From positions 1-32,930 of the IMG/VR virus record IMGVR_UViG_3300010373_000103: DNA of 32,930 nt; one strand, written 5' to 3'. Source of the DNA: a virus. The notes under the pieces were generated by a model that was not told where the DNA came from, ran no database searches, and saw nothing but the letters and a program-made list of their open reading frames with translations. Below, piece by piece: positions 1 through 32,930 of the stretch. A program made the translations under genes and the position numbers. The first letter of the stretch is position 1. Each line of letters begins with the position of its first letter.

Positions 1-1483
1 CGCCGGATACCGTCTGCCATTGGCGCTGGATGGTCGGGTCCACTCCCCATGGCGAGGTATTCCATGGCGAGGTATTCCACGGGCTTCCCGATCCCGGCGA
101 GAATGTCGGCTGGGACGTGGGCGGTCTGTCCTCGAAATCCACATTGATGCCGATCTTGGCGTTGATCCGTGCGCTGGCCGAGATGACAGGACGCGCCATC
201 TTCCAGAACTTCTGCTGCCTTGAGCCCATGTAGCTGAAGGCGGTCTTCATGGTGGCTTGGATTTCGGAGCCGTTATCGCTCCACTGGTTTGGATCATCGG
301 CCTTGCCGACATAGCCGTTGCCGCCGAAGTAGAGCACATCGTTGACCACGCAGTAGGTGGCCGAATTCCAGCCTGAGAACGTACACCATGCATTGTTGAT
401 CGTGTTCATCACGAATTGCGTCTGCATGACGTTTTCCGCAACCGGAACATTGATGATCAGCTTGTTCCCGAGCGGATAGATGATGCCTTCCCAGCCGAAA
501 CTTGCCTTGTACATCTGTATGGCGTTGTTCACGAGAAAAAGGATTTTGTAGGATATGTCCTCGCCTTGGTTGACGCGCCCGATGGAGATTTCCTTGGTCA
601 GAGAAACAAAACCATCCGAGCAGATGATGATGGTATCAGCCCCATACTTGAACCAGCAGCGCCGCCCGACCGGCTGGCCCACACGATAGACGCCAACGAG
701 ATTGAAAAGCCCTGCGGTGGCCGGATCAGTGCCGCGATAGAGCAGAATCTCGCCCTCGCTGGACATGAACAGGATGTAATCATCGAAGGTCGAGCCATCC
801 GTGAGCGACGCCGTCATGATGACATGCAGCTGCCCGCCAGCCTTGAAGAACATGCCGAAGTCTATGGAGGATGCTGCGCCGCCAATTGAAGCCGTGGGCA
901 GATACCATGCCCGCGTCGAGCCTTCCTCAACCCAGAACAGGCGATTTTTCCACACTACCGGACTTCTGAGCTTTGTGGTGGTAACGCCCGTTATGGCCGG
1001 TGTCGAAGCGCCATCCACTTTCACCCATGCCGAACCATCGTAATAGAGCGGCTTGTCCACCCCGTTACCGGCATAGAGAAAATGCCCGCCCGGAGTGCCG
1101 ACATTGGTATATTCCCAGCGTGCATTGGTAAGACCTGTAACGACCGCAGCCCCAACTGCCCCGCCCGCTGTCGCGTCATAGACGGACGTGTTGGAGATGG
1201 CAAACAGCTTCTCGGATGACGGGCTTTCATACTCCATAAGGGTTTCGACCCAATGGCCGTATCCGGTGGACCATTGCGAATAGCCGTTCCTGATGTCGCA
1301 GTACGAATTGTGCGGGAACCAGTTATTCAGGACGACCGCATCGGTTTCCGGCATGTTGGCGAGTGCATCAACGGCGTTAAGTCCTCCCGTAGGAGCCTGG
1401 ATGGTATAGGTCGATGATACCTGCTGTTTCGCAGTCGCGCCGCGATCAATACGCCGTGATGCTACGAGACCGCCATAGCTCAC
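1..1483 (-). CDS. P22 gp10-like packaged-DNA stabilisation protein (partial, cut by window edge)
   Basis: An open frame runs without a stop from a GTG at 1483 to the left edge, giving about 494 residues; the C-terminus lies outside the window. The GTG overlaps the stop of the preceding gene in a GTGA junction, which decides the start; there is no usable ATG near it. The protein opens after a short basic stretch with a motif of the type 'aptGGLNavDalanMpetDAvvLnNwfP', familiar from phage tail-stabilisation or tail-tube proteins that follow gp4-like adaptors. The rest is beta-rich with many Trp and Tyr residues (for example NNAWCTFSGW), as in beta-propeller gp10-type proteins. Its place last after a gp4-like gene supports a role in closing the portal after DNA packaging. 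The family call rests on remembered similarity and order, not on an alignment. Confidence 0.6.
   Translation of the reverse strand, partial: MSYGGLVASRRIDRGATAKQQVSSTYTIQAPTGGLNAVDALANMPETDAVVLNNWFPHNSYCDIRNGYSQWSTGYGHWVETLMEYESPSSEKLFAISNTSVYDATAGGAVGAAVVTGLTNARWEYTNVGTPGGHFLYAGNGVDKPLYYDGSAWVKVDGASTPAITGVTTTKLRSPVVWKNRLFWVEEGSTRAWYLPTASIGGAASSIDFGMFFKAGGQLHVIMTASLTDGSTFDDYILFMSSEGEILLYRGTDPATAGLFNLVGVYRVGQPVGRRCWFKYGADTIIICSDGFVSLTKEISIGRVNQGEDISYKILFLVNNAIQMYKASFGWEGIIYPLGNKLIINVPVAENVMQTQFVMNTINNAWCTFSGWNSATYCVVNDVLYFGGNGYVGKADDPNQWSDNGSEIQATMKTAFSYMGSRQQKFWKMARPVISASARINAKIGINVDFEDRPPTSQPTFSPGSGSPWNTSPWNTSPWGVDPTIQRQWQTVSG
47..76. repeat. Tandem 15-bp repeat inside the gp10-like gene
   Basis: CCATGGCGAGGTATT occurs twice head to tail. 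Read on the minus strand it is in frame and encodes the pentapeptide NTSPW twice, followed by a third partial SPWG. This looks like a simple in-frame duplication in a flexible turn and does not disturb the reading frame. Confidence 0.85.
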
Positions 1484-2430
1484 TGGCCGAATCCGGTGTC
1501 AGGCAAATTCATGTTTGATAACAAGCGGATACCGTGTTGAGACGAATTAAGCGGAAGATTGCGACTGATGCCTGAGGTGGCCATCTGCAGATCGCGCGCC
1601 CTGCAATAGCTGTCGTATTCCTCGCCATAGTCGAGGCCCTTTGCACGGAGGAAACGCCATTTGATACCCAACACCTGGGTATCCTCAGGCCAGACATAGA
1701 GATCGCTGTCACTGGCCCATTTGCAGATGCCGTTGGCCGGCGTGTTGGGCGTTCCGTCCTGAGCCGTACACCAGCTGTTCGAGATGTAGCGCATGGAAAT
1801 CAGATCTGTCTGCGTCGCTCCCGGCAACGGCTGGATCATGAATTTCTTGTCCTGCAGCCAATAGCGGATGCGAGGCCCGACCGGTGAAATGCCACGCTCG
1901 ATGACTTCCTGCTCCTGCTGAGACAAGGGGCCAAGCAATTGCCAGCGGAAATTTGTATCCCATGCTGTGGCGGGCGCGAAGGATGACATGTCGCTCGGAA
2001 GGTCATAGGCGATCTTGCCGAAATTGACCGAGACGTTGTTGCCCACCGATGTCACGCTTGGAGCAATGGAAATCGTGATGGTCTGCGCGCCCGCATTGAC
2101 ATTGGTCACGGTCGTTGCGGGGTAGATGTTATTTCCAGCAACGCCATAACCGACAAGAACGCCTGTCGTATCGGAACAATTGGTGAGAACGGTGGAATTG
2201 GGCGTCATGGTGCATGTGAACGGACCGACTGGCACCATGTTGAAAGTGTAAACCTTGTTCAGTTCCGGCCATCCTGACCATGGCCCGCGGATCTTCACAA
2301 ACTCCTGACCCTCGCGGTTGGAAAGGGCCAGAAGCTGGGCCGTCTGCTGGTCGCTGTTGCCGATTACGGTATTGGGAACCGGCAATGTCAGTTCATTGCA
2401 GACATCCTGGATGATGGTCAGAAGCGACAT
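1480..2430 (-). CDS. gp4-like head-completion / tail adaptor protein
   Basis: The 316-residue protein begins MSLLTIIQDVCNELTLPVP, followed by TVIGNSDQQTAQLLALSNREG and a GPWSGWPEL stretch. This is the N-terminal signature of a phage protein widely found between capsid and tail-stabilisation genes in podoviruses, equivalent in position to P22 gp4. The first part is alpha-helical. The middle is a beta-rich insert (about residues 55-130) with Thr/Val repeats, and the C-terminus returns to helical text around YDSYCRARDLQMA. The start abuts the stop of the upstream gene (TGAATG) and the end overlaps the next start. It probably forms the ring below the portal. Function is inferred from family memory and order. 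Confidence 0.6.
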   Translation of the reverse strand: MSLLTIIQDVCNELTLPVPNTVIGNSDQQTAQLLALSNREGQEFVKIRGPWSGWPELNKVYTFNMVPVGPFTCTMTPNSTVLTNCSDTTGVLVGYGVAGNNIYPATTVTNVNAGAQTITISIAPSVTSVGNNVSVNFGKIAYDLPSDMSSFAPATAWDTNFRWQLLGPLSQQEQEVIERGISPVGPRIRYWLQDKKFMIQPLPGATQTDLISMRYISNSWCTAQDGTPNTPANGICKWASDSDLYVWPEDTQVLGIKWRFLRAKGLDYGEEYDSYCRARDLQMATSGISRNLPLNSSQHGIRLLSNMNLPDTGFGQ

Positions 2431-2817
2431 TCATGCCACGAGCATGGTGAAGTTCGAGCCGTCGAGACACACCCACAACGCCTTTTGCAGGGTAGTGAGC
2501 GAGACAGAACCAGTCGTGGCTGTGCCGCCGTTGATCTTGAAGCCGGCAGGCGGATAGACCTTGATGGTGTTACCGGTGTTATTGAAGATCGTTCCCCAGT
2601 CGCCGGCGCCGAAGCTGTCCGTCGTACCGTTTCCAGGCGGAAAAATCATCCCCTGGTTGGAGGACGAAGTTGTCACCTGATAATGGCTCCCGATTGGCAT
2701 CAGGGTTGCGTCGGTCGAAGCCGAGCCGCTCACGGCCTGAGTCACAACACCGCCGGTAATGGCGGAAGCGGAAAGCGGCGCATTCCCGGCTGCCGCAAGA
2801 TGGGCTTTATTCGGCAT
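2431..2817 (-). CDS. Small beta-rich virion protein
   Basis: The 128-residue product starts at an ATG preceded by GGAGACGAG; a longer frame exists upstream but lacks a better ribosome site. It overlaps the previous gene by 11 bases. After a short helical start (MPNKAHLAAAGNAPLSA) it is Gly-, Thr- and Ser-rich with the pattern of a small beta-sandwich. There is a GNTIKVYPPAGFKING stretch and the end is LWVCLDGSNFTMLVA. Such proteins occur in phages as minor structural or fibre-like components. I do not recognise a named family. The placement among head-tail genes argues for a virion part. Confidence 0.6.
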   Translation of the reverse strand: MPNKAHLAAAGNAPLSASAITGGVVTQAVSGSASTDATLMPIGSHYQVTTSSSNQGMIFPPGNGTTDSFGAGDWGTIFNNTGNTIKVYPPAGFKINGGTATTGSVSLTTLQKALWVCLDGSNFTMLVA

Positions 2818-3478
2818 TCTCGTCTCCATTGTCTTTGCGCGGACGACCTGGGCCGCGCTTCGTCTGTTGTGCGGCCAGTTCCGCAATCTGTTGTTTCAGC
2901 ATGGCGTTATCCTGTTTCAGGACATCGACCTCGCTTTGAAGCGATACCATTTTGCCGCTGTCTCCCGATGCCGCATCCATCCAGGCTTTTGCCTTGGCGC
3001 GAACCGTCCTGAAATTGAGCGGCATGTTGTTCGCTGCGGTATCTGGCAGAACCGCGATCTGCTCGACCGTGAAGACCTTGCAGGCTTTCCATTCCAGCAC
3101 TTCGGCGCGCGACAGTTGCGGCCATTGCTCCAGAGGCATGCCGTCCGAGGTCTGCTGCTGCTGGGACTGGAATGCCGCCCATTGGCGCGGGAATCTCTCA
3201 GGATCGGCTGGACCCCATTGGTCCGTGACCATCTTCACGGGCCTGATGAGATCGTTCTTATTCCCGGGCGCGAAGATATGGACGTGGGGAACGTCCCTGT
3301 AGGTCTTGCGCGTGACCGGTTTGGGCGAGCCATCCTCATTCACGCCATCGAAGAAAACCTCCACCGGTTCCATCGTGAATTCTGCAATCAGTCCCTTGTC
3401 GTTGCCATAGGAGGCAATCGAGACATTGGAGCCTACGGGAATGAGATCACGGATTCCGACCAGACCTTCAGACGACAT
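2807..3478 (-). CDS. Conserved phage structural-module protein with coiled coil and AT-hook-like tail
   Basis: The 223-residue protein overlaps the fusion enzyme gene upstream by 11 bases. Residues 1-100 are a compact mixed domain containing GPADPERFPRQWAAF, which I associate with a conserved phage protein found near capsid genes. Residues 115-160 contain PLEQWPQLSRAEVLEWKA and a helical segment. Residues about 170-205 form a heptad-like coiled coil (VDVLKQDNAMLKQQIAELAAQ). The extreme C-terminus, KRGPGRPRKDNGDENAE, contains GRPRK, the core of an AT-hook, so the tail may touch DNA. It could be a connector, a scaffold-like helper or a DNA-binding internal protein; the exact role is unknown. 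Confidence 0.6.
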   Translation of the reverse strand: MSSEGLVGIRDLIPVGSNVSIASYGNDKGLIAEFTMEPVEVFFDGVNEDGSPKPVTRKTYRDVPHVHIFAPGNKNDLIRPVKMVTDQWGPADPERFPRQWAAFQSQQQQTSDGMPLEQWPQLSRAEVLEWKACKVFTVEQIAVLPDTAANNMPLNFRTVRAKAKAWMDAASGDSGKMVSLQSEVDVLKQDNAMLKQQIAELAAQQTKRGPGRPRKDNGDENAE

Positions 3479-5474
3479 GGGATGTTCCTTGGTTTGGCTT
3501 CCTGGCGAACCAGCAGAAGTTCTCTGCCAGTTCCAGGTGCAGCCCGTTGGCTTCGACGAATTCGTCTACGGCACGTTTCACCATCGGGCCGAACTTTTCG
3601 TCATCGTTGGCGTAATCGTGGCCCGATATGAACCCGCCTGATTTGACCTTAGCATAATACGCCGAAATGTCAGCCTTTACTCCTTCGTAGGAGTGCTCGG
3701 CGTCGAGGAAGACGAGATCGAGGGATTGGTCTGCGATGAGCTTGGCGGCTTCGGCGCTGTCTGCCCGGATGATTTCGGCTCTGTCTCCGGCAAAGGCGGT
3801 GACGCGCCTGGTAAGGGCAAAATAGCCCTCCTGCTGTTCGGCCCCCAGGGTCGCATGGAAATCTCCCGATGCCTTGTATGTTTCACGTGGAACAGTCCAG
3901 CTATCGATCATCTTGAGTGTGAGGTCTTCTCGTCGCGCCAGAAGGCGCCGGGATAGGTCACCCGCAAAGACGCCGATCTCGGCGACCTTAGGCGACTGGA
4001 CGCCCTCAAGGCGTTCCAGGATCGCACTGGCCCGGAAGTCAGCTGCCTCGGGCTTGAAGATGCCGGATTTGAACTGATTGGCGATGTCCGGGATCAGCCC
4101 AGATCCATGCACATAAAGCCTGGCGTCATGGTCCAGAAGCTGCGGCGCGAAGACCTCGAAATCCTCTGCCTGCTGGATCATCCATGGCGAGCATTTGTAA
4201 TGGTTGCCGTTGAATTCGACATCCAGAACAAGCTCCTTGTCGTTCAGGCTTTGCGGGTAGGCGTGATGTTCGCCGTCCCGGTAGCAGGAATCGAAGCCGT
4301 AAAGATGGATATGGCGATAACCGAGTGACCAGGCGATGGTCGCGGCCTTCATCCCACAAGTAGTACCGCCGCCCAGATAAGTGCGCTCACGATCCCGCCC
4401 AACAATATCAATAATGCCATCAAAAGCAGGATGCCAGTAAACCAGCCTATCGGCTGCGGCTCTGTGAACCTCCTCGGCGCATTGGGAGGCATAGAGGCAG
4501 ACTGTGTTCTGTCCGATATTCTCCACGAATTGGGCATTTTCCGGCCTCGCATCGAGAATGACGTGGAAATCCGTCTGGATCGAGAAAGCGTTCAGTACCT
4601 TCGGAACGCCATTGCAGGCGAAGATATGAGCCCCGGAACGGGCATGAGCCTGGATGGATGGTATCTCATCCTTCAAGCTAGGGCCGCCAGCGCAGATGAT
4701 GGCGACATGCCTGTGGGGATCGATGGGCTTCAGCCATGTCGTGTTGATGTCGGCTTCCGCCCTTAGGATGTTTTCCTTGATCTGTTCGGCATCGGTATTG
4801 CCGATCAGTTCGAGCTGGGAGGCTGTCGCCCCGCCGACTTTCCAGACATGATCCACCCAGCCTCCTGCTTCGTGAGGCCGTGGTTTTCCATGAAAAAAGA
4901 CAACACTTGACTTCGGCGGGACGCCAAATCGAGCATCGCGTTTATAGGAGACGAACTTTTCAGGGAACTGCTGCTGCAGGATGACAGGATACGCGACCGA
5001 ACGCTCGATCCACTCCTGGTCTCCGAACTGGAGTGCAGGACAGCCTGACGCCTGGTAGTTTTCCCAGATTTCATCGTATTTCCCGGCCTCCCATAGCATG
5101 ACCGACGATTGCAGCCCGCGTGGCCTATAGACATCGCGAAGGATAGCGAATGGGCCGTCATAGGCTGCTATTTCGTCCAGCGAACCGGTGATGACAGTAT
5201 CGAGGTCAAAATAGATAATCCGTTCGCCTTCCGGGAACGAATCAGCACCGAACAGGGAAAGTTTGTTGTACCAACCATCAACGCCTGTGGGCAGTTTCGC
5301 GAACTCTATCAGAGGATGGTAGCCATGCGCGCTCATATCGTCCGTGAAGACGACGAAACGCCCCGCCGTGCCGGCCTTCAGATTGCGCGTGATGGAGTCA
5401 TAAAGCACGTTCGCATATTCGACCCCCCGGCCCTCATAGTTGCGCCAGTTGACCGTGCAGAACGTCGTCATCAT
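3468..5474 (-). CDS. Three-domain enzyme: GT-A-like glycosyltransferase + MptE-like (DUF115) + class I methyltransferase
   Basis: One uninterrupted frame of 668 residues. Residues about 1-205 resemble a GT-A fold glycosyltransferase: a beta strand ending FVVFTDD, a metal-binding DLD at 90-92 within IIYFDLDTVI, and FFHGKPRP at 193-200. Residues about 255-465 resemble the MptE-like/DUF115 fold seen in flagellin and surface-glycan modification proteins: AIICAGGPSL at 258-267, FACNGV at 285, and TYLGGGTTCGMKA at 365-377. Residues about 485-660 are a SAM-dependent methyltransferase: motif I VAEIGVFAGDLS at 497-508, then LVFLDAEHSYEGV at 587-599 and GGFISGHDY. The gene starts at ATG 5474 after GAGGG, and 45 bases separate it from the decoration-protein gene upstream. 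It probably builds or methylates a glycan on a virion or host surface. The domain calls come from motifs; the substrate is unknown. Confidence 0.75.
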   Translation of the reverse strand: MMTTFCTVNWRNYEGRGVEYANVLYDSITRNLKAGTAGRFVVFTDDMSAHGYHPLIEFAKLPTGVDGWYNKLSLFGADSFPEGERIIYFDLDTVITGSLDEIAAYDGPFAILRDVYRPRGLQSSVMLWEAGKYDEIWENYQASGCPALQFGDQEWIERSVAYPVILQQQFPEKFVSYKRDARFGVPPKSSVVFFHGKPRPHEAGGWVDHVWKVGGATASQLELIGNTDAEQIKENILRAEADINTTWLKPIDPHRHVAIICAGGPSLKDEIPSIQAHARSGAHIFACNGVPKVLNAFSIQTDFHVILDARPENAQFVENIGQNTVCLYASQCAEEVHRAAADRLVYWHPAFDGIIDIVGRDRERTYLGGGTTCGMKAATIAWSLGYRHIHLYGFDSCYRDGEHHAYPQSLNDKELVLDVEFNGNHYKCSPWMIQQAEDFEVFAPQLLDHDARLYVHGSGLIPDIANQFKSGIFKPEAADFRASAILERLEGVQSPKVAEIGVFAGDLSRRLLARREDLTLKMIDSWTVPRETYKASGDFHATLGAEQQEGYFALTRRVTAFAGDRAEIIRADSAEAAKLIADQSLDLVFLDAEHSYEGVKADISAYYAKVKSGGFISGHDYANDDEKFGPMVKRAVDEFVEANGLHLELAENFCWFARKPNQGTSHVV

Positions 5475-5519
5475 ACCCTCGAACTGAAAGGGGTGAGCTT
5501 TAGCCCACCCCGTCAGTCA

Positions 5520-6137
5520 TCAGATTGCGACCGTCAGATTCGGACGATTCAGGTACATCAGAGCACTTGAGGTCGTCGTTGTGATCGTCGTAAGCGTGGC
5601 GGAGCGCATGCCGATGATGCCATAAAAGGCAGAACCGACCACGCGAACGCGGCCAGCCGCAGACTTCGAGAAGTAGACCGGGGCCCCCGGCGCCATCTTC
5701 ACGGCATCCTTGAGCACGGTGCAACGTCCCTGGACCTGGAACCACGTCGCCTGCGTCAATGTGGACGAAGATGTGACCGCATTGATCGCAACTGCGATGG
5801 GAGCGCCGGATGTCGTGGTCGTGCCTGCCGAAGTCGGCAGCGCCGTCACGTCATAACCCGATCCCGAATCGCCCCATGTGTACATGAGCCCTGCCGTGAT
5901 CGTGGTCGATGTCGGAACGCGCAGGAAGATGAACTCACCCCCACCTCCGACTGTTGCATCCGAACTTTCCGCCGCCACGATCTTGCCGAACAATTGCTCG
6001 ATGGGAACGCTGGGAAGCGGGTTGAGGGTCGAGGAAACCCACGGATAGCCAAGCCCGGTCGGGCCTGTCGAGGTCGTGGAGTAGACCGCGTTCAGACCGG
6101 CGATGCCTGCCAGAGGGGCTACTGATTGATATGCCAT
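5520..6137 (-). CDS. Probable capsid decoration / minor head protein
   Basis: The 205-residue protein lies directly after the major capsid gene, with AAGGAG overlapping the capsid stop codon (TAAGGAG) and a normal distance to ATG. It starts MAYQSVAPLAGIAGLNAVYST. The rest is Ser/Thr/Gly-rich with alternating beta text: EFIFLRVPTSTTITAGLMYTW, then WFQVQGRCTVLKDAVKMAPGAPVYFS. A segment of the form 'aPGaPVYfs...grv' followed by a short C-terminal strand is common in small phage decoration proteins that trimerise on the capsid surface. No membrane or signal segment is visible. The role is inferred from position and composition. Confidence 0.55.
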   Translation of the reverse strand: MAYQSVAPLAGIAGLNAVYSTTSTGPTGLGYPWVSSTLNPLPSVPIEQLFGKIVAAESSDATVGGGGEFIFLRVPTSTTITAGLMYTWGDSGSGYDVTALPTSAGTTTTSGAPIAVAINAVTSSSTLTQATWFQVQGRCTVLKDAVKMAPGAPVYFSKSAAGRVRVVGSAFYGIIGMRSATLTTITTTTSSALMYLNRPNLTVAI

Positions 6138-6149
6138 GTGCGGTTCTCC

Positions 6150-7130
6150 TTAAGCGACCAGCACGCCCTGCAACGAACGGTTACTGACCGTCATGTTGCC
6201 GGCAAAGCCAATGAGTTTGACCATCGCGTCCTGGTTCACGGCGAATCGCTCGTCACCCAGCGGGGTGAAGAAGCGGTCCACATGAGGCCGGAAGAAGATG
6301 TAGTCCGTGTTCAACATGTACATGGTGTTGGTCGGTGCGCCGCCGCCGAAGCCGCCGTCGAGCACAACGTCCGCGTTCATGTACTTGAGGCTTGAGAAGC
6401 CGGCAGATGCCATTTCATCGCTTTGAATGCGCTGAATGGCCTGGAGGCTTTCAAGATAGAGACGCCAGTAGTTGTTGTCCGCAACGATCAGGTCAACCCG
6501 GTCGGCGCCGCGAACGAGCTGGACATACAGCCGGTTCATGTAGGACTGGATGTTGGCGACCGAAGTGGCCGAACCGCCATTAGTGACGCCTGAGAACGCG
6601 ATGTTGCGCCAGAAGGTATAGGTCGAGGCATTGATGCCGCCAACCGTGTTGGTCGGGGTCGAGGCCACAAGAGCCTGCAATCCGCCAATCTGGCGCCCGC
6701 CATCCGCCGAACCATCCGAATAGATGTCGAGCGCGATGTTGTTGGTGATGGTGCGTTCCGCGTTGCCGATGCGCGATTCGAGCAGATCGATGATCGCTTC
6801 CTCGCCGGAGTTCTGCAGCATTTCGAGGCCGGAAATCGTGACCGCGACTGCTGCCTGGGCGTAGTTGTATTCCGCGCCCGTGAACACGTCGGAAGGAGAG
6901 ATGTCCAGCGCCTCATAGCCAGAATAGCGCTTGAACGTGCCGTTCTCGGCATATTCGAGTTCCTGGACGATGGTGCGCCCGCCCGAGACTGTCTTGACTT
7001 TTCCCTTGCGTTTCAAGCGGTTAAGCAAGGCGTTGTTCTTGGTCACGTTGTCGGCCAGCTTGCCCGTTCTGTTGCGAAGCGTGGTCGTTACGATTTCCGT
7101 CAAGGTGCTTGACGGGTTAGCGAGTGCCAT
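6150..7130 (-). CDS. Major capsid protein
   Basis: The 326-residue protein begins MALANPSSTLTEIVTTTLRNR, then KLADNVTKNNALLNRLKRKGKVKTVSGGRTIVQELEY. This is the start of a phage major coat family with the HK97 fold, common in podoviruses and some siphoviruses. The central text ISGLEMLQNSGEEAIIDLLESRIGNAERTITNNIALDIYSDG is the spine-helix region. The C-terminal part, TNTMYMLNTDYIFFRPHVDRFF, gives the P-domain strands. Length fits an unprocessed coat protein, and a separate scaffold gene lies upstream. The ribosome site is AAGGGG, 10 bases before ATG. This is the surest structural call in the window after terminase and portal. Confidence 0.85.
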   Translation of the reverse strand: MALANPSSTLTEIVTTTLRNRTGKLADNVTKNNALLNRLKRKGKVKTVSGGRTIVQELEYAENGTFKRYSGYEALDISPSDVFTGAEYNYAQAAVAVTISGLEMLQNSGEEAIIDLLESRIGNAERTITNNIALDIYSDGSADGGRQIGGLQALVASTPTNTVGGINASTYTFWRNIAFSGVTNGGSATSVANIQSYMNRLYVQLVRGADRVDLIVADNNYWRLYLESLQAIQRIQSDEMASAGFSSLKYMNADVVLDGGFGGGAPTNTMYMLNTDYIFFRPHVDRFFTPLGDERFAVNQDAMVKLIGFAGNMTVSNRSLQGVLVA

Positions 7131-7154
7131 GTTGGTGGCCCCTTTTGGTTAGGC

Positions 7155-8282
7155 TCAGATGCGGCCTGTCGCGGCCCTCATCTGCTCCTTGATTTCATCC
7201 CGTAGGCTTCGGCTGGGATCGTTGGCATTGGATGGGGGCTTGCCCCCGCCCGGTCCGCCATTGATGGAACCGCTCGCCCGCTTGGCTGCGTCTGCTTTCG
7301 CTTTAAGCTCTTGGAGGCGCTTCTGCTCGGCGTTGCCGTTTGTCACGGCTGCGAGGGTGGAGCGGATCGTCGGATCGGACCAGACTGCTTGGTCGTAGGC
7401 GTCCTGCATGTCCTTGGCTAGTCCACTGACCAGTAAAGTCCCCATTCGGTCCTTTACCGTCTCGAAGTGTTCATGGCCTGGGCTTGCGGAGAACTCCTCT
7501 ATGTGACCTTGCAGAAATTCCGTTTCCTGCTGCTGACGCATTTGTTCTTGCTGGATCAGTGCCTGCTCGATGCGCTCCTGCCTCTGTGCGAGGGATTCAA
7601 AACGCGGATCGAACGGAACCTGCTGACCAGGTTGAACGCTAGGGATATTGCCACCAGTCAGCGCATTAAACAAGTGCTGGGGAGGAACACCAAACTGGCG
7701 ACATACGGACGCAATCGCCATACCCTTCTGCTCCGGCGTTCCGGTCCGCATGATCTGGGCTGTTTCGAGATAGAGCCGGTAGGCGTCGAGCGGCTTGCCG
7801 CCCTCCCGCTGAATCGTCTCCATGTAGGGGCGCGTCAGTTCAAGCGCCTGCCGTCCGAACTGGCGCTCCTCGTCCTGCCGTGTCAGCGCTCGGTGGGCTT
7901 CGGTTTCCCGGCGTGTGATGACTTGCTGCCAGAAGGGATCGAGTTCTGCAAACTTTGCTTTTTCTTCTGCCTTAAGTCCGTCAGGAGCCTTTGTTGCAGT
8001 TGCCTGAACTTCTCCAGATCCAGGTTCCTCGGGCTGAACACCTTCGGCTGGCTTTTTGAGTGTGATCGTTTCACGTTTCGGCTTCGGCTCATCCTGTGCC
8101 TCCTGCTTGGGAGCAAATCGGCCCTTTTCGTCACGCGCCCTCTGCTCCTCGATTTCGGATAGCCGTGCGGCATCCGAATCATCGCCGCCCTTGTCCTTCA
8201 ATTCCGTGAGTGCGCTTCTGAGGTCGTCGCGTAGGGTGACTTCACCAGCCGCAGCGTCTGCTGTCTGGATGTCTGACATCAT
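7155..8282 (-). CDS. Capsid scaffolding protein
   Basis: The 375-residue protein lies just before the major capsid gene and is strongly charged and low in aromatics. An acidic N-terminus (MMSDIQTADAAAGEV) leads into a Lys/Glu/Pro-rich linker (about 40-95). A long Gln/Glu/Arg-rich helical section follows (about 190-290, with repeated QQEQ and QRQERIEQ). It ends in a basic C-terminus (SLRDEIKEQMRAATGRI) typical of the coat-binding end of scaffolds. A Gly-rich hinge (GSINGGPGGGKPP) precedes that end. It joins the upstream gene in an ATGA overlap. It should guide capsid assembly and then be lost or degraded. No protease gene is visible beside it. Confidence 0.7.
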   Translation of the reverse strand: MMSDIQTADAAAGEVTLRDDLRSALTELKDKGGDDSDAARLSEIEEQRARDEKGRFAPKQEAQDEPKPKRETITLKKPAEGVQPEEPGSGEVQATATKAPDGLKAEEKAKFAELDPFWQQVITRRETEAHRALTRQDEERQFGRQALELTRPYMETIQREGGKPLDAYRLYLETAQIMRTGTPEQKGMAIASVCRQFGVPPQHLFNALTGGNIPSVQPGQQVPFDPRFESLAQRQERIEQALIQQEQMRQQQETEFLQGHIEEFSASPGHEHFETVKDRMGTLLVSGLAKDMQDAYDQAVWSDPTIRSTLAAVTNGNAEQKRLQELKAKADAAKRASGSINGGPGGGKPPSNANDPSRSLRDEIKEQMRAATGRI

Positions 8283-8575
8283 CGTCTCCTGATTTGATCC
8301 ATCACATGACGGATTTCTGCTTTTGAAAGGCTTGGATATTCGCTGCGCGGAGCCTGCTTTTCAGTGCCGACTTCGACATATTTGTTGCGCTTGAGGAACT
8401 CGCGATGCGCGGACCGGCTGCCGATCACAGGAGGCTTGCCCGTTGCCACATCGACGGCCACAGCCCTGTATGGCTCGATGTCCTTGATGATCTGCAGACC
8501 GGCCTGATTGGTCCGGTGCGGCCATGGCTCGTCAAGGTCATGCCATCCGTCGCATTCACGGCACCAGCGCTGCAT
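8279..8575 (-). CDS. Conserved small zinc-knuckle phage protein before the scaffold
   Basis: The start is set by a TGATG junction with the large Ig-repeat gene; a longer frame of 16 more residues exists but would overlap that gene. The 98-residue product begins MQRWCRECDGWHDLDEPWPH, with a CxxC and nearby Trp and His residues that could bind zinc. It ends in a helical SRSAHREFLKRNKYVEVGTE segment. I recognise this layout (Trp- and Cys-rich head, then S.S..R...K..gYvEvG) as a small phage protein regularly found just before scaffold and coat genes. Its role is not known to me; it may be an assembly helper. Confidence 0.6.
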   Translation of the reverse strand: MQRWCRECDGWHDLDEPWPHRTNQAGLQIIKDIEPYRAVAVDVATGKPPVIGSRSAHREFLKRNKYVEVGTEKQAPRSEYPSLSKAEIRHVMDQIRRR

Positions 8576-11500
8576 CAGTAGCTCGAATTCATGAGATACT
8601 TGGAATTTACATTCGGGGTGCATCTGCCGGCGTTGACCGTGCTGGTGAACATCGACTGCAGATTATTGACGGTGGTGCTGCTGACAGTGCCACCAACCGC
8701 AGCAGCTGCCGAAACAGACCCCATGATGAGTTGGAATGTCGCAGCATTGGACGAATAATTGCATTTATCCGTTGGCGGTGAGAGACGTCTTTGCTGAGAA
8801 GCGACATTGGTTCCTGAAGCCGTTGGCCGCACGATATGTCCGGCGTCTCCGGCAACAGTCGTGAGATTGAACGTCATGCCACTGGTATTGATGCAGTACA
8901 TCGGCGTCCACATAGGCATGCCGGGAACCGCAAAGCTGGTCGGATCGCCGTCAAAATAATAGCAATCGCCATCAACCGGCGTGTAGTTGACCCATGGTGC
9001 GCCGTCTCCATTGCCTAGCACAGCCGTGAAGGATGGATTGGCAGGACTCGCAGCGTAGGTCAGGTTGATATTCTGTTGGCCTACCCAATGGGTAATGTCC
9101 TGAATGTATGGCGTGCCATAATAGCCCCCGCCAGTGAAAGTTCCGAATCCGGTCGTATCGAGTGTTGTGCCGTCCAGATTGTAAAGCTGCAATGTGCTTC
9201 CACTGACATTCTTGGCGATATAGATATTGCCGTTGAGTTGTGTCATGCCGCCTATGCCGGTGAAGATGATGCGATCATTCTCATAGACGTTCGCGTTTCC
9301 AGTCACGACGCCTGGATTGGCTTTGGTGATGGAGCTAGGAGTATCCGGAGAGCCACCACGACCAAGGCGCATCGTTTGGGAGAAGACGCTATTATGGTAA
9401 GCACCTCCCATATTCGTATCGATCCAGTCATAGAGTTTGGTCAGATAGTTCATCGTTGTGAGCGCGTCTGGAATCTCGGCCAAACGATAGGATTCGTTGA
9501 CAGCAAATAGCCGGTATCCGTCCTGGAAGTATGGCCGCTGAGCTGTACCTGGAGTTTCATGCTTGAACGTGATGACGCCGATGGTATTTGCAAAAGGCTG
9601 CAATGTTCCAATCAGATCGCATTGGGCGTTGAGGCATTGGAAGGATGATGTCAGGCAGTCTCCAAAATAGGTCTTCTCGATCATGCCAGCGGCAAGAATA
9701 CCCTTCGCTTGCGCCATCGACCTGACTGTCCAGGCATCGATACGGGCCGAACTGCCGCTGGTATCACCGAACATCGTGCCGTAGTAAGTATTTGCACCTA
9801 CTGTGAATGATCGCGTTCCTGATCCAACATTGCCGATAGCATTGGAAATAGCAGTCGCAGTCGGACGCCAATTTAGATTGGCATTGGCGCTTTCGATCAG
9901 ACGATCACGGAACTGCGGCTCACCGGTAACGAGTAATGGATAGAACGACCATTCCGGATAATGATCAGGGGACAGCTCTGAAAACGTCATCAGGCTTGTT
10001 CCGGTCGGCAGCGTATGACCGACAAGATTATCCCCTGGCGTCAGGCTCCAACGCATGGTCGGGAATGGACCGGACATGCCGCTATAGGCAGCGCCATTCT
10101 GGTCCGAGCCATTATTGACAGCCGGGATACGGCCATCGGTAGACGTGCGAACGACCATGCAATAGTGAACCGCACAGAGTCCATTGCAGCGCACAGTCAG
10201 TTCATCCGTCGCAGTCTGATTGAAGAGGTGATAGCTATATTGCAACGAGATAGGGCCAAGATCGGCGACATCTCCTGTCTGCCCTACTCCCTGTAAAATG
10301 CCGTTACCAACTCCGCTGAATGCGTTTGGTCCGCCAGAGCCATTGGGAACATAAATGGACTGGTTTGGCTTGTTGCTGGAGGATGCTGCCGGAACCTTGT
10401 ATGGCAGAAGAACCTTGGTCGAAATCCAGTAGTTGGTATCCATCTGGAAACGGATCGTCGTATCCGTAGTGGATGCGCCTGTTGCATCGAAGCAATCGTA
10501 CATCGCCGTTGTGCCGCAGGTATAGAATCCGCTGAACTGCGTCATAGCCGGATAGATTTGCAGCGTGCTGTTTCCGCTGCCGGCTGCGGTGGATGCAATA
10601 GCTGTTGTGCCATTGATGCAGGCCGGAGAGGTTGTGCAAATCAGGAAATCTGTCGCCAGAGTGCCCTGCTTGCTGATGTAGTAATTCGTATTTGGCGCCA
10701 ATGCTCCGGTTGGTAAACTCCCGGCATTGGAAACACGCGCAACAAAGCCGCCGTTACCTGTTCCATAGAGCGGCGTGCCTGACGTGACACGGTATTGGGT
10801 GCCTGCGACCCAGTTGAACGTGTAACTGGTGAAGGGAAGACTTCCGGCAATATCGCGAATAAGCGTGGATCCGTTCTTGAATGTGAACGCCGAGAACACG
10901 CGCATGCCCTTGGCCGGAGAGTCAACATCCCAATTCGGCATGCAGGGGAAGCCAAGAACGCGGAAACCGCCTAACGTTCCTGTGTTGGTTTGAAGAACCT
11001 GGACGTACCATGTCCCACGCATCTGGCCGTGCGGCGTACTCCCGGATTTCCAGGCTCCGTTGATGACATAGACCTTGCCTGCAGGACCATCTGCATAGGT
11101 TTCAATGGTGGCATTGTTGGCGCTCGCCAGAGCATCCGAAATGCAATCATTCAGATGACAGGTATAGCTGCCACCTTTATCCGTTCCTGGAGAATCCAGG
11201 ATAGTGCAATTCATATTGAAATCTGTATTGGCCGTGATGTCGGTGGTCGTGCGAGAAGATGCAGCCGGAGCCGATCCATTACTATAGATGCGGATTGTGA
11301 CCGAGCCGGTGCCGCTACCGTTATGCGCCACTGCGGCTGGAAGCTGGAGTAACCCAACACCGAACTTGCGCGAATTGACCGTGCCGGTTTCCCATGGCGC
11401 TATCTGTCCATAGGAGAATGGGCAAACTGTTTCCGTCACACCGTCGAACATCTTGAAGATCGGATAGGTTCCGGTGGCGATCTGGCCGTTACGGAACGGA

Positions 11501-12807
11501 TGGCCAAACATGATGGTATTGGCGTGTGCGGCTGTATCGGTCGTGGTGCTTGTATTGACTGCCGTAAAGCTGGCAATGAGAGAGGATGAGGCGTGATTCA
11601 ATACTGTGACATTGACCGTGACTGCAGAGGTCGAAAGACCAGCGGCATCGGTATAGGTCACGGTGCCCTGATTGGCGGCGGTAGTCTGTCCCGGCGTCAG
11701 CGTTCCCACTGCTGCAGATTTAAGCGTCAGAGTGCTGGTCGCTCCAGAAGCCACAATGTTGAACGCCGTCAGTCCAGTCGTGATGGCCCATGTACCGGGA
11801 GCCGTCCCGCCAACGGGCGTCAGTGTGGCCGCAAGATCGTTGGCCTGGGCATTGTCGTTGATCGTATCGGGCGAGCTGGCGATGTCAGTTGGACCTGCAG
11901 GAACCGTGTAAGTTCTCGATCCGACTGCTTCGGTAAAGACCAGATTATTGGCGTCCGTGACCTGAAGATAATAGGTCGGAGTCGTATTGGCGGTGAATGT
12001 CGGACTCGCTACAGCCTGCAGATTCGATCCCGAAACCGTCAGATTGGCATTGCCGAGAACCGCAAATGTATAGGGTGCTGTGCCGCCGACTGCGCCAAGC
12101 GAGGCAAGAACCGTATTGCCAGCCGTATTTGCCAGAATGGTGAGCGGATAGGGATTCTGGGTGACGCCGGTCGGTGCGGCTGCCGATTGAACCGTCAGCG
12201 TGCGCGGTGATGCATCGTCATAAGTGCCACCTGTATCGGTCACATGCAGCGAGTAGGTCTGGTTGACGCCTTGCGTGAAGGACGGACTTGCTACCGTCTT
12301 GAGTGTAGCCGGACTGGCTGTGTTATCGACCGTCAGGTTAGAATTACCCGTTACACTGATGACCGTATTGACACCAGTACCGCCCTGCTCTGTCAGCGTG
12401 GCAATAACGGTATTGCCCGCTGTGGTTGCAGGAATCGAAATCGGCTGCGGCGAACTGATCACGCCGGTCGGGATATGCGTCGAACTGACGGCAACCGTAA
12501 ACGGTCCCTGTCCATTCGTTGACGTGTCCGTCGAATTGCTGTGGGCGTCCGTCGATGTGAAGTTCAGCGATTCGGAAACGCCGACTGACAAGATGCCCGT
12601 TGAAGAACGCTGTACCTGATTCCCGACGATCTGAAACTTCGTGTTAGAGCAGGTGTAGGTATATGGCGATGCCCCGCCGCTGGTCGCTAGTGTACCAATG
12701 ACGGTTCCTGCCGCGGCTAGCACTTCCACACCGGTTCCGGTAAATCCGATGAATATCGGGAGACTAGGAGCGGTGCCTTTCAGTCCTGCCCACAATGGCC
12801 TTGGCAT
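8575..12807 (-). CDS. Giant Ig/cadherin-like repeat virion protein (1410 residues)
   Basis: This is the largest gene in the window. The first 405 or so residues contain about four repeats of roughly 90-100 residues, each with a proline-started strand, a TTAGNTVIA or NTAGNTVLA segment and a GGTAPYTF or GGTGVNT turn (for example near 115, 215 and 305). These resemble bacterial Ig-like or cadherin-like domains. The remaining 1000 residues are Trp-, Tyr- and Asn-rich beta text with many Cys residues, some paired at short range (CFD, CINGT, CNGLC), and no motif I can name. No signal peptide is present. It is probably a surface fibre or decoration that binds sugar. It overlaps both neighbours by one base. 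Confidence 0.6.
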   Translation of the reverse strand: MPRPLWAGLKGTAPSLPIFIGFTGTGVEVLAAAGTVIGTLATSGGASPYTYTCSNTKFQIVGNQVQRSSTGILSVGVSESLNFTSTDAHSNSTDTSTNGQGPFTVAVSSTHIPTGVISSPQPISIPATTAGNTVIATLTEQGGTGVNTVISVTGNSNLTVDNTASPATLKTVASPSFTQGVNQTYSLHVTDTGGTYDDASPRTLTVQSAAAPTGVTQNPYPLTILANTAGNTVLASLGAVGGTAPYTFAVLGNANLTVSGSNLQAVASPTFTANTTPTYYLQVTDANNLVFTEAVGSRTYTVPAGPTDIASSPDTINDNAQANDLAATLTPVGGTAPGTWAITTGLTAFNIVASGATSTLTLKSAAVGTLTPGQTTAANQGTVTYTDAAGLSTSAVTVNVTVLNHASSSLIASFTAVNTSTTTDTAAHANTIMFGHPFRNGQIATGTYPIFKMFDGVTETVCPFSYGQIAPWETGTVNSRKFGVGLLQLPAAVAHNGSGTGSVTIRIYSNGSAPAASSRTTTDITANTDFNMNCTILDSPGTDKGGSYTCHLNDCISDALASANNATIETYADGPAGKVYVINGAWKSGSTPHGQMRGTWYVQVLQTNTGTLGGFRVLGFPCMPNWDVDSPAKGMRVFSAFTFKNGSTLIRDIAGSLPFTSYTFNWVAGTQYRVTSGTPLYGTGNGGFVARVSNAGSLPTGALAPNTNYYISKQGTLATDFLICTTSPACINGTTAIASTAAGSGNSTLQIYPAMTQFSGFYTCGTTAMYDCFDATGASTTDTTIRFQMDTNYWISTKVLLPYKVPAASSSNKPNQSIYVPNGSGGPNAFSGVGNGILQGVGQTGDVADLGPISLQYSYHLFNQTATDELTVRCNGLCAVHYCMVVRTSTDGRIPAVNNGSDQNGAAYSGMSGPFPTMRWSLTPGDNLVGHTLPTGTSLMTFSELSPDHYPEWSFYPLLVTGEPQFRDRLIESANANLNWRPTATAISNAIGNVGSGTRSFTVGANTYYGTMFGDTSGSSARIDAWTVRSMAQAKGILAAGMIEKTYFGDCLTSSFQCLNAQCDLIGTLQPFANTIGVITFKHETPGTAQRPYFQDGYRLFAVNESYRLAEIPDALTTMNYLTKLYDWIDTNMGGAYHNSVFSQTMRLGRGGSPDTPSSITKANPGVVTGNANVYENDRIIFTGIGGMTQLNGNIYIAKNVSGSTLQLYNLDGTTLDTTGFGTFTGGGYYGTPYIQDITHWVGQQNINLTYAASPANPSFTAVLGNGDGAPWVNYTPVDGDCYYFDGDPTSFAVPGMPMWTPMYCINTSGMTFNLTTVAGDAGHIVRPTASGTNVASQQRRLSPPTDKCNYSSNAATFQLIMGSVSAAAAVGGTVSSTTVNNLQSMFTSTVNAGRCTPNVNSKYLMNSSY

Positions 12808-13769
12808 CAGATCCCCATCATCATTTGCGTTGATGCTTTTGTGGCTGGTGCAACGGATGGAGTATAGGTAATGACAATGATGGATGCGCCTGCCGTGCCG
12901 ACTGCACCGGCATCTGTAGCCGTATCGGCGCCAGCTCCTGCACCGCCGCCATAACCACCGGCGTTTCCGCCATTGCCTGAAGTCGTAGCCGACCCACCAC
13001 CGCCGCCACCACCTGACGGACCAGCTGTGGCGCTATCGGACGTTTGCGTCCAGATAACCTGCATGCTGCCGTTGGCGCCATTCTGATGCGTATCTGTCGC
13101 ACATCCTCCGCCGCCGCCACCACCAACTGTGCCAACCCCGGCATTAGTTGTGGAAGTGGCGCCTGCGCCAGCGCCAGAGCCTGATGTTCCATTACCGCCA
13201 TTACCGCCGGTTGTTGCTGTGCCGTTGGTTCCAGCACTTGACGTTCCGCCATTGGAACCACCACCGCCGCCAGCACCAGCTGTGCTATTTGGACCGCCAG
13301 CCTGCTTACCAATACCGGAAGGGCCTGCTGATCCGCCACCCGACCCGCCGCCGCGCGTGGCTGCAGCGTTGCCGTTTGTGCCAGCCCCGCCTACATTCTT
13401 TACATCGCCAACCGCCCTTGTCGTCGCGCCGCCTGCGCCGCCTGTAACATTGGCGCCATTGCCGCCTGCCTGCGCCAAGCAGACGGTTGTAGCGGTATTG
13501 TCCTTGACGAGCGTGTCGTTGCCGGATGCGCTGCCGCCACCGGCAGCCCCGACTGCGATTGTTACGCTGTTGCCAGCAGCAAAATTTGTCAGTCCAGTTG
13601 TCGCTTTGGAATAAGCGCCGCCGCCACCGCCGGAGCCAGACCGCACATTAGCCGTCGCCGCAGACGCAGCTCCGCCAGCACCGATGATTTCGATGCTGGT
13701 CATAGAACTGAAATCGCTTGGAACAGTCCAAGTCGTTCCGCTCAGGAGAAAGACGACAGTATCAGCCAT
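12807..13769 (-). CDS. Glycine-rich fibre-tip / adhesin-like protein
   Basis: The 320-residue protein begins MADTVVFLLSGTTWTVPSDFSSMTSIEIIGAGG. This start (a strand ending TWTVP, then IEIIGAGG) is typical of phage glycine-rich domain proteins. From residue 30 on it is built of GGGGG blocks separated by short Ala/Asn/Thr/Ser strands. Such blocks suggest a polyglycine-II sandwich like that at the tips of adhesins. A short hydrophobic strand, ASIIVITYTP, closes the domain near residue 300. Several HQNG and DTHQ bits sit in a loop. The stop and the next start overlap in TGATG. It is probably the receptor-contact partner of the neighbouring Ig-repeat protein. The GC-rich, repetitive DNA is prone to slippage. 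Confidence 0.6.
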   Translation of the reverse strand: MADTVVFLLSGTTWTVPSDFSSMTSIEIIGAGGAASAATANVRSGSGGGGGAYSKATTGLTNFAAGNSVTIAVGAAGGGSASGNDTLVKDNTATTVCLAQAGGNGANVTGGAGGATTRAVGDVKNVGGAGTNGNAAATRGGGSGGGSAGPSGIGKQAGGPNSTAGAGGGGGSNGGTSSAGTNGTATTGGNGGNGTSGSGAGAGATSTTNAGVGTVGGGGGGGCATDTHQNGANGSMQVIWTQTSDSATAGPSGGGGGGGSATTSGNGGNAGGYGGGAGAGADTATDAGAVGTAGASIIVITYTPSVAPATKASTQMMMGI

Positions 13770-13773
13770 TCGA

Positions 13774-14319
13774 TTATGTGTTCTTGTTATAGAGCGCTGT
13801 GATCGTCACGGTCGCCACGCCCGCAGACAAAGTGGCCGTCCAATTGGTGTTCACCGCTGCCGCTGTCAGGCCATCACCGCCTCCGAGCATATAACCGCGT
13901 GTGTCGGACGCTACAGCGGCGAGAACCGTGGCAGTCGTTCCTCCAGTTCCATCCTTGATCGTGACATAAGTGGTCGTCGCCGACGAATTCGTGATGACCA
14001 CGCCATACAAGTCGGTAAATGTCGCCGCAATAGCCGTAACAATCGTTGTCTCTGCCGTCGAGTTCGGCATGGCCGTAACCTGCCGTCCCTTGCTGAGCCG
14101 CGTCGAGGTCAGAACCTGCGTTGGGGCATCATAAGTGAGCAACGTTCCGGTCGTTGGATTGCCGAGAAAGTTCACCACGCCGGTCAGGCCTGACGAGACA
14201 GCCGTTGGTTGGGCTATCGTGACGCCCGACACACCGCCCGTATTGACGTTGATCGAACCGTCCGAGTTCACCACCATGGCTGTGGGTGAATCGCCAGGGC
14301 CTATAATGATGTCGGTCAT
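13774..14319 (-). CDS. Beta-rich virion protein following the portal gene
   Basis: The 181-residue product follows the portal gene by three bases, with AGGAG at a normal distance. It starts MTDIIIGPGDSPTAMVVNSDGSINV and is mostly short Thr/Val/Ala strands. A central TSTRLSKGRQVTAMP is followed by LYGVVITNSSATTTYVTIKDG and a final TATLSAGVATVTITALYNKNT. The second half looks like a jelly-roll or Ig-like strand set, as in small fibre-associated or decoration proteins. I do not recognise the family. Its position with two surface-type genes suggests a three-gene surface cassette. Confidence 0.55.
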   Translation of the reverse strand: MTDIIIGPGDSPTAMVVNSDGSINVNTGGVSGVTIAQPTAVSSGLTGVVNFLGNPTTGTLLTYDAPTQVLTSTRLSKGRQVTAMPNSTAETTIVTAIAATFTDLYGVVITNSSATTTYVTIKDGTGGTTATVLAAVASDTRGYMLGGGDGLTAAAVNTNWTATLSAGVATVTITALYNKNT

Positions 14320-14322
14320 ATT

Positions 14323-16692
14323 CTATTCTCCTGATGCTTCGCGGGCTTCTGCCTGATCGCCTGCGTCAATTTTTGCGGATATGCGAGCCACTTCGATGGA
14401 AGCAGCGGCTTGGATGTGGGCAATCTTGAGCCGGATGTCGCCTTCCATCTGGATCTTGGCGAGGGCGCTGCGTTCTTCCATCTGCAGCCGCGCGGCTTCC
14501 AGCTCATTCTCATGCTGGGATGTGATGAGTGCCTGCTGGGCGTCTGACGCGTTCTTGGCCTGATCGGCTTGCACCTTGGCGGCCTGTATCTGCTGGTCGG
14601 CCTGGACCTTGACCTGCTCCAGTTGCGCTTCCTGCTGCATCTTCTGCTGGGATAGCTGCGCATCGGATTGCGCCTTGGCTTGCGCCAGTTGCAGTTCGCC
14701 CTGAACCTTGGCCATGGCCGGATCGGGCTTGGGTTGTGGGTTCTGCGCGGCCTTCTCCAGCTTCTGGATGAGAGAATTCATCGCGCCCTCCAGCTCTTTC
14801 CCGACCGGGAAGGCTCGGACTGCAAACATCACCACCTGGAACAGGAACGGCAGGACTTCGGGCGGGGCGCTTTCGGCCTGCTGAACAAGCTGGCCAATCG
14901 TGGTGATGAACTCCAGACGAGAGGCCTTTTCGCTTTCCTCATCCGCCTTGATGGTAGAATCCGTCTCGATGTCGATGCGGAAGGAACGCAGCGCATTGTT
15001 GCGGATTAGGCCTTCGACATCCTCCCAGCTGGGGTCATTCAGCATGGTATCGAGCTGGTCGGGCGTGATGCCCTTGGGGAGCGGAGGTGGCGCAACCGGC
15101 GAGGACATGGGGGATGGTTGCGCCACTCCGGGAGCAGCCTGGAATGGCTGAGGCTGCGCTCCCATATTCGCCTGCCCCGAAGGACTACCCTGAGGAGGAG
15201 TCATTGCAGGCGAATAAATCATCTTCTCGGCGTTGGTGAACAACCGGATGCCGGAAATCGTCTTGATGGTGTCGATCTGGAACTTGTTGCAGATCATGTC
15301 CACCAGAATACGGATAACGCCGCGAATGAACCGTTGCACTTCACGCTGGCGGTCGCTGATGCGCGCCGTGGCGAACTGCGACTTGATCATCTGGGCGGAT
15401 GCGGTTTCCTCCGGCTCGGATGAGCCTCGAATGATGTCCGCAATGCCAGTGATTTCGTAAAGATCGTTCTTGGTCTGGTCACGCGCCTGATACATGGCGG
15501 CAACCGCATTGGCGATGCCATCCACAGGCAGCATGGCAAGAATGCCGGCCAAGCCGCCCTTCTCGGTCAAGGATGCCCATTGTTCAACCGGGACTAGCGC
15601 GTTCTCCGTGCCTTCACTGAGAATGCGTCCAATCGCAGGAGCCGATGCATCATAGGCACCCACCACCTTGAGCGATTTGATGGTGGAGTGAATTCGCCCT
15701 GTTAGCGTGTCCAGTTCAACGGCTTGGTCCTGATATTCAATGTAGTCTGGGGTGGGGATGAGGCTGTCGTTGGCGAGTGTGGCAAATAGAGGCTTTGGAC
15801 AGGGGAAAAATCCGTCAAGACCAAGCGGATCATCCCGGAGGTCCAGCGCTTCTGGAATGTCACGGTGGAACCATACGGCGCACTCGCGCTCCTTGTCCCA
15901 GAGTTCATAGATAGTGGATTTGCCGACCCCGTTGTCGATGACATTGTCGCGGTCATCCTTCTGCTTGTAGTCGAGCGGGGGAAGATTGCCCTGCTTTTCC
16001 CCGAAGCGCTTGATCAGTTCCTTGCGGCTGAGATAGACCTTCCTCCAGACGCAATAGACTTCTTCCCATGTGCGGCAGATATTGTGGCCGAAGTCGTCGG
16101 CATGGACGTAGTCGGTTAACGCTTCCTCGAAGTCGATGACCTCGGGCGGCTCGTCCTTGTCCTCGTATTGCTCGTCTTCGCCTTCGACCGCGTCGTCGGT
16201 GACTTCGAGAGGCGCTTCCTTGAAACTCGGACTGTAACGACACCAGACGGTTCCCCGTCCTCCGAGAAGGTAATCGAGAACACATTGCCGGGCAGTCGCT
16301 GCAAAATGATCCGTGTCCACGAAATAGGACACTGATCGTTCGAGAACCTGACTAGTGATTCTGCCCACTGGGTCAGCGTCTTTGAACCGTCTCTGGATGT
16401 CTGGCTTGGGATTGCGGGCATAAAGGGCCGGGAGCTGGGTTTGAACCATCGACCATAGCACATTGTAGCGTGCCACGGAATTCTCGGCTGCGCTGCGCTC
16501 GTCCTTATACCGGCGCTGGATCTTCTCGACCCGCTTCTGCCAGGTGCGTACTTCGCGGTCATAGAGTTGGATCTCAGCCAGCCATTTGGCGATCTTGCGT
16601 AGGTCTTTATCGCCTTCGGCTGTCTGGCGCTCGGTGGCCTGTTCGCCACCCGACATGGCCAGATTGGTGCCGGATTCTCCGATGCCGCTCAT
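14323..16692 (-). CDS. Portal protein
   Basis: The 789-residue protein opens with a helical region (about 25-75: LAEIQLYDREVRTWQKRVEKIQRRYKDER). It then shows WSMVQTQLPALYARNPKPDIQRR and CVLDYLLGGRGTVWCRY, characteristic of P22-like portal proteins. The middle holds the stem and wing text, with YEITGIADIIRGSSEPEETASAQMIKSQFA around 415-445. From about 640 to 780 there is a very long Gln/Ala/Glu/Lys coiled coil (AQAKAQSDAQLSQQKMQQEAQLEQ), matching the long barrel of this family. A Pro/Gln-rich linker lies near 500-545. It would form the twelve-part ring through which DNA enters. The start is ATG 16692. Length is close to the P22 portal plus an extended barrel. Confidence 0.85.
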   Translation of the reverse strand: MSGIGESGTNLAMSGGEQATERQTAEGDKDLRKIAKWLAEIQLYDREVRTWQKRVEKIQRRYKDERSAAENSVARYNVLWSMVQTQLPALYARNPKPDIQRRFKDADPVGRITSQVLERSVSYFVDTDHFAATARQCVLDYLLGGRGTVWCRYSPSFKEAPLEVTDDAVEGEDEQYEDKDEPPEVIDFEEALTDYVHADDFGHNICRTWEEVYCVWRKVYLSRKELIKRFGEKQGNLPPLDYKQKDDRDNVIDNGVGKSTIYELWDKERECAVWFHRDIPEALDLRDDPLGLDGFFPCPKPLFATLANDSLIPTPDYIEYQDQAVELDTLTGRIHSTIKSLKVVGAYDASAPAIGRILSEGTENALVPVEQWASLTEKGGLAGILAMLPVDGIANAVAAMYQARDQTKNDLYEITGIADIIRGSSEPEETASAQMIKSQFATARISDRQREVQRFIRGVIRILVDMICNKFQIDTIKTISGIRLFTNAEKMIYSPAMTPPQGSPSGQANMGAQPQPFQAAPGVAQPSPMSSPVAPPPLPKGITPDQLDTMLNDPSWEDVEGLIRNNALRSFRIDIETDSTIKADEESEKASRLEFITTIGQLVQQAESAPPEVLPFLFQVVMFAVRAFPVGKELEGAMNSLIQKLEKAAQNPQPKPDPAMAKVQGELQLAQAKAQSDAQLSQQKMQQEAQLEQVKVQADQQIQAAKVQADQAKNASDAQQALITSQHENELEAARLQMEERSALAKIQMEGDIRLKIAHIQAAASIEVARISAKIDAGDQAEAREASGE

Positions 16693-16734
16693 TCCGGGGT
16701 CCAGCCTTTGGCCCGGAATTGCTCCATCAGGTCG

Positions 16735-18081
16735 CTAAATGCGCGTGATCTGGTTCTGCCGCTTTTCGGGCCAGAACAGCTCTGAGGCTTTGGCTTCGTG
16801 GAGGAAGCGCGGCTTTTCCGGTTTGGGCGGCTCGATGGGGACTTGCCAGACTTGGCCAATGATTTCAAAGGCGTCTGCGCCATGCGAAGACCAGTCATGG
16901 CGGGGAACGGAGCGATAGGCTTTCCGGTCGGCGTCGAACTCGAACTGGTAGTGCCGAAGCGCATTAAGCCCCATCTCGCAGCGTGTGGAATCGAACCAAG
17001 TCCGTTCCAAGGTCTTTCGGGCTGCTTCGATGCCATTCTGCTGGGTGGTCGCGGGGACCACATGCATTGTCACACCTAGGCCATACGCCTGTTGGACGAT
17101 GGACCTTCCCCCAGCGGCCAGCAACTTCTGGGCCGCATCATGTGGGACGTAGTGCTTTCCGTAGCGGATGGAGCGCTCGCGGGCTCTAGTATGAAGCACT
17201 TCGCAATAATGGGCAATATCCTGTCCGTTGTTCTCGTAATAGTCGATGACGTGAATCTCGCCTTTCAGAATCTGGAACCACCAGATCGCCGTGGAATCAT
17301 CGAAACCCAGATCCCAAGCCGTATGAACCGGCAAATCCGCCAGCTCCATAAACGCAAAGAGACGACCATCCCTGTCCGCCTCAGCAATCCACTTGCCATA
17401 GACCGCGCCCGTAATCGCCGCATCGAAATTGCACTCATATTCGGCCTCATATTCGTTCTCGCTCATGATCGAGCGCTGCATGGTGAGCTCGGATTCGCTT
17501 AGGATGCCCGACTGGCTGGCCTTGAGAATATGAAGATACCAATTGGCCGGGTCTTCTCTAGCCATCTTGACCAGTTCGCCCAGGAGATTCTCCCACCCTC
17601 TTGGTGTACCTGCACAATCCAGCCAGCCCTGATAGTCGGCCAAGCAGGGGAGGATGACTTGGGACAGGACTGAACGTGGAATGCCTTGCGCTTCATCCGT
17701 GACCACCCCGTCGAAATAGTTGCCGCGAAGACTTTCCTGGTTGTCTGAGCCATAGAGTTCAATCGTCGCCTCGGTGCGAGGCATCGTGATGGTCAGTTCT
17801 TGTTGGTTGATCTTGCCGCCGGCTTCGATGAGATCGCTGCAGTAGTGCAGGAGATAGGGCCATGCGATTTTTTTGGACTGGTTGCGATAAGGAGCGATAT
17901 AGGCAAAGCGGCCATGCGGAAAGCGACGTTCCAGCGTGCAGGCTGCTTTTATTAACCTGTTGATTCTAGCGACACTTTTCCCAGCCCTTCTGTGGCACAC
18001 AGATACCGTAAAGCGCTTATCTGTCGCATGATATGGCAGGAATTGCCGTCTTGGCTTGTATGGAATTGTGACGCTAGGCAG
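16735..18081 (-). CDS. terL: Terminase large subunit
   Basis: This is the packaging motor. An ATPase domain carries Walker A CHRRAGKS (29-36 in the extended numbering), Walker B YFDGVVTDEAQ (about 122-132, with DE at 129-130) and the coupling motif AGTPRG. The nuclease domain has TAWDLGFDDSTA with Asp 257, PHDAA near 313-317, and a late DWSSHGADAF. The first standard start codon, GTG at 18000, lies just before Walker A and would cut off text that looks native (IPYKPRRQFLPYH, then KRFTVSV). The frame stays open upstream to a CTG at 18081 with AGAAGG nine bases before it, overlapping the stop of the preceding gene. I take that as the likely start, with ATT as an alternative. See findings for a possible +1 tail at the C-terminus. 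Confidence 0.85.
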   Translation of the reverse strand: MPSVTIPYKPRRQFLPYHATDKRFTVSVCHRRAGKSVARINRLIKAACTLERRFPHGRFAYIAPYRNQSKKIAWPYLLHYCSDLIEAGGKINQQELTITMPRTEATIELYGSDNQESLRGNYFDGVVTDEAQGIPRSVLSQVILPCLADYQGWLDCAGTPRGWENLLGELVKMAREDPANWYLHILKASQSGILSESELTMQRSIMSENEYEAEYECNFDAAITGAVYGKWIAEADRDGRLFAFMELADLPVHTAWDLGFDDSTAIWWFQILKGEIHVIDYYENNGQDIAHYCEVLHTRARERSIRYGKHYVPHDAAQKLLAAGGRSIVQQAYGLGVTMHVVPATTQQNGIEAARKTLERTWFDSTRCEMGLNALRHYQFEFDADRKAYRSVPRHDWSSHGADAFEIIGQVWQVPIEPPKPEKPRFLHEAKASELFWPEKRQNQITRI

Positions 18082-18259
18082 ACTTAGCTGCCTTCTGCCG
18101 CGCCCTGCGCTCGCGGGCTTTGAGCTTGAGATATTCCTTGCGCTTGGCGACCTGCTCGTTGTGCCGGAGCGTCAATTCTTCAATACGTTTTTCGAACATG
18201 GCTGTGCAGATATGCCGCCACTCGGTCTTGCCACAGGTCTTGCACTTCGGAGGGCCCAT
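18074..18259 (-). CDS. Small zinc-finger and basic-helix protein before terminase
   Basis: The 61-residue product begins MGPPKCKTCGKTEWRHIC. The CxxC plus HxC within 18 residues suggests one zinc site. From residue 19 on it is a single charged helix (MFEKRIEELTLRHNEQVAKRKEYLKLKARERRARQKAAK), strongly basic at the end. It sits immediately before the terminase gene and overlaps its likely CTG start by eight bases, so the two may be coupled. Small DNA-binding proteins in this place can act as small-terminase partners, but it is shorter than known small terminases. I leave the function open. Confidence 0.6.
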   Translation of the reverse strand: MGPPKCKTCGKTEWRHICTAMFEKRIEELTLRHNEQVAKRKEYLKLKARERRARQKAAKSA

Positions 18260-18264
18260 TAGAA

Positions 18265-18282
18265 CTGTATACGCGTATACAG
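18265..18282. promoter_or_regulatory. Perfect 18-bp palindrome between packaging genes
   Basis: CTGTATACGCGTATACAG reads the same on both strands without a spacer. It fills most of the 24-base gap between two small late genes. There is no U-run after it, so it is not a standard terminator. Possible roles are an operator for a dimeric protein, a packaging or processing site, or an RNA hairpin before the 61-residue gene, whose start has no clear ribosome site. Confidence 0.6.
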
Positions 18283-18283
18283 A

Positions 18284-18466
18284 CTATGACCGCAACATCT
18301 TCCCCAGCTTCTTGGGATCAGGCTTACCGGCGTACTTGTACTTCTGCTGTTTCTTGTCTGCCGAATGAAAGTCCTTGCCAACGCTTTGAGGAACACCGCC
18401 ATAACCGCCCGGAGTATGGGCTGCAATGGCCATGAGCTTGGCTTGGGCTGGTGATGTTGAGGGCAT
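18284..18466 (-). CDS. Small conserved phage protein
   Basis: The product has 60 residues and starts MPSTSPAQAKLMAIAAHTPGGYGGVPQSVGKDFHSADK. The pattern 'spAqakLMaiaAH.p.kygGvPqsVgkdF..ADk' is one I recognise from many phages near packaging genes. No function is known to me. The chosen ATG has GGGGA nine bases upstream; an in-frame earlier start has no ribosome site. The C-terminus (KYAGKPDPKKLGKMLRS) is basic. Confidence 0.6.
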   Translation of the reverse strand: MPSTSPAQAKLMAIAAHTPGGYGGVPQSVGKDFHSADKKQQKYKYAGKPDPKKLGKMLRS

Positions 18467-18467
18467 G

Positions 18468-18551
18468 CTATTTCCCCGTCTTTGCAAGACCGATGCCGAC
18501 TATGACGGCAATCGTGATAATCGCAATAAGAAATAGCGCTGCAGCCATCAT
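18468..18551 (-). CDS. 27-residue single-helix membrane peptide
   Basis: The product is nearly all one hydrophobic helix, with LFLIAIITIAVIVGIGL at its core and KTGK at the end. Its ATG overlaps the stop of the upstream gene in an ATGA junction, and its stop is one base from the next ATG. Such exact packing in an operon argues that it is translated. It is too short to assign. Possible roles include holin-like, exclusion or membrane-anchoring functions. Confidence 0.6.
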   Translation of the reverse strand: MMAAALFLIAIITIAVIVGIGLAKTGK

Positions 18552-19180
18552 CTTGCACTGATCCTGAGGCCCAATTGGCCTCCACCGCTTTCATAGCCGG
18601 ATTGGCCACCAAATCCGCTCATGAAATCAGCTCCAGGCGCATAGCCGACACGGCTCTGGGCAACCCCATTCTGTGACCATTGGCCAGGAGAAGATGACTG
18701 GCCTGCTGTCGTGAAGTTCAGGCTTGGAAGGCGGTTGAGATTATTGAGGGCCGATGTGAGCATCGACGGATCGAAGTTCAGATTGTAGGTCTGGCCTCCG
18801 ACTGTATATGGCTGGGTCGATTGCGTTGCGCCCTGCATACCAGATGAAGAAACCTGTGGATTGCCTTGCGTGCCGGCTGAGGCTGGGAGTTGAGGATTGC
18901 TGGCGAACTGTGACCCAAGCCAGTTGCCTGCCTGCTGTAGAAGCCCTGGGTTCTCCGGATTGATCATGCCGCCCACACCATTGGGAACCTGCGATGTTAG
19001 GCCTTGTGAGCCTCTAATGCCTCCGTAGAGGGCAGAACCAAGTGAGGCTGCCTGGCCGACCATGGGAAGGAATGAAGCAGCGCCAAAGCCGAGATTGATC
19101 GCCTGTGAAGGATTGACCCATGCCGATTGGCCTGAACCTGACTTGCCTTGAAGGGCTTGGCCAAGGGCGATGTTGTCCAT
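18548..19180 (-). CDS. Gly/Ser/Gln-rich phage protein, possibly internal virion component
   Basis: The 210-residue protein is low in charge and rich in Gly, Ser, Gln and Asn. A short hydrophobic helix lies near 30-55 (LGFGAASFLPMVGQAASLGSALYGGI). Then follow repeats of GSQG, SAGTQG, SSSGMQGATQSTQ and similar text. The C-terminus is Gly-rich. Proteins with a single amphipathic or hydrophobic helix in a Gly/Ala/Ser context are typical of phage internal or ejected proteins, but I find no firm family. It starts one base overlapping the previous gene and ends in an ATGA overlap with the tiny membrane gene. Confidence 0.5.
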   Translation of the reverse strand: MDNIALGQALQGKSGSGQSAWVNPSQAINLGFGAASFLPMVGQAASLGSALYGGIRGSQGLTSQVPNGVGGMINPENPGLLQQAGNWLGSQFASNPQLPASAGTQGNPQVSSSGMQGATQSTQPYTVGGQTYNLNFDPSMLTSALNNLNRLPSLNFTTAGQSSSPGQWSQNGVAQSRVGYAPGADFMSGFGGQSGYESGGGQLGLRISAR

Positions 19181-19437
19181 CAGTTCGTTCTCGGTAGGAC
19201 AAGCGTTGATTTGGACATGACGATGGCTGGCGTCGCATGTTTTTTCTCAGCAGTGGCGTGAATTTCGCACCAATAGGCATCCCACATGGCTGTGAATATC
19301 TTAGCAACCATCGTGGCGTCGCCAACGGGATTGCCAGTGACTTCCTCAATTTCCTCAATGCGCTCAAGCACGGTATTTGCTGCCATGAGCATTGCTGTCG
19401 TGATGGCGACTTTGGGAGGTCGATAGCGCTTGTTCAT
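19180..19437 (-). CDS. Hypothetical helical phage protein
   Basis: The 85-residue product is mainly helical (AITTAMLMAANTVLERIEEIEEVTGNP, then AKIFTAMWDAYWCEIHATAEKK). It has a short basic head (MNKRYRPPK) and the tail VMSKSTLVLPRTN. It overlaps the upstream stop and the downstream start by one base each. I recognise no family. It is probably a co-expressed small protein of the late operon. Confidence 0.55.
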   Translation of the reverse strand: MNKRYRPPKVAITTAMLMAANTVLERIEEIEEVTGNPVGDATMVAKIFTAMWDAYWCEIHATAEKKHATPAIVMSKSTLVLPRTN

Positions 19438-19625
19438 CAGGATTCGCCAATCTCTTTCATGCGCGCGGCAAACGCTTTACCACAAGGCGCGGTCGGATCG
19501 CCGCATGGCCAACCGAACTTATCGCAAAACTCTGGATTCTCGCATCCAAAGTTCAAACAGCAGCACTCGGATGGGCGCTTCTGTTTGTCGCTTTGGCGTT
19601 TAATTATTTCAGCGTAATCGGCCAT
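19437..19625 (-). CDS. Cys-rich small protein, possible zinc binder
   Basis: The start is ATG 19625 because it forms a TGATG junction with the upstream gene and has GGGA at a suitable distance; an ATG four codons earlier is possible. The 62-residue product has a basic head (MADYAEIIKRQSDKQKRP). Six Cys residues then lie in about 30 residues: ECCCLNFGCENPEFCDKFGWPCGDPTAPCG. The spacing suggests a zinc or disulfide-stabilised fold. It is unlike any family I can name. Confidence 0.55.
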   Translation of the reverse strand: MADYAEIIKRQSDKQKRPSECCCLNFGCENPEFCDKFGWPCGDPTAPCGKAFAARMKEIGES

Positions 19626-19855
19626 CAGGATTCCCACTTGACGACAAGCGGACCTGACTCGGGATCGTTGCCTAATGTGACTGCGCTCAGATCAGGCTGA
19701 ATCTTCTTCAGGACAATCTCTAAGGCTTTGACTTGGCTAGGTTTCATGTCAACTTCGCCAAACCCATGTTTTTGCAAGCGATTCATGAGCTGAGTAGCCC
19801 TGGCTGCATCGCGAGTTTTTTGGATGTGCATCGCGTTGCGTTTGGTCGCTGCCAT
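19625..19855 (-). CDS. Small DNA-packaging-module protein, possible small terminase-like
   Basis: The 76-residue product has a basic helical head (MAATKRNAMHIQKTRDAARATQLMNRLQKHG). It is followed by MKPSQVKALEIVLKKIQPDLSAVTLGNDPESGPL. The pattern 'mkpsQvkAleivLkKi.PDLsav' recurs in small phage proteins sometimes labelled terminase small subunit. The length is much less than a classical TerS, so the label is uncertain. No other gene between here and the large terminase is a better candidate. Confidence 0.5.
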   Translation of the reverse strand: MAATKRNAMHIQKTRDAARATQLMNRLQKHGFGEVDMKPSQVKALEIVLKKIQPDLSAVTLGNDPESGPLVVKWES

Positions 19856-19870
19856 GATATGCAGAATTGC

Positions 19871-20119
19871 TTATGCAGTCGGTGCTGGCGCCGGCGTGGC
19901 TGCAACTGCTGCTGCTGTGTTGGCGTCGATCTGAGTGATCGCTGCCTGGACCGCCGTGTCCGGGGTGCTGGGAACAGGCGTCCCAACGGCTGCGACAAGA
20001 TTGTTGACTGCTGTCGTGTTGTTATCCACAGAAGTTTTGAGCTGAGTTTCGAGGGACATGATGCGTATCTCCAGGAGGGCAACTAGTTCAATGAGTTTGA
20101 CAAGCTGTTTGTCGCTCAT
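19871..20119 (-). CDS. Small protein with coiled-coil head and Ala/Pro tail
   Basis: The 82-residue product starts at ATG 20119 (MSDKQLVKLIELVALLEIRIMSLETQLKTSVDNNT). A TTG 20 codons earlier would overlap the upstream gene. Residues 3-40 form a Leu/Ile heptad helix. The rest is Ala/Thr/Val with a low-complexity end (AAAVAATPAPAPTA). It is probably an oligomeric helper of unknown use. A perfect DnaA-box sequence falls inside its coding region (20022-20030), which may be chance. Confidence 0.5.
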   Translation of the reverse strand: MSDKQLVKLIELVALLEIRIMSLETQLKTSVDNNTTAVNNLVAAVGTPVPSTPDTAVQAAITQIDANTAAAVAATPAPAPTA

Positions 20120-20127
20120 GATGCAAG

Positions 20128-20301
20128 TTACGCCTGATTTGGAACAATGGAAAGATGGATTGCGCGTCTCATGGGCCAATTTCCGCGTGACCGTATTTTG
20201 ACAGGCTCGCGCAGGAACCAGATCACCTCTCTGTATTGTTCGGGAGTGAGACCATCGGAAAGGGTGTCGAGAGTAGCTCTAGCTTCTGTCGGTATTGGCA
20301 T
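20128..20301 (-). CDS. 57-residue hypothetical protein
   Basis: The product has GGAGG seven bases before ATG, one of the best ribosome sites in the left operon, and overlaps the replication-type gene by 23 bases. The sequence starts MPIPTEARATLDTLSDGLTPEQ, followed by YREVIWFLREPVKIRSRG; the C-terminal half is basic. The context is a tight operon. I recognise no family. Confidence 0.6.
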   Translation of the reverse strand: MPIPTEARATLDTLSDGLTPEQYREVIWFLREPVKIRSRGNWPMRRAIHLSIVPNQA

Positions 20302-20797
20302 TGGCGACCTCCACGATCAGATCAGGAATGCGATGGCGGAATTTGTTGATGATGTAGTCAGCGCGAGCTTGGGAAGGGGCTATGACGGTGGTTTCTGTGA
20401 ACTGGCAGCCGCTGAAATAGGCCGAGAAATTCCCTGAAGTGATTCGCCGTACAATTTCCTGAGCGCATCCTGTGATAATTGGCTTTGCGCATACCAAAGC
20501 TCTTGGTTCTGCTGCGCCTGAGCCATTGCCTTCATCATCGGCCCATCGTCCCTGTCTGAGCCATGTTCCCGGATGCGGTATGAACGTCCGATCCGTACCC
20601 CGATCAGCAAGAAGCTGATTGAAACGAGTAAGACCTGCCAAAAGCTCAGCATGGGTGGCGCCTTTCGAGAGAGCCTGTTGATAGGCTTTTTGAGCGTCGA
20701 GTTTTCCGCATTTTCGCTTGTAGAGAGAATACCAGGTTTCAAAACCGGTTTGCTTGGGAAGGGGCAACTCACTCAGTAAGTCCTTCATTCCAAGCAT
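20279..20797 (-). CDS. Replication-organiser-like phage protein
   Basis: The 172-residue protein has FETWYSLYKRKCGKLDAQKAYQQALSKG near residue 19 and FIPHPGTWLRQGRWADDE near 75. This pair ('F...YPrK.gK..A...Y..Al' and 'fiphP.TWL.qgRW.de') is a recurring phage module linked to DnaA/DnaC-like replication initiators. The C-terminal part (VIAPSQARADYIINKFR) resembles the end of DnaA-type initiators. It is short, so it may be a loader rather than a full initiator. GGGGAAG stands six bases before ATG. Upstream lies the 395-base gap with a DnaA box, which fits an origin-related role. Confidence 0.55.
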   Translation of the reverse strand: MLGMKDLLSELPLPKQTGFETWYSLYKRKCGKLDAQKAYQQALSKGATHAELLAGLTRFNQLLADRGTDRTFIPHPGTWLRQGRWADDEGNGSGAAEPRALVCAKPIITGCAQEIVRRITSGNFSAYFSGCQFTETTVIAPSQARADYIINKFRHRIPDLIVEVANANTDRS

Positions 20798-21192
20798 CTT
20801 TTCTTCCCCTGCTTTCCCTAAAAAAGACGTAAAAACACCCTCAAGGATCGAATAAAAATTGGCGCTAGGGGCCTGTGGATAAGGCTAGGCGGTCATACTG
20901 TACCTATTATCCCCGTTCGTTTGGCGGTGTCCGGCCAAGCCGCGCCAGCGACAAGGCCAGAGTGAGGTGCAACCTCTCTTTGGTGAAAATGTCGGGCCAC
21001 CCGAAATCCGACAGCGGACGAAACCGCAGCCTCGACGGGGGGCAATTGAGGCCCTATGGGCCGACGGGTGGGGGTCTTGAGTTTCGGAACCGCTAGGCTT
21101 AGATTTTGCCTTGGTACCAATCCCCGATGCCCTACACATCGGTGCCAACGGCTCGCTCGCAAAAGCGGGCCGTTTGCGTATTCGGAGCATAA
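20798..21192. other. 395-base gap without a convincing gene; possible origin or control region
   Basis: No frame here has a good ribosome site and a natural-looking protein; the longest leftward frames are Arg/Pro/Ser-rich and carry no motif. The right half is GC-rich and structured: bases 21139-21164 can fold into a nine-pair stem (ACGGCTCGC with GCGGGCCGT) around an eight-base loop. The left half is A/T-rich. A leftward promoter may lie near 20906-20927 (GATAAT with a weak -35), giving a leader before the replication-type gene. The whole region resembles an origin plus leader but is not proven. Confidence 0.4.
20874..20882 (-). promoter_or_regulatory. DnaA box
   Basis: TTATCCACA on the minus strand is a perfect match to the standard DnaA box. 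GCTAGG repeats flank it on the plus strand (20864-20869 and 20884-20889), exactly 20 bases apart, and A-rich sequence lies next to it. It stands 77 bases before the start of the replication-type gene. A second perfect copy at 20022-20030 lies within a gene. Confidence 0.55.
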
Positions 21193-21462
21193 TCATTCTG
21201 CGGCCTGACGCGCAAGCCATTCCTTCGAACAACTTGTGATCAACTCCCGGCGCCGGCGGATATTGTCGTCGCGCTCAAGCATGCACGAAAGCTGCCATAC
21301 AGAGCGATAGGAGCGGCCCGTAAGCTCGGCTATGTCCCGATAGGCCTGATGGCGCTCTGCCTTCTCCAGGCTCATCGCAGCGCGAATCCATAGGATATGG
21401 TGGGCCGACCAGCCAATTCGAACAGGATTGCCGAATCGGTCAACGACCATCGGCTTGCTCAT
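21193..21462 (-). CDS. Probable helix-turn-helix small protein
   Basis: The start at ATG 21462 overlaps the previous gene by 23 bases; an earlier ATG exists seven codons upstream. The 89-residue product starts MSKPMVVDRFGNPVRIGWSAHHILWIR. Then comes a predicted HTH (YRDIAELTGRSYRSVWQLSCMLERDD) and a basic end. The pattern 'hrdIAeltGRsyrsVwqls' is that of a regulator or a small DNA-binding phage protein. Location in the first genes of the leftward operon agrees with regulation, but the target is unknown. Confidence 0.55.
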   Translation of the reverse strand: MSKPMVVDRFGNPVRIGWSAHHILWIRAAMSLEKAERHQAYRDIAELTGRSYRSVWQLSCMLERDDNIRRRRELITSCSKEWLARQAAE

Positions 21463-21604
21463 ATTCGCGCCATAGCGGCGCATTCAGTTCCCGGATAGTC
21501 GCTATGAAAGCATCGACATCATCGGAATGACGGGGGCCGTCTATTCTTGGCAATTTGGCCAATTCGCGCTCGATGTTCTCATTAATTTGCATGAGAATTT
21601 GCAT
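21440..21604 (-). CDS. 54-residue hypothetical protein
   Basis: The product starts at ATG 21604, five bases after the upstream stop; a second in-frame ATG lies four codons in. The text MQILMQINENIERELAKLPRI is one amphipathic helix. An acidic middle (DDVDAFIATIRELNAP) and the end LWREYEQADGR follow. Overlap with the next gene (23 bases) suggests coupling. No family is recognised. Confidence 0.5.
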   Translation of the reverse strand: MQILMQINENIERELAKLPRIDGPRHSDDVDAFIATIRELNAPLWREYEQADGR

Positions 21605-21609
21605 TTTGG

Positions 21610-21927
21610 TCACTGGCTCACCTTCTCATATTCCGCCGTCTTGCGGGCATGGCTGGAGATCGCCGTCATCGGCACCCATCGACCTGTTGCTTTGAGAAGG
21701 CCACGCCTGACGGCAACGTTGATCAGTGCGCCATAGGCGTGGGCGTCATGGGGATAGACACCCCCAGCGTTCAGTTGGCGTCGCACGTCCTCACCGGTGT
21801 AGAAGCCGGGAGCCAGTCTGCCGATCATCATCAGCCCAAGCGGGATGAAGTCAGCGGCATTGTAGCCAACTAGAGCAAGACCTGCATCGCGAGCTTCGCG
21901 GGACAGGGCGGCGTCAAATAAGTCCAT
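21610..21927 (-). CDS. Hypothetical protein with winged-helix-like pattern
   Basis: ATG 21927 is chosen for its GGAGG at a good distance; the frame is open 12 codons further but with weaker starts. The 105-residue product contains PGFYTGEDVRRQLNAGGVYPHDAHAYGALINVAVRRGLLKATGRWVPM. This has the length and rhythm of a small winged-helix DNA-binding or replication accessory domain ('..al.n.a.rrglL..tGrw'). Family members with this pattern often lie near phage replication genes. The assignment is by pattern only. Confidence 0.55.
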   Translation of the reverse strand: MDLFDAALSREARDAGLALVGYNAADFIPLGLMMIGRLAPGFYTGEDVRRQLNAGGVYPHDAHAYGALINVAVRRGLLKATGRWVPMTAISSHARKTAEYEKVSQ

Positions 21928-22168
21928 TGGGCTTCCTCCGCTGATAAGTCCGTTTACCGTCATCGAACCGCGTTACGATGATGCCTGCGCTTGTTTTATG
22001 GGTCTTGAATCGCAGGACGCCCTTGGGCTTCGTCAGTTTATGGCGGCAGACCACAGATTTGACCGAGCCCGCAGCATAGCCAGAGAGCAATAAAATATCG
22101 CCTTCCTTCATAGCCCGTATCTTGGGGCCAAGTTCAGAGCGGATACGATAGGTGTAGGGGCGATCCAT
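21914..22168 (-). CDS. First gene of the leftward operon; basic small protein
   Basis: The 84-residue product has a basic end (MDRPYTYRIRSELGPKIRAMKEGDILLLSGY, then KSVVCRHKLTKPKGVLRFKTHKTSAGIIVTRFDDGKRTYQRRKPNG). The middle is consistent with a small beta barrel or a HTH with a wing. It has no ribosome site; the ATG lies about where transcription from the leftward promoter should start (see 22169-22260). It could be an autoregulator. It overlaps the next gene by 14 bases. Confidence 0.55.
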   Translation of the reverse strand: MDRPYTYRIRSELGPKIRAMKEGDILLLSGYAAGSVKSVVCRHKLTKPKGVLRFKTHKTSAGIIVTRFDDGKRTYQRRKPNGLI

Positions 22169-22260
22169 AAAATAATTTGTACGCCCTCAAAATAATTTCG
22201 TCAACCCCCTTGATTTCGTCAACCGGAGGGGTATATTCGTTTCAACAACGGAGGACGCCA
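22169..22260. promoter_or_regulatory. Divergent control region with direct repeats and two promoters
   Basis: The leftward promoter has -35 TTGACG (complement of 22199-22204), a 17-base spacer and -10 TACAAA (complement of 22176-22181), seven bases before the leftward ATG. The rightward promoter has -35 TTGATT (22210-22215), 16 bases, and -10 TATATT (22232-22237), followed by GGAGG before ATG 22261. Direct repeats: AAAATAATTT at 22169-22178 and 22189-22198 (20 bases apart), and ATTTCGTCAACC at 22195-22206 and 22213-22224 (18 apart). The repeats overlap both -35 elements, as expected for an operator. Confidence 0.6.
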
Positions 22261-22473
22261 ATGATCCGCAGAACCAGCCAGAAGTGGGAAGCAGGCCAGA
22301 CGGTAAAAGTAGGCTTTATGTCTCTTGAGGTTGTCTTGGCAGTTCCCACGCCAAAGAACTGGCTTCCCGACCAATACGTCCTCAAGAATGCAACTGGTAC
22401 CTTCTATCGTTTCATTCCGCACAATGGTCTGACACGTTGCGCCAACTTCGCGGAAGCCTGCGAGGCAGCGTGA
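22261..22473 (+). CDS. Hypothetical first gene of rightward early operon
   Basis: The 70-residue product follows GGAGG by seven bases and is the first gene after the rightward promoter. It begins MIRRTSQKWEAGQTVKVGFMSLEVV, then PTPKNWLPDQYVLKNATGTFYRFIPHNGLTRC. That looks like a compact beta-rich fold with a short basic head. Its stop overlaps the next GTG. I recognise no family. Confidence 0.55.
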   Translation: MIRRTSQKWEAGQTVKVGFMSLEVVLAVPTPKNWLPDQYVLKNATGTFYRFIPHNGLTRCANFAEACEAA

Positions 22474-22664
22474 GCAAATCGGAGACATGGTTCGTGAAAT
22501 GCGACGAGTGCAACGGACTTGGCGAAGTTTATGACAACACTCCTTGTCGCAAGTGTGGCGGGGATGGCAAAGCCGAAGAGGAAGTCTATCCGGTCGAACT
22601 GGAGGACATAGAGCGCGACTGGATTTGGCCAATGGATGGTATGACATGCGCGCCTGGATCATAG
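22470..22664 (+). CDS. DnaJ-type zinc-ribbon mini-protein
   Basis: The start is GTG 22470, overlapping the previous stop (GTGA). The 64-residue product contains KCDECNGLGEVYDNTPCRKCGGDGK: two CxxCxGxG-like units as in the DnaJ central zinc domain, separated by about ten residues. The remainder is acidic. It probably binds zinc and a protein or nucleic-acid partner. Small DnaJ-zinc-only proteins are common in phage early regions, but their roles are mostly unknown. Confidence 0.6.
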   Translation: MSKSETWFVKCDECNGLGEVYDNTPCRKCGGDGKAEEEVYPVELEDIERDWIWPMDGMTCAPGS

Positions 22665-22723
22665 ACACCATAGCTCTGCTGTCGATCTTCGGACTCTGCT
22701 TAATGGGGTATTTCGCACTATGA
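22646..22723 (+). CDS. 25-residue single-helix membrane peptide
   Basis: The product MRAWIIDTIALLSIF plus GLCLMGYFAL is hydrophobic except for a short Arg/Asp head. It overlaps the preceding gene and joins the next gene by an ATGA overlap. The context makes translation likely. Function is unknown. Confidence 0.5.
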   Translation: MRAWIIDTIALLSIFGLCLMGYFAL

Positions 22724-23046
22724 CAAAACTCGAATGGGAGGACCGCATGGCTGACCGGCAAGAAGCCATTGCCAACGAAATCAAGGCGCAGGAGCGCACG
22801 GTATCGCCATATCTACGCAAGCCGCTTCGGAGTGAGACGCAGGCCCGCACAGATTTATGGTCTGCCGTTCAAAGCTGGACCTCACATCTAAACAAGCCAA
22901 GCGATGTCTATCCTTGCGGCCACGAGATCACTCCTGGCCAACCTGTCTGCCCGGATTGCCGCGCCGATGAAGAGGCGAAAGCCGATCATGAGCGCGAGCT
23001 GGAACGCAATTATCGCGGGCCATGCGTCGGCAAGGAGGGGCGGTGA
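22720..23046 (+). CDS. Hypothetical protein with C-terminal zinc knuckle
   Basis: The 108-residue product has an acidic helical first half (MTKLEWEDRMADRQEAIANEIKAQERTV). Later it has CGHEITPGQPVCPDC (C66, H68, C77, C80), a likely zinc site. A charged tail (EEAKADHERELERNY) follows. The start is in an ATGA overlap and the stop overlaps the next GTG, so it belongs to a tightly coupled run. No exact family is recognised. Confidence 0.55.
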   Translation: MTKLEWEDRMADRQEAIANEIKAQERTVSPYLRKPLRSETQARTDLWSAVQSWTSHLNKPSDVYPCGHEITPGQPVCPDCRADEEAKADHERELERNYRGPCVGKEGR

Positions 23047-23372
23047 AAACTGGCCCCAAGCCAAGGCCGGTCTTGGAGCGCATGGAAAAGTTCATCGTGC
23101 GTGATCCGAATAGCGGGTGCTGGCTATGGAGTGGCGCGCTTTCAGTCGGCGGATACGCTATGATCGGAAATCCACAGAGGCGCGGCGGTTATGTATACGG
23201 CCATAGAGCCGCGTTCGAGCACGCCTATGGGCCAATCCCAGACGGCTTGGAAATAGATCACAAATGCAGAATTCGTATGTGCGTAAACCCAGCGCACATG
23301 GAAGCAGTTTCACATTCGGAAAACATGAAACGTGGCTGGCATTTTCGGAGGATACAAAGTGGAAAAATCTGA
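23043..23372 (+). CDS. HNH endonuclease
   Basis: The start is GTG 23043, overlapping the previous stop (GTGA), giving 109 residues. It begins VKTGPKPRPVLERMEKFIV, then CWLWSGALSVGGYAMI, and has the HNH core IDHKCRIRMCVNPAHMEAVS (near 71-90). The WSG / gY / H.R..fe...G..p.g...dH.C....CVNP.H layout is typical of phage HNH nucleases that recur in several copies. The gene overlaps the ERF gene. It may be a homing-type nuclease or a packaging or replication helper; I see no intron signs. Confidence 0.75.
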   Translation: MKTGPKPRPVLERMEKFIVRDPNSGCWLWSGALSVGGYAMIGNPQRRGGYVYGHRAAFEHAYGPIPDGLEIDHKCRIRMCVNPAHMEAVSHSENMKRGWHFRRIQSGKI

Positions 23373-23991
23373 GCAAATAAATGAATTAGCGGCCGCACTT
23401 TCAAAAGCGCAGGCTAAAATAGAAAGCGCGACAAAATCAGCGAAAAATCCTTTCTACCGCAGTTCTTATGCTGATTTGCCGGCTTGCTGGGATGCCTGCC
23501 GAGGGCCTCTAACGTCCAACGGATTGTCGGTTGTTCAGCTTATGGACACATCGGAAAACGGCATTGTTCTAGAGAGCGTCCTGCTTCATTCCAGCGGCCA
23601 ATGGATTTCCTGCCATTACCCCGTCAAACCGGTTAAGGACGACCCACAGGGGCTTGGCAGCGCTCTGACCTATTCTCGTCGATACTCGCTCATGGCCTTG
23701 GTTGGGCTTGTGGCGGACAATGAGGACGATGATGGAAACGCTGCCTCCGGCCACAAGGAACCGGTATCCGTCGAATCATCCATGGATGCTGGTCTAAGCC
23801 GCAGGGAGCACTTCAAGGCCGAAGGCATGGAAGCGGCGGAAGGCGGTTCCTACGTTCTGGCGACATGGTGGAAAAAGCTGCAGCCGTCCGAGCAGCGGAC
23901 ACTTGAAAAGTTCAAGAACGAGACGCTAAAGCCGATTGCCGAGGCGGTTGACAACGAGGCTGCAAATAAAATCGGAGCCCAGCAGGTATGA
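23359..23991 (+). CDS. erf: ERF-family single-strand annealing protein
   Basis: The start is GTG 23359 with GGAGG eight bases before it; an upstream ATG at 23332 is less likely. The 210-residue product has the ERF signature: NPFYRSSYADLPACW (30-44), LSVVQ (56-60), and GLGSALTYSRRYSLMALVGLVADNEDDDGNAA (98-129). It should promote annealing and recombination of single strands during phage replication and concatemer formation. No exonuclease partner is obvious, though the next gene may be one of its accessory proteins. Confidence 0.85.
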   Translation: MEKSEQINELAAALSKAQAKIESATKSAKNPFYRSSYADLPACWDACRGPLTSNGLSVVQLMDTSENGIVLESVLLHSSGQWISCHYPVKPVKDDPQGLGSALTYSRRYSLMALVGLVADNEDDDGNAASGHKEPVSVESSMDAGLSRREHFKAEGMEAAEGGSYVLATWWKKLQPSEQRTLEKFKNETLKPIAEAVDNEAANKIGAQQV

Positions 23992-24461
23992 GCGCCGTCC
24001 TTGCCACATTCGTTGATGCCCGCCCGGTCAAGACCAGATCGGTTCTCCAACTCGTCCTCGAAGTGCCCATTGAGGAAGCCGATGCGGCCATGAAGGCGCT
24101 GGGCGGGTTTCCGCTTCCAAGCGAATCACGGTGGGTTGGGATTGCGCTGGCACCAAAGGATCGGCCAAAAGACCAACCAGATGAAACCGAGAAGAAGCGC
24201 CGCCAGTTCGACAGCCTGCAGCCAAGTGCTCAGGCTGCGATCTTATGCAATGATCCAGCTTTCTTGGAGTTCCTTTTTGGCGATGCCGGAATAACTTACA
24301 CGCCTGCCGGCGCAGCGCAGGAAGTTCGCAAGCGGTGCCAAGTGGAGTCGCGTTCCGAATTTAATACTGACCCTAGGGCCGCAAATCGCTGGGAAGTCCT
24401 GAAACGCCAATTCAAGCAATTCCAGACGGACGCCAGATATGCGGAAAGCCGCACCCACTAG
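23988..24461 (+). CDS. Recombination-module companion protein
   Basis: The 157-residue protein is in ATGA overlap with erf. It begins MSAVLATFVDARPVKTRSVLQLVLEVPIEEADAAMKALGGF, then WVGIALAPK. The pattern 'a.f.d.rpvktRsv.qlvlEvP.e.a..al..lGgfP...e..WVgiA' is one I associate with a phage protein often found beside recombination genes. It ends in helical, charged text (EVLKRQFKQFQTDARYAE). It may be a single-strand-binding or replication partner; that is inference. Confidence 0.6.
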   Translation: MSAVLATFVDARPVKTRSVLQLVLEVPIEEADAAMKALGGFPLPSESRWVGIALAPKDRPKDQPDETEKKRRQFDSLQPSAQAAILCNDPAFLEFLFGDAGITYTPAGAAQEVRKRCQVESRSEFNTDPRAANRWEVLKRQFKQFQTDARYAESRTH

Positions 24462-24463
24462 AC

Positions 24464-24901
24464 ATGATACCGCTCCCTGCGAAAGATTATTTCGAGTCTA
24501 ATGTCTATCGGTTACCTGGGGCAGATGCCTGCTGGGAGTGGACAGGCTTTTGCAAACATCGATACGGATTTTGTTCTAGGCACCAAGTCAGAATGTATGC
24601 ACATAGATTTGCTTACGAATTATTCATCGGCAGAATACCTCCAAACACCGATGTGCTGCATAAATGCGATAATCCGCCCTGCGTAAATCCAAGCCATTTA
24701 TTTCTTGGCGACCATCAGGCAAATATGACGGATGCGACGCAGAAAGGACGCTTCGCAAAACGCTTTACGAAAAAGCAGGTTCAGCAGATCCGACTACGGG
24801 TAGAGGACGGAGAATTACAGAAGGATTTAGCCAAGGAATATAAGGTTTGCCGAGCCGCTATATGGAAAATAGTCCATCGCAAGACATGGAACTATGCCTA
24901 G
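24464..24901 (+). CDS. HNH endonuclease with C-terminal HTH
   Basis: The 145-residue protein has CWEWTGFCKHRYGF early and an HNH core around LHKCDNPPCVNPSHLFLGD. A C-terminal helix-turn-helix follows (KKQVQQIRLRVEDGELQKDLAKEYKVCRAAIWKIVHRK). HNH plus small HTH is the standard plan of freestanding phage homing-type nucleases of this kind. It starts after a two-base gap and ends overlapping the next ATG by eight bases. It is the second of three HNH genes in 2.2 kb. Confidence 0.8.
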   Translation: MIPLPAKDYFESNVYRLPGADACWEWTGFCKHRYGFCSRHQVRMYAHRFAYELFIGRIPPNTDVLHKCDNPPCVNPSHLFLGDHQANMTDATQKGRFAKRFTKKQVQQIRLRVEDGELQKDLAKEYKVCRAAIWKIVHRKTWNYA

Positions 24902-25232
24902 AAGGCGGTTCTCCGAATGGGAAGTCATTTTAACGCTTTTGCACTGCGGGCAACGTATACCATGTTACCGATGTGCAGTTCCTTTTACCCCTGAAGACCG
25001 CGCTGAACGCGAGCATATTACAGAAATAGCGTTAGGTGGTGCTGATGATCCTCAGAACTGCGCTTATAGCCATAAGGCTTGCCATGCCATCATAACCAAC
25101 GGCACCAAGGCCACCACAGCTGGAAGTTCAAAACACCGAATTGCTAAGGTGAAGCGGCTGGCCAGCGGGAAAACGAGACGGGCTTATTGCTGGCCGAAGC
25201 GGAGGATGCAGTCACGGCCCTGGCCGAAGTAG
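24894..25232 (+). CDS. HNH endonuclease (third copy, different subtype)
   Basis: The 112-residue product starts MPRRRFSEWEVILTLLHCG, then IPCYRCAVPFTPEDRAEREHITEIALGGADDPQNCAYSHKACHAI. The CYRC with EREH and later CH gives an HNH or zinc-HNH fold. The C-terminus is very basic. It is a different type from the other two. Members of this type are found in phage early and packaging regions and may nick DNA. Its start overlaps the previous gene by eight bases. Confidence 0.75.
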   Translation: MPRRRFSEWEVILTLLHCGQRIPCYRCAVPFTPEDRAEREHITEIALGGADDPQNCAYSHKACHAIITNGTKATTAGSSKHRIAKVKRLASGKTRRAYCWPKRRMQSRPWPK

Positions 25233-25238
25233 TGGCCT

Positions 25239-25487
25239 CTATTTCGACTCTTGGGAAACTGTGACGCGACCAAACATTGCATCGAGCACGCACTTGGCAT
25301 CCGCTCGGTATTTCATCCAGTACGGGTCTCCATATTTCCGCTTCCGGCGACCGTCATAGTCAGCTTCGCACTCGAAAACCATTTGCAGGTCATCAGGCGA
25401 GTGATGATCGACGTGCATCTTACAAAGCGCCCGTGCGCCAAGTTCAATCAGGTAATCCTCAAATGGCTTTCCGGTCTGGATTGTCAC
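25239..25487 (-). CDS. Hypothetical, last gene of the opposed leftward block
   Basis: The start is GTG 25487 after TAATAGAGGCCGCC, one of the repeated start cassettes in this block. The 82-residue product (VTIQTGKPFEDYLIELGARALCKMHVDH, then MVFECEADYDGRRKRKYGDPYWMK) is rich in acidic and aromatic residues. I recognise no family. It ends six bases before the convergent HNH gene. Confidence 0.5.
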   Translation of the reverse strand: MTIQTGKPFEDYLIELGARALCKMHVDHHSPDDLQMVFECEADYDGRRKRKYGDPYWMKYRADAKCVLDAMFGRVTVSQESK

Positions 25488-25498
25488 GGCGGCCTCTA

Positions 25499-25687
25499 TT
25501 AGATAAGTTGGGAAAGCGAGTCAGACGCGGCTTCCATATTTATGACTGCCTCGTCGCAGTTCTCACAAATCTGCTCCAATTCGGAGGTCAGTTCGCGCAG
25601 GTCGTCGCGCTTCTTGCCGATCTCCGCCTTGAGCTTTTCGATCCGCGCAATCATGCGCTTGGTCGGCGCGACGAGCGTCTTGGTCAT
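25499..25687 (-). CDS. Coiled-coil protein
   Basis: The start is ATG 25687, after TTGAGGCCC. The 62-residue product has VAPTKRMIARIEKLKAEIGKKRDDLRELTSELEQICENC: a basic head and a two-heptad coiled coil, then CENCDEAVINMEAASDSLSQLI. It probably forms a dimer. Role unknown. Confidence 0.55.
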   Translation of the reverse strand: MTKTLVAPTKRMIARIEKLKAEIGKKRDDLRELTSELEQICENCDEAVINMEAASDSLSQLI

Positions 25688-25708
25688 TGCGGGCCTCAAT
25701 CTTTCGTT

Positions 25709-26023
25709 TCAGAAACCATACTCGTTCGGCGCGCGTGCAACGTCACCCGGTTCAAGACGGCTGACCTGCATCACCTTACCTTCGCGCATGACGCGGAACA
25801 TCGCTGGCGTCTTGTAGACGTAGTCAACGCGGACTTCGTCAACCTCATCCAGCTCTAAGCCAAAGTCTTCATCCTCTAGCATTGCCTCAGCCTGAGCCTT
25901 GGCGTCTTCCTTGCTCTCGGCCTTGATGGTCAGTCTGATTTCGCCCTTCACACGAAAGCGTATGCCGTATTCCCCAGGCTTCTCGTCCTTCGTAAAGTCA
26001 TCCGGGTTGGGTTGCTCTGCCAT
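25709..26023 (-). CDS. Acidic hypothetical protein
   Basis: The 104-residue product (MAEQPNPDDFTKDEKPGEYGIRFRVKGEIRLTIKAESKEDAKAQAEAMLEDED) is acidic. A beta-alpha pattern ('gei.ltikaeskedAkaqAeamled') resembles small phage domains of DUF-type that bind DNA mimicry targets or act as antirestriction. That idea is only from the charge. It begins after TAGAGGCCGGAA. Confidence 0.5.
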   Translation of the reverse strand: MAEQPNPDDFTKDEKPGEYGIRFRVKGEIRLTIKAESKEDAKAQAEAMLEDEDFGLELDEVDEVRVDYVYKTPAMFRVMREGKVMQVSRLEPGDVARAPNEYGF

Positions 26024-26032
26024 TTCCGGCCT

Positions 26033-26413
26033 CTAGTGGATGAAGTGGGAAGCGAACTGCTCGTCAACGCGGGGAGTTCCGTAGTTTCGACGCCACCAGC
26101 GGAAAGCGCGCGCGAAAGCGAACGTTTGCCCGAACTGAAATTTTCCTTCAGTCGTCCTGCAGGAACAGTCCGCGCGCCAAAGGTGGTACGAACCCAATGA
26201 CACCCAAAACTCGTGTTTGCTTGGCTTATGGATGATCGTAAAGCGCCGCGTGTTGCCCCACACCCATTCCTCCGGATGATTGCGAAGTGACCATGTGACC
26301 GGGCGGGCGTCGAGCCTGTCCGGTCTATACCAAGAGCGCGGCTTAAACTCGGGTAGTGCTGGCGCTTCCGCCTTCGGGGCGGGCATTGGGGCAAGGAATG
26401 CGAATAGGGTCAT
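26033..26413 (-). CDS. Hypothetical Trp/Arg-rich protein
   Basis: The start is ATG 26413 after TTGAGGCCC. The 126-residue product has a Pro/Ala head (MTLFAFLAPMPAPKAEAPALPEFKPRSWYRP). The body follows as WSLRNHPEEWVWGNTRRFTIIHKPSKHEFWVSLG, with a Cys pair (DCSCR) and FARAFRWWRRNYGTPR. The RFTI.HK.S.HEFWV text looks like a beta domain. Family unknown. It precedes the acidic gene and follows the leaderless gene. Confidence 0.5.
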   Translation of the reverse strand: MTLFAFLAPMPAPKAEAPALPEFKPRSWYRPDRLDARPVTWSLRNHPEEWVWGNTRRFTIIHKPSKHEFWVSLGSYHLWRADCSCRTTEGKFQFGQTFAFARAFRWWRRNYGTPRVDEQFASHFIH

Positions 26414-26425
26414 ATTGGGCCTCAA

Positions 26426-26602
26426 TCAGTGTTCGCGGGCGACCTTCGCCGCTTGTGTGAATAGCTTGGAGACGGACGGATAGGTCGGACGCAGCAAGTT
26501 CGCCGCCTCCTCAAGCTCCAGCCCGCATTGGTCCAGCTTCGCCTTCAGCCTATCAATTGCTGCATGGCAGTGACCGTGATCGAATTTGTATTCGTCTTCC
26601 AT
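26426..26602 (-). CDS. First gene of the opposed block; small helical protein
   Basis: The 58-residue product (MEDEYKFDHGHCHAAIDRLKAKLDQCGLELEEAANLLRPT and onward) is a charged helix with an HGHCH cluster near residue 9. Its ATG lies six bases after the -10 box of a strong promoter, so the message should be leaderless, and no ribosome site is seen. As first gene it may be a regulator or an early effector. Confidence 0.6.
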   Translation of the reverse strand: MEDEYKFDHGHCHAAIDRLKAKLDQCGLELEEAANLLRPTYPSVSKLFTQAAKVAREH

Positions 26603-26707
26603 TCCGATTGTATAGCACGCTTGACCGATTCGGTCAATTGGTCGTATAAGACTATCACATGATTCATGTGAGGCTTTTGAGTGGCTAGGCGGAATTGGGA
26701 GCGGCAG
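26603..26707. promoter_or_regulatory. Palindromic divergent promoter with two operator-like inverted repeats
   Basis: TTGACCGATTCGGTCAA (26621-26637) is an inverted repeat (arms TTGACCG/CGGTCAA, three-base centre). Each arm is a -35 box. Leftward: TTGACC, 17 bases, TATACA (complement of 26609-26614). Rightward: TTGACC (26621-26626), 17 bases, GTATAA (26644-26649). So one palindrome supplies -35 to both sides. A second inverted repeat, CACATGATTCATGTG (26656-26670, seven-base arms around one centre base), lies just after the rightward -10, at the expected start of transcription. The leftward message is leaderless; the rightward one has GGGAG before ATG 26708. Confidence 0.7.
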
Positions 26708-26839
26708 ATGACGGCACCGGAGCGGGTGCTGCTCGAAAAGCTGGATAAGGAAATTGCGCGGCTGCGGCTAAAGCTGTCCCTCGTGACGCTGCGCCGCAAC
26801 AAGCTACAGAACCGCGCCACCGCTAGGGCCAAGCCATGA
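26708..26839 (+). CDS. 43-residue basic coiled-coil peptide
   Basis: The product is one Leu/Arg-rich amphipathic helix (RVLLEKLDKEIARLRLKLS, then LVTLRRNKLQNRATARAKP), with GGGAG eight bases before ATG and an ATGA overlap with the next gene. It probably forms a dimeric or nucleic-acid-binding helix. I do not recognise it. Confidence 0.6.
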   Translation: MTAPERVLLEKLDKEIARLRLKLSLVTLRRNKLQNRATARAKP

Positions 26840-27270
26840 GCGTCTATTTCATCCAGTACGGGAACTCGCCCCAAATCAAGATCGGGCACGCCTCGGAACC
26901 ATTGGAGCGTATTCGCAACTTCCAGTGCGGGTGTCCTGAGAAGATCACCATTCTTGCCCTCATTGACGGCGGCAGGGAAACCGAGCGCGCAATCCATCAA
27001 CGCTTCGCCCATTTAAAGGTCAGGGCACGGGGCGAGTGGTTCGTGCTGGACGACGAGCTACGGGCGTTTATCGCCAGCCCTGAGGCTGTGGAGGCCACGC
27101 AGCGCCCACGGCAGACCAAGAGCATCGGGGCCGCCCAGCACCTCAAGGCCGCTTGGCTGTCCCGCCGCTACTCGTCCGACGACGAAATGTGCTGGATGTT
27201 CGGCATGGACCGGGAACTTCTCCAAGCCGAGTTCGGTCCGTCAGGAAGGCCAGAATATGATTCAGACTAA
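26836..27270 (+). CDS. GIY-YIG (MUG113/T5orf172-like) nuclease
   Basis: The 144-residue protein has VYFIQYGN (3-10), IKIGHASEPLERIRNFQCGCPE (15-35) and ILALIDGGRETERAIHQRFAHLKVRARGEWFVL (39-71). This is the T5orf172/MUG113 branch of the GIY-YIG superfamily: an FIQ/G strand, KIG, a conserved Arg and Glu 50 with the IHQRF helix. The C-terminal half (SDDEMCWMFGMDRELL) is less conserved. It may cut DNA or branched DNA. It overlaps both neighbours. Confidence 0.75.
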   Translation: MSVYFIQYGNSPQIKIGHASEPLERIRNFQCGCPEKITILALIDGGRETERAIHQRFAHLKVRARGEWFVLDDELRAFIASPEAVEATQRPRQTKSIGAAQHLKAAWLSRRYSSDDEMCWMFGMDRELLQAEFGPSGRPEYDSD

Positions 27271-27343
27271 AGAGGTCGCGGAAGCCCTCAAGATCAGCAC
27301 GCAAACCCTGTTCCTGTATCTGCGCGACAAGAGACTTAAGTAG
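27257..27343 (+). CDS. 28-residue helix-turn-helix mini-protein
   Basis: The product MIQTKEVAEALKISTQT plus LFLYLRDKRLK is only the first helix-turn-helix of an excisionase/MerR-type domain ('tkeVAeaLkIS.qTlflYlr'). It overlaps the nuclease gene by 14 bases and has a weak ribosome site (GGAAGG). It could be a remnant of a longer regulator or a true mini-protein. Translation is likely from the fixed packing. Confidence 0.5.
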   Translation: MIQTKEVAEALKISTQTLFLYLRDKRLK

Positions 27344-27351
27344 AGGAGCCG

Positions 27352-27456
27352 ATGATGGCTAGGAAATTTGAGAGCTGGTGGTGCGAGCGATGCAAGGTCG
27401 AAGTGTACGACCGGCGCTGCAAGCATTGCGGCAAGCTGAAATGGGAAAAGAAATAA
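27352..27456 (+). CDS. 34-residue zinc-ribbon mini-protein
   Basis: The product has WWCERCKVEVYDRRCKHCGKLKWEKK: two CxxC pairs 13 residues apart, a short zinc ribbon, rich in Lys and Arg. It begins with two Met codons after AGGAGCCG. It may bind nucleic acid or a host protein. No named family. Confidence 0.65.
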   Translation: MMARKFESWWCERCKVEVYDRRCKHCGKLKWEKK

Positions 27457-27469
27457 GAGGAGCCGGGAC

Positions 27470-27703
27470 GTGGACAAACGAGAGCGCTTTGATTTGCGGC
27501 TACAAGGCTTCGCAGTCGGCATAATTCTCGGCGGCGGCGCGTTCCTATGGGCTGGTTGGCAAGACACAGACCGCGCATGGAGAGAGGCGCGAGCAGTAAC
27601 CGTGACACAGGTTGGACCGCAATGTAGCGACGGTGATACTTGGTGGCCCGCGAGAAAACGTGGCCCCCAAGTTGTCTGTTTCCTTGCTGATAAACCCAAA
27701 TAA
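27470..27703 (+). CDS. Small single-pass membrane protein
   Basis: The start is GTG 27470 after AGGAGCCGG. The 77-residue product starts VDKRERFDLRLQGFAVGIILGGGAFLWAGW: a charged head and one hydrophobic helix (about 14-30). A hydrophilic tail with two Cys (QCSDGD, VVCFLAD) follows. It probably lies in the inner membrane with a periplasmic or outward tail. Role unknown. Confidence 0.55.
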   Translation: MDKRERFDLRLQGFAVGIILGGGAFLWAGWQDTDRAWREARAVTVTQVGPQCSDGDTWWPARKRGPQVVCFLADKPK

Positions 27704-27821
27704 CGGAGCATTAAGCGCCGACATGAAGCGAAACTAGTTTCGGGAATTGTTTATATCTATCGCATTCGGTAGCCGGATGTAACCGAACGGCCATAGACGG
27801 CGCAATCAATTAGGAGAATTT
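27704..27821. promoter_or_regulatory. 118-base gap before the methyltransferase with two inverted repeats
   Basis: No gene is present. CGAAACTAGTTTCG (27729-27742) is a perfect 14-base palindrome. TTCGGT (27765-27770) and ACCGAA (27782-27787) form an inverted repeat around 11 bases. Between them lies an A/T-rich stretch (TTTATATCTAT). The last bases hold AGGAG for the GTG of the methyltransferase. These signs fit a regulated promoter. Confidence 0.45.
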
Positions 27822-28328
27822 GTGGAACAGCTTGCACTCATAGATGGCCTGCCGCGTGAGTTGACGCATCAATCGCAGCTTGCTCCGCGCGAGAACAAAT
27901 TCCACATCGGCAACGGCGACGACGGCAAGCACTACTGGCTGACGCCGCCTGCGCTCTATGCCGAACTGGACGCCGAGTTCCACTTCGACTTCGATCCTTG
28001 CCCCTACCCATTGCCCGAAGGCTTCGACGGCCTGACGTGCGAGTGGGGATCCTCGAACTACGTCAACCCGCCCTTCGGCTCGATCATTCATCAGGGCAAG
28101 AAGAAGGGACCGACCGCTTGGGTGCGCAAGGCGATCATCGAGTTCAAAAAGGGCAAGACCGTGGTGCTAGTCTACCCGGTGGACAAGTGGGTGCTGATGC
28201 TCCTCGAAGCCATTGGTACTGAGGTGCGCAACCTTCGCGACGTGCGCTGGTTGGCGACTGAGGATGGATCCGAGGGCAAAGGCACCGGACGGCACATTGC
28301 CTGCTTTATCCTCAAACCAGAATCGTAA
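27822..28328 (+). CDS. dam: Phage DNA N6-adenine methyltransferase (Dam family)
   Basis: The start is GTG 27822 with AGGAG eight bases before. The 168-residue protein has HYWLTPPALYAELDAEF (37-53), FDPCPYPLP (57-65) and WGSSNYVNPPFG (75-86). NPPF (82-85) is the catalytic motif and DPCP/WLTPP are the usual marks of the phage Dam family. Later, KTVVLVYPVDKW and the end (RHIACFILKP) match the fold. It should methylate adenine in phage DNA to resist host restriction or set replication timing. Site specificity cannot be read from sequence. Confidence 0.85.
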   Translation: MEQLALIDGLPRELTHQSQLAPRENKFHIGNGDDGKHYWLTPPALYAELDAEFHFDFDPCPYPLPEGFDGLTCEWGSSNYVNPPFGSIIHQGKKKGPTAWVRKAIIEFKKGKTVVLVYPVDKWVLMLLEAIGTEVRNLRDVRWLATEDGSEGKGTGRHIACFILKPES

Positions 28329-28345
28329 GATAGGGAGCGCCGTGC

Positions 28346-28549
28346 ATGGACGATGACAAGGTGGACGTGACGCTCAAGGCTCTCGACATGGCCGAGCGAG
28401 CTTTCCGGCAACGTGACACAATCAAGGATTTCGCTTGGCGTGCCGCTGCGCTGCTCCGCTTCTTGCGTGAGCATGACGGGGAGTGCTTGGGCGATCATCC
28501 TGATTGGCTGGCGCGGATCGACGCGCTGCTCAACGAGAATCTGGGATAA
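28346..28549 (+). CDS. Hypothetical helical protein
   Basis: The 67-residue product (MDDDKVDVTLKALDMAERAFRQRDTIKDFAWRAAALLRFLREHDGEC) is helical with an acidic head and a WLARIDALLNENLG end. It starts after GGGAGCGCCG, a loose variant of the cassette. Family unknown. Confidence 0.5.
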   Translation: MDDDKVDVTLKALDMAERAFRQRDTIKDFAWRAAALLRFLREHDGECLGDHPDWLARIDALLNENLG

Positions 28550-28560
28550 AGGAGCCGAGG

Positions 28561-28641
28561 ATGCAGCGCGTCATATGGCTTTGGATAGGCGCTACAAGCA
28601 TAGCGCTACTTTTGTGGCGCGCAGGTTTTTTGCATCTATGA
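28561..28641 (+). CDS. 26-residue single-helix membrane peptide
   Basis: The product MQRVIWLWIGATSIALLL plus WRAGFLHL is one hydrophobic helix with an Arg at each end. It has AGGAGCCGA just before the ATG, and its TGA is followed by the next cassette. Clear initiation signals make it more than a random frame. Confidence 0.6.
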   Translation: MQRVIWLWIGATSIALLLWRAGFLHL

Positions 28642-28655
28642 AAGGAGCCGAGCCA

Positions 28656-28817
28656 ATGGCGAAGTGGCATGTGATCTACAATTTCACGGTTGAGCGGACC
28701 TACGAGGTTGAAGCTCCCGACGAGGCGTCGGCGATCAAGACCGCTCGCGACGAAGGTCGCATCGTGAACGAGAGTGAGGACACGAGCGACTTGGAACATG
28801 TCGAGAAAGTCGGATAA
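28656..28817 (+). CDS. 53-residue beta-alpha small protein
   Basis: The product (MAKWHVIYNFTVERTYEVEAPDEASAIKTARDEGRI and so on) shows strand-strand-helix text ('V..nf.Ve.tyeVEApDEasAikta'), as in small phage proteins that keep a ferredoxin-like half. It begins five bases after AGGAGCCGA. Function is unknown. Confidence 0.6.
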   Translation: MAKWHVIYNFTVERTYEVEAPDEASAIKTARDEGRIVNESEDTSDLEHVEKVG

Positions 28818-28833
28818 AGGAGGGAGCCGAGCC

Positions 28834-29127
28834 ATGACCGAGCCAACAGCGGAGCAGATGCAATGCGGACACGTTCTTTACGGGCCGCCTGCACTCTGCA
28901 CATGCGGGACGTGCGAAGGCGCACCACCAGCCGACTATGACGAGATGGCCATGCGCGCGATCCTGGCCGAGGAAGTCAAAGAGCGCGGCGGTCCGCAGGA
29001 CTACATCGCAATGCTCGGCAACCGCTGGATGGAAATCGACAGCGAACTTCCGCCGGAGCTATCAGCGGCCTTGGCCGCGATGCTTCGGGCTTGGAAGGCC
29101 GGACGCGAACTAGAAGCTAAGACGTAG
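28834..29127 (+). CDS. Zinc-knuckle and helix small protein
   Basis: The 97-residue product has CGHVLYGPPALCTCGTCEG near 11-30 (four Cys, one His; a zinc site). A helical domain follows (YDEMAMRAILAEEVKERGG, then PPELSAALAAMLRAWKAGRELE). It starts after GGAGCCGA. Its helical half is acidic. No family is recognised. Confidence 0.55.
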   Translation: MTEPTAEQMQCGHVLYGPPALCTCGTCEGAPPADYDEMAMRAILAEEVKERGGPQDYIAMLGNRWMEIDSELPPELSAALAAMLRAWKAGRELEAKT

Positions 29128-29138
29128 GAGCCGAGAAC

Positions 29139-29327
29139 ATGATTGACTGGAAGCCGCGAGACATCGTTGACCGCGCGCAGGAGCTTTACTTCCGCAAGAT
29201 GCGTGGACCGAATGCAAGGCTACCGAACGGCCTTGCCGCTGACATAATCTGGGACGGCCTATTGCCTGACATCCGCAATAAGTATTACGCGCAAGCCAGA
29301 CGCGAACTTGGAATAGACCATGCCTGA
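29139..29327 (+). CDS. Hypothetical basic protein
   Basis: The 62-residue product (MIDWKPRDIVDRAQELYFRKMRGPNARLPNGL, then YYAQARRELGIDHA) is a basic, helical small protein. It begins after AGGAGCCGA and overlaps the next gene by eight bases. Unknown family. Confidence 0.55.
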   Translation: MIDWKPRDIVDRAQELYFRKMRGPNARLPNGLAADIIWDGLLPDIRNKYYAQARRELGIDHA

Positions 29328-29481
29328 ACTAAAATTCTGCTCACATGACGCTCGCTGCAAAGGACCGCGCCTAATCGACAACCACGCCACGCTCTGTCCA
29401 GACAGCAAGACGGAAGATTGCGACAATGACCATTGCTGGGTGCCATGTGAGTTCTGCATTGGAGACATAGACATAAACTAG
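29320..29481 (+). CDS. Cys/His-rich 53-residue protein
   Basis: The product has CSHDARCKG (7-15), LCPDS, DCDNDHCWVPCEFC and a GDIDIN end: seven Cys and several His residues, enough for two zinc sites. The first ATG overlaps the previous gene's stop. The ribosome site is weak. Role unknown. Confidence 0.55.
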   Translation: MPELKFCSHDARCKGPRLIDNHATLCPDSKTEDCDNDHCWVPCEFCIGDIDIN

Positions 29482-29518
29482 AATTGGAAAGACGGGAGCC
29501 GGGACATTTCCTAGGATA

Positions 29519-29740
29519 ATGACGCACATGACCCAAGGAATCATACCAAGAGATGCTAAGGACTACGCAATCGAGTTCGGGGAATATCTTGCGACCGCTG
29601 CCGAGAGCTATATGAGCGCCGCTGACGTTCGTATCTCCACAAAAATCGGCGTTGGCGAGCAAGAGGCATTGGCGGAACGATTTGTTGCGCTTCGCTCTGC
29701 AATCTACGAGTTCCGCAAGCGTGCCGAGAGAGCAAAGTAG
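29519..29740 (+). CDS. Acidic helical protein with hairpin leader (MTQG type)
   Basis: The 73-residue product begins MTHMTQGIIPRDAKDYAIEF and then AESYMSAADVRIS. The alternative start at 29528 gives MTQG, which aligns exactly with the gene at 30519. The leader has GGAGCCG at 29495, about 20-30 bases from the start, with a hairpin (29499-29515) between; this spacing is unusual. The protein is helical and ends basic. Function unknown. Confidence 0.5.
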   Translation: MTHMTQGIIPRDAKDYAIEFGEYLATAAESYMSAADVRISTKIGVGEQEALAERFVALRSAIYEFRKRAERAK

Positions 29741-29752
29741 AGGAGCCGAGAC

Positions 29753-29908
29753 GTGGACGAGAGTATCTGCCAAGAATGCGGCAAGTCGATCACGAAAGGA
29801 ATGTTCTGCTGGAACTACGGCGACTTCATGGGAAAGATGCTGTGCGACAACTGCGTGGACATTTGGACCGACTGGTTGGAACAAGAAGAACCGGAAATGA
29901 AAGATTAG
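29753..29908 (+). CDS. 51-residue zinc protein
   Basis: The start is GTG 29753, after AGGAGCCGA. The product has ICQECGKSITKGMFCWNYGDFMGKMLCDNCVDIW: two CxxC pairs about 22 residues apart plus one Cys in the middle, and an acidic tail. A treble-clef or LIM-like zinc fold is likely. Confidence 0.65.
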   Translation: MDESICQECGKSITKGMFCWNYGDFMGKMLCDNCVDIWTDWLEQEEPEMKD

Positions 29909-29917
29909 GAGCCAGCC

Positions 29918-30070
29918 ATGGAACGCGACCAAATGTGTCCAGACTGTCGCAAGCCTAACAAGCTGACAAAGCAAGAGCGGTACGATCATAAGCATTGCGA
30001 TGAATGCACCAAGGAATGCCGGAAGATGATGGAAACACTATCGGCGCACGTTCTCGTAACGGTCAACTGA
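29918..30070 (+). CDS. 50-residue zinc protein
   Basis: The product (MERDQMCPDCRKPNKLTKQERYDHKHCDECTKECRKM and so on) has CPDC, then HKHCDEC and a further C: a zinc ribbon with a basic centre. It begins after AGGAGCCA and ends in TGA directly before the next cassette. Confidence 0.65.
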   Translation: MERDQMCPDCRKPNKLTKQERYDHKHCDECTKECRKMMETLSAHVLVTVN

Positions 30071-30079
30071 GGAGCCAAG

Positions 30080-30268
30080 ATGTCGCGCACGTTTGAAATC
30101 CCATTTCTCGTGAGTGGCAACCGGCAGTATCTCACCGGCCAACAGATGGCGGAGGAACCGGCGATCAGAGAATTTGTGGAAAGGTTCCCAGCGTGCTTTG
30201 AGTTTGACTGCACGCGGGACATCGTTTGGTTTTATCCAGACGGCGACGCGCCAGAGACTAAGACATAG
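30080..30268 (+). CDS. Hypothetical 62-residue protein
   Basis: The product starts MSRTFEIPFLVSGNRQYLTGQQMAEEPAIREFVERF, then CTRDIVWFYPDGDAPETKT. It is an alpha/beta protein with an IVWFYPDGD strand at the end. It starts after AGGAGCCAA; the stop TAG is part of the next cassette. Unknown family. Confidence 0.6.
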   Translation: MSRTFEIPFLVSGNRQYLTGQQMAEEPAIREFVERFPACFEFDCTRDIVWFYPDGDAPETKT

Positions 30269-30276
30269 GAGCCGAA

Positions 30277-30486
30277 GTGGGAACGCATTGCGGACGGATA
30301 GGAATGTGGCGCGGCGGCTGTCGGTTTGAGCCTCGATACGATCTTGGTGCTCCCACCATTCTGCGGACGGCAGCGCCACTGGTTGACAGTGTGTGCGACC
30401 AGATTGAAGCATCGAAGCCGCGCACTTACGTCCGCGATGTATGTGTATCGTGCGGCAAGACCGTTGAACGAGAAACGAAGAAGTAG
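30277..30486 (+). CDS. Small CxxC protein
   Basis: The start is GTG 30277, after TAGGAGCCGA. The 69-residue product has VGTHCGRIGMWRGGCRF at its head and DVCVSCGKTVERETKK at its end, so a zinc site could join the two. It ends with the next cassette. Family unknown. Confidence 0.55.
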   Translation: MGTHCGRIGMWRGGCRFEPRYDLGAPTILRTAAPLVDSVCDQIEASKPRTYVRDVCVSCGKTVERETKK

Positions 30487-30489
30487 GAG

Positions 30490-30506
30490 CCGAGGCAGTT
30501 CCTCGG
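30490..30506 (+). promoter_or_regulatory. Hairpin between ribosome site and start of the MTQG-type gene
   Basis: CCGAGG (30490-30495) pairs with CCTCGG (30501-30506) around CAGTT, six perfect base pairs. It begins inside the AGGAGCCGA motif and lies between AGGAG and the start codon 33 bases away. A weaker form occupies the same place before the gene at 29519. Confidence 0.5.
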
Positions 30507-30518
30507 ACATTGACCGCC

Positions 30519-30656
30519 ATGACCCAAGGAATTGTATCAAGCCCTGACAGCTCAAAAGGCGTTGAAATATGGCTGGCGCAGATCGCAGCGCGCAGGGCTG
30601 ATGATGCCGCTCGGGCGAGACGTTGGTTCGATAGTCTGCCGATGGTGCGCCGTTAA
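30519..30656 (+). CDS. 45-residue MTQG-type peptide
   Basis: The product (MTQGIVSSPDSSKGVEIWLAQIAARRADDAARARRWF and so on) is a basic Ala/Arg helix. Its leader and first codons align without gaps with those of the gene at 29519. A TTG at 30510 is an alternative start, three codons earlier. It is followed by a TAATG junction. Confidence 0.5.
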   Translation: MTQGIVSSPDSSKGVEIWLAQIAARRADDAARARRWFDSLPMVRR

Positions 30657-30829
30657 TGGACAAGACAGAACAGCGATGCCGGGAAATCCTCGCCCAGGAG
30701 GTTGAAGCTTCCAGGATGCAGGCTGAGACTGCCAAGCATCTTCGCTCAGGCGGCAAACTGTTGGGGTGGCCTGCACTGGCGCTCAGGGCAATGATACGCA
30801 TTGCAGATGCGCCTGAAACACCGAAGTAG
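30656..30829 (+). CDS. 57-residue amphipathic helix protein
   Basis: The product (MDKTEQRCREILAQEVEASRMQAETAKHLRSGGKLLGWPALALRAM and so on) is a helical protein with a polar first half and a shorter apolar second half. It starts in a TAATG junction. Its TAG lies in the next cassette. Family unknown. Confidence 0.55.
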   Translation: MDKTEQRCREILAQEVEASRMQAETAKHLRSGGKLLGWPALALRAMIRIADAPETPK

Positions 30830-30838
30830 GAGCGAACA

Positions 30839-31081
30839 TTGAAACGCGACAAGAGGGGTAACTGTGCGCGGTGTAGCGGCAAAGGAACCACTGAGTGGAT
30901 TTCTTTTGAGAGGCTGTCCAGCGAGGGGCAGAAATATTTTGACGAAACAAAATGCCCAGACTGCGGTGGTAACGGCGGTCACCCGATGACGCCAAAACGC
31001 CAACAGCAAATCGAGTATGCGGCTAAATGGATAGACGAATTTATGCGAAAGCAGGGTTGGTATGATCCACGAGAAAGCTGA
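30839..31081 (+). CDS. 80-residue DnaJ-type zinc mini-protein
   Basis: The start is TTG 30839, seven bases after AGGAG. The product has NCARCSGKGTTEW and TKCPDCGGNGG: two CxxCxGxG units spaced by about 28 residues, the DnaJ-like zinc pattern again. A helical tail follows (TPKRQQQIEYAAKWIDEFMRKQGW). It is of the same type as the gene at 22470 and may share a role. Confidence 0.65.
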   Translation: MKRDKRGNCARCSGKGTTEWISFERLSSEGQKYFDETKCPDCGGNGGHPMTPKRQQQIEYAAKWIDEFMRKQGWYDPRES

Positions 31082-31098
31082 ATAAGGAAGAACACACG

Positions 31099-31287
31099 AT
31101 GACCCGTCTAGACAAACTTACCTGCACAGCAGGCTTTCTGGCCCTCGCATTGATCTGTGATCTTGGTGCTATGGGATGGCAGAGTGAAAGGCCTGCGTTC
31201 GCAGCCCATCTCCTGCTTCTTGCCGTGGTGTTTGCGGCTTTGGGGCTGTGGTTCTTCTGGACACTCAGCAGAACTTACCGAGCCTGA
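31099..31287 (+). CDS. Two-helix membrane protein ending the rightward array
   Basis: The 62-residue product has helix 1 CTAGFLALALICDLGAMGW and helix 2 FAAHLLLLAVVFAALGLWFFW, with a basic end. It has AAGGAAG before ATG. It overlaps, tail to tail, the frameshifted membrane gene on the other strand. It may be a membrane partner of the small-gene set. Unknown. Confidence 0.55.
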   Translation: MTRLDKLTCTAGFLALALICDLGAMGWQSERPAFAAHLLLLAVVFAALGLWFFWTLSRTYRA

Positions 31288-31469
31288 AATCGCCTATTCC
31301 TCCAAGTCCGCCCCCGGTCAGGAAGCTGATCAGAACCACGCAGACGATGATCGCAAAGACCACGCGGATCACCCATGAGAAAGGCTCAGGAACGGGAAAC
31401 CTGCGTAATCGCCCACCAGATGATGGCGAAGATCAGGCCAACTACCAGCAACGAAATCAATATGCCCAT
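31265..31469 (-). pseudogene. Small two-helix membrane protein gene with one-base frameshift
   Basis: From ATG 31469 (with AAGGGGAA before it) the frame reads MGILISLLVVGLIFAIIWWAITQVSRS and stops at 31386. In the +1 frame the text goes on as VPEPFSWVIRVVFAIIVCVV, then LISFLTGGGLGG and more, to a stop at 31265. Joined, they give a typical two-helix phage membrane protein (helix, PEPF, helix). The join lies at a GTTTCCCG stretch where one T or C too many would explain it. It may be a real broken gene, a programmed +1 shift or a sequence error. It is the last gene of the lysis module. Confidence 0.55.
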
Positions 31470-31481
31470 GACAATTCCCCT

Positions 31482-31928
31482 TCACTGTTGAACGCTTGCG
31501 CCGATGATTAGTTCCTCGCAGCCCATGACATTCGGCTCATGGCCGAGCTGATCGCGGTATTGCTGCTTCAGGGATTCAAGGTTTCTGGCCCACGCATCCA
31601 AGGCACTCTGATTCTTGGCTGCTATGGAAAGACAGACCTGCTTCTTGGCATTCTGGATGCGAACGTCCAGTTCGCTGCGCTGAACATCCATGAGGATATG
31701 CTGGCCGTTTCTGACTTCCTCCGCATAGGCGAATGGAGGCGTCAGCCCCATGAATGCGAGCCAACCGCAGATCCAGGCAATATGGAATATCAAGGCTGCA
31801 CCTCCAATAAAAACGCATATGGAGATCGTTAAGTCATAACGAAATCGTGCCCATTTGTCTCCATCGACTGGCGGAATAAGTCTTTTTGCAATCTCCCAGC
31901 CCCCGCTGGCAACTTCGTTGAGCCCCAT
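31482..31928 (-). CDS. Membrane protein with helical tail in lysis module
   Basis: The 148-residue protein has a basic/aromatic head (WARFRYDL) and one long membrane helix (about 34-60: ISICVFIGGAALIFHIAWICGWLAF). A long helical tail with Gln and Arg follows (VRIQNAKKQVCLSIAAKNQ, then LESLKQQYRDQL). It lies between the spanins and the frameshifted membrane gene. It could be a holin-type or exclusion protein. It overlaps nothing. Family unknown. Confidence 0.5.
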   Translation of the reverse strand: MGLNEVASGGWEIAKRLIPPVDGDKWARFRYDLTISICVFIGGAALIFHIAWICGWLAFMGLTPPFAYAEEVRNGQHILMDVQRSELDVRIQNAKKQVCLSIAAKNQSALDAWARNLESLKQQYRDQLGHEPNVMGCEELIIGASVQQ

Positions 31929-31940
31929 TTTACATAGAGC

Positions 31941-32207
31941 CTATTTTGACTTGTCAGGCTGCGGCTTTGGCCATGCCTGAACTGTCGCGTGATGACGGGC
32001 AGCGCAATCGCCATAGACGCGCAGGACATTCACTGTCCATACGAGCCAGGAATCATAGTCTGCATCCGGCGTCGATAGCTTTGGGCAATCCTCGGCAAGC
32101 CTAGTATCCAGCGCGGGTATTTGCGGCGGCGATGGCTGCGGCGAGGTTGTGCATCCTAGCAGCGCCAGGCTTACAATTGGCAGGCAGAGGCGTCTTAACT
32201 TGAACAT
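31941..32207 (-). CDS. Outer-membrane spanin lipoprotein (Rz1-like)
   Basis: The 88-residue protein has a short signal peptide with lipobox (LRRLCLPIVSLALLGC; Cys 19 is the lipid site). A Pro-rich segment follows (PQPSPPQIP). This is typical for o-spanins, though longer than lambda Rz1. Its start lies inside the inner spanin gene in another frame (107 bases overlap), again as in Rz/Rz1. It should connect outer and inner membranes and fuse them at lysis. Confidence 0.7.
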   Translation of the reverse strand: MFKLRRLCLPIVSLALLGCTTSPQPSPPQIPALDTRLAEDCPKLSTPDADYDSWLVWTVNVLRVYGDCAARHHATVQAWPKPQPDKSK

Positions 32208-32481
32208 CTTTCAAGTCCTTCGTGATGGTGTCGATCTGCGTTCCGAAGTTGGTCTGGTTCTTGAGAAAGTCCTGAGCTGCGGTATTGATCTGTCTGGAGA
32301 TGTCCTGAAACTGTTTCAACTCGGCATTCGCTCTGGCCTTATCCTCAAGCGCCTGTTCCGCCTTCATGCCGTTGATCTGGCTATTCTTGTAGACCGAGAC
32401 GGCGTAGCCGCCTGTTGCTGTGCCGGCGATAAATAACGCTAGACCTCCGATGGCATATGCCCAGATTCCGGTGAACATCAT
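32101..32481 (-). CDS. Inner-membrane spanin (Rz-like)
   Basis: The 126-residue protein has an N-terminal membrane helix (about 5-27: GIWAYAIGGLALFIAGTATGGYAV). A long periplasmic coiled-coil follows (about 35-90: KAEQALEDKARANAELKQFQDISRQINTA), and CKPGAARMHNLAAAI near the end. 'lPanC...aar..L...a.aan' is a common Rz ending. It overlaps the o-spanin gene in a shifted frame. It forms the inner partner of the spanin pair. Confidence 0.75.
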   Translation of the reverse strand: MMFTGIWAYAIGGLALFIAGTATGGYAVSVYKNSQINGMKAEQALEDKARANAELKQFQDISRQINTAAQDFLKNQTNFGTQIDTITKDLKDVQVKTPLPANCKPGAARMHNLAAAIAAANTRAGY

Positions 32482-32762
32482 TGACCTCCCGGTGGATTGG
32501 TTGGATTGACGGTTTCCGACACCGATCCACGCGCGAACGAAATGCCAAGATTGGCTGTGATCAGCCCGATGAAATACACAATGTCATCGCGCATGGCCGT
32601 GATCCTGTCGCCCAATGCCTTGGCCCAGTTTTCAGGGATGAGTGCGATAAAGCACAGGGCGAGGATAACGACCAGAACGCCAATGATGAGCCACATCGCC
32701 AGCTTCTCGAAGGTCAATCGAGCGCGGCGGCTGGCTGCGACATGGGCTGTTTCGTCGGCCAT
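32478..32762 (-). CDS. Membrane protein, holin candidate
   Basis: The 94-residue protein has a basic head (ASRRARLTFEKL), a strong helix (about 21-43: LAMWLIIGVLVVILALCFIALI) and a weaker second (IVYFIGLITANLGISFA). Position right before the Rz gene (ATGA overlap) and length fit a class II holin. Homology is not recognised. The other candidate is the next gene upstream. Confidence 0.55.
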   Translation of the reverse strand: MADETAHVAASRRARLTFEKLAMWLIIGVLVVILALCFIALIPENWAKALGDRITAMRDDIVYFIGLITANLGISFARGSVSETVNPTNPPGGQ

Positions 32763-32765
32763 TGG

Positions 32766-32903
32766 CTAGACGTGGGCGAACACGCCGACGAGATTGGCCA
32801 CAACCGCAACAGCGATATAGGTCCAGTGAAGCATTCCCCACGTCTCAAGGCTCTTGAGCTGTGTCTGCCACCATGATGGCGTGGTTGATGTCGGTGTCGT
32901 CAT
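32766..32903 (-). CDS. 45-residue membrane peptide at start of lysis cassette
   Basis: The product starts MTTPTSTTPSWWQTQLKSLET and continues WGMLHWTYIAVAVVANLVGVFAHV: a polar head and one hydrophobic helix at the C-terminus. AGGAG lies seven bases before ATG. It stops three bases before the next ATG. It may be a holin or a holin partner. The endolysin gene is not in view and probably lies beyond the right edge. Confidence 0.6.
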   Translation of the reverse strand: MTTPTSTTPSWWQTQLKSLETWGMLHWTYIAVAVVANLVGVFAHV

Positions 32904-32930
32904 TTACATCTCCTGTTGTGAGAGAAAGAG

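Follow-up and report, generated by a model that had tools for sequence, protein, structure and literature searches.

Why is nearly every gene in a chain of tiny phage genes preceded by one common two-part signal, consisting of an ordinary ribosome-binding site (RBS) and something more? The question is raised by the window analysed here, the IMG/VR virus record IMGVR_UViG_3300010373_000103, a stretch of 32,930 bases from an unclassified phage.

The phage and its array of tiny genes

The phage is most similar to proteobacterial podoviruses, and phages deposited as podoviruses are found among its terminase relatives, which makes the podovirus label of the initial annotation plausible. Its structural genes (terminase, portal, major head protein) lie on the minus strand of the window; the plus strand carries an early region in which the HNH and ERF genes come first and a dense chain of small ORFs stands at the end. 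The principal features are as follows.

23359..23991, plus strand: ERF-family single-strand annealing recombinase (family match)
27257..31287, plus strand: tiny-gene array with a coding density of 91%, comprising 19 small ORFs of 26-168 aa and lying between the ERF/HNH genes on one side and the minus-strand lysis genes on the other
27257..27343, plus strand: 28-aa ORF with a helix-turn-helix-like sequence (MIQTKEVAEALKISTQTLFLYLRDKRLK), whose 3' end holds the first upstream box (from sequence)
27822..28328, plus strand: N6-adenine methyltransferase, Dam family (family match and relatives)
30839..31081, plus strand: possible Q-like antiterminator with a DnaJ-type zinc motif (phrog_6060, E = 1e-4)

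The array also encodes several CxxC zinc-ribbon-like proteins and a 26-aa membrane-helix-like ORF. Most of its genes gave no significant match in family searches, and their earlier description as host-takeover factors is a mere guess. No Rfam families or tRNAs were found at the array, and neither terminators nor promoters, including sigma-70-like ones, are in excess there.

A constant tail behind the ribosome-binding sites

The sequence AGGAGCCGA occurs in eight exact copies in the window, all on the plus strand, and is absent from the minus strand of the array. Seven of these copies lie within the array (27344-30493); the eighth, at 15637, is antisense within the portal gene. When the array was shuffled with dinucleotides preserved, the mean was 0.05 copies and the maximum 2, which bears out the enrichment suggested by the initial annotation. 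GGAGCC is likewise found 12 times on the plus strand of the array and never on the minus strand. Directly after the SD-anchored start signal, CC is present at 10 of 14 sites in the array but at only 3 of 41 outside it, both strands counted (Fisher p = 8e-6), and the CC tail is therefore a feature of the array and not a general property of the phage's RBSs.

The estimate of about 13 copies was right, since inclusion of near variants gives 14 joints, from 27345 to 30829 (first G of GGAG). The stop codon of the previous gene, which had been described as built into the motif, either overlaps GGAG or stands 0-5 nt ahead of it at 12 of the 14, in the fused forms TAGGAG, TGAGGAG, TAAAGGAG and TAGAGGAG; the exceptions are 28334, with the stop 8 nt upstream, and 29495, where the stop TAG falls inside the upstream box described below. 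At most sites the start codon follows about 1-4 nt past CCGA, or 3-6 nt past the end of AGGAGCC, while at joints 29495 and 30486 it is further away, behind a small inverted repeat.

The joints might simply be strong ribosome-binding sites whose constant tail reflects host preference or chance. Most of them have the usual 5-8 nt between SD and start, and in densely packed phage regions, e.g., lambda nin, stop, SD and start often overlap. However, the phage's genes beyond the array carry other tails, the tail and the upstream box stand far above shuffled or jittered controls, the lambda nin junctions have no constant tail, and CCGA is merely average for 16S pairing. Scored against an assumed 3' tail (GGAUCACCUCCUUUCU; no host genome is attached to the record), CCGAG ranks only at 0.73 among all 5-nt tails, with its CC unpaired. 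Better 16S pairing through CCGA was thus rejected, as was reduced local RNA structure at the starts, since folding does not favour CCGA. Altogether, the tail is constant beyond what ribosome binding needs, as had been proposed, and plain RBSs are a very improbable explanation.

A second box and the two-part element

Gapless alignment of the 14 joints brought out a second box, CNRGAR, at -17 to -12 of GGAG, which the initial annotation had missed. The element in full reads CNRGAR-N11-(A/G)GGAG-CCRR. The best six-column information of the box is 6.06 bits, whereas 4000 controls, random or jittered, never exceeded 3.4. A scan of the window with CNRGAR-N10-RGGAGCCRR gave eight perfect matches, every one of them on the plus strand of the array; this conservation is measured within one genome. 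The phase of the preceding stop varies between joints, whereas the distance from box to SD is fixed, and the box does not stem from protein conservation, because it falls in different reading frames of the preceding genes. No other conserved block is seen in the joint alignment from -40 to -18, leaving a single asymmetric 6-nt box. The 14 linkers are listed below.

27328..27352, plus strand: linker 1, CAAGAG-N11-GGAGCCGA
27442..27466, plus strand: linker 2, TGGGAA-N11-GGAGCCGG
28317..28341, plus strand: linker 3, variant tail, CCAGAA-N11-GGAGCGCC
28534..28558, plus strand: linker 4, CGAGAA-N11-GGAGCCGA
28627..28651, plus strand: linker 5, GGAGCCGA, no upstream box recognisable
28802..28830, plus strand: linker 6, CGAGAA-N11-GGAG, duplicated GGAG, then CCGA
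29110..29134, plus strand: linker 7, CTAGAA-N11-GGAGCCGA
29478..29502, plus strand: linker 8, CTAGAA-N11-GGAGCCGG
29725..29749, plus strand: linker 9, CGAGAG-N11-GGAGCCGA
29891..29915, plus strand: linker 10, CCGGAA-N11-GGAGCCAG
30054..30078, plus strand: linker 11, weak box, GGAGCCAA, TGA stop
30251..30275, plus strand: linker 12, CCAGAG-N11-GGAGCCGA
30469..30493, plus strand: linker 13, CGAGAA-N11-GGAGCCGA
30812..30836, plus strand: linker 14, CCTGAA-N11-GGAGCGAA

An imperfect inverted repeat lies between linker 8 and the start of the MTQGI gene, and linker 13 is followed by the inverted repeat CCGAGG-CAGTT-CCTCGG. The possible Q-like gene is the last with a linker in front.

Comparison with known systems

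The initial annotation had drawn a parallel with Cluster K mycobacteriophages, whose start-associated sequence (SAS) is the 13-bp GGGATAGGAGCCC, with at most 2 deviations and 11-19 copies (PMC3203893). The likeness holds for position, strand bias, core and the confinement to non-structural genes. Both elements contain the core TAGGAGCC; the Cluster K SAS has one orientation and precedes non-structural genes, as do the start-linked copies of the window (plus strand only, 27.3-30.8 kb); it lies 3-7 bp before starts, much as AGGAGCC does in the window; and in both, positions are conserved that cannot pair with 16S (PMC3203893). In contrast, the 5' GGGA and the third C of the SAS are missing from the window element, and the best matches to the 13-bp GGGATAGGAGCCC in the window have 3 mismatches (7 such sites versus 8.9 expected, one of them in the array). 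Moreover, the Cluster K SAS mostly follows gaps of >50 bp, whereas the window's stops adjoin the SD, and its ESAS consists of 17-bp imperfect inverted repeats just upstream, where the window has one 6-nt box 11 nt upstream (PMC3203893). The same scan applied to TM4, whose start-associated sequences are known, as a positive control returned 13 copies of AGGAGCC forward and 0 in reverse, with CC after 11 of 28 SD-anchored starts. Judged strictly by the 13-mer, the gap and the inverted repeats, the window element falls outside the Cluster K SAS, but to the extent that sequence reveals function it works like one.

In the case of the extended SAS, the authors of the Cluster K study lean towards DNA binding (PMC3203893), and the window element could correspondingly be a DNA-level site, i.e., an operator, stoperator or per-gene promoter that overlaps the RBS by chance. 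Its box and tail both resemble CGAGAA and are 22 nt apart, near two helical turns. However, at almost all joints the element is phased with the SD, sigma-70-like promoters show no excess, and a promoter in this place would begin transcripts at or past the SD, all of which makes a DNA-level site highly unlikely.

Microbacterium Cluster EF phages carry SAS/ESAS elements of the form GGGAAAGGACCCC with a GTAGAG box (PMC7302621). Compared by published consensus, they resemble the window in combining an SD motif with a separate conserved short box just upstream, and in the C directly after the SD core; they differ in their letters and in the location of the boxes, which are in non-coding gaps, whereas those of the window mostly fall within the 3' end of the gene before. 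A C at this position is present in AGGAG-CCC of Cluster K and AAGGA-CCCC of Cluster EF (both from published consensus), in AGGAG-CCGA of the window and in AGGAG-CGGA of L165, a contig treated below, and we hypothesise that it may act as a 'cap' that ends anti-SD pairing. The literature searched, with most subscription papers beyond its reach, contained no report of an element of this kind outside actinobacteriophages.

The layout of the array, a chain of small genes with a weakly matching, possible Q-like gene near its end, also resembles that of the lambdoid nin region, where interlinked small genes lie between the replication/recombination genes and a Q-type gene (Kroger and Hobom 1982, cited in PMC8022706). 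No NinB-type gene was identified in the array. Furthermore, short conserved boundary sequences have been discussed for mosaic exchange in mycobacteriophages (Island3 gene 68; PMC3029335). These are comparable in that homology lies in gene 3' ends and at starts, where single small genes may be exchanged, but the putative boundary in the window is one repeated two-part element throughout the array.

Relatives and analogues

Apart from the methyltransferase, the array has no DNA or protein relatives in the phage collection or in IMG/VR. Many contigs carry the methyltransferase, behind widely differing RBSs, and 80 methyltransferase loci lack the constant tail, save L082/L165 and, in part, L070 (IMGVR_UViG_3300037342_000011); in the window itself, the methyltransferase RBS (TTAGGAGAATTTGTG) has a tail of the L070 type, unlike the array tail. 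The tail is also absent in ERF relatives. The terminase relatives (64% aa; G001 and others) are without such an array, their contigs stopping near its expected place, and a search for prophage relatives in 84,980 genomes gave three distant terminase matches only. The element is likewise absent from the podoviral relatives put through the TM4 scan, Rhodoferax P26218, Ochrobactrum OH, Manatee Spring podovirus, Rhizobium RHph_I3_18 and Bradyrhizobium ppBjS10J-1.

One independent analogue emerged. L082/L165 (IMGVR_UViG_3300022201_000096) has a tiny-gene chain of its own and only the methyltransferase in common with the window, and its joints carry a two-part element with other letters, CAARCT-N8-TAGGAGCGGAT (7.37 bits; the highest of 6000 controls had 6.2), with the box partly in non-coding gaps. 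Among the loci scanned, tail and box are combined only in L165 and the window. The contigs L043, L054, L060 and L157, though rich in AGGAGCCGA, were rejected as coding tandem repeats, and L154 looks alike. The initial annotation had named loss of CCGA in related phages as evidence against its view, and CCGA is indeed not kept outside the window phage, the tails being CGGAT in L165 and AATTT and CGACC in L070; the element is therefore lineage-specific rather than universal.

Gene exchange at the joints

The joints had also been proposed as cassette boundaries. Direct cases of this exist in phages that have only the methyltransferase in common with the window; none is seen in the window phage, for whose array the searches gave no relatives. 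In L070, whose methyltransferase is 88% identical to that of the window, a 202-nt segment is present twice, 100% identical and 1070 nt apart. Its left edge is TTAGGAG, where the stop TAG of the gene before runs into the SD, and its right edge is ATAGGAGCGACCG, directly before the next gene's start codon, so that the copied unit is one 59-aa gene with a joint at each end; the genes before and after differ between the two copies. L102, L110 and L121 have the methyltransferase in common at 90-93% and unrelated next genes, the switch falling one base past the next RBS-ATG, and L122 and L123 contain copied segments with one edge at an RBS. The duplications in L072 and L147 have no edges at RBSs. 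That in L072 resembles a small element with terminal inverted repeats. Over all loci compared, 20 of 137 homology edges, not all of them independent, lie near starts versus 10.7 expected; this roughly twofold enrichment marks exchange as a property of some joints and no law. By analogy, we infer exchange in the window phage's own array.

Could recombination alone account for the linkers? The joints would then be similar through copied or exchanged linkers or gene-plus-linker cassettes, with no recognising factor. The exact single-gene copy in L070, the linker copies in L122, L123 and L049, and the fact that each phage has its own tail all favour this reading. Within the window, the two genes of the MTQGI pair have their linker and first codons in common, some linker pairs are similar over 21-38 nt, and in the 11-nt interior between box and SD, six pairs are at least 8/11 identical, against an expectation of 1.2 (p 0.001). 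Descent may thus explain some of the likeness. However, the interior excess vanishes once the stop columns are set aside (p 0.18-0.39), and an unconserved interior argues against neutral copying alone, since uniform decay should not leave two conserved blocks round a random interior, a pattern that recognition predicts and plain descent does not. Recombination without a factor therefore appears possible but doubtful.

Interpretation and outlook

We read the joints as SAS-like translation-initiation linkers, read by a common factor and doubling as gene-exchange joints, and judge the chances of this reading to be evenly balanced. The stop of one tiny gene and the SD and spacer of the next would be fused in a phage-specific two-part start-associated element, whose first role would be to let translation start at every tiny gene on a single polycistronic early mRNA; stop and SD are probably near enough for coupled termination and restart. 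The box and the CCRR tail would most likely be kept constant through recognition by a putative phage- or host-encoded factor, by which the array could be controlled as one regulon. The invariable phasing of the element with the SD makes such recognition likelier at the RNA than at the DNA level.

The presence of the same element at both sides of each gene would, in turn, offer a short homology joint for the gain, loss and copying of single genes. Rad52-like annealases, including Erf, recombine short or diverged homologies (PMC3945230), and the phage's own ERF annealase plausibly drives exchange at the joints, which would be a by-product of the repeated element.

To our knowledge, reports of start-associated sequences date back to 2011 and concern actinobacteriophages, and the sequences have no known function. 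The window phage and L165, with its other letters, suggest that such elements occur more widely, in two parts and in lineage-specific forms; this points to a recognising factor. The exact copy in L070, from stop-SD to next start, provides a concrete test bed for the gain of tiny accessory genes in phages. A bolder generalisation, that unrelated phage lineages independently evolve private two-part linker codes read by a phage-encoded translation factor, seems to us unlikely. If true, a tiny gene acquired behind a linker would join the early regulon at once, and the linkers would constitute a plug-in system for accessory genes.

Leaders and duplications

In the window, an inverted repeat separates the linker, the two-part element at the joints of the tiny-gene array, from the start codon of both MTQGI genes (repeat regions 29495-29530 and 30486-30521), and in the second copy (30486-30521) this repeat is perfect, CCGAGG-CAGTT-CCTCGG. 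The similarity of the pair comprises linker, leader and first codons, while the remaining gene sequence differs. The inverted repeat could draw a distant SD near the start codon.

Shared leaders also occur in other phage loci. In L049, a 98-nt leader is present in exact copies (4640-4737 and 5900-5997), each preceding a different gene and ending immediately 5' of the start codon; on the minus strand of L107, two genes (6794 and 7403) have a long identical leader in common (GGTATCCGTGATACGGAGGATGGAGGGGTCATG).

Other duplications were likewise observed. In L070 (IMGVR_UViG_3300037342_000011), positions 3827-4028 recur exactly at 4897-5098, this 202-nt unit being a single 59-aa gene with stop-SD/start joints at both edges. 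In Bradyrhizobium phage ppBjS10J-1, a direct duplication of 1061 nt (99.4%; 34629-35689, 35674-36734) covers the ERF (single-strand annealing recombinase family) gene region. Additionally, the methyltransferase gene of L072 is flanked by a 185-nt repeat (98%; 5639-5823, 6815-6999) that carries terminal inverted repeats GGGAATTACATGCTTGACTC and looks like a small mobile element.

Among the structural genes of the window lies a 668-aa gene (3468-5474), the sequence of which suggests a glycosyltransferase-like part and a methyltransferase-like part.

Finally, the minus strand of L039, a GC-rich contig, contains four copies of the motif CGAGGAGCCGAGCG (2981-3943), several immediately 5' of ATG, possibly constituting another array of the start-associated sequence (SAS) kind.
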